Source: Thiovibrio frasassiensis (GTDB taxonomy: Bacteria; Desulfobacterota; Desulfobulbia; Desulfobulbales; Desulfurivibrionaceae). From it: 64,000 bases of DNA. Position numbers and translations under genes: made by a program. Shown in pieces: positions 1 through 64,000 of the stretch (position 1 is its first letter; each line of letters opens with the position of its first letter). The stretch spans positions 587,530 to 651,529 of the forward strand of contig NZ_JAPHEH010000001.1 of assembly GCF_029607905.1 (NCBI RefSeq). Direction: 5' to 3'. The notes under the pieces were generated by a model, which searched no databases, was not told the origin of the DNA, and saw only the letters and a list, made by a program, of their open reading frames with translations.

Positions 1-2058
<2,058 letters not shown>

Positions 2059-2068
2059 ATCGATCCCC

Positions 2069-2575
2069 ATGCGACTCCTTTTCCTTGGCGATTCCCTTGT
2101 TGAATTCTGCAACTGGCAGGGCCGCTTTCCCCTGCATACCGCGGTGAACGGTGGCAGAGCGGGAGAAACCGTGGCCGGGCTGCTGGCCGAGCTCCCCATG
2201 CATCTCCACCGTTGCCCGGAGCCCGAACGGGTGTTTCTCATGATCGGCACCAACAATCTGCTCCGGGAAGAGTATGGGTTTCTCCCCGACTACGAAAAGA
2301 TTCTCGCCACTCTCGGCCAAATCCTTCCGCCGGAAAAGATCACCATCACCAGTCTGCCGCCCATTCAGGCCCGCCACCTTGCCCCCTTAGCCATTTCCCG
2401 CCTGAACGAATCCCTGCTCCAGCTCAGCCGCGAGAAAAAGGCCGGATTTCTCGACCTGTTTACGGCTTTCAACACCGCCCCCCAGACCGTTGCCGCCTGT
2501 TTCAGCGAAGATGGGGTCCATTTCAGCCCCCTGGGCTACGAAATCTGGTCTGCCTGCCTGGCCCGCACCCTCTAG
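2069..2575 (+). CDS. SGNH/GDSL-family hydrolase
   Basis: Predicted 168-residue esterase/lipase-type hydrolase; the substrate cannot be read from sequence. Block I is GDSL at residues 7-10 (nucleophile S9), the GTNN of block III follows mid-protein, and block V is DGVHFSPLGY near the C-terminus with the catalytic Asp-His pair. I chose the ATG at 2069 because it places GDSL directly at the N-terminus; an in-frame extension back to 1961 would overlap glgX. There is no signal peptide, so it is probably cytoplasmic. It lies 10 bases after glgX, but a role in glycogen metabolism is only a guess from position. Confidence 0.85.
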   Translation: MRLLFLGDSLVEFCNWQGRFPLHTAVNGGRAGETVAGLLAELPMHLHRCPEPERVFLMIGTNNLLREEYGFLPDYEKILATLGQILPPEKITITSLPPIQARHLAPLAISRLNESLLQLSREKKAGFLDLFTAFNTAPQTVAACFSEDGVHFSPLGYEIWSACLARTL

Positions 2576-2699
2576 CATAAACCCGCCCCCCCTTGCCCCG
2601 GACACATTTCCAGGTGCAATATCAGACAAATTTGTTACAATGGCCTGCCCATTACAAAAATATGCACACCAAACCGTAAGAAAAAAACCGGGAGCAGCC

Positions 2700-4250
2700 A
2701 TGCCTGAGAAGAACCGCCAACCCATCGATCTGGCCACCCTCTATGAGATAACCAGGGCCCTGGCCTCATCGGACGACCTGCGCCAATGTTTGGAAGAAAG
2801 CCTCACCGTGCTCTCCGCCCGCACCAACCTGAGCAACGGCGCGGTAACCATCGCCAATCCGATCACCGGCCAGATCGAAACCGAGGTGGCCCCCGGCATG
2901 ACCGCCGAAGCGAGAAAGCGCGGCATCTATAAATTCGGCGAAGGCATCACCGGCAGGGTGGTGGCCAGCGGCTCCCCCATCGTGGTGCCCCAGATCAGCC
3001 AGGAACCGCTTTTTTTAAACAAGACCCGGGCCCGGGCCGAGAAAAACCAGGAGGCCCTCTCCTTTCTCTGCGTGCCCATCAAACACGGCGCCACCACCAT
3101 AGGCGCCCTGAGCGTGGACCGCAACTACCAGGAAGGCATCGACTTTGAAACCGATCTCCAGTTTCTCACCGTGCTCTCCGGCCTCATCGCCCAGACCGTG
3201 GTCCGCATCCAGGCGGTGAACCAGGAGCGGGAGCGGTTGGAGCAGGAAAACACCCAGCTGCGCAGAGAGCTTTCGGAAAAATACCGGGTGGCCAGCATCG
3301 TCAGCAACTCAAGCCGGATGCAGGAGGTGTTCGAGATGATCCATCGGGTGGCTGACTCCAACGCCACCATCCTGCTGCGCGGCGAATCCGGCACCGGAAA
3401 AACCATGGTGGCCAAGGCCATTCACCACAACAGCAAACGGGCCAAGGCGCCTTTTATCGCGGTGAACTGCTCGGCCCTGCCGGAGACCCTGCTGGAAAGC
3501 GAATTGTTCGGGCACGAGAAGGGGGCGTTTACCGGAGCGCAGAACGCCAAGAAAGGCCGCTTCGAGCTGGCCGAGGGCGGCACTCTGTTTCTCGACGAAA
3601 TCGGCGAGTTGAGCCAGTCCGTGCAGGTCAAGCTGCTCAACGTGGTCCAGGACCGGGAATTCCAGAGGCTGGGAGGGATTGCCCCCATCAAATGCAACGT
3701 CCGGCTGATCACCGCCACCAACAAGGATCTGGAAAAAGCCGTGGAAGACGGCTCCTTCCGGGAAGACCTCTATTACCGGCTCAACGTCTTCCCCGTCTAC
3801 CTGCCGCCCCTGCGGGAGCGTCGAACCGATATCATGCTTCTGGCCGAATTCTTCCTCCAGAAATACAACGAGGAAAACTCCAAGCAGATCCGCCGCATCT
3901 CCACCCCGGCCATCGACCTCCTGATCCAGTACCATTGGCCCGGCAATGTCCGTGAACTGCAAAACTGCATCGAACGGGCGGTGCTGATCTGCGATGAGGA
4001 TTCCATCAAGAGCTACCACCTCCCCCCCTCGTTGCAGACCTCCGACTCGGTGAACGAAAGGAGCAATCCGGTTTCCTTTGCCTCCGCCGTGGAAAATTTC
4101 GAACGGGAGTTGATCATCGACAGCCTGAAAAAATGCCAGGGCAACCAGACCAAGGCCGCGCAACTGCTGGACACCAGCCTCAGGATCATCAACTACAAGA
4201 TCGCCAAGCTTAACATCAATCCCCGGCAATTCAAGCTCGCCAAGCCATAG
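2700..4250 (+). CDS. nifA: NifA-type sigma-54-dependent transcriptional activator
   Basis: Enhancer-binding protein of 516 residues with an N-terminal GAF domain (about 20-175), a central AAA+ domain and a C-terminal Fis-type helix-turn-helix. Walker A is GESGTGKT at 228-235, and the sigma-54 contact loop GAFTGA is at 275-280. The GAF region carries the conserved NifA-like stretch GEGITGRVVASG. In relatives it switches on nitrogenase (nif) operons, but no nif structural gene is in this window. The ATG at 2700 follows a GGGAG sequence; an upstream extension to 2490 would overlap the SGNH gene and lacks homology. Confidence is high for the activator class and somewhat lower for NifA itself. Confidence 0.85.
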   Translation: MPEKNRQPIDLATLYEITRALASSDDLRQCLEESLTVLSARTNLSNGAVTIANPITGQIETEVAPGMTAEARKRGIYKFGEGITGRVVASGSPIVVPQISQEPLFLNKTRARAEKNQEALSFLCVPIKHGATTIGALSVDRNYQEGIDFETDLQFLTVLSGLIAQTVVRIQAVNQERERLEQENTQLRRELSEKYRVASIVSNSSRMQEVFEMIHRVADSNATILLRGESGTGKTMVAKAIHHNSKRAKAPFIAVNCSALPETLLESELFGHEKGAFTGAQNAKKGRFELAEGGTLFLDEIGELSQSVQVKLLNVVQDREFQRLGGIAPIKCNVRLITATNKDLEKAVEDGSFREDLYYRLNVFPVYLPPLRERRTDIMLLAEFFLQKYNEENSKQIRRISTPAIDLLIQYHWPGNVRELQNCIERAVLICDEDSIKSYHLPPSLQTSDSVNERSNPVSFASAVENFERELIIDSLKKCQGNQTKAAQLLDTSLRIINYKIAKLNINPRQFKLAKP

Positions 4251-4258
4251 GGTGCGCC

Positions 4259-4819
4259 ATGACCGTTCTCCTGCACCTCTGCTGCGGCCCCTGCACCATC
4301 TTTCCGCTCACCGCCCTGCGTGCGCAGGGGCGTAGCGTGCAAGGCTACTTCTACAATCCAAACATCCATCCCTTCCGGGAATTCAAGCAGCGGCTCGCCT
4401 CCCTTGAGGATCTGGCGCTCCGGACCTCCCTCCCCGTGGAGTATGAACGGGAATACGGACTCAGGGAATACCTGCGGAAGGTGGTGTTCCACGAGGAGGA
4501 ACGCTGCCTGCTCTGCTACCGAATGCGCCTTGAGGCAACGGCGAAAAAAGCCCGGGAGCTTGGGGCGGAGGGCTTCAGCACCACCTTGCTCTACAGCCGC
4601 TACCAGCGCCACGAGGCCATCCGGGCCCTGGGCGAGGAACTGGCGGAACAATACGGGGTTGCCTTCCTGTATGAGGATTTTCGCACCGGCTGGCAGAAGG
4701 GGATTGACGCCAGCCTCGAGATGGGGCTCTACCGACAGCCCTACTGCGGCTGCATCTACAGCGAGCAGGAACGCTACGACAAGAAATTTCGCAAGGGCAA
4801 GGAAAAAAAGCAGGACTAA
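4259..4819 (+). CDS. queH: epoxyqueuosine reductase QueH
   Basis: Last step of queuosine tRNA modification: reduction of epoxyqueuosine to queuosine by the non-cobalamin QueH family (former DUF208). The 186-residue protein shows the family cysteines in order: LCCGPC at 7-12, CLLC at 83-86, and a C-terminal CGC, which together hold the iron-sulfur cluster and adjacent metal. Length matches the family. The ATG is 8 bases downstream of the nifA stop, so the two genes may share a transcript although their functions are unrelated. Confidence 0.92.
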   Translation: MTVLLHLCCGPCTIFPLTALRAQGRSVQGYFYNPNIHPFREFKQRLASLEDLALRTSLPVEYEREYGLREYLRKVVFHEEERCLLCYRMRLEATAKKARELGAEGFSTTLLYSRYQRHEAIRALGEELAEQYGVAFLYEDFRTGWQKGIDASLEMGLYRQPYCGCIYSEQERYDKKFRKGKEKKQD

Positions 4820-4829
4820 CGGCGAGGGG

Positions 4830-4870
4830 ACAAAACGAAATGGGCCTTACCCGCAAGCAGGGAAGGCCCA
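4830..4870 (-). terminator. intrinsic terminator of bamD
   Basis: Inverted repeat TGGGCCTT (4841-4848) / AAGGCCCA (4863-4870). Read on the minus strand the stem is followed by a T-rich stretch (TTTCGTTTTG), which fits termination of the bamD transcript; the plus-strand side has no T run. Confidence 0.65.
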
Positions 4871-4905
4871 TCAGGGCAGCAAAAATTACACGCCGAAAGA
4901 AGCCG

Positions 4906-5730
4906 CTACGGTTTGGCCGGCTCCCCGTTGTTGCTGGGCGGCAAGATGCCGAAGGCAGAGGTAAAGGATTGCCAATCCGGCAAGGAAATCGTGGGCACGT
5001 ACCTCCGCCAGCTTTTCTCGATGCCGGCGCCGGACTTCAGCTGGGCCAGAAGCTGCGTGGCCTGGGGCGCGACGCTGGCCTCGGGATAGGTGGCCAGCAG
5101 ATACTCAAGCCGCCCCTGCGCCTGCTTATCTTCATCGGTCCGCACATAGAAGGTGGCGACATAGAACTCGTGCTGAGCGAGGAAATCACGCGCGGCCTGA
5201 GTCCGGGCCGAAGCCTCGACAAAATAGGGCGATTGGGGATAGGAGCGATTCAAGCGGCCAAAGGCCTGCACCGCGTTCTGGGCGCTGCCGGGATCACGGT
5301 CATGGGTGCCGATCTGGTTGTAATAACACATGCCGATCTGGAACAGGACGTAAGGGACAGCCTCGTTGGTCGGGTGATTGGCCTCGAACTCCTCATAAAG
5401 GGTCTTGGCCTCCGTGAACTTGTCCATGTAGTAATTGGAATCGGCAGCCTTCAACTCGGCCAAAAGCGCCACCTCGCTGAAGGGGAACCGGTCTTTTATC
5501 TCAACGAATCGCTTTAAAGCCGAGCTGTAATCGCCGCGGTTGAAATCGTTCATCCCTTCCATGGCCAAGGCTTCCGGACTTTCCGTCGCGCCGGAGCCTT
5601 CGCCGAAACCTACCCAGCCCAGCATGGTGTCAAGGGTTGTACAGCCGCCGAGTCCTGTGGCCGTGGTCATCAGGGCAAGGGCCAGGATGCAGGTCCGAAA
5701 AAGCCGCCAATTCTGTTTTGAAAAAATCAT
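4906..5730 (-). CDS. bamD: outer membrane assembly lipoprotein BamD (YfiO family)
   Basis: Lipoprotein component of the BAM complex that folds beta-barrels into the outer membrane, which implies a diderm host. A signal peptide with lipobox LGGC ends at the lipidated C30, followed by TPR-like helices with the family signature around FNRGDYSSALKRF. At 274 residues it is slightly longer than E. coli BamD (245). The ATG at 5730 places the basic n-region and hydrophobic core correctly; an alternative ATG at 5745 would add five residues. It is flanked by its own terminator and by that of trxA, so it is probably read-through or separately promoted. Confidence 0.9.
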   Translation of the reverse strand: MIFSKQNWRLFRTCILALALMTTATGLGGCTTLDTMLGWVGFGEGSGATESPEALAMEGMNDFNRGDYSSALKRFVEIKDRFPFSEVALLAELKAADSNYYMDKFTEAKTLYEEFEANHPTNEAVPYVLFQIGMCYYNQIGTHDRDPGSAQNAVQAFGRLNRSYPQSPYFVEASARTQAARDFLAQHEFYVATFYVRTDEDKQAQGRLEYLLATYPEASVAPQATQLLAQLKSGAGIEKSWRRYVPTISLPDWQSFTSAFGILPPSNNGEPAKP

Positions 5731-5752
5731 GTCCCGCTCATCCATTTCAGCC

Positions 5753-5787
5753 AAAAGAGAAAAGGCCCGGCAAACAAGAACCGGGCC
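5753..5787 (-). terminator. intrinsic terminator of trxA
   Basis: Perfect stem GGCCCGG (5764-5770) / CCGGGCC (5781-5787) with a 10-base loop. On the minus strand it is followed by TTTTCTCTTTT. It lies between the trxA stop and bamD start and should separate the two. Confidence 0.8.
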
Positions 5788-5814
5788 CGAAAGCATCACC
5801 AGGAAAACCCGTGA

Positions 5815-6144
5815 CTACAGTGCCTTTTCGATCATGGCCTTGAGCTGCTGTTTGCCCACCGCCCCGGTGACCTGATCGGCAACCTCACCGCCCTTAAAAA
5901 GGATCAGGGTGGGAATGGCGCGAATCCCATACTTACCGGGAGTGACGGGGTTGTCATCGACATTCATCTTGCCGACCTTGACCTTGCCTTCAAACTCGGC
6001 GGCCAACTCGTCGATAACCGGGCCAATCGCCTTACAGGGTCCACACCAGGGGGCCCAAAAATCCAAGAGAAAAGGAACCTCGGACTGCAGGACCCTTGCA
6101 CTGAAATCGCTGTCGGAAACCTGGACAACCTTATCGCTCGCCAT
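5815..6144 (-). CDS. trxA: thioredoxin
   Basis: Small cytoplasmic dithiol oxidoreductase of 109 residues, the usual length of TrxA. The active site WCGPCK has its two cysteines at 34 and 37, the buried Asp is in LLDFWAPW, and the cis-Pro segment reads IRAIPTLILF. A clear Shine-Dalgarno AAAGGAG precedes the ATG at 6144. It has its own promoter at 6198-6226 and terminator at 5753-5787, so it is a monocistronic unit. Confidence 0.97.
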   Translation of the reverse strand: MASDKVVQVSDSDFSARVLQSEVPFLLDFWAPWCGPCKAIGPVIDELAAEFEGKVKVGKMNVDDNPVTPGKYGIRAIPTLILFKGGEVADQVTGAVGKQQLKAMIEKAL

Positions 6145-6197
6145 AATTTTCTCCTTTTATTTCATAGGGATAATTGTATTCAGAGTATAGTTGTTTC

Positions 6198-6226
6198 ATC
6201 TTACAAAGGGAACCGGGAGCTGACAA
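6198..6226 (-). promoter_or_regulatory. predicted sigma-70 promoter of trxA
   Basis: On the minus strand, TTGTCA (6221-6226) and TAAGAT (6198-6203) are separated by 17 bases. The predicted start lies about 45 bases upstream of the trxA ATG. Confidence 0.5.
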
Positions 6227-6298
6227 GGAAAATCTTGTGCGTTCCCGCCTTCCCCAGAGAGAGAAAAACCAATAGCGGACAAAGAACCGACCTCTTTC

Positions 6299-6326
6299 TT
6301 GACAAGCAACATCCAGGCACTATATG
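6299..6326 (+). promoter_or_regulatory. predicted sigma-70 promoter overlapping the start of the zinc-ribbon gene
   Basis: Perfect -35 TTGACA (6299-6304), 16-base spacer, then TATATG (6321-6326). The -10 overlaps the ATG at 6324, so a transcript from here would start near 6332 and could only use the ATG at 6336, nearly leaderless. Confidence 0.45.
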
Positions 6327-6590
6327 GTAATCTGCATGCGTACACGAACCTGCCCATTCTGCAAGGAAGAGATCCATGGCCAAGCCATGGTCTGCCGCTA
6401 TTGCACCCGCGACCTGCCCCCCGTAGCGCAGCGCCAAAAGAAAAATTCCCACACCTGGCTGGCAGCGATCACCGCCGCAGGAATTATCGTGAGCGGTGCG
6501 GCTTTTCTCGCCGCCGAATTCCTCCGGGAGCGGAAAAACTGGCTTACGGAACCACCCCGGCGACCAACACCGCAAAACCCGCCTGACTGA
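6324..6590 (+). CDS. small zinc-ribbon membrane protein
   Basis: Short protein of 88 residues (84 if the ATG at 6336 is used) with an N-terminal zinc ribbon CPFCKEEIHGQAMVCRYC, followed by a single hydrophobic segment of about 20 residues (WLAAITAAGIIVSGAAFLAA) and a basic, proline-rich tail. This suggests a bitopic inner-membrane protein with a cytoplasmic zinc knuckle; the function is unknown. There is no obvious Shine-Dalgarno sequence, and the promoter appears to overlap the first ATG. Its 3' end overlaps the convergent methyltransferase gene by 47 bases. Confidence 0.7.
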   Translation: MVICMRTRTCPFCKEEIHGQAMVCRYCTRDLPPVAQRQKKNSHTWLAAITAAGIIVSGAAFLAAEFLRERKNWLTEPPRRPTPQNPPD

Positions 6591-7206
6591 CCAACCCGGC
6601 CCGAGAGTGTTCCATCTTCTGCAACGCTTCCGGTGCCTGCATCAGGCTGGAGCGCCTCTCCTCCACGATAAAACCGCACCCCGCCAGACACGCCTCCACC
6701 TCGCCGGGATCATAAAACCGGGCCTGCCGATAAAACGGATGCCCACCCTCCTTTTTCTGCTGGAGCATTCTCCCCCATGGGCTGTCGGCCACAATAAGCC
6801 CCAGCACCAGATGCCCGCCGGGTTTCAGCACCCTGCGGCACTCCCGCAACACCGGCCGAGGGTCTTCTAAAAAACAATAGGTGAAGAGCAACAGCACGGT
6901 CTGCATGCTGTGCCCCAAATAGGGGAGCGCCTCTCCCACCGCCTGGCTCACCCGCACCCCCCGTTTTTTGGCCAAAGCCAGGGGGGCCAAGGCGGGATCA
7001 ACGCCGAATTCCACCCCCAGGGCCTCGGCAAAACGGCCGGGGCCGACACCGACCTCAAGCTTCGGCCCACGAAGCGGGGTGCGTAATTCTCGCAAGGCAA
7101 CGCGCTCAATGGCAAAGAGGAGGCTTTCCTCGAACCAACCGTCATATTCCGCGGCCCCCTCCTCAAAGGGGCGGGCCGCCTGCCGCCAAAACGTCTCCTT
7201 CCCCAT
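6544..7206 (-). CDS. class I SAM-dependent methyltransferase
   Basis: Predicted 220-residue methyltransferase of the Methyltransf_11 (UbiE-like) type. The SAM-binding motif I is LEVGVGPGRFAEAL, followed by the acidic end of strand beta-2 (FGVD) and the post-motif LKPGGHLVLG. The substrate is not identifiable. I placed the start at the ATG at 7206 (MGKETFW), preceded by GGTGGG; an ATG at 7218 is also possible. It is divergent from metF across a 144-base gap and convergent with the zinc-ribbon gene. Confidence 0.85.
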   Translation of the reverse strand: MGKETFWRQAARPFEEGAAEYDGWFEESLLFAIERVALRELRTPLRGPKLEVGVGPGRFAEALGVEFGVDPALAPLALAKKRGVRVSQAVGEALPYLGHSMQTVLLLFTYCFLEDPRPVLRECRRVLKPGGHLVLGLIVADSPWGRMLQQKKEGGHPFYRQARFYDPGEVEACLAGCGFIVEERRSSLMQAPEALQKMEHSRAGLVSQAGFAVLVAGVVP

Positions 7207-7350
7207 CGCACCCACCATCACCCCTTGATCTACACCCACAGTGCCAGTCCGGCTGTTTCCTTTTCCACAAATAATGGTTATGGTTACTTACATTCGCGCC
7301 TGTTGAGCAAGAAAAAAATCATCCAACCCTCACCCCGGATATCCTTTCCC

Positions 7351-8931
7351 ATGCTGGCTGAAAAACAATCCCCCTTCCGCCAATCGCTCTTTGCCCCCGA
7401 GCAATTCACCATCACCCTTGAGCTGGTGCCAAGCCGGGGCGGGCATAGCCGGGCACACGAGCGCACCCTGGAACTGGCCGAAAAGCTGGCCTGCGATCCG
7501 CGGATCCAGGCGGTGAGCATCACCGAAAACGCCGGCGGCCAAGCCGCCTTGTCGCCGGAGGTGCTGGGCCTCGAGATCCAGAAAATGGGGCTTGATGTCA
7601 TTGTCCATTTTTCCAGCAAGGACAAAAACCGCAACCAGATGGAAAGCCTGCTCTTCGCTTGGGACCGCCTCGGCATCCGCGATCTGCTGGTGATCACCGG
7701 CGATTACCCCCAGGAAGGCTACCAGGGCTTCCCGAAACCGGTTTTTGATCTCGGCTCGGTGCATGTCCTGGATCTCATCTCCCGGATGAACAGGGGCAAC
7801 TACGGCCCCGAGCGCGGGCGAGGCCCCATTCGACCCACCTCGTTTCTCATGGGCGTGGCCCTCTCTCCCTTCAAGAGGCTCGAGTCGGAGCTGCTGATGC
7901 AGTATGCCAAGCTCCAGCGCAAGGCCGAGCGGGGCGCAGACTATATCATTACCCAGGTCGGCTACGACGCCCGCAAATTCCACGAGGTCATCCAGTATGT
8001 CCGGCAACACGGCCTGAACCTGCCGGTACTGGGCAATGTCTTTATTCCCAACCTCACCGTCGCCACCCTCATGCACACCGGAAAAATCCCCGGCTGTATC
8101 ATCACCGACGCGCTGTACGCCCAAATCCGGAGCGAGGCCGCCAGTCCGGACAAGGGAAAACAAGCCCGTCTGTTGCGGGGGGCAAAACTGCTGGCCATCC
8201 TCAAGGGACTCGGCTATGCGGGCGCCCATCTCGGCGGGCCTGGACTCAGCTACGCGGACATCGACTTTCTCCTCGCCTCCGCCGATTCCTTTGCCGGAAA
8301 CTGGCAGGAACTGGTACCGGAGATGCATTTCTGGCATCAAGACGGCTTTTATCTTTACAGAGACGAGGCCAAAACCGGCCTCAACAGCAGCGAGCCCGCC
8401 CCCTGCGGAGAAAAATCCCCAGGGCTGCAACTCAACTACCGCATGGCCCAACTCGTCCACAACCTCGCCTTTACCCCGGAGGCACCGCTGTACCCGCTGG
8501 GAAAAAAGATCTGCCTCGCCCTGGAAGGCGGGGGGCTGGACAACAGCCTCACCCATCTGGAACACGTGACCAAGTTTCTTCTCTTCGGCTGCCAGAACTG
8601 CGGGGACTGCACCCTGGGCGACCTGGCCTTTGTCTGCCCGCAATCCGGTTGCGCGAAATATCTGCTGAACGGCCCCTGCGGCGGCAGTCGAGACGGCTGG
8701 TGCGAGGTGTATCCCGGCAAAAAGCCCTGCCTCTATGTCCGGATCTACGAACGCCTTGCCGCCCATGGCCTGCCGGAATCTATGGGACAAGGCTTCGTTC
8801 CTCCCCGCAACTGGGCGCTCAACAACACCTCCTCCTGGCTCAATTTTTTCCGCGGGTTGGATCATGCCGCAGGAGACCGGAGTCCTGGTCACGGGACTGG
8901 GGAGAAAAAAGAATCCTCTTCCGGTTCGTGA
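7351..8931 (+). CDS. metF: methylenetetrahydrofolate reductase with fused C-terminal MetV-like domain
   Basis: 526-residue protein. Residues 1 to about 300 are a MetF TIM barrel (VPSRGG, SITENAGG, LVITGDYP, each a variant of the MetF flavin/folate loops), reducing 5,10-methylene-THF to 5-methyl-THF. The C-terminal part from about 395 is the MTHFR_C/MetV-type Cys domain: CQNCGDC, CPQSGCAKYLLNGPCGG, then single cysteines after it, likely ligating zinc or an iron-sulfur cluster. A free-standing MetV is encoded at 12709. ATG 7351 was chosen because the barrel begins just after it; the frame is open to 7225. It probably serves the methyl branch of the reductive acetyl-CoA pathway or methionine synthesis. 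Confidence 0.88.
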   Translation: MLAEKQSPFRQSLFAPEQFTITLELVPSRGGHSRAHERTLELAEKLACDPRIQAVSITENAGGQAALSPEVLGLEIQKMGLDVIVHFSSKDKNRNQMESLLFAWDRLGIRDLLVITGDYPQEGYQGFPKPVFDLGSVHVLDLISRMNRGNYGPERGRGPIRPTSFLMGVALSPFKRLESELLMQYAKLQRKAERGADYIITQVGYDARKFHEVIQYVRQHGLNLPVLGNVFIPNLTVATLMHTGKIPGCIITDALYAQIRSEAASPDKGKQARLLRGAKLLAILKGLGYAGAHLGGPGLSYADIDFLLASADSFAGNWQELVPEMHFWHQDGFYLYRDEAKTGLNSSEPAPCGEKSPGLQLNYRMAQLVHNLAFTPEAPLYPLGKKICLALEGGGLDNSLTHLEHVTKFLLFGCQNCGDCTLGDLAFVCPQSGCAKYLLNGPCGGSRDGWCEVYPGKKPCLYVRIYERLAAHGLPESMGQGFVPPRNWALNNTSSWLNFFRGLDHAAGDRSPGHGTGEKKESSSGS

Positions 8932-8995
8932 ACCCATCTTTCACCCCACTGGTTCCGCCTTCAGGGGGCGTTCCGCTTCCCTTGAAAAAATCCGG

Positions 8996-9049
8996 GGAGA
9001 AAAAAACATTTCCCATCTATATAAAAGGATGTATATTTTCTCCTTTTTT
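8996..9049 (+). terminator. probable terminator/leader hairpin between metF and purF
   Basis: GGAGAAAA at 8996 onward pairs with TTTTCTCC (9036-9043), extended by CAT/ATG, and is followed by six T. The stem is A/T-rich and the loop is large, so it could be a weak terminator or a leader structure for purF. Confidence 0.4.
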
Positions 9050-9088
9050 CCGGGTGAACGGGAAGCCTATTACGAGGGACAAAACGCC

Positions 9089-10525
9089 ATGATACACTCA
9101 GACGCATCACGCCCCAAGGACGAATGCGGCGTTTGTGGAATTTTCGGCCATGAAGACGCGGCCAAACTCACCTACTTCGGTCTCTATGCCCTCCAGCATC
9201 GGGGACAGGAAAGCGCCGGAATCGTTGCCAGCGACGGCAGCCAGATCTCTCTGCACAAGGGAATGGGCTTGGTGCACGAGGTTTTCAGCGAGGCTACCCT
9301 GCAGGAGCTGAAAGGCCACCTCACCGTGGGCCATGTCCGCTACTCAACCACCGGCGCCTCCAACATTATCAATGCCCAGCCCTTCACTGCCACCCACCAG
9401 GGCTGCACCGTGGCCGTGGCCCACAACGGCAACCTGGTCAATATCCGCTCCCTGCGCAACGAGCTGGAAAAAAAGGGCTCCATCTTCCAGTCCACCATGG
9501 ACAGCGAGGTTGTGGTCCATCTGCTTGCCCGCTGCTCCCACCTGGGCCTTGAGAAAGCGCTGATCGACACCTTCGAGAGCATCAAGGGCGCCTACTCCAT
9601 CCTGCTCATGACCGAGGACAAACTCATCGCCGTGCGCGATCCCGGCGGCTTCCGGCCGCTCTGCCTCGGTAAGCTCAACAACGGCGGCTTCATCGTCGCC
9701 TCGGAAACCTGCGCCCTCGACCTGATCGAGGCCCAGTATGTCCGCGACATCGAGCCCGGCGAGATCCTGATCATCGACCGCGAGGGCCAGCACTCCCTCC
9801 ACCTTGAGCATAGCCAGCGCCGCAGCTTCTGCATCTTCGAGCAGGTCTATTTTGCCCGGCCCGACAGCGATATCTTCGGCAAAAACGTCTACCAGAGCCG
9901 CAAACGCATGGGCGAGATCCTGGCCCGCGAATGCAAAATTCAGGCGGATTTCGTCATGCCCTTTCCCGACTCCGGCAACTACGCGGCGATCGGCTTTTCC
10001 CAGGCATCGGGCATCCCCCTTGAGATGGGGGTGATCCGCAACCATTACGTGGGCCGCACCTTTATCCAGCCCACCCAATCCATGCGCGACTTCTCGGTCC
10101 GGGTCAAGCTGAACCCCATCCGCTCTTTTTTAAAAGATAAACGGGTCATCATCCTGGACGACTCCATCATCCGGGGCACCACCGGCCGCTCCAGGGTCAA
10201 ATCCCTGCGCGAAGCCGGGGTCAAAGAGATCCACATGCTGATCAGCTGCCCGCCAAGCCGCAATCCCTGCTATTACGGAATCGACTTTCCCTCCGGCGGC
10301 GAGCTCATCGCCAACAAGAAAACCGTTGAGGAAATCCGCGACTACCTGGGGCTTGACTCCCTCTATTACCTCAGCCTTGAGGGGTTGCTGGAAGCATGCG
10401 GCGGCCCGCCGGAGGACTATTGCAAGGCCTGCTTTGACGGGGATTACCCTGTTGCGCCGGACAAGGAGTTCTGCAAGCTTCTCCTTGGAACCAGGAACGC
10501 CTGCCAGTCCACGGGCAAAAAATAG
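9089..10525 (+). CDS. purF: amidophosphoribosyltransferase
   Basis: First committed step of purine synthesis: PRPP + glutamine to 5-phosphoribosylamine. 478 residues of the Bacillus type: a 12-residue propeptide precedes the Ntn nucleophile C13 in ECGVCGIFGH, which must be exposed by cleavage. The PRPP loop reads VIILDDSIIRGTT. Cysteines in SFCIFEQ, PCYYGID and YCKAC match the four ligands of the structural [4Fe-4S] cluster, so the enzyme is expected to be oxygen sensitive. The ATG at 9089 was chosen by family N-terminus; the longer frame from 8735 overlaps metF. Confidence 0.96.
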   Translation: MIHSDASRPKDECGVCGIFGHEDAAKLTYFGLYALQHRGQESAGIVASDGSQISLHKGMGLVHEVFSEATLQELKGHLTVGHVRYSTTGASNIINAQPFTATHQGCTVAVAHNGNLVNIRSLRNELEKKGSIFQSTMDSEVVVHLLARCSHLGLEKALIDTFESIKGAYSILLMTEDKLIAVRDPGGFRPLCLGKLNNGGFIVASETCALDLIEAQYVRDIEPGEILIIDREGQHSLHLEHSQRRSFCIFEQVYFARPDSDIFGKNVYQSRKRMGEILARECKIQADFVMPFPDSGNYAAIGFSQASGIPLEMGVIRNHYVGRTFIQPTQSMRDFSVRVKLNPIRSFLKDKRVIILDDSIIRGTTGRSRVKSLREAGVKEIHMLISCPPSRNPCYYGIDFPSGGELIANKKTVEEIRDYLGLDSLYYLSLEGLLEACGGPPEDYCKACFDGDYPVAPDKEFCKLLLGTRNACQSTGKK

Positions 10526-10542
10526 GAACCCCTCCCAAACCA

Positions 10543-11514
10543 ATGAGCATTGAACAGGCCAAGGAAGTACTCCGCATAGAAGCCGAAGGCATCACCGCCC
10601 TGCTTGAACAGATCGACGCCGATTTCGAGAAAGCCGTGGCCATGATCATGGAATGCCCTGCCCGGGTGGTGATCACCGGCATCGGCAAATCAGGGATCAT
10701 CGGCCAGAAGATCGCCGCCACCATGAACAGCACCGGCACCCCGGCCCTGTTTTTGCACCCGGTGGAAGCCATGCACGGCGACCTCGGCATGGTGGATCCT
10801 CAAGACGTCATCCTTGCCATCTCCTACAGCGGCGAAACCGCGGAACTCAGCCTCCTGCTCCCCAACCTCAAAAAGCGCGGGGCCAAAATCATTGCCATGA
10901 CCGGCAATCCGGCCTCCAGCCTTGCCCGGGGGGCCGATGCGGTGCTCAAGGTCGCGGTGCCCCAAGAGGCCTGCCCCTTGGGCTTGGCCCCCACGGCCAG
11001 TACCACCGCCGCCCTGGCCATGGGCGATGCTCTGGCCGTAGTGCTCTTGAACCTCAAGCAGTTCAAGGAAAGCGATTTCCGGCGCAACCATCCGGCCGGC
11101 AGCCTTGGGGAGCGCCTCAAGGTCAATGTTGCCGAGGTCATGCTTACCGGCGCAGCGGTTCCCAAGGTTTCCCAGACCGCCACCCTGCCGGAGGCCATCG
11201 CCGAACTGAACGCCAAAAATCTTGGCGCGGTGCTGATCATGCAAGCAGAAGAGATCACCGGCATCCTCACCGATGGCGATCTTCGCCGTTTGCTCAGCCA
11301 GAAAGGCGCAAGCCTGAACGGCCTCACTCTATCCAACGCCATGACCGCCAAGCCCAAAACCATTACCGCGGATCTTCTTGCCGCCGACGCCCTCAGCATC
11401 ATGCAGCGCCACGAAATCACCTTTCTGGCAGTGACCGAATACAGCGGCAAGCTGGCCGGCGTCCTCCATCTTCAGGATTTGCTGGGCAAGGGTGAGTTCC
11501 GCTTTCTGGTATAA
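10543..11514 (+). CDS. kdsD: D-arabinose-5-phosphate isomerase (KdsD/KpsF/GutQ family)
   Basis: Interconverts ribulose-5-phosphate and arabinose-5-phosphate, the precursor of KDO in lipopolysaccharide. 323 residues: a SIS sugar-isomerase domain (about 35-180; TGIGKSGIIGQKIAATMNS, ISYSGET) followed by a pair of CBS domains (about 200-320; GILTDGDLRR). Length and domain order match KdsD. It starts 17 bases after the purF stop and is probably in the same transcript; a hairpin with a T run follows at 11536. Confidence 0.94.
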   Translation: MSIEQAKEVLRIEAEGITALLEQIDADFEKAVAMIMECPARVVITGIGKSGIIGQKIAATMNSTGTPALFLHPVEAMHGDLGMVDPQDVILAISYSGETAELSLLLPNLKKRGAKIIAMTGNPASSLARGADAVLKVAVPQEACPLGLAPTASTTAALAMGDALAVVLLNLKQFKESDFRRNHPAGSLGERLKVNVAEVMLTGAAVPKVSQTATLPEAIAELNAKNLGAVLIMQAEEITGILTDGDLRRLLSQKGASLNGLTLSNAMTAKPKTITADLLAADALSIMQRHEITFLAVTEYSGKLAGVLHLQDLLGKGEFRFLV

Positions 11515-11535
11515 AACCGCGATAACGTTTTCACC

Positions 11536-11595
11536 AAACAGCCCCCGAAAAACCGCTTATTCTGTAGATATACCTATTGGGCGGGGCTGTTTTTT
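11536..11595 (+). terminator. probable terminator after kdsD
   Basis: AAACAGCCCC (11536-11545) pairs with GGGGCTGTTT (from 11583) across a 37-base loop and runs into six T. The long loop lowers confidence. Confidence 0.5.
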
Positions 11596-11632
11596 ATGCT
11601 AGAGTACGCGACGCTGAATTGGTCCAATGGAT

Positions 11633-11683
11633 TATAATCCAGCGACACCCGGTTAGAAATTTACCCGGCGCTCAATGCCGGGT
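11633..11683 (+). promoter_or_regulatory. promoter -10 and leader hairpin ahead of the hdrC-mvhD-metV operon
   Basis: A perfect TATAAT (11633-11638) lies 72 bases before the first ATG; the -35 region is poor, so an activator may be needed. The expected leader contains a small perfect hairpin, ACCCGGC (11663-11669) / GCCGGGT (11677-11683). Confidence 0.4.
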
Positions 11684-11709
11684 TTCATATCTTACGATGA
11701 GGCTTTGTT

Positions 11710-12276
11710 ATGGCAATCACCAGCAAGGATATCAATTCGGCCTTCAGTGCCGAGGTAACGGCGATTCCGGGAGGCGAATTCCTAAACCGCTGTTTTTCCT
11801 GCGGCGCCTGCAGCGGTATCTGCCCGGTCAGTCAGGCAATCCCGGATTTCGACCCCAGAAAGATCATCCACATGATCCGGATGGGGTTGAAAGAGACGCT
11901 GCTCAAATCCGATTTGCTCTGGTTCTGTTCCCGGTGCCGCAGCTGTGTCTTTGTCTGCCCCCAGGACGTCCGCTTTGCCGAGATCATGGTCGCCCTTCGC
12001 CAGCTGGCCTTGAAGGGAGGCTACATCAGCGAGCAGGATCTGCTCGACAAGGGCAAGAGTGCCTGGGTTGAACGCGATCTTTGCGTCTCCTGTCTGACCT
12101 GTGTCCGGGTCTGCCCCTGGCGGATTCCAAAAATCGACGACCAGGGCAAGGCTGCCATCGATCCCCAGGAATGTCGCGGCTGCGGCATCTGCCCCTCCGA
12201 ATGCCCTGCCCAGGCCATCCGCTTAAACGAGTCCGAGGATGAGCGTTTGATCGCCGCCTGCGGCGTAAATCAGTAG
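11710..12276 (+). CDS. HdrC-like polyferredoxin
   Basis: 188-residue electron-transfer protein. Residues about 28-85 are HdrC-like with CFSCGACSGICP and CSRCRSCVFVCP (two [4Fe-4S] sites); the C-terminal half adds a bacterial-type two-cluster ferredoxin (CVSCLTCVRVCP and CRGCGICPSECP), giving four predicted clusters. It belongs to the heterodisulfide reductase-like C family, here probably passing electrons between the MvhD-like protein and MetV. HdrA and HdrB are not adjacent. The ATG at 11710 gives an N-terminus of normal HdrC length. Confidence 0.85.
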   Translation: MAITSKDINSAFSAEVTAIPGGEFLNRCFSCGACSGICPVSQAIPDFDPRKIIHMIRMGLKETLLKSDLLWFCSRCRSCVFVCPQDVRFAEIMVALRQLALKGGYISEQDLLDKGKSAWVERDLCVSCLTCVRVCPWRIPKIDDQGKAAIDPQECRGCGICPSECPAQAIRLNESEDERLIAACGVNQ

Positions 12277-12277
12277 T

Positions 12278-12712
12278 ATGGTGAATCCCATGCCCTTTAC
12301 CCCGAATATTCAAGCATTCTGTTGCCATTACACCTCTCAGCAGACCCTGGCCGAAGGGCCGGAAGGGCTGCTGGCCGATGGCTTTCCTAAAAGCGTCACC
12401 ATCCACCGGTTGGCCTGCACCGGCAAACTCGAGGTCTCCACCCTGCTCAAGGCCTTTGAAGATGGGGCGGACGGCGTCTATGTCGCCGGTTGCCCCGCAG
12501 ACAAATGCCACAACCTCATGGGCAGTCAGCGGGCCGCCAAGCGGGTCGGGGCCATTAAAAAGGCCCTGGCCGAACTTGGGGTCGAACCGGAACGCATTGC
12601 AATGTATCACCTGGAGCGCGGCTTTCACCCTGATTTCGTCAAGGTTGCCCAGGAGATGGATGAACGGATTACGACCTTGGGCCCGAGCCCGTTTCAGGGA
12701 GGCACGAAATGA
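12278..12712 (+). CDS. MvhD/FrhD-type [2Fe-2S] subunit
   Basis: 144-residue protein of the MvhD (hydrogenase delta subunit/FlxA-like) family that links Hdr-type complexes to an electron donor. Conserved cysteines are FCCHY near residue 15, LACTGK, and GCPADKCH, the family pattern for a [2Fe-2S] cluster. The ATG at 12278 is one base after the hdrC-like stop; a second in-frame ATG at 12290 is a possible alternative. Its stop overlaps the metV start by four bases (ATGA), so translation is probably coupled. Confidence 0.85.
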   Translation: MVNPMPFTPNIQAFCCHYTSQQTLAEGPEGLLADGFPKSVTIHRLACTGKLEVSTLLKAFEDGADGVYVAGCPADKCHNLMGSQRAAKRVGAIKKALAELGVEPERIAMYHLERGFHPDFVKVAQEMDERITTLGPSPFQGGTK

Positions 12713-13377
12713 TTATTGCCGAAAGAAAACCACTCAATGAAATCATGGACATGGTGAAGGACGCCAAACGCATCCTGGTTCTGGGCTGCCGCGGCTGCGT
12801 GACGATCTGTTCCGCCGGCGGGGAACGCGAGGTGGAGATCCTTGCCTCCCTGATCCGTCTGGGCAAGCAGAAGGCCGGTCAGGAGGTTACAACCATCGAG
12901 GCCACCCTGGTCCGCCAGTGCGACAAGGAATATATCGACTCCATCGACCAATGGGACGGCCAGTACGACGCCATCGTTTCCATGGCCTGCGGGGTGGGGG
13001 TCAACTTTATCGCCAATCTGCACCCCATGGCCAAGGTATATCCCGGGGTGAACACCTCTTCCTTCGGCGGCTCCGCCGAACAGGGGGTATGGAGCGAACA
13101 ATGCGCCGGTTGCGGCAACTGCATCCTCCACCTCACCGGCGGCCTCTGCCCGGTGGCCCGCTGCGCCAAAAGCCTGATGAACGGCCCCTGCGGCGGTTCG
13201 GTGGACGGGCGCTGCGAAATCAACAAGGATGTGCCCTGCATCTGGCAGTCCATTCACGACAAAATGGTCCGCATCGACAATGCGGCCGGGCTTGCCGCCA
13301 TCGCCCCGATCCGGGACTGGTCCACCTCCGGCCACGGCGGCCCGCGCAAAACCGTGCGCAACGACCTGACTGTCTGA
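12709..13377 (+). CDS. metV: MetV-type Cys-rich subunit of methylenetetrahydrofolate reductase
   Basis: 222 residues. In acetogens MetV partners MetF in the methyl branch of the reductive acetyl-CoA pathway. Cysteine clusters: GCRGCVTIC near residue 25, QCAGCGNC, CPVARCAKSLMNGPCGG, then single cysteines in RCE and PC. This C-terminal signature matches that at the end of the MetF encoded at 7351-8931, so the window has the domain in both fused and free forms. The gene overlaps mvhD-like by four bases and is followed by a strong terminator. Confidence 0.87.
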   Translation: MIIAERKPLNEIMDMVKDAKRILVLGCRGCVTICSAGGEREVEILASLIRLGKQKAGQEVTTIEATLVRQCDKEYIDSIDQWDGQYDAIVSMACGVGVNFIANLHPMAKVYPGVNTSSFGGSAEQGVWSEQCAGCGNCILHLTGGLCPVARCAKSLMNGPCGGSVDGRCEINKDVPCIWQSIHDKMVRIDNAAGLAAIAPIRDWSTSGHGGPRKTVRNDLTV

Positions 13378-13407
13378 TCTTTTTTTTCGATTCACCAACA
13401 CAAAAAA

Positions 13408-13439
13408 GGCGAAGCGCGACAAGCGCTTCGCCTTTTTTT
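13408..13439 (+). terminator. strong intrinsic terminator after metV
   Basis: Perfect 10-bp stem GGCGAAGCGC (13408-13417) / GCGCTTCGCC (13423-13432), loop GACAA, followed by seven T and preceded by six A, so it may work in both directions. Confidence 0.93.
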
Positions 13440-13654
13440 ATGGCCCCTTGTTCCACTCAAAAATAGCAATTTAAGACATAAACTACCCCTTTCCCCCAAG
13501 GCCATTTCTTGCAAGGGTATCAATTTCCCCCCGGACTCACGGCAGAACAGTACCCGGCCAAAGAATTTACCCCCAAACCACCACAGAAAAATTCGCTCGA
13601 ATTTTTCTACCCTCCTCTGCCACAAGTAAACATCCCCCTAGCGCCGGAACAACG
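13440..13654. other. intergenic stretch between convergent units
   Basis: No gene seen. It holds a tight A/T-rich palindrome, AAAAATTCG (13587-13595) / CGAATTTTT (13598-13606), with no obvious role, between the metV terminator and the terminator of the minus-strand glycolysis/tRNA-Leu unit. Confidence 0.5.
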
Positions 13655-13695
13655 GACGCAAAAAAGCCCGCTTCCCCTTTCAGGGGGCGGGCTTT
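13655..13695 (-). terminator. terminator of the gap-to-tRNA-Leu transcript
   Basis: AAAGCCCGC (13663-13671) pairs with GCGGGCTTT (13687-13695), with a further C/G-rich inner stem. On the minus strand it ends in six T. It lies just beyond tRNA-Leu. Confidence 0.85.
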
Positions 13696-13728
13696 CTGTA
13701 CTTCCCGGACAAAGCCGGTTACTCAATA

Positions 13729-13813
13729 TGGTACCGAAGGCCGGACTCGAACCGGCATGGGTTGCCCCACAGACACCTCAAGCCTGCGTGTCTACCAATT
13801 CCACCACTTCGGC
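13729..13813 (-). tRNA. tRNA-Leu (anticodon GAG)
   Basis: 85-nt class II tRNA on the minus strand. The acceptor arm GCCGAAG pairs with CTTCGGT, followed by A and an encoded CCA. The anticodon stem CAGGC/GTCTG closes the loop TTGAGGT (anticodon GAG, reading CUC/CUU), a long variable arm follows, and the T-loop is GGTTCGAGTCC. It sits 36 bases downstream of secG and ahead of a terminator. Confidence 0.96.
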
Positions 13814-13849
13814 ACAATTCTTATTTTCAAATCAAACAGCAACAAACTA

Positions 13850-14194
13850 TTACTTACCCTGGGCCGGTACTTGCGGCGCAGCCCCGTCCGCGGCAGGCAA
13901 GGGAATCGGTGCATTGTGCGGTTCCGCCACCGGAGCAACAACCTCTTTCATAACCGAACCATCCCCGGTTCTGCTTGACATATACGCCAGGGAGATGGAG
14001 GTCACCATGAAGAAAACCGCCGCCCAGGTCGTAATCTTGTTCAACAGAGGCAACGGGCCTTCCGTTCCAAAAACGGTCTGACTGGAACCGCCAAATGCCG
14101 CGCCCATGTCGGCACCCTTGCCGTGCTGCAACAAAACAATCACGATGAGGAAGAGACAGATAAGGATATGAACAACGGTCAGTAAGGTGATCAT
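13850..14194 (-). CDS. secG: preprotein translocase subunit SecG
   Basis: Inner-membrane accessory subunit of the SecYEG channel. 114 residues with two hydrophobic helices (ITLLTVVHILICLFLIVIVL near the N-terminus and TTWAAVFFMVTSISLAYM), separated by the SecG signature GKGADMGAAFGGSSQTVFG. The C-terminal tail is rich in Ala/Pro. The ATG at 14194 gives the normal SecG N-terminus; the open frame extends to 14269 without homology and would overlap tpiA. It is 19 bases after tpiA, a common tpiA-secG arrangement. Confidence 0.95.
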   Translation of the reverse strand: MITLLTVVHILICLFLIVIVLLQHGKGADMGAAFGGSSQTVFGTEGPLPLLNKITTWAAVFFMVTSISLAYMSSRTGDGSVMKEVVAPVAEPHNAPIPLPAADGAAPQVPAQGK

Positions 14195-14213
14195 GCTCTC
14201 GTAGTTACCATTA

Positions 14214-14969
14214 TTACCGGAAGTGGATGATGCGTTCGAAGGAATCGGCCTTGAGCGATGCCCCGCCAACCAAGGCGCCGTCTATATCAGGCTGCCGCAA
14301 CAGGGCATCCACATTCCCGGAATTGACGCTGCCACCATACAATATTCTCATTTGGCGGGCAATACTTTTCTCGTACATCTCAAACAGCAGATTTCGCACG
14401 AATTCATGGGCTTCCTGTGCCTGTTCCTCACTGGCGGTTTTCCCGGTACCGATCGCCCAAACCGGCTCATAGGCCAAGACCATCCCAGCAGGTTCAACCA
14501 CGGAAATACCGGCAAGCCCACCCCGAACCTGCCGCTCCAGCACGGCCATGGTTTGGCCCGACTCCCGTTCGGCCAGGGTTTCGCCAAAACAGAGGACCGG
14601 GGTAATGCCAAAGCGCATGGCCCCTGCCACCCGCCGATTGATGAGCCCATCGCTCTCGCCGAAGATCTGCCGGCGCTCCGAATGGCCGATGATGGCCATC
14701 CGACACTCCAGCTCCCGCAACATCCCGGGGGCGATCTCTCCGGTAAAAGCGCCCTGTTCTTCCCAGCAGACATTCTGGGCGGCCAGCCGAACCTGCGAAC
14801 CGCGAACCACCTCGGCCACCGTCGCCAGGGCGGTAAAAGGCGGGGCGATCATAACCTCCCGGTCCGTCAACCCCTCACAGGCGGAGACCACAGCCCCGGC
14901 AAGAGCCCTGGCCTCACCAAGCGAGGTGTGCATCTTCCAGTTCCCGGCAATCAAGGGGATGCGCTGCAT
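14214..14969 (-). CDS. tpiA: triosephosphate isomerase
   Basis: 251-residue glycolytic TIM barrel interconverting DHAP and glyceraldehyde-3-phosphate. Active-site Lys is in AGNWKMH (residues 8-14), the catalytic His in IIGHSERR, the catalytic Glu in AYEPVWAIGTG, and the phosphate loop is YGGSVNSGN. It starts 10 bases after the pgk stop and belongs to the gap-rimI-pgk-tpiA-secG block. Confidence 0.98.
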   Translation of the reverse strand: MQRIPLIAGNWKMHTSLGEARALAGAVVSACEGLTDREVMIAPPFTALATVAEVVRGSQVRLAAQNVCWEEQGAFTGEIAPGMLRELECRMAIIGHSERRQIFGESDGLINRRVAGAMRFGITPVLCFGETLAERESGQTMAVLERQVRGGLAGISVVEPAGMVLAYEPVWAIGTGKTASEEQAQEAHEFVRNLLFEMYEKSIARQMRILYGGSVNSGNVDALLRQPDIDGALVGGASLKADSFERIIHFR

Positions 14970-14979
14970 TGGTTATTCC

Positions 14980-16164
14980 TTATTCCTTTGCTTCCAGGGC
15001 TTCGACCCCGGGCAGTTTCTTGCCCTCCATCAGCATGAGAAACGCGCCGCCGCCGGTGGAGATGTAGGAGATGTTGTTGGACTCACCCGCCCTGTGCACC
15101 GCCACGTCGGTATCGCCGCCGCCGACAATGGTCAGGGCATGGGACTGGGCCAGGCGCTGCACCATGGCCATGGTGCCCCGAGAAAAGGCATCCATTTCAA
15201 AGGCCCCCATGGGACCGTTCCAGATGATGGTTTTCGCGTCCTCCAGGGCCTCGGAAAAGAGCACCGTGGTGGCAGGGCCGATGTCGAGCACCATCCAGTC
15301 CTTGGGCACTTCCTGGACCGGAACCCGTTTGGTTTCAGCCCGGGCCTCGAACCTGTCGGCAACAATACAGTCCACCGGCAGATAGAGCTTCACCCCAAGA
15401 CGCTTGGCCTTGTTGATCAACTCCCTGGCCGTGTCGAGCAGTTCGTCTTCCACCTTGGATTGCCCCATGTCATAGCCGATACTCTTCAAAAAAGTATTGG
15501 CCATGGCTCCGCCGATGACCATCTTGTCCACCCGGTCCATAAGGTTGTGCAGAGCGCCGAGTTTGCTGGAGACCTTGGCCCCGCCGACAATGGCAACCAA
15601 AGGACGCATGGGGTTGCTCACCGAGCGGTGGAAATAATCCATCTCCTTCTGCAACAGGAACCCGGCCGCACACTGCTCGACAAAGTGGGTCACCCCCACC
15701 ACGGAGGCATGGGCCCGGTGCGCCACGGCAAAGGCATCGTTAATATAGACGTCGCACAGACTGGCCAGTTGACTGGCAAACCCCTCGTCGTTCTGCTGCT
15801 CTTCCGCATGGAAACGCAGGTTTTCCAGGAGAATCACGCTACCCGGCTCCATGGCCTCGACCATGGCCTTGGTTTCCGCGCCGATGCAGTCCGGAGCGAG
15901 CTTGACCTCCTTATTCAACAACCGGGAAAGACGCTTGGCTGCAGGGGCCAGACTGAACTGCGGTTTACGCTCTCCCTTGGGCCGCCCCAGATGCGAACAG
16001 ATGATAATCTTGGCGTTTTCGTCCAAGGCGTAGTTAAGGGTGGGCAGCACCCCGCGGATCCGGATATCATCGGTGATATTCTGCTGTTCATCCAGAGGCA
16101 CGTTAAAATCAACGCGAATGAGCAGTTTCTTGCCCTTGATATCAATATCCCGGATATTTTTCAT
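14980..16164 (-). CDS. pgk: phosphoglycerate kinase
   Basis: 394 residues, normal length for bacterial PGK; makes ATP from 1,3-bisphosphoglycerate. N-terminal substrate signature [13 protein letters not shown], and the C-terminal nucleotide motifs [11 protein letters not shown] and IVGGGDT are intact. The upstream sequence GGGGGGATGG precedes the ATG. Located 76 bases after rimI and 10 bases before tpiA. Confidence 0.98.
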
Positions 16165-16240
16165 GGAGCCATCCCCCCAAACTTTTTTTAACCGCCGTGC
16201 ACACAGAGCAGTGCCACAACGATGGTTCTATAGCAACAGC

Positions 16241-16756
16241 TCATAACTGCGCGGAAAAAACTATTTTCTCCATGAGGATCGCATCTTCCGGCGGCGAAGC
16301 GTAATACCCTTTCCGCAACCCCGCCCGCCGAAAGCCGAACCGTTCATAGAGGGCCAGAGCAGGAAGATTGGTAGCGCGTAGCTCCAAAAAACAGTGTCCC
16401 ACCCCCTGCGCCGCGAGATAGTGCAGGGCATGCGCCACAAGCTCTGCCGCTATTCCCTGCCGCCGGCATTCCCGGCCAACCGCGATTTTCAGCAGCTCCG
16501 CCTCTCCGACCAAACTCCGACCACAGACAAACCCGCATACCTGCCCCGAAGCGGACGATTCGGCAACAAACTGCCAGCCGCTCTCCTGTGCATGCTCACC
16601 GGCCAACTGCCCAGGGCTCCACGGCGAAGGATTTTCCGCCTCGATACCCGCAACCGCCTCAAGATCACCGCCGGTCATCGGTCGCACGTAAAATGGACAC
16701 ACCACGTGGGGTGAAGCCGAAGGCGCATTCGCCTCCTTGGGCCGCAAACCTTTCAC
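16241..16756 (-). CDS. rimI: [ribosomal protein S18]-alanine N-acetyltransferase RimI
   Basis: GNAT-family acetyltransferase of 171 residues. The fold runs from YVRPMTGGDLEAV through the acetyl-CoA loop RRQGIAAELVAHAL to ELRATNLPALALYERFGF, the RimI-type C-terminal signature. Its target is predicted to be the N-terminal Ala of S18; other GNAT substrates cannot be excluded. It is inserted between gap (11 bases upstream) and pgk in the glycolytic block, an unusual neighbour with no obvious functional link. Confidence 0.85.
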   Translation of the reverse strand: MKGLRPKEANAPSASPHVVCPFYVRPMTGGDLEAVAGIEAENPSPWSPGQLAGEHAQESGWQFVAESSASGQVCGFVCGRSLVGEAELLKIAVGRECRRQGIAAELVAHALHYLAAQGVGHCFLELRATNLPALALYERFGFRRAGLRKGYYASPPEDAILMEKIVFSAQL

Positions 16757-16767
16757 CCCTAACCGTC

Positions 16768-17976
16768 CTAGATCATCTGCTCGGCAATGGAAACAGTCCG
16801 GTCGCCCAGCACATTGGTATAGCTGCCCAGCTCATTGTCGTACCAGGCATACACCACCGCTTGGGTCACCGGCACTTCCAGGGTGGTCGGGCCGATGTTG
16901 CAGCCGAGCTTGGCAAGATTCACCTTGATGCTCCCCGTGCGGGTATGGGTCTCCGAGCCCTCGATAACCGCGGCGGCAAAAGGCATCCCGATGATATCCG
17001 TGGATACGTGCTGCTCGTCGCTGTATTCGAGATAGCGTGAGTTCTTGGCGTAATCCCGATAGATGGAGTTCACCAGTTTGCGCTTAATGGGGGACTCCAT
17101 ACTCTCATCCTGCAGGTTGAGTACCAGAACAATCAGAGAGCCGGTATTGGTGGGAATCCTTACCGACTCGGCAATGAAGCCGATGCTTTTCATCTCCGGG
17201 ATGACCAGGGGCAAGGCCTTTGCCGCGCCGGTGGTGGTGAGGATGATATTATTGAAGATGCTCCGATTTTTCCGGAGATCGGTGGCCCCGGCATTGGGCA
17301 ACCGGTCGAGAACCTGCTGACTGCCGGTGGCGGCATGGACCGTGACCATGGAGGCGCTCAAAAATCGGTCCGCACCAAAATGATCGAGCAGAGGCTTGAT
17401 CATGAAGGAAAGACAGGTGGTGGTGCAGGAGGCCGCGGAAATCAGGGTATGCTGGGAGGGATTAAAATCGCCGTCGTTGATGCCCATCACCGTGGTGACG
17501 GCATCAGCGGGCATCTCCAAGCCTTTGTTCTTGATTTTAAAGGGAGCGGAGAGGAGCACCTTTTCCGCCCCGGCCTGGACATGGCCCCGCAACGCACCCT
17601 TGGGACTGTCGCCGTCCGCGGTGGGATCGGTGAAGACCCCGGTGGTATCCACGACCAGACGCACACCGTTTTCCTTCCACTGAATCCCGGCAGGGTTCCG
17701 GGCCTCCCGCAGAATCTTGACCGGCACGCCGTTGATGGTCATGGTGCCGTCCGCCTCATTAAGGTTTTCGATGACCTGGCCGCTCTTGCAGCCATGCAGG
17801 TACATGCCGAGCCGTCCGTAGGAGCTGTCCCGGTCGATGGAGCCGGCTATGTCCTGAAGCCCGGTGCCCACCTGCCGCCCCACGTTGACCACAATCTCGG
17901 AAAAATGCTTGCGGGAAACATGATGCCACAGTGAAAGCTTACCGATTCGGCCCAGGCCGTTAATGCCTAATTTCAT
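16768..17976 (-). CDS. gap: glyceraldehyde-3-phosphate dehydrogenase, long divergent form
   Basis: 402 residues, about 65 more than classical GAPDH. The fold is clear: INGLGRIGK at 5-13, catalytic C184 in SAASCTTTC (classical ASCTTN), catalytic His in MVTVHAATG, and WYDNELG near the C-terminus. The extra length lies mainly before C184 (segments around 33-75 and 118-130) and near 325-345. The usual Asp/Asn-Asp after beta-2 is replaced by NVGRQ, so cofactor preference may differ. The ATG at 17976 begins the Rossmann strand; an upstream frame has no homology. First gene of the glycolytic block with its own promoter at 18208-18236. Confidence 0.9.
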   Translation of the reverse strand: MKLGINGLGRIGKLSLWHHVSRKHFSEIVVNVGRQVGTGLQDIAGSIDRDSSYGRLGMYLHGCKSGQVIENLNEADGTMTINGVPVKILREARNPAGIQWKENGVRLVVDTTGVFTDPTADGDSPKGALRGHVQAGAEKVLLSAPFKIKNKGLEMPADAVTTVMGINDGDFNPSQHTLISAASCTTTCLSFMIKPLLDHFGADRFLSASMVTVHAATGSQQVLDRLPNAGATDLRKNRSIFNNIILTTTGAAKALPLVIPEMKSIGFIAESVRIPTNTGSLIVLVLNLQDESMESPIKRKLVNSIYRDYAKNSRYLEYSDEQHVSTDIIGMPFAAAVIEGSETHTRTGSIKVNLAKLGCNIGPTTLEVPVTQAVVYAWYDNELGSYTNVLGDRTVSIAEQMI

Positions 17977-18207
17977 GGGATACCTCTCCTTCTGCGCTTT
18001 GATTGAACAGGCACATTTTTGACGAAATCGTAAAAACAAAAAATAATGCCGAGGCGAAACGGCAGAAATACAATTGTTTTAGAATCAAACGCCGTTGCGC
18101 TGCCGCCGTTGCACTGCCGCCGTTGCACTGCCGCCGTTGCACTGCTGATTAACTTCGCGTCTCTGCGTTGTTGCACTAAAAAAGAGCGTACGCGAGACAA
18201 TCGGATG
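17977..18207 (-). other. long 5' leader of gap
   Basis: About 225 transcribed bases are predicted between the promoter at 18208-18236 and the gap ATG. Apart from the 14-bp tandem repeat at 18091-18146 I see no gene. The proximal part has GGAGAGG just ahead of the ATG as ribosome binding site. Confidence 0.5.
18091..18146. repeat. four tandem copies of a 14-bp unit in the gap leader
   Basis: Unit GCCGTTGCACTGCC (plus strand) at 18091, 18105, 18119 and 18133. Copy 1 has G for A at position 9, and copy 4 has T for C at its last base; the middle two are identical. The unit length is not a multiple of three, so it is not coding. Confidence 0.95.
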
Positions 18208-18236
18208 ATTATACGAAAGGGGCATGCTTCCGGCAA
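18208..18236 (-). promoter_or_regulatory. predicted sigma-70 promoter of gap
   Basis: On the minus strand TTGCCG (18231-18236), 17-base spacer, perfect TATAAT (18208-18213). The predicted start near 18201 gives a leader of about 225 bases. Confidence 0.6.
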
Positions 18237-18289
18237 GCAAAACTTTGCCCCTGCCGCCCGGCAACCGGTGGCCGGATAGGTAAAACAAC

Positions 18290-19669
18290 CTAGTCACCCT
18301 CCGGCGCCATGGAAGAGCGCGGGATCTTGTGCAGCGGCTCCATGGGCGCAATATCCTTGGTCAAAGACGGGTCCATATCCTGCAATTTTCGGGCGGTGAC
18401 CAGCACCCGCCCCTCAAAGGAGCCCACCGCCCTATTGTACGATTCCACTGCCCGGTCAAGCCCTTTGCGCATATCATGGAAATGATCCCCCAGTACCCCC
18501 AGACGCTCGTAGAGAGTGCGCCCCAGCTCACCGATAACCTGGGCGTGCTCGGCGATCTTTTCCTGCCGCCAGCCGTAAGAAACCGCCCGCAGCAGGGCGA
18601 TCAGGGTGGTGGGCGTGGCAAGGATAACCTTTTGCGCCACCCCGAATTCGATCAATTCCGGATCCTGCTCCAGAGCGGCGCTGAAAAAATTCTCTCCGGG
18701 CAGGAAAAGCACCACGAACTCCGGCGACGGCTGAAACTGCTCCCAGTATGACTTGGCGGCCAGTTGGCCGAGATGGGTACGCACCTGTCGGGCGTGCTCC
18801 TTGAGCTTGGCCTGACGGCCATCGTCATCCCCGGCTTCCATGGCCTCAAGATACGCGGACAAGGCGGTTTTGGAATCGACCACGATATTCTTGCCGTTGG
18901 GCAACCGGACGATCAGATCCGGCCGCAGCCTGCCGCTCTCGGTCTCCACCGACCCCTGTTCGACAAAATCACAATACTCCACCATCCCGGCCATCTCGAC
19001 CACCCGCCGCAGCTGCATCTCGCCCCATCTCCCGCGGACCGAGGGTTTACGCAAGGCGTTGACCAGATTCGCCGTTTCCCCGTGGAGCCGGGCCTGACTG
19101 GTGGCCAGGGATTTGACCTGCTCGGTCAACCCAACATAGGCCTCGACCCGCTCTTTTTCCACCTGCCGGATCTGGTCATCAACCTTTTTCAGGGATTCAT
19201 GCATGGGCAAAAGCAGTTCCTGAATGGAGCGCTTCCTGGTCTCCATATCGGCCATGCCCCGCTCCTGAAACTTCGCCAGGGTCTGCTGGGCAAGCTCCAG
19301 AAACCGTTGGCTGTTGCTTTGAAAGATGTCGGCGGAAATGGCCTTGAAGGCGTTGGCCAACTCCAACCTGGCCTCCTGCAAAAGCTCCTGTTTTTCCTGC
19401 AGTTGCCGCTGTTCCACCTCAAGTCGGGCCGAAAGATCCGCAGCCCTGACCTGCAACACGGCATTTTCCCGCCGCAGCCCACCCCGCTCCTCCTCCCCGG
19501 CTGCCAACCGCCGCCCCAAATCGAGACACTGCGCCTCCCGCAGTTGTACCCGCTCATCGGCCAGGGCCCGGTGTCCCGCGATACGGCTCCGCATGAGCAG
19601 CCATGCCGAGATCCCGCCGCAACACAACCCGACCGCCCCTGCCAGAAACACAACAAACGATCCATTCAT
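18290..19669 (-). CDS. rmuC: RmuC-family DNA recombination protein
   Basis: 459 residues: an N-terminal membrane helix (SFVVFLAGAVGLCCGGISAW), a long coiled coil (about 35-190), then the RmuC nuclease-like domain (GRWGEMQLRRVVEMAGM, DLIVRLPNGKNIVVDSK). In E. coli RmuC limits inversions at short inverted repeats; the biochemical activity is inferred from the fold. The ATG at 19669 was chosen because it directly precedes the membrane helix; the open frame runs to 19738. Upstream of gap on the same strand but separated by a promoter. Confidence 0.92.
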   Translation of the reverse strand: MNGSFVVFLAGAVGLCCGGISAWLLMRSRIAGHRALADERVQLREAQCLDLGRRLAAGEEERGGLRRENAVLQVRAADLSARLEVEQRQLQEKQELLQEARLELANAFKAISADIFQSNSQRFLELAQQTLAKFQERGMADMETRKRSIQELLLPMHESLKKVDDQIRQVEKERVEAYVGLTEQVKSLATSQARLHGETANLVNALRKPSVRGRWGEMQLRRVVEMAGMVEYCDFVEQGSVETESGRLRPDLIVRLPNGKNIVVDSKTALSAYLEAMEAGDDDGRQAKLKEHARQVRTHLGQLAAKSYWEQFQPSPEFVVLFLPGENFFSAALEQDPELIEFGVAQKVILATPTTLIALLRAVSYGWRQEKIAEHAQVIGELGRTLYERLGVLGDHFHDMRKGLDRAVESYNRAVGSFEGRVLVTARKLQDMDPSLTKDIAPMEPLHKIPRSSMAPEGD

Positions 19670-19818
19670 CGACCAATTCCTCAAAAAAACGTTCCGACTA
19701 CTCTTGCAAACAATGAAAAATATCTGGATTTCAGCCACACCTTTACTTTACAGTACGTATTGTCGTTCTTTTCGCTCACGGAGGACCGCCCACCTCAGAC
19801 AACAACAGGAAGACACGC

Positions 19819-20025
19819 ATGGCTTGGCATAGCCCCGACAGTACCGCCCGGATCGACAGCCATGAAACCCATGCGGACATTATGCCGGTTGACTTTTCCG
19901 ATGAAACCATTATTTTTACTAAAATGAATATTCTGGTGCAATCCGGCACCTTTGCCCGAAGCCAAAACAATGGTTTGGCACCAAGCGTTCTTGCCCTGCT
20001 TCAAGGGGGGCCCGACCACCATTAG
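19819..20025 (+). CDS. possible small protein of unknown function (68 aa)
   Basis: ATG at 19819 is preceded by AGGAAG at a good distance of six bases. The frame encodes 68 residues with an acidic, His-containing N-terminal half (SHETHADIMPVDFSDETI) and no recognised domain. A strong terminator follows 57 bases after the stop, as expected for a real transcription unit. Against it: no family recognised, and an antisense frame overlaps. The region could instead be a structured leader of the sulfite-reductase-like gene at 20149. Confidence 0.4.
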   Translation: MAWHSPDSTARIDSHETHADIMPVDFSDETIIFTKMNILVQSGTFARSQNNGLAPSVLALLQGGPDHH

Positions 20026-20082
20026 CCCAGGCAAGCCGAGCTCGGGCCGCATCGATCTGCCCACTACTGTAACACAGACACC

Positions 20083-20118
20083 AAAAGGGCTCACCTGCTG
20101 AGCCCTTTTCTTTTTTTT
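20083..20118 (+). terminator. strong intrinsic terminator/possible attenuator ahead of the sulfite-reductase-like gene
   Basis: Perfect 11-bp stem AAAAGGGCTCA (20083-20093) / TGAGCCCTTTT (20099-20109), 5-base loop, followed by a run of mostly T to 20118. It ends only about 30 bases before the next ATG at 20149, leaving no room for a complete promoter downstream of it. Confidence 0.9.
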
Positions 20119-20148
20119 ATTGTTAAAATATTTCCAAGGAGACGACCC

Positions 20149-20808
20149 ATGCTCAATGACGGCGAAAAAGGAGCGGTGCTGCAACGCGACAAAGAAACCT
20201 ATGCCATTGTCCCCCATCTCCCGCTCGGCCTTATTACTCCGGCGCAGCTGCGAAAAATTGCCGATGTGGCTGAAAAATACCAAACAGCCGCGCTCAAGAT
20301 CACCAGTGCGGCGCGCATCGCCATTGTCGGCCTCAAAGAGTCGGACATCGACCATGCCTGGCAGGATCTGGGCATGCATCCCGGCGCTGCGGTCGGCCTC
20401 TGTGTCCGCAGCATCAAGGCCTGCCCCGGCAACACCCTATGCCGCCTGGGCCAGCAGGACGCTTTGGCCATGGGTACGGAGATTGACACGCGCTACCATG
20501 GCCTCGAATTGCCCGGCAAAATGAAAATGGGGGTCTCCGGCTGCCCCAACCAGTGCGCCGAAACCTCGGTAAAAGATCTGGGCTTGGTTGGCAAGGCCAA
20601 GGGCTGGACCATCCTGGTGGGAGGCAATGCCGCCTCCAAAGCGAGAATCGGGGTCATCCTCTGCGAAGACCTTTCCAACGAGAAAGCGCTGGCCACCAGC
20701 GAACGGATTATCACCTATTTCAAGGAAAACGCCAAAAAAGGTGAGCGGATGGGTCGATTTCTGGACCGAGTCGGTTTCGAGACCTTCAAAGCTGCCGTCC
20801 TTGCCTGA
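20149..20808 (+). CDS. small assimilatory-type (low-spin) siroheme sulfite reductase-like protein
   Basis: 219 residues with the siroheme/[4Fe-4S] signature C-x5-C ... C-x3-C (C92-C98 and C132-C136; ACPGNTLC and GCPNQC). The length matches the 24-kDa low-spin sulfite reductase of Desulfovibrio rather than DsrA/DsrB. It would reduce sulfite (or nitrite) by six electrons in the cytoplasm, with an unknown donor. AAGGAG precedes the ATG. A terminator-like hairpin directly upstream hints at attenuation. Whether it is physiologically assimilatory is not established. Confidence 0.85.
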   Translation: MLNDGEKGAVLQRDKETYAIVPHLPLGLITPAQLRKIADVAEKYQTAALKITSAARIAIVGLKESDIDHAWQDLGMHPGAAVGLCVRSIKACPGNTLCRLGQQDALAMGTEIDTRYHGLELPGKMKMGVSGCPNQCAETSVKDLGLVGKAKGWTILVGGNAASKARIGVILCEDLSNEKALATSERIITYFKENAKKGERMGRFLDRVGFETFKAAVLA

Positions 20809-20825
20809 TGCTTTCTGATCTCAGC

Positions 20826-20856
20826 TCCGCCATGGGCTTGCCGTTTATGGCGGAGT
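20826..20856 (+). other. inverted repeat after the sulfite-reductase-like gene
   Basis: CTCCGCCAT and ATGGCGGAG form a perfect 9-bp stem with a 13-base loop shortly after the stop. No T tract follows, so it may stabilise the 3' end or be a weak terminator. Confidence 0.4.
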
Positions 20857-20902
20857 GAACCGTGCCCGTCTCTTCAACCCCGAGCGCCATCCACAAATAA
20901 TA

Positions 20903-20930
20903 TTGACAATCCTGAAGTATCGGCTATTTT
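20903..20930 (+). promoter_or_regulatory. predicted tRNA promoter
   Basis: Perfect TTGACA (20903-20908), 16-base spacer, TATTTT (20925-20930). The predicted start is about 22 bases before the tRNA at 20959. Confidence 0.65.
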
Positions 20931-20958
20931 AAGAGATTCATTCTTCGTAAGAGGATAT

Positions 20959-21035
20959 GGGCCTATAGCTCAACTGGCTAGAGCCACCGGCTCATAACCG
21001 GTCGGTCCCTGGTTCGAATCCAGGTAGGCCCACCA
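20959..21035 (+). tRNA. tRNA with anticodon CAT (Met or lysidine-type Ile)
   Basis: 77 nt. The acceptor GGGCCTA pairs with TAGGCCC, then A-CCA; anticodon stem ACCGG/CCGGT closes the loop CTCATAA. The CAT anticodon fits elongator Met or Ile2 (read as k2C-AU). The GGGCCTATAGCTCA start resembles tRNA-Ile, so Ile2 is favoured but not proven. Confidence 0.93.
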
Positions 21036-21118
21036 CACCAAGCCGGAACCGACAGAGCAGGAATACATTGCACGCGCAACAGGAATCAAGTCATCCGGGG
21101 ACATGTTTTGGCAAGGCC

Positions 21119-21172
21119 AAGGCGGGTTTCCGGTCAGAAGGTGCGACCAGACAAGGTTAGCGCCTTTTTTTT
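21119..21172 (+). terminator. probable terminator after the tRNA
   Basis: AAGGCG (21119-21124) pairs with CGCCTT (21161-21166) around an inner GGTC/GACC hairpin and runs into a stretch of T. Confidence 0.45.
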
Positions 21173-21202
21173 ATTTCAGGCTACCACGGACACCAGTAAA
21201 GG

Positions 21203-22084
21203 ATGCCGGAAGAACTTTTCTCCACCACAACATTTCTCTCGATTCTCAACTCCATTGCCCCGTTTGCCATGGCTGAACCATGGGACAACGTCGGGCTCAT
21301 GGTGGGGGATCCGGACCAGCAGGTCAGCGGGATCCTGATCGGACTCGACCCGACAGAGGCGCTCCTCCACGAAGCCCTCTCGCTGAACCTGAACACCATC
21401 CTCACCCACCACCCCCTGATTTTCCACCCTCTGAAAACAATCCCCACCAACACCCCCATGGGCCGCGTTCTGAAAACAGCCCTGGCCAACGACCTGTCTC
21501 TCATTGCCTGCCATACCAATCTCGATCTTATCGCGGCCGGGGTCAGCAATGCCCTGGCGGAAAGGCTTGGCCTGCGCGAAACCCGGCCGCTCACCGGCCA
21601 GGATCCTGCCGCTTCCGGCGCAGGCCCCGGCTTTGGCAAAATCGGCACCCTGCCCGCTCCCCTTTCCCCCGAGCAATTCTTCCGCCACCTGCTGAGCGCC
21701 CTTGATACCCCGGGCATACAGCTGGCGGGCTCTTTGCCGGAAACCATCCACACCGTGGCCCTCTGCGGCGGCAGCGGTTCTGAGCTGGCCGAGACGGCCC
21801 GGAGCCTGGGCGCCCAAGTCTATATAACCGGCGAGGTGAAGCACAGCGTCGCCCGCTGGGCCGAAGAGGCCGGGTTCTGCGTCATTGATGCCGGCCATTA
21901 CCCAACCGAACACCGCATCGTCCCGGTTCTCGCTGAGATATTAACCCAATCCTGCGCCAAGCGGGGTTTTACTCCGACCATCACACCCACCACCCAACAG
22001 CACAACCCCATGCAATGGGTTGTCTTCGAAGATAACAAACCAAGATTCTGTCAACCAATAGAACCATTGAGGAAGCACAATTGA
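21203..22084 (+). CDS. Nif3-like dinuclear metal centre protein
   Basis: 293 residues of the NIF3/YbgI family (annotated in databases as GTP cyclohydrolase I type 2 homolog; the true reaction is unsettled). Metal-binding segments: THHPLIF near residue 69, HTNLD, and the C-terminal GEVKHS...DAGHYPTE. AAAGGATG precedes the ATG. Overlaps the downstream coiled-coil gene by four bases (TTGA), the arrangement commonly seen for these two families. Confidence 0.9.
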   Translation: MPEELFSTTTFLSILNSIAPFAMAEPWDNVGLMVGDPDQQVSGILIGLDPTEALLHEALSLNLNTILTHHPLIFHPLKTIPTNTPMGRVLKTALANDLSLIACHTNLDLIAAGVSNALAERLGLRETRPLTGQDPAASGAGPGFGKIGTLPAPLSPEQFFRHLLSALDTPGIQLAGSLPETIHTVALCGGSGSELAETARSLGAQVYITGEVKHSVARWAEEAGFCVIDAGHYPTEHRIVPVLAEILTQSCAKRGFTPTITPTTQQHNPMQWVVFEDNKPRFCQPIEPLRKHN

Positions 22085-22800
22085 AAGCAAACATCTCGCA
22101 TCTCAGGGAACTCCAGGCCATTGATCAAAAAATCAGCACTCTGGACAAGGAAATTGCTGCCAGCGCGGCAGAAATCGACGGCCGGCGCGCCAGCCTCGAC
22201 GGTCACCGGGAGACCATTGACCAATTGACCGCGAAAATCGCCGCCAACGAACAACGGCGCCGGGAACTCGAGGCCGAGCTCGAAGACGAGCAGGTCAAGA
22301 TCAAAGACCGGCAGGCCAAACTGATGAATGTACAAACCAACCGCGAATACCAGTCCATTCTCAAGGAAACCGAAGACAGCAAAAAAGCGAACACCCAGCG
22401 GGAAGAGGCGGTGGTCCAGCTCATGGAACAGATCGAAGCTTTGACCGCGCAGATCGAAGAAGAAACAAAGATCTGCGAAGAAGACGAAAAGATGCTGGCC
22501 GATGACATCGCCGCGGTTGAGAAAAAAACCAGCCAATTCACCGCGGAAAAAAGCAAGATTCTGAAAAGCCGCGAAAGCAAGGCCAGCGCCGTGGCCGCCA
22601 GCCTGCTCAAAAAATACACCGCCATCCGGGACAAACGCAACGGCCTGGCCATTGTTCCGGTAACCGGCGGCGTCTGCCGGGGCTGCTTCATGAACATCCC
22701 GCCCCAGTTGTACAATGACCTGATGAAGGAAGACAAGCTCATCTCCTGCCCCACCTGTCACCGCATCATGTTCCACGAGACCGAAACCACAGAAGAATAA
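22081..22800 (+). CDS. coiled-coil C4-type zinc-ribbon protein
   Basis: 239 residues: a long charged coiled coil (about 10-170) followed by a C-terminal zinc ribbon CRGC...CPTC. This widespread family (DUF164/zf-RING_7) is often encoded beside Nif3. The start appears to be TTG at 22081, overlapping the nif3-like stop by four bases and preceded by GAGGAAG. No enzymatic motif; a nucleic-acid or ribosome-associated role has been suggested for relatives. Confidence 0.88.
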   Translation: MKANISHLRELQAIDQKISTLDKEIAASAAEIDGRRASLDGHRETIDQLTAKIAANEQRRRELEAELEDEQVKIKDRQAKLMNVQTNREYQSILKETEDSKKANTQREEAVVQLMEQIEALTAQIEEETKICEEDEKMLADDIAAVEKKTSQFTAEKSKILKSRESKASAVAASLLKKYTAIRDKRNGLAIVPVTGGVCRGCFMNIPPQLYNDLMKEDKLISCPTCHRIMFHETETTEE

Positions 22801-22831
22801 GACAAGCGGCAACATTTCACAGAGAACACCC

Positions 22832-22885
22832 GCAGGATCAGAAAAGGCCAAGTTGCTGAAAATCCTTGACCTTTTCTGATCCTGC
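22832..22885 (+). terminator. 16-bp inverted repeat between the zinc-ribbon gene and rnpB
   Basis: Perfect arms GCAGGATCAGAAAAGG (22832-22847) and CCTTTTCTGATCCTGC (22870-22885), 22-base loop, followed by CTTTAGTT. Probably a terminator of the upstream operon; it also overlaps where the rnpB promoter should be. Confidence 0.55.
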
Positions 22886-22904
22886 CTTTAGTTGTAGCAG
22901 TGTA

Positions 22905-23258
22905 GGGAGTGGGTGCATGATCGCTGGCGGTGTTTTACCGCAAGAGGAAAGTCCGGACTCCGCAGGGCAGGGAGGTTCGTAACACGAACTGGGGGCGACC
23001 CCGAGGAAAGTGCCACAGAAAACAGACCGCCGGGCAACCGGTAAGGGTGAAAAGGTGGGGTAAGAGCCCACCGCTTGCGTGGCGACACGGAAGGCACGGC
23101 AAACCCCTCCTGGAGCAAAACCAAATAGGGAAGCGTTTGAGGGCGGCCCGCCCGAAGCTTCCGGGTAGGTTGCAAGAGATGCCGGGCAACCGGCATCCAC
23201 AGAGAAATGATCATGGCCCTTGCGAAAGGGTACAGAATCCGGCTTATAGCCCACTCCC
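22905..23258 (+). ncRNA. rnpB: RNase P RNA, bacterial class A
   Basis: The catalytic RNA of tRNA 5' processing. P1 is formed by GGGAGTGGG (22905-22913) and CCCACTCCC (23250-23258). Universally conserved cores are visible: GAGGAAAGTCCGGACTCC near 22950, ACAGAAA near 23015, GGTAAGAGCCCACCGC near 23060, and the 3' strand ACAGAATCCGGCTTAT near 23231. A T tract follows immediately, so the RNA may end by intrinsic termination. Confidence 0.97.
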
Positions 23259-23277
23259 TTTTTTTATCTTTAACAAC

Positions 23278-24462
23278 ATGCAGAAAGCAACAGCGATCAT
23301 TGCCGCCGGCGGGGCCGGGTTACGCATGGGAACCACCACCCCCAAGCAGTTCAGCGAACTGCTTGGCGTTCCCGTGCTGATCCATACCATCCGCGCCTTT
23401 CGTAAGGTACCCGCCATCACCGCCATCATCGTGGTGGTCCCGGCGGCGCACCGGGACCACACCCAGGCTCTCCTGGCTCAGTACCAGCTGAGCGACCACT
23501 GCACGGTGGTAAGCGGCGGCAAGCTCCGCCAAGACTCGGTGCGCATCGGCCTGGCCCAGGTGGCGGCCGATTCCCCTTTGGTGGCGGTGCACGACGGTGC
23601 CCGCCCCCTCATCGCCCCCGCAGACATCCAGCGTTGCCTTGAAGCGGCGTCCCAGCACGGCGCCGCCATTATGGGGGTCCCGGTGAAGGACACCCTCAAG
23701 GATGTGGCCAAGGACGCCTCCATCCGCCATACCGTGGAGCGGCAATCCCTCTGGCAGGCGCAAACCCCCCAGATTATCCGAACCGACCTCCTGAAAGCAG
23801 CCTTTGCCAAGGCGGAGCAAGACGGGTTTGTCGGCACCGACGAGGCCTCGCTCCTGGAACACGGCGGCTGGCCGGTGATGATGGTGGCAGGCTCGGAAAC
23901 CAACCTCAAGATCACCCGCCCGGATGATCTGCCCATGGCGGAGGGTATCCTCATGCAGAAACAATCCCCCTCGGAAATACGGATCGGCCATGGCTTTGAC
24001 GCCCACCGCTTGGTCGCGGGCAGGCCTCTGGTCCTGGGCGGCATGGAAATCCCCCACGAACTGGGACTATTGGGCCACTCCGACGCCGATGTCCTCACCC
24101 ATGCCCTGTGCGACGCCATTCTGGGCGCCATTGGCGCGGGCGACATCGGCCGCCATTTCCCGGACAGCGACCCGCAGTACAAGGGGATCTCCAGCATCAA
24201 ACTGCTTGCGCATGTGGTCGAACTGGCCGCGGCAAAACATTTCCGCCTGGCCAACGGTGACATCACCGTGGTGGCCGAACGGCCCAAACTCGCCCCCCAT
24301 TTTCCGGCCATGCAGAAGATTTTGGCCGAAGCCTGCCGGGTGGCGCCCGAGGCCATCAACCTCAAGGCCTCCACCACGGAACAGATGGGCTACGCCGGAC
24401 GGGAGGAAGGGATCAGCGCCCACGCCGTGGTGCTGATGATAACGGGCCAGCCACGCTCATAA
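23278..24462 (+). CDS. ispDF: bifunctional IspD/IspF (MEP pathway)
   Basis: 394-residue fusion of two isoprenoid-precursor enzymes. Residues 1 to about 228 are IspD, MEP cytidylyltransferase (AAGGAGLRMG, TPKQF, VHDGARP). Residues from about 234 are IspF, MECDP synthase (IGHGFDAHR, zinc ligands in DAH, HSDADVLTHALCDAILG). The ATG at 23278 begins the nucleotide-binding strand but has no Shine-Dalgarno sequence; it lies 19 bases after the rnpB 3' end in a T-rich stretch. No better in-frame start exists downstream. Confidence 0.94.
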   Translation: MQKATAIIAAGGAGLRMGTTTPKQFSELLGVPVLIHTIRAFRKVPAITAIIVVVPAAHRDHTQALLAQYQLSDHCTVVSGGKLRQDSVRIGLAQVAADSPLVAVHDGARPLIAPADIQRCLEAASQHGAAIMGVPVKDTLKDVAKDASIRHTVERQSLWQAQTPQIIRTDLLKAAFAKAEQDGFVGTDEASLLEHGGWPVMMVAGSETNLKITRPDDLPMAEGILMQKQSPSEIRIGHGFDAHRLVAGRPLVLGGMEIPHELGLLGHSDADVLTHALCDAILGAIGAGDIGRHFPDSDPQYKGISSIKLLAHVVELAAAKHFRLANGDITVVAERPKLAPHFPAMQKILAEACRVAPEAINLKASTTEQMGYAGREEGISAHAVVLMITGQPRS

Positions 24463-24479
24463 AACAGACTGTAACGGTT

Positions 24480-24554
24480 CAGCAGCGCCGCTTCGCTGCT
24501 GCCGCAGATGCAAGGAAAAGGCCTGCGAAGTGTGCTGTTGCACATGAGCAGGCC
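24480..24554. repeat. structured intergenic element, two stable hairpins
   Basis: Between the convergent ends of ispDF and thpR. Hairpin 1: CAGCAGCG (24480-24487) / CGCTGCTG (24494-24501). Hairpin 2: GGCCTGC (24520-24526) / GCAGGCC (24548-24554) with an inner TGTGC/GCACA stem and TGTT loop. No T tract on either strand, so it is more like a dispersed repetitive element than a terminator. Confidence 0.5.
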
Positions 24555-24611
24555 GATGACAACTCAGCGAGCACCGCGAGACTGCGAAGCGGATGTGGTA
24601 CGGCTGGGCAG

Positions 24612-25148
24612 TTACCGCAGGGGATAAGACGCCACTCTGGTATGAAAGGCGCCCTTGGCAGTCAGTTCGCTGGCATAGAGATGAAATTCCGAAACCGCAA
24701 ACTCCGGGGTGGCAAAGAGGCCATTTCCGGCCAGGAAACGATTCAGGCCGGCAAGCGGGGTGTCGCGCAATCTGGCGAGGGTGATGTGCGGAGAATACTT
24801 GCGGCCCTCCGGCTCAAGCCCCATGCCGACAAGAACGTTTTCTATCCTGTTGCGCAGCCCGCTTACCTGCTCCACCGGGGTAACCCCGGCCCAGAGCACC
24901 CTGGGCGGTTTCCGGGGCGGGAAAAACCCCAGTCCCTTGACCTGCAGAGAAAAAGGAGGGGCCTTGATGGTAGCGAGCCCCTCCTTGATATCCCGGAAGA
25001 TTCCGCCGTCCACCTCGCCGATAAAGCGCAGGGTCAGGTGCATCTGTTCCCCTTGCACCCACCTGGCCCCATTCAAGCCAAGGCAGAGAGCCTGGACTTG
25101 GGCCGCGATATCCGGCGGCAGATCAATGGCCGCAAACAATCGGTACAT
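24612..25148 (-). CDS. thpR: RNA 2',3'-cyclic phosphodiesterase (LigT/ThpR family)
   Basis: 178 residues of the 2H phosphoesterase superfamily. Both HxT motifs are present: HLTLRFIG near residue 37 and HITLARL near residue 120. Members hydrolyse 2',3'-cyclic phosphodiesters; the cellular substrate is uncertain. The ATG at 25148 (MYRLFAAIDLP) is preceded by a run of G acting as ribosome binding site; an upstream ATG at 25181 would add 11 unconserved residues. Convergent with ispDF, divergent from aroD. Confidence 0.9.
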   Translation of the reverse strand: MYRLFAAIDLPPDIAAQVQALCLGLNGARWVQGEQMHLTLRFIGEVDGGIFRDIKEGLATIKAPPFSLQVKGLGFFPPRKPPRVLWAGVTPVEQVSGLRNRIENVLVGMGLEPEGRKYSPHITLARLRDTPLAGLNRFLAGNGLFATPEFAVSEFHLYASELTAKGAFHTRVASYPLR

Positions 25149-25182
25149 ACCCCCCCCGGCAACCGCACCCTGCTCAAGCATG

Positions 25183-25211
25183 TTGACAAGCGATCCACGA
25201 TGGAATAGTTT
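25183..25211 (+). promoter_or_regulatory. predicted promoter of the aroD-aroE-aroA unit
   Basis: Perfect TTGACA (25183-25188), 17-base spacer, weak TAGTTT (25206-25211), followed by an A/T-rich stretch ahead of aroD. Confidence 0.4.
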
Positions 25212-25285
25212 TGCGTTGCATTATTCTATAAATTATTGTGCGCTATTTTATCGATTCTTTCAGCCTTTTTCCGCGGAGCAACCCC

Positions 25286-25996
25286 ATGTTGAATACCACA
25301 ACCAATGCAGTGCGCCGCCTCTGTGTCTCGATCGCCGCAGCCACCCCGGCTGAAGCGCTGGCCCTGGCCAAAGAAGCGGAACCGGTTGCCGATGTCCTCG
25401 AAATCCGGTTGGACAGCATGACACACCCGGAGATCCCTGCTTTCCTGCAAGGGATCAACAAACCCCTGTTGTTCACCAACCGCCCCACCTGGGAAGGCGG
25501 CAACTGCGCGGCCGGGGAACCGGAGCGCATCGACCTGCTCAAAAAGGCGGCGGAAGCCGGGGCTGCCTATGTTGACATCGAACTCAACGCCGAGCCCACC
25601 CTGGCCACGGAACTCATCGCTGCTGCCCGGGCAAACAACTGTAAGTCCATTGTCTCCTGGCATGATTTCAAGTGTACCGCCTCCCGCCAGGCCCTGACCG
25701 AGATCTTCCAGCGGCAATGCCGGAGCGGCGCTGATATCGGCAAGATTGTCACCACCGCCCGTTGCTTCCAGGACGTGTTTCGGGTCCTCGCCCTGCAGGA
25801 ACAGGCCGCCGAACTGGGTTTTCCCCTCATCGCCTTCTGCATGGGCCCCGCCGGCATGATCAGCCGGGTGGCCAGTACCGATCTCGGCGGCTATATGACC
25901 TACGCCGCCCCGGATAACGGTCCGGCCACCGCGCCCGGCCAATTGCCCGCCTCATCCCTGCGCCGGATCTTCACGGAACTTGGCCATGGCGATTAA
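25286..25996 (+). CDS. aroD: 3-dehydroquinate dehydratase, type I
   Basis: Third step of the shikimate pathway. 236 residues of the type I (Schiff-base) class: catalytic His in SWHDF, active-site Lys in ADIGKIVT, and the substrate Arg in EIRLD. The ATG at 25286 (GCGGAG upstream) was preferred over an upstream GTG at 25238. The stop overlaps aroE by 11 bases, and aroA follows, giving an aroDEA cluster for three shikimate steps. Confidence 0.95.
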   Translation: MLNTTTNAVRRLCVSIAAATPAEALALAKEAEPVADVLEIRLDSMTHPEIPAFLQGINKPLLFTNRPTWEGGNCAAGEPERIDLLKKAAEAGAAYVDIELNAEPTLATELIAAARANNCKSIVSWHDFKCTASRQALTEIFQRQCRSGADIGKIVTTARCFQDVFRVLALQEQAAELGFPLIAFCMGPAGMISRVASTDLGGYMTYAAPDNGPATAPGQLPASSLRRIFTELGHGD

Positions 25997-26807
25997 CGGC
26001 GCCACCGAACTTTACGGGATCATGGGCAACCCGGTTTCCCACAGCCTGAGCCCGGCCATGCACAATAGCGCCTTTGCCGCTCTGGGCCTCAACAAGGCAT
26101 ATCTCCCCTTTGTTGTGCAGGATGTGGCCCAGGCCATGACCGGCTTCCGCGCCCTTGGCATCAAGGGGGTCAGCGTCACCATCCCCCACAAGCAAGCGGT
26201 GATGCAGTATCTCGATTCCATCGATCCGGTCGCCGAAAAAATCGGGGCGGTGAACACCCTGCTCATCGACCAAGGTGCCATCCACGGGGCAAACACCGAC
26301 TGGCTCGGGGCCAACCGGGCTTTGAGCGAAAAGATCCCCCTCAAGGGCGCTTCGGTCCTGCTTCTCGGTGCCGGCGGCTCGGCCCGGGCCATCGGGTTTG
26401 GCCTGCTGGAAGCCGGGGCCTCCATCACCATTGCCAGCCGGACCCCGGAAAAAGGCCAGGGACTGGCCGCACTCCTCGGCTGCCCCTGGCTGCCCCTGGC
26501 CGACGCGGCCGGGGCCACAGGTAATATCCTGGTAAACGCCACTTCCCTGGGGATGGCCCCGCAGCAAGAACAACTGCCCATCGTCAGCGAAGCTCTGATC
26601 AACTTCAAGGTGGTCATGGACATCGTCTATGCCCCCTTGGAAACCCGTTTGTTGCAAGCGGCCAAGCAGGCCGGCTGCCAGACCATCGACGGCCTTGCCA
26701 TGCTGCTCTATCAAGGCGCGGCCCAGTTTGAACTCTGGACCGGCCGGCAGGCCCCGGTGGCAGTGATGCGCCAGAGCCTGCTCACCAGCTTAGGCTACAA
26801 CCCATAA
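25986..26807 (+). CDS. aroE: shikimate dehydrogenase
   Basis: 273 residues; NADPH-dependent reduction of 3-dehydroshikimate. Shikimate-binding signature NPVSHSLSPAMHN at about 15-27, catalytic Lys in SVTIPHK, Asn/Asp in GANTDW, and the nucleotide loop LLGAGGSARA. The ATG at 25986 lies within the aroD 3' end (11-base overlap), suggesting translational coupling; a TTG two codons earlier is an unlikely alternative. Confidence 0.96.
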   Translation: MAINGATELYGIMGNPVSHSLSPAMHNSAFAALGLNKAYLPFVVQDVAQAMTGFRALGIKGVSVTIPHKQAVMQYLDSIDPVAEKIGAVNTLLIDQGAIHGANTDWLGANRALSEKIPLKGASVLLLGAGGSARAIGFGLLEAGASITIASRTPEKGQGLAALLGCPWLPLADAAGATGNILVNATSLGMAPQQEQLPIVSEALINFKVVMDIVYAPLETRLLQAAKQAGCQTIDGLAMLLYQGAAQFELWTGRQAPVAVMRQSLLTSLGYNP

Positions 26808-26819
26808 CGATCCCAAACC

Positions 26820-28094
26820 ATGAAAGAAATCCGCCCCCTTGCCACCACCGACACCACCCTCACCGTGCCCGGCTCAAAAAGCCTGACCCAGCGGGCGCTC
26901 ATTGCCGCGGCCCTGGCCAACGGGGAAAGCATCCTGCACTACCCCCTGGCCAGCGAGGACACCGAATACACCTCGCAGGCCCTGGCGGCCATGGGCATCG
27001 TTGTCGAACCCGGCCGGGAACAATGGCGGGTCTTGGGCTTGGGCGGGACAATCGCCACGCCAAGCCAGGAGATATTCCTGGGCAACAACGGCACCGCCAC
27101 CCGCTTTCTCACCTCGGTGGCGGCACTGGGCCACGGCGACTTCACCATCAACGGCGACACCCGGATGCACGAGCGGCCGATCAAGCCCCTGATGGAAGCG
27201 CTGTCCGGCTGGGGGGTCGCTATCCGCAGCGTCCAGGATACGGGCTGCCCGCCGGTTGCCATCGCGGCCAACGGGATCAAGGGCGGCAAGACCCTGCTGC
27301 CGGAGGGAAAAAGCAGCCAGTATCTCTCCTCCCTGCTGCTGGTCGCGCCCTACGCCGAACAACCCGCCGAACTCATGGTGGCCGGAGAGGTCTTGTCCAA
27401 ACCCTATGTCACCATGACCCTGGCCGTGATGCGGGATTTCGGCATTGCGGTAACCGCCAACCCCGAGCTCAATCATTTTATTATCCCCCAGGGGTGCTAC
27501 CGGGCCGGAGAATATGCGGTGGAAGGCGATGCCTCCAGCGCTTCCTATTTCTGGGCGGCCGCCGCGGTAACCGGCGGGAGGGTGACGGTGGCCAACGTGC
27601 CCTCCCCGTCCCTGCAGGGGGATGCGGTCCTCGTTGATATCCTTGCCCGGATGGGCTGCGCGGTGGAGCGAACCGCTGCCGGCATCACCGTACGCGGCAC
27701 CCAGGATCTGCGCGGAGTGGAGGTGGACATGGGCGACTGCCCGGACGTGGTCCCGACCCTGGCGGTGGTTGCCAGTTTCGCCAAGGGAAGGACGGTAATC
27801 AAAAATATCGCCCATTTGCGGATCAAGGAATGCGACCGCCTCCATGTCATGGTTACGGAACTAGCCAAGTTGGGGGTCAGGACAGAAGAACGAGCGGACA
27901 CCATGATCATCGAAGGAAAAACGGAAGGCTCCCCCCTGCATGGTGCGGAGATTGAGACCTACAACGACCACCGCATCGCCATGAGCTTTGCGGTCGCCGG
28001 CTTGATGGTGCCCGGGGTCCGCATCCGGGAAGAAGGATGCGTGGTAAAATCATTCCCGGATTTTTGGGAACGGTTTGAACTGCTCTACCGCTAA
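26820..28094 (+). CDS. aroA: 3-phosphoshikimate 1-carboxyvinyltransferase (EPSP synthase)
   Basis: 424 residues; condenses shikimate-3-phosphate with PEP. Key segments: PGSKSLTQRAL near residue 18, GNNGTATRFL near residue 88 (PEP loop), GDASSASYF, and the C-terminal NDHRIAMSFAVAG. The GNNGTATRFL loop differs from the enterobacterial GNAGTAMRPL, so it is not the classic class I variant. Starts 12 bases after aroE. Its stop codon overlaps the convergent PAS-GGDEF-EAL gene by four bases. Confidence 0.95.
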   Translation: MKEIRPLATTDTTLTVPGSKSLTQRALIAAALANGESILHYPLASEDTEYTSQALAAMGIVVEPGREQWRVLGLGGTIATPSQEIFLGNNGTATRFLTSVAALGHGDFTINGDTRMHERPIKPLMEALSGWGVAIRSVQDTGCPPVAIAANGIKGGKTLLPEGKSSQYLSSLLLVAPYAEQPAELMVAGEVLSKPYVTMTLAVMRDFGIAVTANPELNHFIIPQGCYRAGEYAVEGDASSASYFWAAAAVTGGRVTVANVPSPSLQGDAVLVDILARMGCAVERTAAGITVRGTQDLRGVEVDMGDCPDVVPTLAVVASFAKGRTVIKNIAHLRIKECDRLHVMVTELAKLGVRTEERADTMIIEGKTEGSPLHGAEIETYNDHRIAMSFAVAGLMVPGVRIREEGCVVKSFPDFWERFELLYR

Positions 28095-31000
28095 GGCGAT
28101 ACGGCTTGAACAGCGCCCTCCTGCTTCCCCGCCGTTTCGGCAAAGGGCAGGGGCTGCTGCTGGCTCTTGCGATACACCGCCGCATCAAGCTGCACGCCAA
28201 GGGCAAGCATCTCCAGCAATGCCTCCTTGGCCACCGGCTTGCTGAAGAGAAATCCCTGCATCTCATCACAGCCGTGCCGGCGGAGAAACTGCAGTTGCTC
28301 CACCGTCTCCACGCCCTCGGCCACCACCCGCATTTTCAGACTCTTGGCCATGGCGATAATGGCCACGACAATGGCCACGTTATCACCCCGGCCCATGATA
28401 TCCTTGACAAATCTCCGGTCGATCTTCAATTCGCCGATGGGCAGTTGCTTGAGGTAATAGAGGGAGGAGTAGCCGGTGCCGAAATCATCGATGGATATCC
28501 CTGCCCCTATTTCCCGCAACCCGCCGAGCAGAGCAAGAGCCTTCCCTTCATTTTCCATGACCGAGCCCTCGGTAATCTCAAAGATCAGACCCTCCGGTGC
28601 GATCCCGGCCTGCTCCAGAGTCTCCCGGATCTTGCCCACCAAGTCCTTCTGCCGAAACTGACGGGGAGAAAGATTCACCGACATCTTGATCCCGTAGCCC
28701 ATTCCCAGGATTTCCCCCAGATCGGCACAGGCCTGGGCAAAGACCCAGTCGCCGATCTCCACGATGAGTCCGGTATCTTCGGCCATGGGAATAAAATCCA
28801 CCGGACTGACTATCTCTCCGTCCTCGCGGCGCCAGCGGATAAGAGCCTCCACCCCGACAATCCTGCCCGTGCCCAGATCCACCTTGGGCTGGTAATGAAG
28901 AAAAAACTCCTGAAGATCCACGGCCTTGCGCAGGCTGTTTTCCACCGCCAGCCATTCGGTTACCCGCTTGTTCATGGCCGGGGTGAAAACCCGATAGGTA
29001 TTCTTGCCGCTTTCCTTGGCGCGGTACATGGCGGTATCGGCATTCTTGATCAGGGTATCTTGATCCTGCCCGTCCTCCGGGTAAAAGGCAATACCCAGAC
29101 TAACGGTAAGATAGAAATCCTGCCCCTGGAGGCTGACCACCGGAGCCAAGCCATCAATAATTCTTTGCGCGGCCAGCAGCACATCCTCCTCCTGCTCCAC
29201 TCCCTCCAAAAGGACGATGAACTCATCCCCACCGTAGCGAGCCACGCTGTCACTCTCCCGCAGGCAATGACCAAGCCGAACCGCGACCTCCTTGAGCAAG
29301 AGATCGCCCACCGTGTGCCCCAGGCTGTCGTTGATCCGCTTGAAATTGTCCAGATCGAGAAACAAAACCGCCACCTTGTTTGCATCCCGCCGGGCGTGGG
29401 CCATGGCCACGCCGAGCCGGTCATGGAACAACACCCGGTTGGGCAGGCCGGTCAGGGCATCGTGGTGGGCCTGATAGCGCAATTGTTCTTCGTGCATCTT
29501 GATTTCGGTCATATCATGAAACACGCCGACATAATTAACGATGGTGCCGTAGGTGTCCCGAATGGAGGTGATGGTCAACCACTGGGGATAGATCTCCCCG
29601 TCCTTGCGCCGGTTCCAGATCTCCCCCTGCCACTGTCCCTGTTCCACCAAAGCGCGCCACATCCCGGTAAAAAATTCGTCCTCGTGGCGCTCCGACTTCA
29701 AAACCCTGGGGTTCTGACCGATCACCTCCTGCTCCCCGTAGCCGGTGATCTCCGAGAAGGCCCGGTTTATCCGCTGGATAACGCCCTCGGCATCGGTGAT
29801 CACAATCCCTTCGATGCTGTTTTCAAAGACATTGTCCGAGAGCACCAACTGCCGGGTCGCATGCTTCGCCTCGGTGATATCCTGCACTATCCCCATGAGC
29901 TGAACGGCCCGGCCGCTTTCATCCCGCTTGACCTCGGCTTCGGTGTGGATGTTCCGCTCAACCCCATCCGGCCGGACTATACGAAATTCCGTGTTTCCAA
30001 AGAAATCGCCTGCCAGTAAGGTATTCAACCAAACCTGCAAATGGGGTTGGTCTTCGGGATGAACATACTGGAAAAAACCTTCGAAGCTATAGGTTCTCTC
30101 CCTCTTGCCCACCCCAAAGAGCCGATAGGTCTGCTCCGAACAGACGAGATTGTTTTTGAGCACATCCCATTCCCAATAGCCGAGGCGGGCAATATTCTGG
30201 GCCTTGGCCAGGCTTTTTTCACTGCGTCGCAGATTTTCTTCGATGCGCGTCCGTTCAAGAATCTCCTGATTCAGATCCTCATTGATCTTGGCCAGATCCA
30301 CTGTCCGTTCGACAATGAGCCCCTCAAGATTATGCCGGTATTTTTCCAACTCCGCAAAACTCCTGTCAAGTTCGGCCTTGGAAGAAGAAAGAGACAGATT
30401 GGTTGCCCGCAGCTCCCGGTGCATAAGCGAAAAGGTGAAATAGAGGGAGAGAAAGGCTATGAGCACAACCACCAGGGTCAAGATGATGCTGACCCACACA
30501 AAATCGTTGAACCCCTTAACAAACCGGGTCACCTCAATGGCCAGGGCAACCCGGGCTGCGGTCTCTCCCTTGAAATCCTGAAGGGCCAGGCTGGTATCAA
30601 AGACATACCAGCGCCCTTGGATTTGTTGCGGGACGAGACTTCCTTCCGGGAAGCGAAAATCGGCCGGCAGACGGCGGAAAACATTATCACAGCACTGCAC
30701 CAGGACCTGGTCCCCCAGATCCTGCACCGAAGGGGATGACTCATGCTCCAGCCCTTGCCAGCGAACCCGGTCAAAGAGCAGGGCCATCTCCGCCCCATGC
30801 ACCGAGTCCAGCGCCCCCGCCCGTTCCACAAGACGGTCTGCCTTGAAGCCGAATTCAGCGGCGCCAAGGTAGGTCTCGCCATCAAAGACAGGCTGGATGA
30901 TCCGGTACAAAAAACCGCCTCGGCCTGTTTCGTAGCCAGCCAACGGCTTGTGCCTACTGTTTACCTCAACAACCATAGGCCGGGAGGCAAGATCATCACC

Positions 31001-31384
31001 ATAGTGCTCTGGCTGGTGCACCCGCAAGAAAGAGCGGTTATCCGGGGTATAAAAATGAAAATTGACAAGGGAGAGCCGTTCTTGCCGCAAGACCTCGTAG
31101 AGGGGGAGACATTGGGCCAACAGCCCGGCCCGGTCGCCTTTGGCAAATGCGGCAACCATTTGGGGACGGGTGGTCAGTATACTATGGAGCCTTAACCGAT
31201 AAGGGAGGAAGGTCTGCTTGGTTGTCAGATCAATAAGCGCCTGCACATGGTGCTGCTCGGCTCCAATCCGCGTTTCAAAATCATTGTGCCGAGACCGGAT
31301 CCCCCAAAACAAAAACATCCCGGCCAGACAGAGAATTGTTCCCAGCACGGTCAAGGTGGCTTTCCATTGTCGCAACAAAGACAT
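28091..31384 (-). CDS. membrane sensor PAS-PAS-GGDEF-EAL cyclic-di-GMP enzyme
   Basis: 1097 residues. Two membrane helices (about 11-29 and 296-316) bracket a periplasmic Cache-like sensor; a coiled coil and two PAS domains (about 390-500 and 510-625) lead to GGDEF (RYGGDEF near 717-721, intact) and EAL (GVEALIRW near 843, DDFGTGYSSL, AEGVETVEQ). Both catalytic signatures look active, so it could make or degrade c-di-GMP. The periplasmic ligand is unknown. Located 64 bases downstream of pgi on the same strand; its stop overlaps aroA. Confidence 0.94.
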   Translation of the reverse strand: MSLLRQWKATLTVLGTILCLAGMFLFWGIRSRHNDFETRIGAEQHHVQALIDLTTKQTFLPYRLRLHSILTTRPQMVAAFAKGDRAGLLAQCLPLYEVLRQERLSLVNFHFYTPDNRSFLRVHQPEHYGDDLASRPMVVEVNSRHKPLAGYETGRGGFLYRIIQPVFDGETYLGAAEFGFKADRLVERAGALDSVHGAEMALLFDRVRWQGLEHESSPSVQDLGDQVLVQCCDNVFRRLPADFRFPEGSLVPQQIQGRWYVFDTSLALQDFKGETAARVALAIEVTRFVKGFNDFVWVSIILTLVVVLIAFLSLYFTFSLMHRELRATNLSLSSSKAELDRSFAELEKYRHNLEGLIVERTVDLAKINEDLNQEILERTRIEENLRRSEKSLAKAQNIARLGYWEWDVLKNNLVCSEQTYRLFGVGKRERTYSFEGFFQYVHPEDQPHLQVWLNTLLAGDFFGNTEFRIVRPDGVERNIHTEAEVKRDESGRAVQLMGIVQDITEAKHATRQLVLSDNVFENSIEGIVITDAEGVIQRINRAFSEITGYGEQEVIGQNPRVLKSERHEDEFFTGMWRALVEQGQWQGEIWNRRKDGEIYPQWLTITSIRDTYGTIVNYVGVFHDMTEIKMHEEQLRYQAHHDALTGLPNRVLFHDRLGVAMAHARRDANKVAVLFLDLDNFKRINDSLGHTVGDLLLKEVAVRLGHCLRESDSVARYGGDEFIVLLEGVEQEEDVLLAAQRIIDGLAPVVSLQGQDFYLTVSLGIAFYPEDGQDQDTLIKNADTAMYRAKESGKNTYRVFTPAMNKRVTEWLAVENSLRKAVDLQEFFLHYQPKVDLGTGRIVGVEALIRWRREDGEIVSPVDFIPMAEDTGLIVEIGDWVFAQACADLGEILGMGYGIKMSVNLSPRQFRQKDLVGKIRETLEQAGIAPEGLIFEITEGSVMENEGKALALLGGLREIGAGISIDDFGTGYSSLYYLKQLPIGELKIDRRFVKDIMGRGDNVAIVVAIIAMAKSLKMRVVAEGVETVEQLQFLRRHGCDEMQGFLFSKPVAKEALLEMLALGVQLDAAVYRKSQQQPLPFAETAGKQEGAVQAVSP

Positions 31385-31448
31385 GTATTTTTTCCCTCAA
31401 TAAGCTGATCAATAAAGGGCAAACATCGTAACAACAGCCGGGCCGACT

Positions 31449-33122
31449 TTATCCCCGCTCGGGGCTCAGCATTCCTGCGGCCCCGAGCAAGGCCCAGCCA
31501 AGAGCATCACTCTCTTCGCCACTGTACCCCGGATCCTGCCGCCGGCCGGCATAATGGGCCAGCAACCGGGTGGCCAGTCGTTTCCCCAATTGCACGCCTT
31601 CCTGGTCAAAGGAGTTGATATTCCAGATAAATCCCTGAAAGACCACCTTGGCCTCATAGAGCGCCAGAAGAGCGCCCATGGTGTAGGGGGTCAAACGGTC
31701 AGCCAGAAGCAGGGAACTGGGACGATTTCCGGGGAAACGCCGGTTGGGGTTGTCCTCCGGCTGGCCGGTGGCCAGGGCAAGGGCTTGAGCCAAGAGGTTG
31801 GCCACCAATTTTTCCTGGGAGGTGGTCTGCTCGATCATCAGGTCGGAGCCATGTTGGCTCGTGCGAAAGCCAATGAACTCGACGGGAACAATGGCGGTCC
31901 CTTGATGGATCAACTGGTAAAAGGCATGCTGGCCATTGGTCCCCGGTTCGCCCCAGATGATGGGGCCGCTCTTCCAGGCAAGGGGCTTGCCCTGCCTGGT
32001 CACGGACTTGCCGTTGCTTTCCATGTCGCATTGCTGGAGATGCGCGGTAAAACGAACAAGCGCCTGACTGTACGGCAGGATGGCAAGGGTTTCGCTCCCG
32101 AGGAAGCTATGGTTCCAGATGCCCAGCAGGGCCAGGAGCAGGGGGGGATTGCAGAGGATGTCCTCTTCTTCCGCCGCCAGATCCATGGCCTGCGCTCCCC
32201 GGAGGATCTCGAGAAGCTGCGGGTATCCCAAAGCAAACCCGAGCATCACAGCGCCAACCATGGAGGTGGCGCTGTAGCGCCCGCCGATGGAGTCGAACAT
32301 ATAAAAAGAGCGGAGATACCGGGCGGGATTGTCCATGGGCGACCCCTTGCCGGTAACCGCAAGGAAATGACGCTCCGGCTCCAGCCCGGCTTCGGAAAAA
32401 GCCTTGCGCACCAGCGCTTCGTTGGTCATGGTTTCGAGGGTGGAACCGCTTTTCGACACCACATTCACCAAGGTTCTGGACAGATCAAGACCGCTCAAGG
32501 TGGCGGCCGCATCATCCGGGTCCACATTGCTGATGAAATGCACCCGCCGCCCCGGAAATTTATAAGCGGCCAGGGCCAGATACAAGGCCCGGGGTCCGAG
32601 GTCGGACCCGCCGATCCCCACCTGGATCAGGTCAGTAAACACCTCCCCGGCCGCATTGACAATGCTTCCCGCTTCCAGGGCCGTCAAGAAATCAGCCAGC
32701 TTTACCAACTCACCCTTGGCCTGCTCCGTCGCCTCAGGCGCCTGACTGCCTGGGGCAAAGATATCACGGCAGGCAGTGTGCAGCACCTGGCGCTCCTCGC
32801 TGGCGTAGCCCTCGATCCGGTTCAGCACCGCACCCTTTTTCATCAGCCGAAACTGCGCCACCGCCCCGCTCTCTTCTGCGAGCTTTTGCAGGGCCGCGAG
32901 GACCGGTTCGTCCACCCGTTGGGTGGAATACAAGAGATCAAACCCGGCAGCATGGGTGCGATAGCGGCGGATTCTCGCAGGAGATAAGGCGTCTGGCGCC
33001 GTCAGGTCATAGGGTGCCCTGGCAAGCGCCCCAAGCTCCGCAAAAGAAGCCATCTTGTTGAAATCACGAGAAAAATAGAGCGATGCATCGTGTTGCTTTC
33101 CAGATTCGGCTGACTGCTCCAT
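31449..33122 (-). CDS. pgi: glucose-6-phosphate isomerase
   Basis: 557 residues; reversible conversion of glucose-6-phosphate and fructose-6-phosphate. PGI signatures: VGIGGSDLGPRA, SKSGSTLETMTN, the catalytic Glu in GEPGTNGQHAFYQLIHQGT, and GxIWxINSFDQEGVQLGK at the C-terminus. The ATG at 33122 has GGGGA at a good distance; an ATG at 33137 would have its Shine-Dalgarno too close. With glgX, gap, pgk and tpiA the window covers much of glycogen and sugar breakdown. Confidence 0.97.
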   Translation of the reverse strand: MEQSAESGKQHDASLYFSRDFNKMASFAELGALARAPYDLTAPDALSPARIRRYRTHAAGFDLLYSTQRVDEPVLAALQKLAEESGAVAQFRLMKKGAVLNRIEGYASEERQVLHTACRDIFAPGSQAPEATEQAKGELVKLADFLTALEAGSIVNAAGEVFTDLIQVGIGGSDLGPRALYLALAAYKFPGRRVHFISNVDPDDAAATLSGLDLSRTLVNVVSKSGSTLETMTNEALVRKAFSEAGLEPERHFLAVTGKGSPMDNPARYLRSFYMFDSIGGRYSATSMVGAVMLGFALGYPQLLEILRGAQAMDLAAEEEDILCNPPLLLALLGIWNHSFLGSETLAILPYSQALVRFTAHLQQCDMESNGKSVTRQGKPLAWKSGPIIWGEPGTNGQHAFYQLIHQGTAIVPVEFIGFRTSQHGSDLMIEQTTSQEKLVANLLAQALALATGQPEDNPNRRFPGNRPSSLLLADRLTPYTMGALLALYEAKVVFQGFIWNINSFDQEGVQLGKRLATRLLAHYAGRRQDPGYSGEESDALGWALLGAAGMLSPERG

Positions 33123-33230
33123 AAAAAAAATCCCCATTCCCCTCAGAATTTCATGGATATACGAATAAAAAATGTTAAAAAATAAGATGTTATCTGCTAC
33201 ATAATAATGTTAATTATCTAGCAACCGACA

Positions 33231-33255
33231 GATACTCATCCCTTGCGAGGGTATC
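33231..33255. other. hairpin in the pgi / J-domain intergenic region
   Basis: GATA...TATC and CCCT/AGGG pair around a TGCG loop within an otherwise A/T-rich 290-base gap between the divergent genes pgi and the J-domain gene. No coding sequence is seen in this gap. Confidence 0.35.
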
Positions 33256-33412
33256 TTATCATAACCGGGCCATATCATTGCATAAGACTTACACGGTTGC
33301 ATATTTTTTTTCTGTGGAGCCGCTGACGAAAAATCCCGCCTTTCGCCAGCCCGAGCGCATGCCTGTTCGATTTTCCTTTTTCACTCTAACCTCCAGGGAG
33401 TAGAAGCCCGCC

Positions 33413-34291
33413 ATGGAAACAGTTGCCGCTGAAAAAGACCTCTTTCGCTCCTGCGAGATCATCTTTGGCCCGGAGCTCACCATCTCCCGCGAATTTCTCG
33501 ACTATCTCCAGCTCTCCGGCATTAAAAGCGCCTACCGCAAGCGGGCCATGGAAACCCATCCCGACCGGGCCGCTCTCGAAAATGAACGGATACGCCGGCA
33601 ACGTCACGATCTGTTTCATTCCGTGCAAGAGGCGTATGAAAATCTGATCACCTTTCTTGACGCCAAGGAAAAAGGCTACTGCCTGCCTCCCCCTGCCCCC
33701 CAAGCGCAACCGCGGAGGCAGCCCTCCCGGCCGGCGCCGGCCAGACCCCAGCAGGCAAAAGCGAAGCATACCGCCTCCGGCCCCCGCCAGGAGGCAAAAG
33801 ATGGCAGCCAGACAAAGGGGAGTTTTCACAACAGCTCCAGCCAGCCTTCTGCTTTCTGGGATACGGAAAGCCTCTACCAGGGACCCCTGCCGAACCGGCG
33901 GTTGCTTCTTGGCCATTTTCTGTACTATTCCGGCCTGATCAACTGGCGGACCATCATCCAGGCCCTTATCTGGCAACGCACGGAACGACCGAGGTTGGGA
34001 GAAATCGGCCAGCGTTTCGGCCTGCTCAATGAAACCGATGTGGTCCATATCCTCCGCAACCGTCCCATATTGCAACCCTTTGGCCAGACCGCCATGGACC
34101 TCGGCTTTCTTTCCGAGCCGCAGCTCCGGATGCTTGTCACGCACCAGAAACGGCTGCAAAAAAAATTCGGGGAATTCTTTCTTGAAAAACAGATTCTGGA
34201 CCCCAATGAATTGCGCGCCCTGCTCAAGCAATATCAAGAGCACAACGCCAAAATCTCCGGCCAGATGCACGGATCTGCGTTCCGCCGCTGA
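33413..34291 (+). CDS. J-domain protein with C-terminal MshEN-like repeats
   Basis: 292 residues. The N-terminal 75 residues form a divergent J domain with the DnaK-stimulating HPD (THPDRA near residue 45). A Pro/Ala/Gln-rich linker (about 95-150) follows. The C-terminal half carries helical repeats (LGEIGQRFGLLNETDVVHIL; AMDLGFLSEPQLRMLVTHQK) resembling the N-terminal domain of GspE/MshE. Probably a specialised DnaK co-chaperone, partner unknown. CAGGGAG precedes the ATG. It is followed by the M48 peptidase gene after 87 bases. Confidence 0.8.
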   Translation: METVAAEKDLFRSCEIIFGPELTISREFLDYLQLSGIKSAYRKRAMETHPDRAALENERIRRQRHDLFHSVQEAYENLITFLDAKEKGYCLPPPAPQAQPRRQPSRPAPARPQQAKAKHTASGPRQEAKDGSQTKGSFHNSSSQPSAFWDTESLYQGPLPNRRLLLGHFLYYSGLINWRTIIQALIWQRTERPRLGEIGQRFGLLNETDVVHILRNRPILQPFGQTAMDLGFLSEPQLRMLVTHQKRLQKKFGEFFLEKQILDPNELRALLKQYQEHNAKISGQMHGSAFRR

Positions 34292-34378
34292 TGCTCTTTA
34301 TCCCGGCACAATGGCACCACGCTCCCAGTCTACTACTCCCAAGCCGCTTCCTTCCGCCCGAGCCCAGAATTAGCCCCA

Positions 34379-36226
34379 ATGTATAATAATCTCATCTACC
34401 TTTTGGTCGTCATCCTGATTCTTACCACCGGAGGGGTTCCAGAGCAGCCCCAGATCCCATGGCCCGTAGTCCTTTTGCTTTTTTGTGCCAAAGGGGTTCT
34501 TTTCAGCCAGTTGGCCCGTTATTTCTTCCGGCGCAATCCCGACAACACCGCAGCCCGCTATCTCGCTGCGGAACAGCGCCTCTCCATCCTGGCCATTGTT
34601 TTTCTGGCGGTGGACATCTTCCTGCTGGAAGGGGGCTACTACCTGAGTCTCCTGCCGCTCACCAAAGAGCTCCCGATCCTTGGCCACCTCGCCGGGATCA
34701 TGGTCTTTTTCGGTTATCTCTGCCTCCTCTGGCTGGCAGCGCTTCCCAGCTACAAGGAAATTTTCAGCAGAGCCCTTACCGCCCGCTCATTTGTGGCGGC
34801 AAACCTCAAGATCAATCTCGCCATCCTTCTGCCCTGGCTCATCATCTCCATTTTTTTCGATCTGCTCCAGCTTGCCCCCTTTCCCCAGATGCAAGAATTT
34901 CTGGCCTCTCCCTGGGGCGAGCCCATCCTGATGCTGCTCTCTCTCTTCGGCCTGATCTTTTTTCTCCCCCTGGCCATTGTCCGCCTCTGGCGCTGCACCC
35001 CGCTCCCGCCGGGCCCAGCACGGCAGCGCATCGAAGATTTCTGCCGCAGCCAGCAATTGCGCTTTGCCGACATTCTGCTTTGGCCGCTCTTTGAGGGCCG
35101 CATGCTGACCGCCGGGGTCATCGGCCTCAACCGCCGTTTCCGTTACCTCCTGGTTACCCCTGCCCTGCTCGAATCCACAACCCCGGAAGAGATGGAAGCG
35201 GTCATGGCCCATGAACTGGGACATGTCAAACACTTCCATCTCCAGCTCTACCTCTTTCTTTTTCTCGGCTTTGGTCTGCTGACCCAGGTGAGCGGCGCCC
35301 CAATCATTTTGCTCCTGCTCAGCTCGGAGCTGTTTTACCGGCTCATCCCGCTGAGCGGGAAATCTCCGGAAACCATCCTCGCTTTGGCGAGCGCCGCCAT
35401 TCTTTTTGCCCTGATGCTCGGCTATTTCCGTTTCGTCTTTGGCTTTTTCATGCGCAACTTTGAACGACAGGCGGACCTCCATGCCATGGCCGCCATGGGA
35501 CACGCCTCCCCCCTGATCCGGGTCTTTGAAAAGATCGCCCTGCTCAGCGGCAACATCCGGGACTTACCCAGCTGGCACCATTTCGGCCTGGGACAGCGCA
35601 TCGACTACTTGCACCGCTGCGAAAAAAATCCCGCCGAGATAGCCCGCCATCACCGCAAGGTTCACCTGGCCTTGCTCTGCTACACCATAGTGATCCTGGC
35701 CGGCGGCTTTGCGGCCTGGCGCATGCCCCAAGACCTTCTGGGCGAAACCCCCAAGGCCAGATTCGCCGAGGCCCTGATCCGACAAAAAATCCGCGAACAG
35801 CCCGATAAGTCCCTCTGGTTTCAGGTACTGGGAGATCTGCAATACACCCGCAATCAAGAACATGCTGCCCGCACATCTTATGAGCAAGCGCTTCGCCTTG
35901 ATCCTGCCAATACCGAAGCCCTGAACAATCTGGCCTGGCTCCTCCTCACAGCCCAGGACCCTGCGTTGCGCAACCCGGCAAGAGCCTTGCCCCTCGCGGA
36001 GAAAGCCGCCGCCAAAGAAAAAACTCCGATGGTGCTCGATACCCTGGCCACGGCGCACTGGGCAAATGGCAATCTGCAGGAAGCGCTGGCCCTTGAAACA
36101 GAAGCGCTTGCCAGGGCAAGGATGCACCAGGACTTTTACCTTGGCCAGATGGAAAAATTCCGCACCAGCCAGTATTCCTCATCCACCCTCTTCCCGGAAG
36201 CAGGGCAGAGCTCCGTGACTCCGTGA
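34379..36226 (+). CDS. membrane M48 metallopeptidase with C-terminal TPRs
   Basis: 615 residues with about five to seven N-terminal membrane helices, the zinc site HELGH at 278-282 with third ligand E362 in ERQAD, further membrane helices, and TPR repeats from about 470 (ARTSYEQALRLDPANTEALNNLAWLL across the second). Predicted inner-membrane quality-control or processing protease of the HtpX/Ste24 superfamily; substrate unknown. Its stop overlaps the GTG that could start cobO, though the ATG nine bases later is preferred for that gene. Confidence 0.87.
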   Translation: MYNNLIYLLVVILILTTGGVPEQPQIPWPVVLLLFCAKGVLFSQLARYFFRRNPDNTAARYLAAEQRLSILAIVFLAVDIFLLEGGYYLSLLPLTKELPILGHLAGIMVFFGYLCLLWLAALPSYKEIFSRALTARSFVAANLKINLAILLPWLIISIFFDLLQLAPFPQMQEFLASPWGEPILMLLSLFGLIFFLPLAIVRLWRCTPLPPGPARQRIEDFCRSQQLRFADILLWPLFEGRMLTAGVIGLNRRFRYLLVTPALLESTTPEEMEAVMAHELGHVKHFHLQLYLFLFLGFGLLTQVSGAPIILLLLSSELFYRLIPLSGKSPETILALASAAILFALMLGYFRFVFGFFMRNFERQADLHAMAAMGHASPLIRVFEKIALLSGNIRDLPSWHHFGLGQRIDYLHRCEKNPAEIARHHRKVHLALLCYTIVILAGGFAAWRMPQDLLGETPKARFAEALIRQKIREQPDKSLWFQVLGDLQYTRNQEHAARTSYEQALRLDPANTEALNNLAWLLLTAQDPALRNPARALPLAEKAAAKEKTPMVLDTLATAHWANGNLQEALALETEALARARMHQDFYLGQMEKFRTSQYSSSTLFPEAGQSSVTP

Positions 36227-36234
36227 GGGCACAG

Positions 36235-36759
36235 ATGGCGATACAGGGCTTGGTTATCATCAATACGGGACACGGCAAGGGGAAAAGCACGGCGGCTTTC
36301 GGGCAGGCAGTGCGGGCGGCAGGCCAGGGATTAAAGGTCTGCATCATTCAGTTCATCAAAGGGAAGACAACAACCGGCGAGGCGAAAGCCATCACCACCG
36401 CCTTTCCCGACCAGATTGAATTGCATCTCGCCGGCACCGGCTTTACCTGGCAGCAGGACAAGGAGACCGTCAGAAAGGCGGCCCTGGCTGGCTGGCAGCT
36501 GGCCAGGGAAAAAATTGTCAGCGATGGTTACGACCTGATCGTCCTCGACGAACTCACCTACCTGATCACCTACTCCCTTGTTCCGGAAGAGGAGATCCTC
36601 GCCCTGTTCCAGGCGCGACCCAAACGGCTGCATCTGGTTATCACCGGCCGCGATGCCAGCCCGGGGCTCATCGCCTATGCGGACCTGGTTACCGAGATGT
36701 GCGCCATAAAACATCCCTACCAGAAAGGGATCAAGGGCCAGAAGGGTATCGAATACTGA
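36235..36759 (+). CDS. cobO: cob(I)alamin adenosyltransferase (CobO/BtuR family)
   Basis: 174 residues; transfers the adenosyl group of ATP to cob(I)alamin. Walker-like P-loop TGHGKGKSTAAFG near residues 11-23, the family motif DLIVLDELTYLI, and LVITGRDAS. GAGG six bases upstream supports ATG 36235. Adenosylcobalamin needs fit an anaerobe with a methyl-branch pathway, but no other cobalamin gene or cobalamin riboswitch is seen nearby. Confidence 0.93.
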   Translation: MAIQGLVIINTGHGKGKSTAAFGQAVRAAGQGLKVCIIQFIKGKTTTGEAKAITTAFPDQIELHLAGTGFTWQQDKETVRKAALAGWQLAREKIVSDGYDLIVLDELTYLITYSLVPEEEILALFQARPKRLHLVITGRDASPGLIAYADLVTEMCAIKHPYQKGIKGQKGIEY

Positions 36760-36774
36760 GGGGCGACACGCCGA

Positions 36775-37452
36775 TCATGCTCCGGGCTGACCGGCCCGGC
36801 CGGAAATAAGAGCAAGCTCCGCCAAGGAGTGTCCCCGCTTCAGGGCTTGGCCGATGGCCGCGCCAAAGGCGAAGGCTTCTTCCTGCTGCTCCCGGCTGTG
36901 CCCATAACGCGGATAATATCGCGCGAGCCATCCGGACCGCTCCGGCACCCGACCGGCAAGCTTGAGAAATACCCCGATGGTCCGCCAAGGCTCCTTGGTG
37001 GGATGGGCAAAAACCATGCGGTTGACCACCACGGCCCCTAAACGCTGTAGCTGGAAACGCAATCCCAGCCAATGCATCCGCCAATAGCCCCGGCAGGAAA
37101 TCAGCGGCAGGACCTGCTGGCCGGCAAAAAGCCTTGCCCCATCCCGGTCCAGCAAGGAGAGGACCGGGCCGCTGGGATTATAGGACCAGGTGGGACCGGC
37201 GAGAACAATCAGATCATAATGTTCCCAGCAGCTGGCAGGCAGGGGCTGGATGGGAATCCTCCCCCGCAAAAAAGTGGTGAGCATCATGACCAGGGTGGCC
37301 ACCACGGTGCCGATGGGAAAATGACGGGGCTCGAGGGGCTGGAGCCGTTCACAGACCACCTCCACCCCCTGCGCCTCAAGACCGGCGCCCAACCGGTGCA
37401 CAAGGCCGCTGGTCTGGGCGCTGAACGAATAATAGAGGATGAGAACCTTCAT
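36775..37452 (-). CDS. flavodoxin-like fold protein
   Basis: 225 residues with the flavodoxin/NAD(P)H-quinone reductase FMN loop at the N-terminus (VLILYYSFSAQTSGL) and LAGPTWSYNPSGPVLSLLD as the second FMN segment. A hydrophobic insert (VVATLVMMLTTFL) is unusual. Function unknown; probably an FMN-dependent reductase. The ATG at 37452 starts the first beta strand; ATGs at 37476 and 37515 are alternatives. Convergent with cobO, divergent from the protoporphyrinogen oxidase gene. Confidence 0.75.
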   Translation of the reverse strand: MKVLILYYSFSAQTSGLVHRLGAGLEAQGVEVVCERLQPLEPRHFPIGTVVATLVMMLTTFLRGRIPIQPLPASCWEHYDLIVLAGPTWSYNPSGPVLSLLDRDGARLFAGQQVLPLISCRGYWRMHWLGLRFQLQRLGAVVVNRMVFAHPTKEPWRTIGVFLKLAGRVPERSGWLARYYPRYGHSREQQEEAFAFGAAIGQALKRGHSLAELALISGRAGQPGA

Positions 37453-37693
37453 CGATTTGGCATCTGCGGGCTGCATGCTTATTCTTTGGCCCCATTGAGA
37501 AAAAGGCCGCTCCACTTTCAGCGAACCGCCCTTGCTGTTGCGCTTTTTTCGTTACGGCCCCGGACAATATCGGGTAAAATCCCTTATACCATATATAATG
37601 ATATCCCTGAAGAGGGAAACCTGCCAGCACCCTTGGCAGACCGGAAATTTATCACGGTCGCCGCCGAGCCCTTCAGCCCCGGACACACACGCC

Positions 37694-39058
37694 ATGCCTG
37701 AAATACACGAAATAATCATTGTCGGCGCGGGCCTTTCCGGTTTGAGCGCCGCCCATTTCCTGGGCCAAAGCGTGCCGGACCAGGATATCCTCATTCTTGA
37801 ACAGGATGATCGCCCGGGCGGCGCAGTGCGCTCTTTTCGGGAAGAAGGGTATCTGGCCGAATGGGGGCCGCATGGCTTCCTGGACAACAACCCCGCCAGC
37901 CGCGCCCTGCTCCGCGAAACCGGCCTGGAGCGCATTGCCCAAAAAGCCCCCCTCGGCAGCTTTGTCCGCTATGTCTGCCACGGGGGACGCCTGGTGCAAC
38001 TGCCGCAGAAACCGCAGGCATTGCTGACGACCCCGCTCTTATCTCCGCTGGGAAAATTACGGCTGTTGGGCGATCTTTTCAAAAAGCCGCGTCTCGAAGA
38101 GCAAAGCGTCGGACAATGGGCAGCATACCGCTTCGGCCCAGAGGTTTTGCCCCTGGTGGATGCGGCAATCACCGGCACCTTTGCCGGGGATTATGAGCGC
38201 CTCAGTATCGATGGCGTGATGCCGGGGGTGCGCGCCCTGGAAAAAGAAGCGGGCTCGGTGCTCAAAGGGCTGCTGCAGAAAAAAAAGGGGGCAGGGGCAG
38301 GGACACTGCCGGCCATGACCAGCTTTCCCCTGGGGATGGAACAGCTCATCACCACCCTGGCAACAGGAGCGAACATCCTCTATCACCAGCCGGTACGGGC
38401 AATCACCCGCCAAGATGACGCCTGGGAGATCCAGACCGAGACGAAAACCCATCGGGCAGCCACCGTCATTCTCGCCCTGCCGGTCAATGCCGCCCTTGCG
38501 CTGTTGGCAGCCCATGCCCCGCCCCTGGCCGCTCTCCCCACGGCCAGCATCGCCACGGTGGCCCTGGGCTTTTCCGACACGGCGCAGGTGCCCTTTGGCT
38601 TCGGCTATCTGGCCCCGGAACGGGAAAAGCGCTTCGCCATGGGCGCACTTTTTTCCACCCACATGTTTCCGGGAAGAGCGCCCCAAGGGAAGGTGCTGCT
38701 GGAAGCCCTGGTCGGAGGCCGCCGCCATCCCGAACGGCTGGAGCTCTCCGACGAGGTCTTGGTCGGCCGAATCTATGATGATCTCCGCCAACTCCTCCCT
38801 CTGCCCGAGCCCCCCTGCTTCAGCCGGGTGCTCCGCGGCCCCAGTGCCATCCCCCAGCTGGAGATGGGCTATCCCGCGCTGCTGGCCTGGAAGGATTCCC
38901 TGGAACAACGATTGGACGGCTTACATCTCTGCGGCTTCGGCTGGGAAGGCATCGGCATGAACGACATGATGAAGACGGCCAAGACAGTGGCCGACAGAAT
39001 ATTGCACCGGGCGAGCGACAAACAACAACAGGCCGAGGTCCGGCCGGTTTATTTTTAA
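37694..39058 (+). CDS. hemG: FAD-dependent protoporphyrinogen oxidase (HemY type)
   Basis: 454 residues; oxidises (copro)protoporphyrinogen in heme synthesis. The FAD Rossmann motif is VGAGLSGLSAAHFL at residues 10-23, then EQDDRPGGAVRS and the C-terminal flavin segment LHLCGFGWEGIGMNDMM. The usual bacterial HemY works with oxygen; in anaerobes an alternative acceptor is needed. The ATG at 37694 fits the family N-terminus although no Shine-Dalgarno is evident. A perfect TATAAT occurs at 37594-37599 about 95 bases upstream. Confidence 0.9.
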   Translation: MPEIHEIIIVGAGLSGLSAAHFLGQSVPDQDILILEQDDRPGGAVRSFREEGYLAEWGPHGFLDNNPASRALLRETGLERIAQKAPLGSFVRYVCHGGRLVQLPQKPQALLTTPLLSPLGKLRLLGDLFKKPRLEEQSVGQWAAYRFGPEVLPLVDAAITGTFAGDYERLSIDGVMPGVRALEKEAGSVLKGLLQKKKGAGAGTLPAMTSFPLGMEQLITTLATGANILYHQPVRAITRQDDAWEIQTETKTHRAATVILALPVNAALALLAAHAPPLAALPTASIATVALGFSDTAQVPFGFGYLAPEREKRFAMGALFSTHMFPGRAPQGKVLLEALVGGRRHPERLELSDEVLVGRIYDDLRQLLPLPEPPCFSRVLRGPSAIPQLEMGYPALLAWKDSLEQRLDGLHLCGFGWEGIGMNDMMKTAKTVADRILHRASDKQQQAEVRPVYF

Positions 39059-39080
39059 GCAGCCAGGAAAGAAATCCCTG

Positions 39081-39263
39081 TTACGACGGCTTCAGCATGG
39101 ACTGGGCTGCTTGCTCGGCTGGCCAGGCACGGGTCTGGGCCATGGTTTTGTCGAAGCACTCCGGACAGAAGCCATGGGAGACCCGGACCTCGGACTCGAC
39201 CATCTGCTCAAGCCAATCCCCCTGACACTTCACCCTGCGACAGACACAACAGATCGTTCGCAT
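39081..39263 (-). CDS. zinc-finger microprotein
   Basis: 60 residues: ICCVCRR near the N-terminus, DW, then VSHGFCPECFDKTM, so two CxxC pairs about 30 residues apart that should bind one zinc. The same CxxC...W...HGxCPxC pattern ends the PAS protein at 56416-57096, which suggests a shared domain used alone and in fusion. The ATG at 39263 was chosen; the frame extends to 39284. It follows dnaA on the same strand by 66 bases. Confidence 0.75.
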   Translation of the reverse strand: MRTICCVCRRVKCQGDWLEQMVESEVRVSHGFCPECFDKTMAQTRAWPAEQAAQSMLKPS

Positions 39264-39329
39264 ATCCCCCCCCCTTGTCCACATGTGCTCAGACGCCGCC
39301 CCCGCGGCATCCGCAGACCCTTTGCTGCC

Positions 39330-40670
39330 TTACCCCTGATTTTGCAAACGTTCCGCCAGATGTTCAACCTGCCCCCGAATACTGCCGCTGCGGACAATGG
39401 CTTCGGTAATAACCCGGATGGAATGCACCACCGTGGAATGATCCCGGTTGAATGCCTTGCCGATCTCGGACAGGGCCTCTTCGGTGAGCTTTCTGGCCAG
39501 ATACATGGAAACCTGCCGCGGAAAGGCGATGGTCTTTTTCCTCGCCTTGGACTGCATCTCTTCGATGGAGACATCAAACTGGCCGGCCACGAAATTACGG
39601 ATCAAGACGGAGGACAACTCCTGCCGCTGCCCGATGATCCCGGCGACGATCTCCTTGACCATGTCCAGGTCGGGCATGGTTTTATGCAGGGAGGCCTTGG
39701 CCTTCAGGCCGATGATGGCGCTTTCCACCCGACGGATATCGCCCTGGATCCGGTCGGCCAGAAACTCGATGATCTCCCCGGAGAGCGTTAGTTTGTTGTT
39801 GCGGGCCTTACGCTCAATGATCAGGCAACGGGTCCGCCGGTCCGGCGGGTTGATGGTGGTAATCAGCCCGGAGGAGAGCCGGGAACGCACGCCGTCATCG
39901 ATGTCCGGGATATTGCGCGGGGAAACGGCCCCGGTGAAGATCACCCTTTTGCCGCAATCCATCAGGACATCAAGGGCCTCGGCAAGCTCGGCCTGGGTCT
40001 TGGTCCGACCGGCCAGGGATTGCACATCCTCCATCAGCAGCACATCACACTGGTTATGATATTTTTCCTTAAAATGGTCCATGGTGTTATTCTTGATGCT
40101 GCGCACCATTTCCGAGGTGAGCTGCTGGGAGGTGACATAATGCAGCCGGGTTCCCGGAGAGTGGCTCGTTACATAGTGAGCCACCGCATGGGTCAGATGG
40201 CTTTTGCCCAAGCCCGTTCCCGCTTCAATAAACAGGCAGGGGCTTAAGGCGGAATCGCCGCCGGCCATGGCCTCGCAGGCCGCATACGCCATGGCGTTGG
40301 ACTCGCCGACCATGAATTCGTCAAAGGTATAACGCGGGTGCAGGGTCCGGACCGTGGAGCGCGCCACCGGCATGCTGGGCAAACGGAGCTGGCTCTGTTT
40401 CTTTTCCGGTTCCGGCAAGAGCGGCACCCCATTCCCGGCGGTATCCACGGAAAGGCGCACCGCCCCGCCGGTATAGCCGACATCCTGCAAGGCGGCCTGA
40501 ATATCACCCAGATAGTTATCCTTGACCCAAGAGCAGAAATACGGGTCCGGCCCCGCCAGTTCGACGCTCTGGGCATCGTCATGGACGCATTGTAAAGGTT
40601 CGATCCACAGCTTGAAATCACTGTCGGATACTTTCTTCGACAAAACACTCTTAACTCGTTGCCAAAGCAT
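39330..40670 (-). CDS. dnaA: chromosomal replication initiator DnaA, divergent
   Basis: 446 residues with domain I (LWQRVKSVLSKKVSDSDFKLWI), an AAA+ module and domain IV. Walker A reads AGTGLGKSHLTHA instead of GGVGLGKTHL, Walker B is DVLLMEDVQSLAG, and domain IV has FNRDHSTVVHSI close to the DnaA signature. ATG 40670 is preceded by AGGGG; an in-frame TTG at 40694 lies upstream. No dnaN, recF or gyrB neighbours, and no DnaA-box cluster in the upstream gap, so it may be a second DnaA or an unlinked sole copy. Confidence 0.9.
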   Translation of the reverse strand: MLWQRVKSVLSKKVSDSDFKLWIEPLQCVHDDAQSVELAGPDPYFCSWVKDNYLGDIQAALQDVGYTGGAVRLSVDTAGNGVPLLPEPEKKQSQLRLPSMPVARSTVRTLHPRYTFDEFMVGESNAMAYAACEAMAGGDSALSPCLFIEAGTGLGKSHLTHAVAHYVTSHSPGTRLHYVTSQQLTSEMVRSIKNNTMDHFKEKYHNQCDVLLMEDVQSLAGRTKTQAELAEALDVLMDCGKRVIFTGAVSPRNIPDIDDGVRSRLSSGLITTINPPDRRTRCLIIERKARNNKLTLSGEIIEFLADRIQGDIRRVESAIIGLKAKASLHKTMPDLDMVKEIVAGIIGQRQELSSVLIRNFVAGQFDVSIEEMQSKARKKTIAFPRQVSMYLARKLTEEALSEIGKAFNRDHSTVVHSIRVITEAIVRSGSIRGQVEHLAERLQNQG

Positions 40671-41150
40671 CTTTTTCCCCTGGTTCACTGACAAAAAAAC
40701 AACCGATTAAAGCGAATTGAGACCGCTGAGATAATTTCTGCCCGTTTTTTTAAAGGAAAAGCATGCCCCCTGTCAAAACCGTTCTCAAGGAATTTGCCCC
40801 CCCCGGCTTGCCAAGTTTTCAACAGCCCATAACCCCAGGTAAACGGGAGAAAATCTCCTGGAAACCCTCTAAAAACTGGATATTTCGCCCCTTTTGCCGG
40901 CAACGGCAAAAACCGCAAAATTCCATACGGTTAGAGCCTGAAGGCGAGAAGAAAATATCATTTCATTAAGCACTAAACCTTTAACATTTCTCTTCATATC
41001 TCATTATTACTGCTATTATCTCATTTTATCTTCTTTCTTACTTCGGTATCTTTTTTCTGTTCTTGGCATGCCCCTGTTCTCTCGGTTTTTTTCCTCAAAA
41101 CATTTTTTTATGCTATACCTTAAAGAAGTTTACCCCTAAGGAGACCCGCC
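40671..41150. other. 480-base intergenic region upstream of dnaA, A/T-rich in its second half
   Basis: No gene seen. Contains a hairpin TTTTGCCG (40898-40905) / CGGCAAAA (40910-40917) and, at about 40980-41060, a strongly A/T-rich stretch with the direct repeat ATCTCATT spaced about 20 bases. One weak DnaA-box-like TTTTCAACA lies at 40816-40824. Should hold the divergent promoters of dnaA and the cytochrome operon, but no convincing -35/-10 pair is visible. Confidence 0.4.
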
Positions 41151-42221
41151 ATGGACCCAGCCCAACTTATTCCCACCCCAGACACCATCCCGGCCCCCTG
41201 GGGCTTTTTTGAGTTTTTCCTTATCCTGACTTTTTTCGCCCATCTTCTCTTCATGAACGCCATGCTGGGCACTGCCATAATCGCCATGCTCAGGGAAATG
41301 CGGACCCCATCGACCGCCCCGCCGCCCTGCCAAGATATCGCGAACAAACTGCCATACACCATCGCCTTTGCCGTGAACTTCGGGGTGGCCCCCCTTCTTT
41401 TTCTCCAGGTTCTTTACGGCCATTTCATCTATACCAGTTCCATTCTCATGGGGGTGTACTGGCTTTCCATCATCGGCTTGCTCATTCTCGCCTATTACAG
41501 CGCCTACCTCTATAAAATGGCTTCCGGCCTGCCCTCCGCCTCGCGAAAACGAACGCTGGGTACAAGCATCCTGCTTCTGCTGATCACTGCCTTTCTCTTT
41601 GTCAACAATATAACCCTGATGCAGACCCCGCAGAGCTGGGAGGTGTATTTTCACAGACCGGACGGCACCTTCCTGAATCTGGCTGAGCCGACCCTGCTCC
41701 CCCGCTACCTCCACTTTGTCGTGGCCTCGGTGGCGACAGGCGGACTTTTCTTGGCGATTCTCGCCTTTTTTCAAGGCAAAAAAGATCCTGCCGGGGCAAC
41801 AAAACGGCTGAGCACAGGGATGAAATGGTTTACCTACGCCACGGTGGTCGAAATCGGCACCGGCATCCCCTTCCTTTTTTCCATGCCAAAAAACGTGCAC
41901 CAGCTCTTTGTCGGCGGTGCCCTCCTGCCCACCCTCCTTTTTATCGCCTCGCTGGTCGCGGCCGGGTTCTGTCTTTACTATGGCACCAAGGAGCGGGTCT
42001 GGCCGGCCACTGTCGCCATGGCCGCAACGATCCTTTTCATGGTGCTGGTGCGGGATCTGGCCAGACAGGCCTATCTGGCCCCCTACTTTCATCCCGCCGA
42101 CCTGCAGGTCGTGCCGCAGTGGTCGCCGATGTATCTTTTTCTGGCGATACTGGTGATCGGGGTTGCGGTTATTATCTATATGCTTAAACTCGCGGCCCGG
42201 GTGCCCGAGGAGGTACGCTAA
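41151..42221 (+). CDS. cytochrome bd-superfamily membrane subunit, degenerate
   Basis: 356 residues with eight or so membrane helices. Helix 1 carries H31 in FFAHLLFMN, at the position of the CydA b595 His. The segment aligned to CydA helix 3 (MGVYWLSIIGLLILAYYSAY) lacks both conserved glutamates, so it probably does not hold the active-site hemes itself. It overlaps the next gene by one base (stop/start TAATG), so the two proteins are likely made in equal amounts and form a complex, much as CydB pairs with CydA. TAAGGAG precedes the ATG. Confidence 0.7.
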   Translation: MDPAQLIPTPDTIPAPWGFFEFFLILTFFAHLLFMNAMLGTAIIAMLREMRTPSTAPPPCQDIANKLPYTIAFAVNFGVAPLLFLQVLYGHFIYTSSILMGVYWLSIIGLLILAYYSAYLYKMASGLPSASRKRTLGTSILLLLITAFLFVNNITLMQTPQSWEVYFHRPDGTFLNLAEPTLLPRYLHFVVASVATGGLFLAILAFFQGKKDPAGATKRLSTGMKWFTYATVVEIGTGIPFLFSMPKNVHQLFVGGALLPTLLFIASLVAAGFCLYYGTKERVWPATVAMAATILFMVLVRDLARQAYLAPYFHPADLQVVPQWSPMYLFLAILVIGVAVIIYMLKLAARVPEEVR

Positions 42222-44869
42222 TGAATTATCCGATCTGGCAGTTGGATTTTTCCGGTGGCGGCTTGCTCATCGCCCTGATCGCCATCCTGCATGTGTACAT
42301 CTCCCATTTTGCCATCGGCGGCGGCCTCTTTCTCGTGCTCACCGAGATGAAAGGGTACCGGGAAGGCTCCCAGGAGATCCTTGATTATACCCGCAAACAC
42401 ACCAAGTTCTTTCTGCTCCTCACCCTGGTACTGGGTGCCATCACCGGGGTGGGCATCTGGTTCACCATTGCCCTGATCGCCCCGGCCGCAACCTCGGTCC
42501 TTATCCACAACTTTGTTTTCGGCTGGGCCATAGAGTGGCTCTTTTTTCTCGGCGAAATCGTCGCCATCCTCATCTATTACCAGACCTTTGGCCGCATGGA
42601 ACGACGCAGCCACCTGATCATCGGCTGGCTCTATTTCATCTTTGCCTGGCTCTCCCTTTTTGCCATCAACGGGATCATCGGCTTCATGCTGACCCCCGGC
42701 AAATGGCTGACCACCGGCAACTTCTGGGACGGGATCTTCAACCCCACCTTCTGGCCGGCCCTTTTCTTCCGCACCTTCCTCTGCCTCATGCTGGCAGGCC
42801 TTTACGGCTTCCTGACCTCCACCGCCATTAAGGACGAGGGGTTTCGCTTACGCATGGTGCGCTACTGCGCCACCTGGCTGCTCGCCCCCTTTCTCCTCTT
42901 TCTCGCCTCCGCCTACTGGTATGTGCAGAGCCTGCCGGAAGGCCCCAAGGGTTGGCTGCTCAACCTCGACGCCACCCTGGCTCCCTATCTCACCTTCTTT
43001 GTCTGGGGCTCCCCCATTCTCTTTCTTGGCGGGTTGCTCATGGTCATCCGGCTGCCGCAGACCGCCAAGCGGGCTCTGGCCGTGCTCCTGCTCCTGCTCG
43101 GCATTGCCTACATGGGCTCCTTTGAGTACATCCGGGAGGGCAGCCGCAGACCGTACACCATCTCCGGGCATATTTACGCCAACTCCATCCTGGTCAAGGA
43201 TCTGGCCGCGGTTTCCGAAAAAGGCGTCCTCGCTTCGGCCAAGTGGGTCAGCAAGGATATCACCGAGGCAAATCGGATGGTGGTCGGCAGACAGATCTAC
43301 AACATCTTCTGCGCTTCCTGCCATTCCATCGGCGGGCCCATCCGCGACATCCGAAAATTGAGTGCCAAGTATGCTTCGGTCTATGTCATGGAGGGAGAGA
43401 TCGGCGGCCAGGGAAAACTCATCGGCTGCATGCCGCCCTTTCCCGGCACGGAAGCAGAACGCAACGCCCTGGCCACTTTTCTGGTGGAAGGTTTGCAGGG
43501 CAAGAAACAGCCTGCAGCCAGGGCACAACTCATCACCCCGCCCCTGCCCCCTTTGCCCTTTGAGCCAGATTCCTCCGAGTATATTCTCCTCGCCTGGAAC
43601 TCCCTGGGCATGCACTGCATGACCGATGCGGACAGCTATTTCAGCATCCTGCCCCCGGGCAATACCCTCCAGGCGCAGCTGATCAAACGTGGACCTATCC
43701 CTTCCGTTATTACCGACGGCGTAATCCTCTCCTATCGGGTGGAGCCGGGCTTTGAAAAACCGGCCGATAAGGTGGATTTCTGGAAATACCTCCCTTCCCT
43801 TTACGGCACCAGCAAACCGGACAATATCGGCTTAAGCGATAACGGTCTTGCCGGGAACATGACCCCCCATGCGGAAAGCAAGGCTTTTGTCGCCGACAAG
43901 GTGCCGGTGGTGCCATACCCGGATGCGGGCGGCTATATGCCCTACCCATCCTTCACCATTGAAGCGAGGGATAAGGGGACCAACGGGCTGCTCGCTTCCA
44001 CCCGCATGATTGCGCCGGTTTCCACCGAGATGGGCTGCAACAACTGCCATGGCGGCGGCTGGAGCAAGGGAGTTGCCGGGATCTCGCCGGTGCCGACCAA
44101 GGATTTCCTTTCTGTCCATGACCGTTTCAATAAAACCACCCTTCTCGCCTCGGCCAAGCTCGGGAAACCGGTGCTCTGCCAAAGCTGCCATGCCGACCCG
44201 GCCCTGAATGCTCCGGGCAAGCCAAAACTCCTCAATCTGTCCGCCGCCATCCACGGCTGGCATGCCAACTTCCTGACCGGTCGCGGGGCCGAGGCCTGCG
44301 GTCTCTGTCACCCCAACAATCCGCAGGGCAGCACTCTCTGCCTGCGCGGCATCCATAATGATGCCGGCTTAACCTGCATCAACTGCCACGGCACCCTGGA
44401 AGATCACGCCCTCTCTCTGCTTGTGGCCGAGAAAAAGGCGGGCAAGAAGGGGGCGGACCGGCTGATGCAGCACCTGAAACCCCGGACGGCACCAAGCCTG
44501 GCCGAGATCAAGCCGCGCACCCCCTGGCTGAACGAACCGGACTGCCTCACCTGCCATGTCAATTATGGCCCGCCGGAGACGGACAGCGCCTTTAATGTCT
44601 GGACCAAGGACGGCAGCGGGCTCTACCGCAATCGCCATGACGAGTCGGGCAGCATCCATTGCGCCACCTGCCACGGCAGCCCGCACGCCATCTACCCGGC
44701 CACCAACCCCTACGAAAGGGAGCGGGACAACTTCGGCCCCCGGCAGTACCAAAACAACCCCTATCCCATCGGGGCCAATAAAAACTGCAAGGTCTGCCAT
44801 ACCATTGAAATGGAGGTGGAGATGCACCACCCCAACTCCCTCAACATGATGCGCAACACCCGGGAGTAG
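42221..44869 (+). CDS. CydA-like oxidase subunit fused to an octaheme c-type cytochrome
   Basis: 882 residues. Residues 1-305 form eight membrane helices related to CydA: H24 (b595 His), E105 and E112 (the E99/E107 pair), and E306 in REGSRRPY (matches E445 of TEVGRQPW). The b558 His is Arg (R184 in FFRTF), the b558 Met is absent and there is no Q-loop. Residues from 355 are periplasmic: a class I cytochrome c (FCASCH 363-368) and seven more CXXCH, eight in total. The protein probably feeds c-heme electrons to a bd-type centre; oxygen as acceptor is inferred. Confidence 0.82.
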   Translation: MNYPIWQLDFSGGGLLIALIAILHVYISHFAIGGGLFLVLTEMKGYREGSQEILDYTRKHTKFFLLLTLVLGAITGVGIWFTIALIAPAATSVLIHNFVFGWAIEWLFFLGEIVAILIYYQTFGRMERRSHLIIGWLYFIFAWLSLFAINGIIGFMLTPGKWLTTGNFWDGIFNPTFWPALFFRTFLCLMLAGLYGFLTSTAIKDEGFRLRMVRYCATWLLAPFLLFLASAYWYVQSLPEGPKGWLLNLDATLAPYLTFFVWGSPILFLGGLLMVIRLPQTAKRALAVLLLLLGIAYMGSFEYIREGSRRPYTISGHIYANSILVKDLAAVSEKGVLASAKWVSKDITEANRMVVGRQIYNIFCASCHSIGGPIRDIRKLSAKYASVYVMEGEIGGQGKLIGCMPPFPGTEAERNALATFLVEGLQGKKQPAARAQLITPPLPPLPFEPDSSEYILLAWNSLGMHCMTDADSYFSILPPGNTLQAQLIKRGPIPSVITDGVILSYRVEPGFEKPADKVDFWKYLPSLYGTSKPDNIGLSDNGLAGNMTPHAESKAFVADKVPVVPYPDAGGYMPYPSFTIEARDKGTNGLLASTRMIAPVSTEMGCNNCHGGGWSKGVAGISPVPTKDFLSVHDRFNKTTLLASAKLGKPVLCQSCHADPALNAPGKPKLLNLSAAIHGWHANFLTGRGAEACGLCHPNNPQGSTLCLRGIHNDAGLTCINCHGTLEDHALSLLVAEKKAGKKGADRLMQHLKPRTAPSLAEIKPRTPWLNEPDCLTCHVNYGPPETDSAFNVWTKDGSGLYRNRHDESGSIHCATCHGSPHAIYPATNPYERERDNFGPRQYQNNPYPIGANKNCKVCHTIEMEVEMHHPNSLNMMRNTRE

Positions 44870-44870
44870 G

Positions 44871-44915
44871 CAAATACCCCACCCCTGCTAGCGCAAGAGC
44901 CGGGGTATTTCCCTC
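44871..44915 (+). terminator. probable terminator of the cytochrome operon
   Basis: AAATACCCC (44872-44880) pairs with GGGGTATTT (44902-44910), followed by CCCTCTTTTC. Two bases after the stop codon. Confidence 0.6.
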
Positions 44916-44929
44916 TTTTCCCCTTGCCC

Positions 44930-44964
44930 TGCGCCCCACTCCTAGAATACAGGCGTGGGGCGCA
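44930..44964. other. perfect 10-bp inverted repeat
   Basis: TGCGCCCCAC (44930-44939) / GTGGGGCGCA (44955-44964), 15-base loop, no T tract. Lies between the cytochrome terminator and the feo promoter; role unknown. The rest of the 323-base gap shows no gene. Confidence 0.6.
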
Positions 44965-45116
44965 GCCATTTTCCTCGGCACACTCGCCCCAACTCCCAGA
45001 GCCATCTAGAACAGGGCCGAAAGGTTTTTGCTGCAAATCCTCCCTTACCAGAAGCAGCACCCCCCGGGCCCAAAAGTTCGGGAAGCATAATTTTATTCTG
45101 CAACCTAAAAAAAATA

Positions 45117-45145
45117 TTGACTTCTTAACCGCACCTTTTTATTAT
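45117..45145 (+). promoter_or_regulatory. predicted sigma-70 promoter of the feo operon
   Basis: TTGACT (45117-45122), 17-base spacer, TATTAT (45140-45145), about 48 bases ahead of the feoA ATG. No convincing Fur box was recognised around it. Confidence 0.6.
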
Positions 45146-45192
45146 TGCCCCTCGTCAGCAGCAAAACATCGAAAACACCACGGAGAATACGC

Positions 45193-45426
45193 ATGCCAAC
45201 AGTTCTGCTTCGCGAAATGCAGAAAGACCAGTCAGGCACCATTACCGCGGTTAAGGTCGGCGGCGAGCTTGGCCGCCGCATCCGCGACATGGGCATTGTC
45301 CCCGGCACCCGCATCACCATCATGGGCCGGGCTCCCCTCTACGACCCGGTGGCGATCCGAATCATGGGCGGCACCCTGACTCTGCGCAACACCGAGGCAG
45401 ACTATATCGAGGTGGAAATCGCCTGA
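45193..45426 (+). CDS. feoA: ferrous iron transport protein FeoA
   Basis: 77-residue SH3-like cytoplasmic partner of FeoB. The family pattern RRIRDMGIVPGTRITIMGRAP and DPVAIRIMGGTLTLR is intact. The ATG at 45193 (GGAG upstream) gives a normal FeoA; the open frame goes back to 45145 without homology. Followed after 21 bases by feoB. Confidence 0.95.
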   Translation: MPTVLLREMQKDQSGTITAVKVGGELGRRIRDMGIVPGTRITIMGRAPLYDPVAIRIMGGTLTLRNTEADYIEVEIA

Positions 45427-45447
45427 TTTCCCCAAGGAAGCAAGAAC

Positions 45448-47631
45448 ATGGCAACAACCATCACCATAGCCCTGGCCGGCAATCCAAATGCGGGCAAGAC
45501 CACCCTGTTCAACACCCTGACCGGCGCCCGCCAGCATGTGGGCAACTACCCCGGCGTCACCGTGGAAAAGAAAGAGGGGGGGTACACCTTTCCCACCGGC
45601 GAAGTAGCCACGATCATCGACCTGCCCGGCACCTATTCCCTCACCGCCTATTCGGTGGAAGAGGTTGTGGCCCGCGATTATCTGGTACAGGAAAAACCCG
45701 ATGTGGTCATCAATATCACCGATGCCTCCAACCTGGAACGCAACCTCTATCTTTCCGCCCAGCTCCTTGAGCTCGGGGTCCCCATGATCATCGCCCTCAA
45801 TATGATCGATGTTGCCCGGGATCGCGGCATCACCCTTGATGCCCAGAGGCTCTCGGCTCTGCTCAAGGTCCCGGTTGTCCCCATCATTGCCCGCTCCGGC
45901 AAAGGCACCCCCGAGCTGATGGAGGCCGCCCTTGAAGTGGCCCGCGAAAACGGGCCCTGGAATCCCCTCCATATCTCCTACGGCGAAGACGTTGATCTCG
46001 CCCTGCAGACCATGGCGCAGCAAATCAGCACTTCCGACTTCATGACAGACAACTACACCCCCCGCTGGCTGGCCCTCAAGTACCTGGAAGGAGACAGCCA
46101 GATCCAGGAAAAAGGGTATCGCCACAACCCGGTTGTTGACGCGGAACTCAAGGAGATTGTGACCCGGGTCGGTGAACACCTGCACAAGACCATGGAAACC
46201 TATCCGGAGGCGATCATTGCCGACCACCGCTACGGGTATATCAAATCCGTGCTCCGCCAGGAGGTGATCACCCATAAATTCGACATCGACCGGCTCCATG
46301 CCTCCGACCGGATCGACAAGATCCTGACCAATCGGTTCATGGGACCGCTCATCATGCTCGCGGTGCTTCTCGGCCTCTACAAATTCACCTTCACCTACAG
46401 CCAGCTGCCCGTTTCCTGGCTCGAGGGATTTTTCGGCTGGCTGGGTGACAACCTCAACACCTTCCTGCCGGACGGCCACCTGAAATCCATGCTCATCTCC
46501 GGGGTTATCGACGGAATGGGCGGGGTGCTCGGCTTTGTCCCCCTGATCATGTTCATGTTTTTCGGCATCGCCATCCTCGAAGATTCCGGCTATCTGGCCC
46601 GGGTCGCCTTCATGATGGACCGGGTCTTCCGCCTCTTCGGGCTGCACGGCAGTTCGGTCATGGCCTACATCGTCTCCGGCGGCATTGCCGGGGGGTGTGC
46701 CGTGCCCGGGGTCATGGCCGCCCGCACCCTCCGCTCCCCCCGCGAACGGCTGGCCACCCTGCTCACCGTTTCCTTCATGAACTGCGGGGCCAAGCTGCCG
46801 GTGCTCGCCCTGCTCACCGCCACCTTTTTTTCCAAAAACCAGGCCGCGCTCATGTTCCTTTTGACCCTGCTGGCCTGGGCGGTGGCGCTCACCGCCGCCA
46901 AGATCCTGCGGCTCACCGTCTTGCGCGGCGAATCCACCCCCTTTGTCATGGAGCTGCCGCCCTACCGTTTTCCCACCTTCCGGGGATTGCTCATCCACAC
47001 CTGGGAACGGACCTGGCAGTATATCAAGAAGGCGGGCACCACCATCCTGGCCATCTCCATCCTGATCTGGGCCATGATGACCTTTCCGGGGCTGCCGCAA
47101 TCGGAAGAGCAGAATTTCGCCCGCCAGCGCCAGGAGGTTGCCGCCTCTTTGGTCCAGCCGGAAGAAGCCTCGCAACTGAAAGCAAAACTGGCTGCCCTTG
47201 ACACCGCCCGGGCAGGAAGCGCTCTGCGCCATTCTCTCGCCGGCAGGCTCGGCATCGCCATGGAAGCAGTCAGCTGGCTGCCCGGCTTTGACTGGCGGAC
47301 CAACATTGCCTTGGTGGGCGGATTTGCGGCCAAGGAGGTCATCGTCACCACCCTGGGTACGGCATACTCCTTGGGAGAGACAGACCCGGAGGCCAACGCT
47401 TCCCTGAGCGAAACCCTGGCCCGAGATCCGCACTGGAACCCGGTGGTGGCCCTGGCCCTCATCGTCTTTATCATGTTTTACGCACCCTGCTTTGTTACGG
47501 TGGTATGCATCTCCAAGGAGTCCGGCTCATGGAAGTGGGGAGTTTTTTCCATCTGTTTCAATACCGTCTTCGCCTTTTTGCTGGCGACCCTGGTCTATCA
47601 GGCCGGGCGGGCGCTGGGGTTTACCGGATAA
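45448..47631 (+). CDS. feoB: ferrous iron transporter FeoB
   Basis: 727 residues. Inner-membrane Fe(II) importer with an N-terminal G domain (P-loop GNPNAGKTTLFN at residues 11-22, DLPGTYSL as G3, NMID as G4), a helical GDI-like spacer, and two Gate/core membrane regions (CAVPGVMAARTL carries the conserved first-gate Cys). AGGAAG precedes the ATG. Part of feoA-feoB-Cys-rich protein operon. Confidence 0.97.
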   Translation: MATTITIALAGNPNAGKTTLFNTLTGARQHVGNYPGVTVEKKEGGYTFPTGEVATIIDLPGTYSLTAYSVEEVVARDYLVQEKPDVVINITDASNLERNLYLSAQLLELGVPMIIALNMIDVARDRGITLDAQRLSALLKVPVVPIIARSGKGTPELMEAALEVARENGPWNPLHISYGEDVDLALQTMAQQISTSDFMTDNYTPRWLALKYLEGDSQIQEKGYRHNPVVDAELKEIVTRVGEHLHKTMETYPEAIIADHRYGYIKSVLRQEVITHKFDIDRLHASDRIDKILTNRFMGPLIMLAVLLGLYKFTFTYSQLPVSWLEGFFGWLGDNLNTFLPDGHLKSMLISGVIDGMGGVLGFVPLIMFMFFGIAILEDSGYLARVAFMMDRVFRLFGLHGSSVMAYIVSGGIAGGCAVPGVMAARTLRSPRERLATLLTVSFMNCGAKLPVLALLTATFFSKNQAALMFLLTLLAWAVALTAAKILRLTVLRGESTPFVMELPPYRFPTFRGLLIHTWERTWQYIKKAGTTILAISILIWAMMTFPGLPQSEEQNFARQRQEVAASLVQPEEASQLKAKLAALDTARAGSALRHSLAGRLGIAMEAVSWLPGFDWRTNIALVGGFAAKEVIVTTLGTAYSLGETDPEANASLSETLARDPHWNPVVALALIVFIMFYAPCFVTVVCISKESGSWKWGVFSICFNTVFAFLLATLVYQAGRALGFTG

Positions 47632-47655
47632 AACAGAGAGCGCGGAGGATTCGCC

Positions 47656-47847
47656 ATGTGGCAAAATATCATTATCTCCTGCATCATAGTGGCCTGCGCC
47701 TTTTTCCTCGGGCGCAGAATCTTTCGCCAGCTCACCGGCAAGCAATCGGGCTGCAGCTCCGGCTGCAAGGGGTGTAACGACCCAGCAGCGGGCTCCGACA
47801 GCTGCACAAAAGCCAAGGCGGACTTTCCCAAGAAAACCGATGGCTAA
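47656..47847 (+). CDS. FeoB-associated Cys-rich membrane protein
   Basis: 63 residues: one membrane helix (IIISCIIVACAFFLGRRIF) followed by a Cys-rich tail GCSSGCKGCNDPAAGSDSC. This family usually follows feoB and probably binds iron near the transporter. GGAGG precedes the ATG; 24 bases after feoB. Confidence 0.88.
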   Translation: MWQNIIISCIIVACAFFLGRRIFRQLTGKQSGCSSGCKGCNDPAAGSDSCTKAKADFPKKTDG

Positions 47848-48033
47848 CCTGCCGCACATTCCATCTTTTTTTCACCTTTGCGCCACGCTTCCGAGCCACC
47901 GCAGCAATGCGGCCAGAAAGAAATCCGATTTTCTCCCCTGAACCCCGTCCGCCAATTTTCAAGGAATATCGCCGCACCCCCTCTTTTTCGAGTACAATGC
48001 CGGACAAACAGAAATACCTATTAGGGAGGATCC

Positions 48034-49281
48034 ATGCTGAGCAACTTTGAATCTTGGCTCACAAGCCAAGGTCTTTCGGAGGGTCTTGCCCAGGCTCTGG
48101 AATTTTCCGCGGCCCTGGCCGCCCTGCTTCTTCTCGCCCTGCTTACCGGCTGGGCCGCTCTTCGCTTTCTCGCCCCCCTGTTCGAAAGAACGGCGCAACG
48201 CAGCAGCAGCAAGTGGGATGACACCCTGGTCGAGCGCCTTTTTTTCAAACGCTCAGCCTATCTGCTCCCCAGCTTGGCGGTCTATCTGGCCTGCGACCTC
48301 ATCTACCCGCCGGCAAGCCCTTCCGGTACCCTCTTCAAGCGCGCGGCCCTGATCCTCTTTGTCATCATCAGCGTCCGGGTCCTGGACGCCTTCCTCTCTG
48401 CACTGCACGACATCTACCGGTTGCATGGTGCCGACAGGGCCAAACCCATCCGGGGCTACATCCAGGCCGTTACCATTCTCGTCTACATCATGGCCGGTAT
48501 CTTTATCGTGGCCATTGCCACCGGCCAGTCTCCCTGGGGCATTCTCACCGTCCTCGGCGGGCTCACCGCCGTCTTGCTCTTGGTGTTCAAGGATACCCTG
48601 CTCGGCTTTGTCGCCAGCATCCAGCTTTCCACCAACGACATGGTCCAGGTCGGCGACTGGATTGAGATGCCGAAATACGGGGCGGACGGCGAGGTGATCG
48701 ATATCTCCATCAATACCATCAAGGTGCGTAACTGGGACAAGACCATCGCCACCATCCCGACCTACGCCTTGGTCTCGGACAGCTTCAAAAACTGGCGCGG
48801 CATGGCCGAATCCGGCGGCCGCCGCATCAAACGGGCCCTGTTGCTGGACATGAATTCGATCCGGTTCTGCAGCGAAGAGATGCTCCGCCGCTTTGCCCAC
48901 ATCGAGCTGCTGACCCCCTACCTCACCAGCAAGGGAACAGAAATTGCCGCTTACAACGCCGAACACCATCCCGATCCCAGCAGTCGCCTCAACGGCAGAC
49001 AGCAGACCAATATCGGCATTCTTCGCGCCTACATCATCGCCTACCTCAAGCATCACCCGCAGATCCGGCAGGACATGACCTTTCTGGTCCGACAGCTGGA
49101 GCCCACCCCCCAGGGGTTGCCCATGGAAATTTATGTCTTCAGCCGTCAGCAGGCCTGGGCGGATTACGAGGCGGTCCAGGCCGACATTTTCGACCATATC
49201 CTGGCCGCGGTGCCTGAATTCGGCCTCCGGATCTTTCAGTTCCCCGCCGGCCACGATCTGAAAGGGGTGCTGCATCCTTAG
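48034..49281 (+). CDS. mechanosensitive channel of the MscS family, YbdG type
   Basis: 415 residues, the same length as E. coli YbdG. Five N-terminal membrane helices lead to the pore helix (PWGILTVLGGLTAVLLLVFKD), then the MscS beta domain (TNDMVQVGDWIEM, VRNWDKTIATIPTYALV, SFKNWRGM) and a C-terminal domain. Releases solutes on hypo-osmotic shock. GGGAGGA precedes the ATG. Monocistronic by spacing. Confidence 0.92.
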   Translation: MLSNFESWLTSQGLSEGLAQALEFSAALAALLLLALLTGWAALRFLAPLFERTAQRSSSKWDDTLVERLFFKRSAYLLPSLAVYLACDLIYPPASPSGTLFKRAALILFVIISVRVLDAFLSALHDIYRLHGADRAKPIRGYIQAVTILVYIMAGIFIVAIATGQSPWGILTVLGGLTAVLLLVFKDTLLGFVASIQLSTNDMVQVGDWIEMPKYGADGEVIDISINTIKVRNWDKTIATIPTYALVSDSFKNWRGMAESGGRRIKRALLLDMNSIRFCSEEMLRRFAHIELLTPYLTSKGTEIAAYNAEHHPDPSSRLNGRQQTNIGILRAYIIAYLKHHPQIRQDMTFLVRQLEPTPQGLPMEIYVFSRQQAWADYEAVQADIFDHILAAVPEFGLRIFQFPAGHDLKGVLHP

Positions 49282-49308
49282 CGCTAGATCGTTGCGACAG
49301 GCAAACAA

Positions 49309-49323
49309 ATCGGTTATACCGAT
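49309..49323. promoter_or_regulatory. dyad operator candidate upstream of the LysR gene
   Basis: Perfect dyad ATCGGT-TAT-ACCGAT, 40 bases before the LysR-family ATG, overlapping the likely promoter. Position and symmetry fit an autoregulatory LysR-type site. Confidence 0.5.
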
Positions 49324-49362
49324 CCTTGCCATCCAACATATAAATGCAAAGGATCAGTTGCC

Positions 49363-50259
49363 ATGGACCTGCACCGCCTGGAAGTATTTTGCAAGGTTGT
49401 CGAACTGAAGAGCTTCACCAAGGCCGCCGAGGCCATTTTTCTTTCCCAGCCCACGGTGAGCGAACATATCCGCAGCCTGGAAGAAATGCTCGAAGAACGG
49501 CTGGTGGACCGGTTGGGCCGTGAAGCGCTGCCCACCCCGGCAGGCCAGCTTCTCTACAAATACGCCCGCAAGATCCTCCGCCTTCGCCAGGAAACCATCC
49601 AGGCCATGGCCGATTACCGCGGTGCCCTGGCCGGACATCTCGCCCTCGGCGCCAGCACCATCCCCGGAGCCTATATTCTGCCCCAACAGATCGGCGCCTT
49701 CAAAAAACTCCACCCCGCCATCCAGATCACCCTCTCGATCAGCAACTCCCGCACGGTGGCGGACGGAGTTCAGAATGGCGACACGGAATTCGGCGTGGTC
49801 GGCGCCCGCTGGAGCGACCCGGCCCTCGAATGGCAGGAGATCCTGGAAGACGAACTGGTCCTCACCGTCTATCCGAGCCACCCTTTTGCCAGGCTAAAGA
49901 CAGTGGAGCCCAGCCGGCTTCTCGACGAACCGATGATCATCCGGGAACGGGACTCCGGCACCCGCCGGGTCGTTACCCAATTGCTCGAAAAATACCTGGA
50001 TCTCGCCCGCTTGCAAATTGTTGCCGAAATGGGCAGCACCGAGGCGGTCCGCCAGTCCATTAAGTCGGAGGTCGGCATCGCCATCCTCTCCCGCCGGGCC
50101 GTGGCCGAGGATATCGAGCGCGGCTCCCTGGTGGCGGTGCCCTTGCGCAAGATCCGCCTCTCGCGCCCGTTTTATCTGGTCACCCGCAAAAACCGACACC
50201 CTTCGCCGATCTGCAGTACCTTTCTCGATTTTTTGCAGCAACCGCCCGTGTTGACTTAA
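49363..50259 (+). CDS. LysR-family transcriptional regulator (selenium-metabolism-associated type)
   Basis: 298 residues: winged helix-turn-helix at 1-60 (LEVFCKVVELKSFTKAAEAI, SQPTVSEHIRSLE), coiled linker, and a periplasmic-binding-like effector domain (ASTIPGAYILPQQIG near residue 98; DELVLTVYPSHPFA; RERDSGTRR). The overall pattern resembles the LysR subgroup found near selenium metabolism genes in sulfate reducers; this assignment is from memory. Followed after 62 bases by the sulfite-reductase-like gene at 50322, its most likely target besides itself. Confidence 0.9.
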   Translation: MDLHRLEVFCKVVELKSFTKAAEAIFLSQPTVSEHIRSLEEMLEERLVDRLGREALPTPAGQLLYKYARKILRLRQETIQAMADYRGALAGHLALGASTIPGAYILPQQIGAFKKLHPAIQITLSISNSRTVADGVQNGDTEFGVVGARWSDPALEWQEILEDELVLTVYPSHPFARLKTVEPSRLLDEPMIIRERDSGTRRVVTQLLEKYLDLARLQIVAEMGSTEAVRQSIKSEVGIAILSRRAVAEDIERGSLVAVPLRKIRLSRPFYLVTRKNRHPSPICSTFLDFLQQPPVLT

Positions 50260-50321
50260 ATCAAGGCATCCCGCCGCCTTCCGCGCTATCCTGGCCAGAC
50301 AATCTTACTCTGAGGTGAACC

Positions 50322-51131
50322 ATGCAGTGGGACAAAGATGCGGAACAGGCGGTGGGCAAGATCCCTTTTTTCGTTCGCCAGCGCGTGAAAAAAAGAGTGG
50401 AGGCCGAGGCGCAGCAGAGTGGTGGTGCCAGGGTAACCATGGCCCATGTTGCCGCCTGCCAGCAACGCTACCTGCACCATCAGGAAGAGGAAGTGAAAGG
50501 ATTCTGCCTGGAGGCGTGTTTCGGCCAAAACGGCTGCCCCAATCGCATCGACACCGGGGAGAATCTGGCGGGACGACTCGAAACCCTGCTCGGCACACAC
50601 AACTTGAAAGAATTCATGCAGAGCCGGGTCTCCGGCCCGCTCAAGCTGCACCACAAGTTCCGACTCACCATGGCAGACTGCCCCAACAGTTGCTCCCGCC
50701 CGCAGATTGTCGATATCGGCCTGATCAGCGCCGCCCTCCCCAAATTGACTGAGACCGCCTGCTCCGGATGCGGCTCCTGCCTTAATGCCTGCCGGGAAGA
50801 GGCGATCACCCTTGCCGGGCCGGAAGCCGCGCCGCAGTTCAATTGGCAACGCTGCCTGGCCTGCGGCCAATGCGCCAGGGCCTGCCCCACCGCCACCATC
50901 GCCCAGGGGTGTACCGGCTACCGCATCCTCTTGGGCGGCAAACTGGGCCGCCACCCGCAACTTGGCCAAGAACTGTCCGGGATCTTTTCTGCGGAAACCA
51001 CCCTGGCCATCGTCGACGCCTGCCTCGCCCATTTCAAGGCGGAAAACAAAAAGGGGGAACGATTCGGCGAGCTGCTCAACCGCACCGGCGTCACCTTTCT
51101 CGCCCCCTATACCATCTTACCCCCCCGATGA
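50322..51131 (+). CDS. siroheme sulfite/nitrite reductase-like protein with PCP-reductase-like N-terminus and two ferredoxin clusters
   Basis: 269 residues. Residues 1-50 (WDKDAEQAVGKIPFFVRQRV) match the short PCP_red domain of light-independent protochlorophyllide reductase and Dsr relatives. The siroheme/[4Fe-4S] ligands C66-x5-C72 and C120-x3-C124 follow, then a 2[4Fe-4S] ferredoxin insert (CSGCGSCLNAC, CLACGQCARAC). Likely a cytoplasmic sulfite- or nitrite-reducing, or related siroheme, enzyme using ferredoxin-type clusters. Different from the smaller protein at 20149. GAGGTGAACC precedes the ATG. Confidence 0.82.
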   Translation: MQWDKDAEQAVGKIPFFVRQRVKKRVEAEAQQSGGARVTMAHVAACQQRYLHHQEEEVKGFCLEACFGQNGCPNRIDTGENLAGRLETLLGTHNLKEFMQSRVSGPLKLHHKFRLTMADCPNSCSRPQIVDIGLISAALPKLTETACSGCGSCLNACREEAITLAGPEAAPQFNWQRCLACGQCARACPTATIAQGCTGYRILLGGKLGRHPQLGQELSGIFSAETTLAIVDACLAHFKAENKKGERFGELLNRTGVTFLAPYTILPPR

Positions 51132-51173
51132 ATATCTCCGGAAAATTTCAGCACCATCTCCCCTATAAACTTG

Positions 51174-51202
51174 TTGCCGAACAGGACAATCTGCGTTATA
51201 AA
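51174..51202 (+). promoter_or_regulatory. predicted tRNA-Arg promoter
   Basis: TTGCCG (51174-51179), 17-base spacer, TATAAA (51197-51202), with a predicted start about 9 bases before the tRNA. Confidence 0.65.
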
Positions 51203-51217
51203 TCCGAACTCATTCAT

Positions 51218-51294
51218 GCGCCCGTAGCTCAGCTGGATAGAGTGTCGGACTACGAATCCGCAGGTCGCACGTTCGAATCGTGCCGGGCGCACCA
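51218..51294 (+). tRNA. tRNA-Arg (anticodon ACG)
   Basis: 77 nt: acceptor GCGCCCG/CGGGCGC, anticodon loop CTACGAA, T-loop GTTCGAATC, encoded CCA. The ACG anticodon (inosine-modified after editing) reads CGU/CGC/CGA. Confidence 0.97.
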
Positions 51295-51302
51295 GTAAAT
51301 TC

Positions 51303-51341
51303 AAGGATTTAGAGGTTTTCCTCTAAATCCTTTTTTTTTGC
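51303..51341 (+). terminator. strong terminator after tRNA-Arg
   Basis: Perfect 13-bp stem AAGGATTTAGAGG (51303-51315) / CCTCTAAATCCTT (51320-51332), TTTT loop, long T run. Confidence 0.95.
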
Positions 51342-51480
51342 TCCCCCGCTTCATCCTGCAGCCTAAAATTTTAACCCTGTCAAGCGACACAGACACAGGG
51401 GACTTCTCTTTGGTTCTTCATTTACCAGAACCACCACGGCCACAGGACAACATGCAGAGCATCACGAACGGACAACCCCT

Positions 51481-52182
51481 ATGGAACTTGGCAATAAAAC
51501 CGTTCGACCTGGCTTACACGGCACCCTTACAGATGAAGAGGGCAAAAAAATAATTCCCCCCGAGGGGTGGGGCTTCCTTCCTGCAGGCGATGCCGGAATC
51601 ACCAAGAAGGTAACCGCCCAGGGAATTTTCTGGCGAGTACGGACACAAATAGGCCGGCGCATCATCACCAAAGGTATCTGGGCACCGGCAGAAACGATAG
51701 CTCTGGCCAAGAAAGTGGTTGAGGAGGTCCGTTCAACGGCGGCACACAAAAACAAATTAGCCGGTGCCCGCCAACGCAGGGACAAGAAACAGGCCGAATA
51801 CGAAAAGGAGTTTTTCCTTGAAATCCGCTCCTTTCTCGCGTTCACCCCAAGACATCACGATTCGGAAAAAGAGATGGCGCTGGCTATTACCGCGCATGCG
51901 GTCCCTGTTGGCAGCGGAACGGTGGCGCGGACAACCACGATTCCCGTCGCAGAGCGGGCGGCAAAAGCGGTGCTCGCATGGATGCGGCATCAAACCACCG
52001 ATTATGAAGCCATGCGGATCCCTATAATAAAAGGAAAAAGACAGGAAATCAGAAGAATGCTGGCCGGTCGATCAGCAGAGTTGCTCAAGGCGTATCGAGA
52101 AGACCTCGAGCCCTCTCCTGCCTGCCCATTACAAAAAGCGCTGGAAAAAATCAAACCAACCACAGAGAACATTCCTTCATGA
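51481..52182 (+). CDS. DUF2293-domain protein
   Basis: 233 residues. The C-terminal 85 residues (VAERAAKAVLAWMRHQTTDY, IKGKRQEIRRMLAGRS) are the DUF2293 signature. The N-terminal half contains a WGFLPAGDAGITKKV segment and a charged helix. DUF2293 has no established function; its basic, Arg/Lys-rich motifs suggest nucleic-acid binding. The codon choice and A/T content look slightly different from neighbours, and it sits directly after tRNA-Arg, but no integrase is present. Overlaps the next gene by four bases (ATGA). Confidence 0.82.
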   Translation: MELGNKTVRPGLHGTLTDEEGKKIIPPEGWGFLPAGDAGITKKVTAQGIFWRVRTQIGRRIITKGIWAPAETIALAKKVVEEVRSTAAHKNKLAGARQRRDKKQAEYEKEFFLEIRSFLAFTPRHHDSEKEMALAITAHAVPVGSGTVARTTTIPVAERAAKAVLAWMRHQTTDYEAMRIPIIKGKRQEIRRMLAGRSAELLKAYREDLEPSPACPLQKALEKIKPTTENIPS

Positions 52183-52361
52183 AAAAGTCTCAATACATAG
52201 TTTCCCCCGCAACAAAATGGGAAAAGACCATCTGGGCCTGCGACAAGTGCAAGAAGAAGAACACCCAATTGATTCTCTTGGGGGAATGGAGATTGATAGA
52301 CAGGAGCATTGATTCCGAGCCCTGTGATTTGTGTACCTTACCAGAAGAGGATGTGGCGTGA
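52179..52361 (+). CDS. zinc-knuckle microprotein
   Basis: 60 residues with two CxxC pairs, ACDKCKK near residue 20 and EPCDLC near residue 49, likely binding one zinc. The ATG overlaps the DUF2293 stop (ATGA), a strong sign of coupled translation and possible functional pairing. Not recognised as a named family. Confidence 0.65.
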   Translation: MKKSQYIVSPATKWEKTIWACDKCKKKNTQLILLGEWRLIDRSIDSEPCDLCTLPEEDVA

Positions 52362-52576
52362 TCGAGCCTTTCCCGCCCAAAAGCAAGACAATTGGGAGTG
52401 GCAGAAACCGGCGAGAAAACAATTTCGAGCCAGCTGCCGCTACAAACCCATTTGCTTGCATCATCTTTACGGAATGCTGCTTGATTCTCGCCTAAGGAGC
52501 AGATACTCTACTTTCTTTTGATCCCCCAAAAGAGGGTTTGAGGCAGGCAACCATAAGAACCATTGTGAAGGGTGCC

Positions 52577-53956
52577 GTGGAAAAAAACGCAACGAAAAGC
52601 ACCACCATCCGCCATCTTCTCCGCGCCCTCCGTTCCAGAAACTACCGCCTCTTTATCGCCGGCCAAGGCATCTCCCTGGTCGGCACCTGGATGCAGCTGG
52701 TTGCCATGAGCTGGCTGGTGTATCGTTTGACCGGATCCGCCATGCTTTTGGGGGTTGTTGGTTTCGCCAGCCAGATTCCGACCATCTTCATCTCTCCTGT
52801 CGCCGGCGTACTCGCGGACCGCTGGAAACGACACCATCTTTTGCTCGTGACCCAATCCCTTGCCCTGTTGCAGGCGGCCTCCCTTGCCCTTATCGTGCTG
52901 AGCGGAACCGTGCAGGTCTGGCAGATCATCTTGCTGAGCCTGATCCTGGGGGTTGTCAATGCCTTCGACATCCCGATCCGCCAATCCTTTGTCGTCGAGA
53001 TGGTCGAACACCGGGAGGATCTGAGCAACGCCATTGCCCTCAACTCCTCCCTGGTCAATGGCGCCCGCCTTATCGGCCCGGCCATCGCCGGCATCCTCGT
53101 TGCCTCGGTGGGAGAAGGGATCTGTTTTGTCCTCAACGCCATCAGCTACCTGGCCGTCATTGTGGCCCTCGCCTCCATGCGTCTCCCTGCCGCACCTCCT
53201 CGTCCGCACCCCAGGCGCCATATCCTCCATGAACTGTCCGATGGTTTCCGGTACGCCTATACCTTTGCGCCGATCAGAAGCATTCTCCTCCTCCTGGCCC
53301 TGATCAGCCTCATGGGAATGCCTTATTCCGTGCTGGTCCCTGTCTTTGCCAAGGATATCCTGCATGGCAACGCCCACACCTTCGGCTTTCTCATGACCGC
53401 CGCCGGCAGCGGGGCCCTGCTCGGCACGCTGCATCTCGCCTCCCGGCACAGCGTTCTCGGACTTGACCGCCTGATTGTGCTGGCTACGATTTTTTTTGCG
53501 GTCGGCATCGCCACCTTTGCCCTGTCCAGCAACTTCACTCTCTCGCTGGCGGCACTGGCGGTGGCGGGATTTGGCGCCATGACCCTGGTCGCTTCCTGCA
53601 ACACGGTTCTGCAAACGATTCTGGAGGAAGACAAACGCGGCCGGGTAATGAGCTTTTTTACCATGGCGTTCATTGGGGTAGCGCCGTTTGGAAGTCTTGG
53701 CGCCGGATCAATGGCTGAGATTCTCGGACCCCGAAACACCCTGCTGCTCGGCAGCATCGGTTGCCTTGTCGGGGCGGCGGTTTTCACCCGCCACCTCCCG
53801 CAGATCCGGGAGAAAATACGGCCGATTTATCTCCGCATGGGAATTATCCAGGAGGTTGCCACCGGGATGGCGACGGCGACAGAACAACCGCCATTGCCGG
53901 GAGATGACGGAGGCCAAGAAGGCCGCCTTGAAACAAGAGGGAAAGACGTATACTGA
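52577..53956 (+). CDS. MFS exporter of the EntS (MFS_3) type
   Basis: About 459 residues with twelve predicted membrane helices. The N-terminal ALRSRNYRLFIAGQGISLVGTW and the loop GVLADRWKRH are typical of the enterobactin-exporter-like MFS_3 family; the substrate is unknown. The start is uncertain: GTG at 52577 is preceded by GAAGGG, while a TTG at 52538 would add 13 residues. The C-terminal tail after YLRMGI is longer than usual and hydrophilic. Confidence 0.85.
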   Translation: MEKNATKSTTIRHLLRALRSRNYRLFIAGQGISLVGTWMQLVAMSWLVYRLTGSAMLLGVVGFASQIPTIFISPVAGVLADRWKRHHLLLVTQSLALLQAASLALIVLSGTVQVWQIILLSLILGVVNAFDIPIRQSFVVEMVEHREDLSNAIALNSSLVNGARLIGPAIAGILVASVGEGICFVLNAISYLAVIVALASMRLPAAPPRPHPRRHILHELSDGFRYAYTFAPIRSILLLLALISLMGMPYSVLVPVFAKDILHGNAHTFGFLMTAAGSGALLGTLHLASRHSVLGLDRLIVLATIFFAVGIATFALSSNFTLSLAALAVAGFGAMTLVASCNTVLQTILEEDKRGRVMSFFTMAFIGVAPFGSLGAGSMAEILGPRNTLLLGSIGCLVGAAVFTRHLPQIREKIRPIYLRMGIIQEVATGMATATEQPPLPGDDGGQEGRLETRGKDVY

Positions 53957-54178
53957 AAGCATATTACAGATCCGCAACACGCTCGGGAGATTATATTTTC
54001 GTTCTTTTCGTCCAGTGGCACCTTGGCGGATGACCTGTTTTTGTTCGCCTCGTTCGGTTTTGTCGTGGTGTGTTCCATCATTTTTTTTGCCTTACGACAT
54101 CTGCACTTGCCCGCCTGCACTATTGGACGAACACGATTGATGCCCTCTTCTGGTGTTCGCTTACCATACTGGTCTTAG
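53904..54178 (+). other. possible frameshifted small membrane-protein gene downstream of the MFS exporter
   Basis: The frame from ATG 53904 starts as a plausible charged helix (MTEAKKAALKQEGKTYTESI, LGRLYF) but after about 54000 turns into an unlikely sequence. The neighbouring frame there reads a convincing membrane helix (LFLFASFGFVVVCSIIFFAL) and ends at 54178. A single frameshift near 53995 would join them. The first part overlaps the MFS 3' end in another frame, so this is speculative. Confidence 0.25.
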
Positions 54179-54212
54179 CGGGCTCCCATGGTCGTTTATT
54201 CATTTCTGTAGC

Positions 54213-54238
54213 GGGCAACCCCGTTTCAAAAGGGGTTG
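54213..54238. other. inverted repeat downstream of the 58-aa gene
   Basis: GCAACCCC / GGGGTTGC, 8-bp stem. It lies beyond the 3' end of the minus-strand microprotein and may help end its transcript, though no T tract follows. Confidence 0.4.
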
Positions 54239-54301
54239 CACCTGACCCAAAGGCACAGATCTCACCCACCCTTAGGGGTTTCGGGCCTAATGCTTTTCAA
54301 T

Positions 54302-54478
54302 TCAATGGGCCGTCCGGTTCTTCAAGAGCTTCCCGTCCTGCATCTTCGGGGCTTGAGTCAGGCTGGTCCGAGGGAACTTGTTATCGCCGGCAAATTCTCT
54401 CGCCAACTCGGGTTCATTTGCCTCGGCAAAAGTAACTGCCGCCATCAGCCGGTCAACATAGGTCAGAATGGTCTTCAT
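54302..54478 (-). CDS. conserved-looking 58-residue microprotein
   Basis: An excellent ribosome binding site (AAGGAG, then 7 bases) precedes the ATG at 54478. The N-terminus MKTILTYVDRLMAAVTFAEA, followed by NEPELAREFAGD, resembles small uncharacterised proteins I recall from sulfate reducers with a DxxMAAVTFAEA motif. Helical, no signal peptide, function unknown. The frame continues to 54580 but the internal Shine-Dalgarno marks the real start. Confidence 0.65.
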   Translation of the reverse strand: MKTILTYVDRLMAAVTFAEANEPELAREFAGDNKFPRTSLTQAPKMQDGKLLKNRTAH

Positions 54479-54948
54479 GACGCTTCTCCTTAGGTTTTTG
54501 ATCTCTTGCCTGAAACACGGGAATTGTTCATCCACTGTCTCTTTCATTGAGCAACAAGCGTGCCACTCAACCAAAATCACATTTTGCCTTGTAATCTCGA
54601 CAGGTTATTGCTGTTTTATTCCCATTGGGCAGATATTTCATTTTTGCAACACGACTCCGACAAAAAACAACAAAACCTTGTAATATCAGCGATAAACGGA
54701 GTGCTACACTATGAAAATTTATGTTGCCAAATGCAACTTTCCCAACACCACCGCTTGCTTTTGGCGAACCGAATACAATTCGGATGTCCGTTACTCCACG
54801 GTTACTGCCTGCAATGCGACTAGGCGTTGAATTTCTTGACTTTTAATAGGATATCGAGAAGGATATGATACTAATTCCTAAAGATAAAATGAACCGCAGG
54901 ATACTTGATGAAAACGACTAAGAGCGCATCCTGCCTGGAGGACGTGGT
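54479..54948. other. 470-base A/T-rich intergenic region
   Basis: Visibly richer in A/T than its surroundings. No gene is supported. It contains an 18-codon reading frame at 54865-54921 (ATG preceded by AGAAGG, spacing too short) that ends 27 bases before the TTG of the response-regulator gene and could be a leader peptide. No sure promoter was recognised. Confidence 0.4.
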
Positions 54949-56118
54949 TTGAGCCACAAAAAACACACCTTCCTGGTGGTGGAAGACAACCTTTCCACCC
55001 TCACCATGCTCGTCAACATGTTGCACAATCTTGGCTACAAAAGCGTCCTCACCGCCAGAAACGGTAGGGAGGCTTGGGAAACAATCCAATCCTCCCTACC
55101 CAAGGTGCAAATCGTTCTCTCGGACATGCTCATGCCGGAAGAGGATGGGCTGCAACTGCTCCAGCGCATCAGGAATTCGGAAGAATACTGGCACCTGCCC
55201 TTCATCATGGTCACCTGCGTCGATGACATGAACCGGATCATGTCCGTGACCGAAGAGCACATCGACGCCTATCTGGTCAAACCCGTCACCGAATCACTCC
55301 TCCGGCAAAAAATCTACTCGGCTATTAAAAAGGCATACGATCCCGATCCGTACCACCGCGCCCTGTTCAATGGCAAAAAAAGCCTGCGCCAGGGAGAGCT
55401 CGAGAACGCCATCCAATCCCTGGAAGAAGCCCGAGACCTGCAACCGGGACAGTCCGCCACCTATTTTCATCTTGCTCAGGCAATGGAAAAAGCCGGCAAG
55501 ATGGACGAGGCCGAGACGAACTACAAGCTCTGCAAAGACTCCAGCAACGACCTCTATGTCAGGTCCCTGGACGGGCTGGCCCGGATCTACCGCCACAAGG
55601 GCGATCACGTCAATGCCCTGGAGGTCCTCAGACAAGCGATCGAGATCTCTCCCAACGCCCCGGATCGGCATATGGATCTTTCCGGGCAACTCAAGGCCGT
55701 GGGCAACACCGGAGAAGCAAAAGCCTCCCTGGCCACGGCGCTGAAACTTGCCAGAAAGACGGCAAACCTGCCCCACAGGTATATTGAAGCCTGCCTGGAC
55801 CTCGGCATGGACGCAGAGGCGGAGAAGATCATGCAGCGAAGCATGGGCGGGGACATGGAGGACATTGTCCTTTTAAACCAGATGGGCATTGTCTGCAGAC
55901 GGCGCAAGGAGTACGAACGGGCCCAAAAATACTACACCCGGGCCTTGAAGATCGCCCCTGATGACGAATCCCTCAACTACAACTATGCGGTACTGCTCGT
56001 CGACCTGAAAGAGTATAAGAACGCCCGCAACTATCTCTACCATGTACTTCGGCAAAATCCGGAATCCGAAAACGCGCTCTCCCTCATTATCACACTGGAT
56101 AAGCGCGAAGCGTACTAA
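54949..56118 (+). CDS. response regulator with C-terminal TPR repeats
   Basis: 389 residues. The receiver domain (1-125) has the acidic pair ED at 12-13, phospho-acceptor Asp in VLSDMLMP, Thr in MVTC and Lys in LVKPV. The rest is TPR solenoid (ENAIQSLEEARDLQPGQSAT, EYERAQKYYTRALKIAPDDE). There is no DNA-binding or enzymatic output domain, so output is probably by protein contact. The start appears to be TTG at 54949 with GGAGG seven bases upstream. No histidine kinase is adjacent. Confidence 0.9.
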   Translation: MSHKKHTFLVVEDNLSTLTMLVNMLHNLGYKSVLTARNGREAWETIQSSLPKVQIVLSDMLMPEEDGLQLLQRIRNSEEYWHLPFIMVTCVDDMNRIMSVTEEHIDAYLVKPVTESLLRQKIYSAIKKAYDPDPYHRALFNGKKSLRQGELENAIQSLEEARDLQPGQSATYFHLAQAMEKAGKMDEAETNYKLCKDSSNDLYVRSLDGLARIYRHKGDHVNALEVLRQAIEISPNAPDRHMDLSGQLKAVGNTGEAKASLATALKLARKTANLPHRYIEACLDLGMDAEAEKIMQRSMGGDMEDIVLLNQMGIVCRRRKEYERAQKYYTRALKIAPDDESLNYNYAVLLVDLKEYKNARNYLYHVLRQNPESENALSLIITLDKREAY

Positions 56119-56272
56119 ACACCAATCAGCCGCCAATACACGTCCAGACCTCAATTTTCTCCGCCACACCCGGAATTATTCCGTACAGCCACACCGTTCC
56201 CGCAAAGCATTATCCGCAAAAATACACCCTTCCGGGAACTGCTGCCCCAACGCCCCCCGTATTTTTTCCGTA

Positions 56273-56302
56273 TTGACTCGACTCCCGGGCCTTGGTTATG
56301 GT
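56273..56302 (+). promoter_or_regulatory. predicted promoter of the PAS-zinc gene
   Basis: TTGACT (56273-56278), 18-base spacer, TATGGT (56297-56302), about 115 bases upstream of the ATG at 56416. The rest of the gap 56119-56415 shows nothing else. Confidence 0.4.
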
Positions 56303-56415
56303 GCGCCTAACTTAAGATTTCTTCGATATTATTTCGCCCGGCAGCCTCCGCCGATACTATAAAAAAAATTTGGCGACAGGTGCCGGAGAATCGCCGGACA
56401 GCCAAAGAGCCTTTT

Positions 56416-57096
56416 ATGAAAAAAAACGCCTCCGAAGAAATCAAAAAGCAGCCCTCCGCCACGGATGAGGTCCTCTTCTACAAAAAAAAGGCCGAGGCCC
56501 TACGCAAAAGCGAGCAACGCTACAGGGATATTTTTGAGCAGGCCAATGATCTTATCCATTCGGTGAATACGGAAGGCAACATTCTCTACGCAAATAAACT
56601 CTGGCGCGAGACCCTTGGATATTCAGAGACAGAAATAAAAAGCATGAAAATTTTTGACATTGTGGACGCCAGCTGCCAGGCAAAATGTGAATCGATTTTT
56701 AGCTGTCTCATGAAAGGCCACCAGTGTGAGCCAACGGAAACAATATTTAACGCAAAAGATGGGCGAAAATATGTCGTGGAAGGGCGCTGCAGCCCTAAAC
56801 TCGAAGACGGAAAACCGGTGGAACTTCTCGGCATTTTCCGCGATATTACTGCACGCAAACTCCTTGAAAATAAAAAAGAATCCCTTATCGCCGAGCTCAC
56901 GGACGCACTTTCCAAGGTAAAAGCCCTGGAAGGGATCCTGCCCATCTGTGCCTCCTGCAAGATGATCCGCGATGAAAACGGCGACTGGCATCAAATTGAA
57001 TCCTATATCCGGGCTCGCTCCCTCGCGGAGTTCACCCATGGGATCTGCCCGGACTGCATTAAAAAATGCTATCCTGATTTTAGTATCAGCGAGTGA
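56416..57096 (+). CDS. PAS-domain protein with C-terminal zinc-finger module
   Basis: 226 residues: a short coiled N-terminus, a PAS domain (about 35-155; YRDIFEQANDLIHSVNTEGN, LGIFRDITARK), a helix, and a C-terminal CxxC module (PICASCKMIRDENGDWHQIE, then THGICPDC). Such PAS-zinc proteins are frequent in delta-proteobacteria, often as stand-alone sensors. The zinc module matches the microprotein at 39081-39263. The ATG at 56416 was chosen; a GTG at 56380 would add 12 residues. Confidence 0.85.
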   Translation: MKKNASEEIKKQPSATDEVLFYKKKAEALRKSEQRYRDIFEQANDLIHSVNTEGNILYANKLWRETLGYSETEIKSMKIFDIVDASCQAKCESIFSCLMKGHQCEPTETIFNAKDGRKYVVEGRCSPKLEDGKPVELLGIFRDITARKLLENKKESLIAELTDALSKVKALEGILPICASCKMIRDENGDWHQIESYIRARSLAEFTHGICPDCIKKCYPDFSISE

Positions 57097-57329
57097 AAAT
57101 ACCCCCTCGCCGAGAAGATCCGACATTCTGCCGCTCAACCTCTCTCTTCCATTCCGGACGGTTTTGTAATAATATTGGAGGGTATTCTTCCCTGAATCAC
57201 TTTAACAATAAAGTCCCACAGTCCCGGGGAGAGGACAGACAAAAACAGAACGTTATCCTCACAATAATGCCAAAATAAACCGAGGCCGGATTTGCCCACA
57301 GAGCGACCGTGTTTCTTGGAAGGACAACC

Positions 57330-57551
57330 ATGCATTGCTGGGATTTTCACAACTGCGGAGAAAAGAAAAAAAACTGCCCGGCCTTTCCTGTTTCAGGGAA
57401 GAACTGCGCCTTGCTGGCCGGCACCATCGGCTCAGGCCAACCCCTGTTCACCTTTGCCCAGAAGAGCGAACGGTGCCTGCGCTGTGCCTTCTTCCACAGC
57501 GAACATTACGCCGAGGAGTTTGAGGGCGCCCTTGAGCATGAACCGTTTTAA
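57330..57551 (+). CDS. two-CW-domain-like Cys-rich protein
   Basis: 73 residues with MHCWDFHNCGEKKKNCPAF at the N-terminus, NCALLAGT in the middle and CLRCAFFHSEHY near the end, matching the small CW-type cysteine proteins of Desulfobacterota. GGAAGG seven bases upstream supports the ATG at 57330. Likely metal-binding; function unknown. Confidence 0.75.
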   Translation: MHCWDFHNCGEKKKNCPAFPVSGKNCALLAGTIGSGQPLFTFAQKSERCLRCAFFHSEHYAEEFEGALEHEPF

Positions 57552-57771
57552 CACTAAAGCATCTTTGTTTTTTCATGGGGTTATGGGCTCTTCCATACCC
57601 AATTTTTTTGCAAAAAACTTCCTCCCTCAACGCGAATATTGAAAAAAACGGGCAAATTCAGGCAAATAGGGTTATCATAGCGTCCATTGTGCCACTTTAG
57701 CAGAGGATCAGCTCCTCAGACAACCGCACACACTGCCTCTCCAGCCCTTTAAAAACCAGGAGATTTTTTTC

Positions 57772-58326
57772 ATGCGCCTTCCCTTCAGCCGACGCTCGTT
57801 CCTTAAGGCCTCGCTCCTGACGACCCTTGCCTTCCTCCACCCCGGGACAACACAGGCCAGTTTTTTGCCAAAAAAGCAGCCCTCGGGCAGACTGAATCTC
57901 TACAACATCCATACCGGTGAAAAACTCAACACCACCTATCGCGACCCGGATGGCACCTATAATCCGCAAGCGATCAACGAACTGAACCGGCTGTTGCGCT
58001 GCCACCATACAAACGAGCAGCACCCCATCGATCTCCAGACCCTGGATTTTCTCGATCAGGTAAACACCCAGCTGGGCAGCACCAACGAGATCCATGTGAT
58101 CTCCGGCTTCCGTTCGCCGAAATACAACGACTACCTCATCAGCAAGGGGCACAAGGTGGCAAAGCACAGCCTGCACTTGGAAGGACGCGCCATCGACATC
58201 CGCATCCCGGGCACCGCCCTGTCCACGCTCCAGCGTACCGCACTCTCGTTCCGCCTTGGCGGGGTCGGCTATTACCCAAGCGAGGATTTCGTCCATATCG
58301 ATTCAGGATCCTTCCGCACTTGGTAA
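57772..58326 (+). CDS. Tat-exported DUF882/MepK-like murein peptidase
   Basis: 184 residues. Twin-arginine signal peptide (SRRSFLKASLLTTLAFLHPG), then a peptidase M15-like DUF882 domain: ISGFRSPKYN, zinc ligands His and Asp in KHSLHLEGRAIDIRI and His in DFVHID. E. coli MepK of this family cuts LD-cross-links. GGAG precedes the ATG. It overlaps the L,D-transpeptidase gene by seven bases, so the window pairs a cross-link maker with a possible cross-link cutter. Confidence 0.92.
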   Translation: MRLPFSRRSFLKASLLTTLAFLHPGTTQASFLPKKQPSGRLNLYNIHTGEKLNTTYRDPDGTYNPQAINELNRLLRCHHTNEQHPIDLQTLDFLDQVNTQLGSTNEIHVISGFRSPKYNDYLISKGHKVAKHSLHLEGRAIDIRIPGTALSTLQRTALSFRLGGVGYYPSEDFVHIDSGSFRTW

Positions 58327-59513
58327 GCCAACCCAAAAAAGCATCTGCCCCCAGCGCCCTTGCCCTGAGCCTCTGCCGCTTTTTCTGCTTGGCGCTGGTG
58401 GTTATTGCCCTGTTTGCCGCTCCCGCACTGGCGGCAACGGAAGCTTCCCCGCCATTGGGAGAGCTCTGCCTGCTCCCGGCGCTGGAGAAGTCCCTGGCCC
58501 AGTATCGCCATCTTGCCGAGCAGGGCGGCTGGGTCCAGGTTCCTGGTGGTCCCAGCCTGCACGAAGGGGAGAAAAACGAACGCATCCCTGTGCTGAAAAA
58601 ACGGTTGCTCACCAGCGGAGACCTGACTGCGACCACAACTCAGGAAGATCTCTTCGACCCCCTCCTCACGGTGGCGGTGCAGAGATTCCAGACCCGGCAC
58701 GGCCTCACCGCCGACGGGGTTGTCGGCCCGAAAACCCTGGCCGAACTCAATGTCCCCATCAGCGAACGGATCCTGCAACTCGCCGCAAGCCTGGAGCGCT
58801 GTCAGCCGCTGCCGCAACTGCTCGAACCCCGCCATATCCTGGTAAACATCGCCGACTTCACCCTCAAGCTGTTCGAGGATGGCAAGCCCGTCCTCTCCAT
58901 GCCCGTGATTGTCGGGAAAACCTACCGGCAAACCCCGGTGTTTTCCGGGCGCATCGCCACTCTGGTGCTCAATCCGAGTTGGGAGGTGCCGCACTCCATC
59001 GCCACCAAGGATCTGCTGCCGAAAATCAAAAAAAACCCGGCCTCTCTTGCAAAATTACACCTACGGGTTTTCCGCGACTGGAAGGGAACCACAGCCATTG
59101 ACCCGGCCACCATCGACTGGACAAACCTTTCTGTAGCGCACTTTCCTTACAGGCTGAGCCAGGCCCCGGGCCCGGACAACGCGCTCGGCCAGGTAAAGTT
59201 CCTCTTTCCCAACCCCTACGATGTCTACCTGCACGATACCCCGGCCCGCGAGCTCTTCCAGAAAGACGCCCGCACCTTCAGCTCCGGCTGCATCCGCCTG
59301 CACAGGCCGCTGGAGCTGGCGGTGTACCTCCTCAAAGGCACCCAGCTTGGCTCCATGGATTCCCTCACCGCGGCCATCGCCCGGGAAAAAACGCAGTACA
59401 TCACCATCCCCGCACCCATCCCCGTCCATATCGTCTACATGACCGCCTGGGTCGATCCTGAAGGCACGGTTCAGTTCCGGCCCGACATCTACCATCGGAA
59501 TCCGGTTCTTTAA
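58320..59513 (+). CDS. L,D-transpeptidase (YcbB/LdtD-like)
   Basis: 397 residues: N-terminal signal/anchor (FFCLALVVIALFAAPALA), a peptidoglycan-binding domain (LLTVAVQRFQTRHGLTADG), then the YkuD catalytic domain with HDTPARELF and the nucleophile Cys in SSGCIRLHRP. Forms 3-3 (LD) cross-links in the periplasm. The start seems to be TTG at 58320, inside the last codons of the DUF882 gene; no ATG fits the signal peptide. Shorter than E. coli LdtD (615). Confidence 0.9.
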   Translation: MVSQPKKASAPSALALSLCRFFCLALVVIALFAAPALAATEASPPLGELCLLPALEKSLAQYRHLAEQGGWVQVPGGPSLHEGEKNERIPVLKKRLLTSGDLTATTTQEDLFDPLLTVAVQRFQTRHGLTADGVVGPKTLAELNVPISERILQLAASLERCQPLPQLLEPRHILVNIADFTLKLFEDGKPVLSMPVIVGKTYRQTPVFSGRIATLVLNPSWEVPHSIATKDLLPKIKKNPASLAKLHLRVFRDWKGTTAIDPATIDWTNLSVAHFPYRLSQAPGPDNALGQVKFLFPNPYDVYLHDTPARELFQKDARTFSSGCIRLHRPLELAVYLLKGTQLGSMDSLTAAIAREKTQYITIPAPIPVHIVYMTAWVDPEGTVQFRPDIYHRNPVL

Positions 59514-59568
59514 CAGGGTTTTCCACAAAGGGTACACAAAGAAGAGAGGCTGGGCCCGCTTGCGATGC

Positions 59569-59931
59569 TCAGCCCCTGCTTGAGATGACGATCCCCAGCA
59601 CGATGAGGAACAAGCCGACAACCTTGTACAGGGTGACCTGTTCGCTGAGCAGGATGGCGGAGGCGAGAAAGACCAGGACAAAGTTGAGTCCCATGAACGG
59701 ATAGGCATAGCTGAGGTCGAAGGCGGTCATGGCGGCCATCCAGCAGAGCGAGGCCAAAAAAGCCGCGACAAAGCCGCTCATGATGAAGGGATCGAAGAAC
59801 AGCTTGAGGAGAAAAATCAGCTTGGGGAGCATCTCAGCGGGCAGAGCCCCGTGGAAGGGGATCCGCCACTTGATCACCAGCTGGCCGTACACGGTAAAAA
59901 GTATCGTCCCAAAGATATAGAGATGTGCCAT
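59569..59931 (-). CDS. small EamA/SMR-like membrane transporter
   Basis: 120 residues with four membrane helices (LYIFGTILFTVYGQLVIKW, FVAAFLASLCWMAAMTAF, PFMGLNFVLVFLASAILLS, VVGLFLIVLGIVIS). Similar in size and pattern to ArnE/ArnF-type lipid-linked sugar flippase subunits. The ATG at 59931 overlaps the wecE stop as TGATG, so translation is coupled. As the last gene of a sugar-modification operon it may flip an undecaprenyl-linked amino sugar; that is inference. Confidence 0.8.
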   Translation of the reverse strand: MAHLYIFGTILFTVYGQLVIKWRIPFHGALPAEMLPKLIFLLKLFFDPFIMSGFVAAFLASLCWMAAMTAFDLSYAYPFMGLNFVLVFLASAILLSEQVTLYKVVGLFLIVLGIVISSRG

Positions 59932-61067
59932 CAGTTTTTCTCGCTCCATTCCTTGATTTTCCCACAGACCGTATCGATCTCTGCCCCGGTAATGCCATAA
60001 TAGAGGGGCAGCCGAATGAGTCGCTCGCTTTGACTGGTGGTGTAAATATCCCTGCCGGAAAAACGCCCGTATTTCAGGCCGGCCACCGCGCTGTGCAAGG
60101 GCACATAGTGGAACACCGCCCAGATGACCGCTTTTCGATAAAGCTCCAGCAGCGCGGTGCGCTCTTCTAGGTCCTTGACCTTGATATAGAACATATGGGC
60201 ATTGTGCTGGCAGGTTTCCGCGACCACCGGCAGTTCGATGACCCCGGCCTCGGCAAAGGGGCTCAATTTGTCCCGGTAGGCCAGCCAACTGGTGAGCCGG
60301 TCGCTGTTGATCTTCTCCGCCATCTCCAGCTGTCCCCAGAGATAGGCGGCCTGAAGCTCGCAAGGCAGGTAGCTGCTGCCGATATCCACCCAGCTGTACT
60401 TGTCCACCATGCCGCGAAAAAACTGGCTACGATTGGTCCCTTTTTCCCGAATGATCTCGGCCCGCTCGGCAAAACGGCCGTCGTTGATGATCAGCAAGCC
60501 GCCCTCGCCGCCGCTGGTGTAGTTCTTGGTTTCATGGAAGCTGTAGGTGCCGAGATGGCCGATGGTGCCAAGGGGCCTGCCCTTGTAGCGGCTCATCATC
60601 CCCTGGGCCGCATCCTCGATGACAAACAAGCCGTACTTCTCGGCCAGGGTCATGATCACGTCCATCTCGCAGCCCACCCCGGCATAATGCACCGGGACGA
60701 TGGCCTTGGTCTGCGGGGTGATCGCCGCCTCAATCCGGGTTTCGTCGATGTTCATGGTGTCGGGACGGATATCGACAAAAACGATGCGCGCCCCGCGCAG
60801 GGCAAAGGCGTTGGCGGTGCTGACAAAGGTGTAACTCGGCATGATCACCTCATCGCCAGGCTCGATGCCGATGAGGATCGCGGCCATCTCCAGGGCATGG
60901 GTGCAGGACGGGGTGAGCAGGGTCTTCCGGCAGCCGAGCTGCTCTTCGAACCAGCGCTGGCACCGCTTGGTGAACGGGCCGTCGCCGGAGAGCTGCGGAC
61001 TCTTCATCGCCTCAAGGACGTACTGCTCTTCGTTGCCGGTGTGCGGGGGCTTGTTGAAGGGGATCAT
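59931..61067 (-). CDS. wecE: dTDP-4-amino-4,6-dideoxygalactose transaminase
   Basis: 378 residues, very close in sequence pattern to E. coli WecE/RffA throughout: MIPFNKPP at the start, VIMPSYTFVSTANAFALRGA, DTMNIDETRIEAAI, PLP-lysine in SFHETKNYTSGGEGG, and EIIREKGTNRSQFFRG. PLP-dependent transfer of an amino group to dTDP-4-keto-6-deoxyglucose, giving dTDP-Fuc4N for a surface glycan. Overlaps the WbqC gene by four bases and the small transporter by a TGATG. Confidence 0.95.
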   Translation of the reverse strand: MIPFNKPPHTGNEEQYVLEAMKSPQLSGDGPFTKRCQRWFEEQLGCRKTLLTPSCTHALEMAAILIGIEPGDEVIMPSYTFVSTANAFALRGARIVFVDIRPDTMNIDETRIEAAITPQTKAIVPVHYAGVGCEMDVIMTLAEKYGLFVIEDAAQGMMSRYKGRPLGTIGHLGTYSFHETKNYTSGGEGGLLIINDGRFAERAEIIREKGTNRSQFFRGMVDKYSWVDIGSSYLPCELQAAYLWGQLEMAEKINSDRLTSWLAYRDKLSPFAEAGVIELPVVAETCQHNAHMFYIKVKDLEERTALLELYRKAVIWAVFHYVPLHSAVAGLKYGRFSGRDIYTTSQSERLIRLPLYYGITGAEIDTVCGKIKEWSEKN

Positions 61068-61756
61068 CGCTCTACTCGCTTCATGAAATTGATGGCGTTC
61101 TTGCCCTGGTTAAACAGCAGATCCACAATGCTCACCCCATGCTCAAAGGGGGGAAAGAGCTGGGGGTATTCGGGATAGCCGCTGTAGTCCATCCATTCCA
61201 CCGCTATTCCCGCCTCCGTAAAAATCGCGACATCCAGATAATCAGAAGCCGCAGGCCCGCTCAGGTAGCTGGTCGCGCCCAGGCTCTGGCATAAGGCCAG
61301 CAGCCGCTCGCTCTTGCCCGGAGCCAGGGTGAATTCGCTGGAACAGCGGATGGTGGTGGTGATCCCAAGGAGCGCGTTGATGGCGGTGATAAATTTTCGA
61401 TTTATCTCGCTGAGATACACCTCGGTACCGCCCAGGTACAGTTCCGCAAAGACATCCTTGTACTCCTTGAAATGCGCAGCCTTGGCGTAATTCTGGGCAA
61501 GCGTCTTCCAGTGCTGCTTGTGCCAGAGGGGGTTACTGATCTTGGTCTCCCGGATCGTCTGGGCCAGGGTTTCCTGCCGGACGGGGATGGTAAGCCAGGC
61601 CACGCCCTCCCGGGTCTTGATCTTGTTGCGGTTGCGCCAGTCGTTCTTGGTGTACTGCATGTCATCGTAAAGCACGAACTCGTCAACGCTGCGGATCAGG
61701 TCGAAATACCCCTTCCAGGGGATATAATTGGACTGGAGAATGGCGACCTTCTTCAT
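61064..61756 (-). CDS. WbqC-family protein
   Basis: 230 residues. Signature VAILQSNYIPWKGYFDLI at the N-terminus, DDMQYTKNDWRNRN, and the C-terminal SIVDLLFNQG. WbqC-family proteins occur in O-antigen clusters and are thought to act as acyl- or glycyl-transferases on amino sugars; the exact reaction is unsettled. Directly before wecE, which makes a 4-amino sugar, so it could N-acylate that product. Overlaps its neighbours by four bases on each side. Confidence 0.9.
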   Translation of the reverse strand: MKKVAILQSNYIPWKGYFDLIRSVDEFVLYDDMQYTKNDWRNRNKIKTREGVAWLTIPVRQETLAQTIRETKISNPLWHKQHWKTLAQNYAKAAHFKEYKDVFAELYLGGTEVYLSEINRKFITAINALLGITTTIRCSSEFTLAPGKSERLLALCQSLGATSYLSGPAASDYLDVAIFTEAGIAVEWMDYSGYPEYPQLFPPFEHGVSIVDLLFNQGKNAINFMKRVER

Positions 61757-62697
61757 GGGTTTGGCTCGATATTGACGGCTTCCTGGATAATGTAAAGCGG
61801 CCGCCCCTTGGCCTCGTCAAAGATCTTGCCGATATAGAGTCCCAAAATCCCCAGGATACCGAACAACAAGCCGAACATGAAAAACATCGAAACCATCAGG
61901 CTGGTCCAGCCCTCGGTGACGTCGCCGTAGAGAAAAAATCTCAGGAAAAGCCAGAGAGCATAGAGCATGCTGCCCAGGGAAATAAAGAAGCCCAACTGAA
62001 TGAAGAGCCGCAACGGCTTATTGGAGTGGGCCACGATGGAGTCGATGGCGAGATTGATCAACTTTGTAAAATTGTAGGACGATTTGCCGTACAAGCGATC
62101 ATCGTGCTCCACCGGAATCTGCGTTCGCCTGAAACCGGCAATCTTCACAAAGAGCGGGAAGGAGCGGTTCTGCTCCCGGTAGCGGTTGACGGTGGCGATC
62201 ACCTGGCGGGAAAAGATACCGAAATTGGCGATGGTATTGTCGTGTTCCGTGTCGGTAAAATACTCCAGCACCCGGTAAAACATCCGGGAGGCGAGCTTCT
62301 TGAAAAAATTATCCTGCCGCTCCACCCGTTGGCCGAAAACGATGTCGTACCCTTCCATGGCCTTGGCATAGAGCTTAGCGATCTCCTCGGGCTTGTCCTG
62401 CAGGTCGCAATCCATCACCACCACCCAGTCGCCCTGGACATGATCGAGTCCGGCGGTAATGGCGTAATGCTGGCCGAAATTGCGGGAGAGGTTGATCCCC
62501 TTGATCCGCGAATCCTGCCGAGCCAACGTCTGGATCTGCTCCCAAGACCCTTGGGGGCAGGCGTCATTGACCAAGATGATTTCAAAATCATCGGTGATGG
62601 GAGCAAGGGTAGCAGCAACCCTTGCGCAGAGCGCTCCCAGACACTCCCTGCATCCGTACACCGGAGACACCACGCTGATCTTTACAGGACTGGACAC
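61753..62697 (-). CDS. family 2 polyprenyl-phosphate glycosyltransferase (GtrB/ArnC-like)
   Basis: 314 residues: GT-A fold with VVSPVYGCRE, catalytic/metal DCDLQDKPEE, then two C-terminal membrane helices (LFIQLGFFISLGSMLYALWL and FGLLFGILGILGLYIGKIF). Transfers a sugar to undecaprenyl phosphate on the inner leaflet. With the GT-C-like protein upstream and the small flippase-like protein downstream it fits a three-part lipid-sugar modification route. Confidence 0.92.
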   Translation of the reverse strand: MSSPVKISVVSPVYGCRECLGALCARVAATLAPITDDFEIILVNDACPQGSWEQIQTLARQDSRIKGINLSRNFGQHYAITAGLDHVQGDWVVVMDCDLQDKPEEIAKLYAKAMEGYDIVFGQRVERQDNFFKKLASRMFYRVLEYFTDTEHDNTIANFGIFSRQVIATVNRYREQNRSFPLFVKIAGFRRTQIPVEHDDRLYGKSSYNFTKLINLAIDSIVAHSNKPLRLFIQLGFFISLGSMLYALWLFLRFFLYGDVTEGWTSLMVSMFFMFGLLFGILGILGLYIGKIFDEAKGRPLYIIQEAVNIEPNP

Positions 62698-62739
62698 GGG
62701 ATTCTCCCTTTGCTGATTTTTTCTGCTGCCGGTTTCATC

Positions 62740-64000
62740 TCAAGGCTCACTTTCATCCCCCTCTCTACAGGCTCGGCCACTCTCTCCGATGCCGATGAGC
62801 GGATTGGCGGAAAAAACAAAAACCGTATAGCCATCGTGGGTAAAGACCTCGGCAGGCTGAGGCAGGGAAAGTCTTTCACTGCCGTCTTTCCAGTTCTCCA
62901 GCTTGTCATTGGACACCAGGAAAAAGACCTTGCCGTCGGCATATCCCTTTTCGTACCACCGATCGCTTGAGAGCCAGACACAGAGACCGACCCCGCGCCA
63001 ATCGATGTCGATGGGCCGGATGCGCACCGTGCCCTTGCTGAGTACGGTATACACGTGGGAATCCCAGTAGGGGGCATAGCCGTGGGAAAGCCCGCGGCTC
63101 TTCAAGGCGGCGATCAGGTCGGCCTGTCCCTTTGCCGTCTCCCGCCAACCCTCGGGGGAAATGTTTTTCCAGGACCCCCCGATTGCGAGCACAAGGGTCA
63201 CAACCAGCACACCCTTGGCAACCTGGGGAAAGAAGCGCCAGACCACCACCGGGCAGACCAGTATCATCATCAGATAGGGGATGATGTAACGGATATTGTT
63301 TCTGGCGGCAAAAGCCCCGTCATGCAGAGTGCTCACCGAATACAAAAAAAAGATCAAGCCAAAGCCAAGGTAGGAGAGAAGGAGAAAATATCTTTGCCCC
63401 CGCTCCAAGCGGAGAATATTCTTCCAGCCATAACAGGCAGGCAGAACCAACGCCACAGGATAGAACCCCAGTTTCAATAGGGAAAACACCCCTTCCGCCG
63501 AGGCCAGAACCACCTTATCCCCCCACTCCGCCCCGATAAAATTCAGAAACCCGAGCAGCGAATAGGCGACATGAAACAGCAACTGCTGAACCGGAACCAG
63601 CAACGCTTGATTGGCGCCACCGGCATGGTTCAGTCGCGCCAGCAGGAAATCGTGGGAAAAAGCCCCCAGCAGGAGTGCCGCGAGAACGGCGGCCGCGGGG
63701 ATGATCTTGGGGAAAAACCTTGCCCTGCAACCATCTGCGCCACCCGCAAGCAATGCCTGCCGCTCCGCATAGAGCAACACCAGAAAAGCGCCGAAAAACG
63801 GCGCGATGTAATAGACCAGAAACCGTACCGGGTTTTCGATCACCACCAGATAGACAAGCACAAGCAGAAGCGCAAACAGAGCCTGGCGCGAGATTCTTCC
63901 CGAATCCGGCCTGGCGGCCTGGAGCGGAAGCAGCAAAAAAGAGAGGATAAAGGCAAAGTACCAGGTGTAGGCAGCCTCGCCGTAAACCTCCCGCAGATAC
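62740..64000 (-). CDS. GT-C-like multi-pass glycosyltransferase, C-terminal part (5'-partial)
   Basis: The frame is open to the window edge; the TTG at 63936 is internal because the upstream codons continue in a coding-like way (YLREVYGEAAYTWYFAF). About 420 residues are visible: roughly eight membrane helices, then a periplasmic C-terminal domain (SHGYAPYWDSHVYTVLSKG, RPIDIDWRG). The layout resembles GT39/GtrC-like membrane glycosyltransferases using polyprenyl-linked sugars. N-terminal catalytic residues lie outside the window, so the call is at superfamily level. Confidence 0.7.
   Translation of the reverse strand, partial: YLREVYGEAAYTWYFAFILSFLLLPLQAARPDSGRISRQALFALLLVLVYLVVIENPVRFLVYYIAPFFGAFLVLLYAERQALLAGGADGCRARFFPKIIPAAAVLAALLLGAFSHDFLLARLNHAGGANQALLVPVQQLLFHVAYSLLGFLNFIGAEWGDKVVLASAEGVFSLLKLGFYPVALVLPACYGWKNILRLERGQRYFLLLSYLGFGLIFFLYSVSTLHDGAFAARNNIRYIIPYLMMILVCPVVVWRFFPQVAKGVLVVTLVLAIGGSWKNISPEGWRETAKGQADLIAALKSRGLSHGYAPYWDSHVYTVLSKGTVRIRPIDIDWRGVGLCVWLSSDRWYEKGYADGKVFFLVSNDKLENWKDGSERLSLPQPAEVFTHDGYTVFVFSANPLIGIGESGRACREGDESEP

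Follow-up and report, generated by a model that had tools for sequence, protein, structure and literature searches.

The 64,000-nucleotide stretch of Thiovibrio frasassiensis DNA analysed here (the window) carries two adjacent genes on the forward strand that share a single base, the start codon of the second overlapping the TAA stop of the first (TAATG). The second gene encodes the fusion subunit and occupies 42221..44869 (+), exactly the coordinates given for it in an initial annotation made from the letters alone; its translation is an intact, complete reading frame of 882 aa with an ATG start and zero internal stops. The first gene, at 41151..42221 (+), encodes a protein of 356 aa with nine TM helices in its AF2 model, here called the partner or CydA'. 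The initial annotation of 42221-44869 did not mention it. Within the fusion subunit, a CydA-like membrane core (residues 13-309; 42257..43147, +) is followed by a class I cytochrome c domain (residues 356-421; 43286..43483, +), a beta-sandwich domain seen in the AF2 secondary structure (residues ~454-597; 43580..44011, +) and a heptaheme module with seven CXXCH motifs (44036..44833, +). The AF2 model of the fusion protein has the same order, with a membrane half of eight TM helices, then the beta domain and then the heptaheme module. This model (mean pLDDT 75) and that of the partner (pLDDT 78) are single chains without hemes and of moderate confidence.

Eight CXXCH motifs are present in the fusion protein, at residues 364, 606, 653, 693, 719, 775, 814, and 856. 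Domain profiles and motif positions thus agree with the initial annotation, which had described a class I cytochrome c and seven further CXXCH in one chain. The CBB3-type cytochrome c profile PF13442 matched residues 356-421, a PDB search matched this domain to cytochrome c6, and its C364-x-x-C367-H368 motif is accompanied by an invariant Met ligand, M404. Multiheme profiles of the c7/c3 type matched residues 690-870, and the seven motifs of the module are conserved. The heptaheme part also resembles MtrC/MtrF domains, weakly and at the profile cut-off. The beta domain (~454-597) had no Pfam or NCBIfam match and belongs to no known family. Exactly seven invariant His residues of the heptaheme module lie outside the CXXCH motifs (633, 678, 681, 712, 822, 869, and 870). 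These spare residues suggest that all seven hemes could be bis-His coordinated, and that the module may be an electron wire and not a second active site. A chance fusion or an assembly artefact was considered and rejected: 23 untruncated octaheme homologs come from separate assemblies, and all 23, at 44-88% identity, have exactly eight CXXCH motifs. Outside this set stand two relatives, L016, which ends at a contig edge, and L014, which is frameshifted.

PF01654 (CydA) matched core residues 17-194 with E = 5.9e-9 and 35.4 bits, above the curated cut-off of 26.2; the profile search that the initial annotation had named as a check therefore places the membrane part in the bd family rather than in a non-bd family. 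Foldseek with the fusion model against the PDB returned 5doq_A first (E = 6e-6), then 8b4o_A, 9r2g_A, and 7nkz_A, all of them CydA chains with probability 1.00, and the 12 matches at E <= 0.001 were without exception bd-oxidase chains (ten CydA and two CydB). A direct hhalign comparison of the core with canonical CydA of Desulfobulbales scored weakly (E = 0.0022, 13% probability), both alignments being shallow; the evidence for bd membership of the core is therefore that of Pfam, the PDB profile search and Foldseek. Similarity of the core to CydB was undetectable by hhalign.

The ligand residues agree with this assignment. In a phmmer alignment H24, E105, and E112 pair with H21, E101, and E108 of Geobacillus CydA, and E306 matches the Glu of AEVGRQPW in a profile alignment. 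Across 40 homologs, one of them about 31% identical, H24, E112, E302, R305, E306, R309, and R184 were each conserved in every sequence and E105 in 39, the single exception being Asp. The proposal in the initial annotation that H24, E105, E112, and E306 are retained di-heme residues is borne out by these alignments and this conservation. To judge from the fold match and from the alignment with CydA of known structure, the four residues would converge on one pocket. By profile, fold search and ligand residues, the membrane part of the fusion protein is a subunit I of the bd superfamily. H29 and H96 of the core are likewise invariant and fit no part of the scheme proposed below.

The most positively charged loops of the modelled core (44-51, 122-130, 203-214, and 277-284) share one side of the membrane. 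Read by the positive-inside pattern, this would have the C-terminus, as well as H24, E105, and E306, face the periplasm. With a periplasmic C-terminus, the class I cytochrome c would come straight after TM8, above the di-heme site.

The hallmarks of a canonical quinol-oxidising bd enzyme (qOR) are missing from the fusion protein. The initial annotation had R184 in place of the b558 His; the His is indeed absent, but hhalign places F183 at its position, directly before the invariant R184 (F183-R184-T185; 42767..42775, +). Two further losses noted earlier hold up: the 40 homologs conserve no Met in TM7 at a position like that of the CydA b558 ligand, and only about 14 residues join TM6 and TM7 in the AF2 model, leaving no Q-loop. 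CydB, the remaining hallmark, is missing too, PF02322 matching in the window's own genome only at a canonical cydAB locus.

In every homologous locus with contig sequence on the relevant side, a partner homolog is the immediate neighbour of the fusion gene, either upstream or downstream of it; L002 and L006, whose contigs begin at the fusion gene, do not enter this statement. Partner and fusion core aligned in hhalign with E = 3.5e-11 over 230 columns, whereas unrelated membrane-protein controls gave 0.065 or worse. The partner has no Pfam family of its own, although one member matched PF01654 (E = 6e-4), and a sequence-profile search of the PDB with the partner returned no genuine relative. 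Its model matched CydA chains best in Foldseek and then CydB, so that the fold, which fits both, cannot by itself choose between them. The identification of the partner as CydB was rejected by sequence, PF02322 being found in 0/23 members and hhalign against CydB giving E = 0.04, near background. Partner H31 occupies the position of CydA H19 in 23/23 members and H188 that of the b558 His in 22/23, and an R301-(D/E)-x-x-R305 motif resembles the R-E-x-x-R of the core, while neither di-heme Glu is present. By adjacency, hhalign, Foldseek and conservation, the partner is a degenerate CydA paralog occupying the usual place of CydB. Paralogy and the missing di-heme Glu residues together point to a CydA/CydA' complex whose catalytic residues lie in the fusion protein. 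We infer that the two CydA-type subunits associate physically, forming a heterodimer without CydB.

Some part of the fusion protein has a match in 122 of the 194 genomes of the window's order. Named octaheme homologs come from assemblies of Desulfobulbales, Desulfobacterales, and Desulfovibrionales, the labels of some homolog records being coarse ('Deltaproteobacteria', 'Proteobacteria'); among the nearest named is L001, at 87% identity, and by these closest homologs, as distinct from marker genes, the window would come from a Desulfobulbales relative of Desulfurivibrio. Core-plus-diheme forms occur in Acidobacteria and Aminicenantes, and the number of c hemes on the core is one, two, three, four or eight depending on the variant. 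In a distant form the core has a single c heme, the partner is fused to two class I domains, and a diheme protein of the SoxA/TsdA type is encoded next to them. The beta-plus-multiheme part is also found as a stand-alone protein (L084-L086). That the core stays the same while its c-heme part is exchanged suggests that the c hemes serve as the electron port. A monoheme group nests among the octaheme sequences in the tree, whose deep forks are tentative and in which the distant row L078 sits on a long branch. This topology speaks against the octaheme form as a recent one-off fusion, which we rejected; it suggests a single old gain in Desulfobacterota, with the monoheme lineage having lost the heptaheme module.

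In the window's genus the operon lies between feoAB and a dnaA-type gene on the opposite strand, and no oxygen genes adjoin it. Elsewhere its surroundings are more telling. Six named Desulfobulbales loci, L017-L022, have canonical cydAB divergently upstream; in L017, where Pfam confirms it, and in others, a gene for an Rrf2 regulator separates cydAB from the operon. L011 has a different cydAB downstream of the operon and genes for rubredoxin and a flavodiiron protein upstream, and in L016 a flavodiiron protein gene again lies upstream. These neighbours encode enzymes of O2 or NO reduction and occur in at least two unrelated arrangements, which supports a putative role in oxygen (or NO) chemistry; the linkage to cydAB, Rrf2 and flavodiiron genes in independent lineages lends support to an O2 reductase. 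The flavodiiron and Rrf2 neighbours suit NO equally well as O2. The window's genome has canonical cydAB, and a search of it for a heme-copper oxidase found none. A search upstream of the operon for an FNR-type palindrome was negative, and promoter and terminator scans at the operon stayed at background level.

Taken together, the two genes probably encode a heterodimeric terminal reductase of the bd superfamily that is fed by periplasmic c-type cytochromes and not by quinol, electron entry from the c hemes being the best reading. The electron route would begin at the bis-His heptaheme module and continue through the class I heme c, which is attached to the end of TM8 beside E306, and electrons would reach the di-heme site from there by a direct jump. 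At this site O2 would be reduced to water with protons from the cytoplasm. We give roughly even chances to the fuller proposal of a bd-type cytochrome c oxidase that draws, through a multiheme arm, on electrons of periplasmic or even extracellular cytochromes without passing through the quinone pool, and in which a degenerate CydA paralog takes the place of CydB. The likely role of the complex would be the removal of trace O2 and respiration at low O2 in an anaerobic, sulfur-metabolising bacterium of the Desulfobulbales, via its periplasmic cytochrome pool.

Electrons might instead flow in the opposite direction, with a new quinol-oxidising site in the partner and export through the octaheme arm to periplasmic or extracellular acceptors. 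The partner does retain possible b-heme ligands (H31, H188, M297, and M344), the weak, cut-off-level likeness of the heptaheme part to MtrC/MtrF fits outward export, and Foldseek also pairs both subunits, more weakly, with the NrfD-fold subunit of polysulfide reductase. A comparable role has been proposed for bd-like proteins of Nitrospina (PMC3578206). However, the ligands of the high-spin di-heme site are fully kept in 40 homologs, and it is hard to see what they would do in a mere conduit; a quinol motif cannot be recognised, and oxygen-related genes adjoin the operon in other loci. We regard such a reversal, which would make the complex a quinol:cytochrome c reductase resembling alternative complex III, as unlikely.

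The direction proposed above could also hold with another substrate: fed by c hemes, the bd scaffold would then detoxify NO by reducing it, with NO, or both O2 and NO, as the physiological substrate. The flavodiiron proteins of L011 and L016 matched 'anaerobic nitric oxide reductase flavorubredoxin' profiles, below the cut-off, but flavodiiron proteins of sulfate reducers reduce O2 too. The Rrf2 regulator adjoining the operon in L017 and L087 scored with NsrR among others, also below the cut-off, yet the SUF-regulator and IscR models scored higher. The linkage to cydAB favours O2 over NO, and we know of no bd-family enzyme established as an NO reductase by turnover. NO as the substrate therefore seems improbable to us. 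A redox sensor or electron-storage device in place of a respiratory reductase is a very remote prospect: several predicted low-spin hemes would fit it and canonical CydAB in the same genome would make a second oxidase redundant, but the Pfam scan found no signalling domain, the active-site ligands are retained, and the complex occurs widely across the order while its c-heme modules vary.

A reductase fed by c hemes would have a special place among bd enzymes. According to a 2021 review, every biochemically characterised bd enzyme is a quinol oxidase and an enzyme with another donor is still to be obtained (PMC8509429); if our reading is true, the complex described here would be the first bd enzyme with a demonstrated non-quinol donor. 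It would also be a compact test case, with core, electron wire and partner in two adjacent genes. How periplasmic electrons reach O2 is unsettled for cable bacteria (PMC10030654, PMC13047784), and the complex would give one answer to this question in Desulfobulbales.

Canonical CydAB and the fusion/partner pair have the subunit I fold and the di-heme ligands in common, whereas the Q-loop, the b558 His and Met, and CydB belong to CydAB only. Two CydA-type paralogs without CydB are also the reported composition of archaeal CydAA' (Caldivirga; Murali 2021), which is said to be active with quinol and to have no c hemes. Compared by description, the present complex is like CydAA' in having two CydA paralogs side by side, as seen from adjacency and hhalign, in the absence of CydB, and unlike it in having c hemes. 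The bd-like oxidases of Nitrospira and Nitrospina resemble the fusion protein in their N-terminal similarity to CydA with its heme ligands, in having neither Q-loop nor quinol residues, and in their clustering with c cytochromes; unlike it, they have 14 predicted TM helices, separate c cytochromes and a nitrite-oxidiser context.

The closest likeness is to members of the superfamily that have no quinol site. As related in later sources, Murali, Gennis and Hemp (2021) distinguished three families in the bd superfamily, of which a single one has a quinol site (PMC8509429, PMC10839748); for the two that lack it, OR-C and OR-N, cytochrome c is given as the proposed donor (PMC10839748, PMC8509429, PMC13189123). 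The fusion protein shares with OR-C and OR-N, as far as those sources describe them, a CydA core with a di-heme site and without a quinol site, and it has the OR-C trait of a quinol-site-less bd core with heme c as probable donor, the definition being taken from secondary sources. An octaheme fusion was not found described in the available secondary literature on these families. Nearer to the window's lineage, cable bacteria (Desulfobulbaceae) have CydAh, a homolog of CydA whose cytochrome c domain faces the periplasm and which is proposed to reduce O2 with periplasmic electrons (PMC13047784). The fusion protein is likewise a CydA homolog with periplasmic heme c; for CydAh, however, the accessible text names a cytochrome c domain and neither an octaheme part nor a CydA' partner. 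A quinol-site-less bd enzyme is thus a kind already known from sequence, and the combination of octaheme arm and CydA' is new as far as the accessible literature shows. On the best reading, the complex belongs with the quinol-site-less bd branches predicted by Murali et al. (2021) and is akin to CydAh of cable bacteria, a likeness of features rather than a clade placement.

The octaheme operon, in which the gene for the degenerate CydA paralog CydA' precedes that for the CydA-like octaheme fusion protein, keeps company with genes related to O2 or NO in two Desulfobacterales loci. Upstream of it lie genes for rubredoxin and a flavodiiron protein in L011 (L011:3257-4872) and a flavodiiron protein gene in L016 (L016:2828-4018), and a second cydAB follows downstream in L011 (L011:9313-11736); in both loci the operon looks like part of an oxygen-defence cluster. 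At the homologous loci L017-L022 and L087-L090, canonical cydAB adjoins the operon divergently on the upstream side of the partner gene, and in several of them an Rrf2-family regulator gene sits in between.

The divergent neighbor in the window is a full-length DnaA gene (39330-40694, minus strand) whose product has all three Pfam domains. Because the cumulative GC skew across the window shows no sign switch at this gene, the site may not be the replication origin.

Four histidines of the fusion protein (H29, H60, H96, and H131) and H31, H188, M297, and M344 of the partner are strongly conserved without an assigned counterpart role; these residues could ligate extra b hemes. A frameshift splits the fusion gene in the L014 assembly (L014:1551-4385), reflecting either a sequencing error or a pseudogene.

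The c-heme arrangement varies among homologs. Next to the core gene of tri- and tetraheme variants lies a NifU_N-domain gene (L079:4458-4886; L080:2401-2835); Pfam confirmed the domain in L079, and the L080 protein looks alike. In a distant version, CydA' itself carries two fused class I cytochrome c domains (L078:1518-4461; L076:505-2457), and in L078 a SoxA/TsdA-type diheme cytochrome adjoins this fusion. Stand-alone proteins of 451-513 residues (L084:3457-4998; L085:3351-4763; L086:3135-4490), which belong to no named family, consist of nothing but the beta-domain and seven to nine CXXCH motifs, and share ~37% identity with the C-terminal half of the fusion protein.
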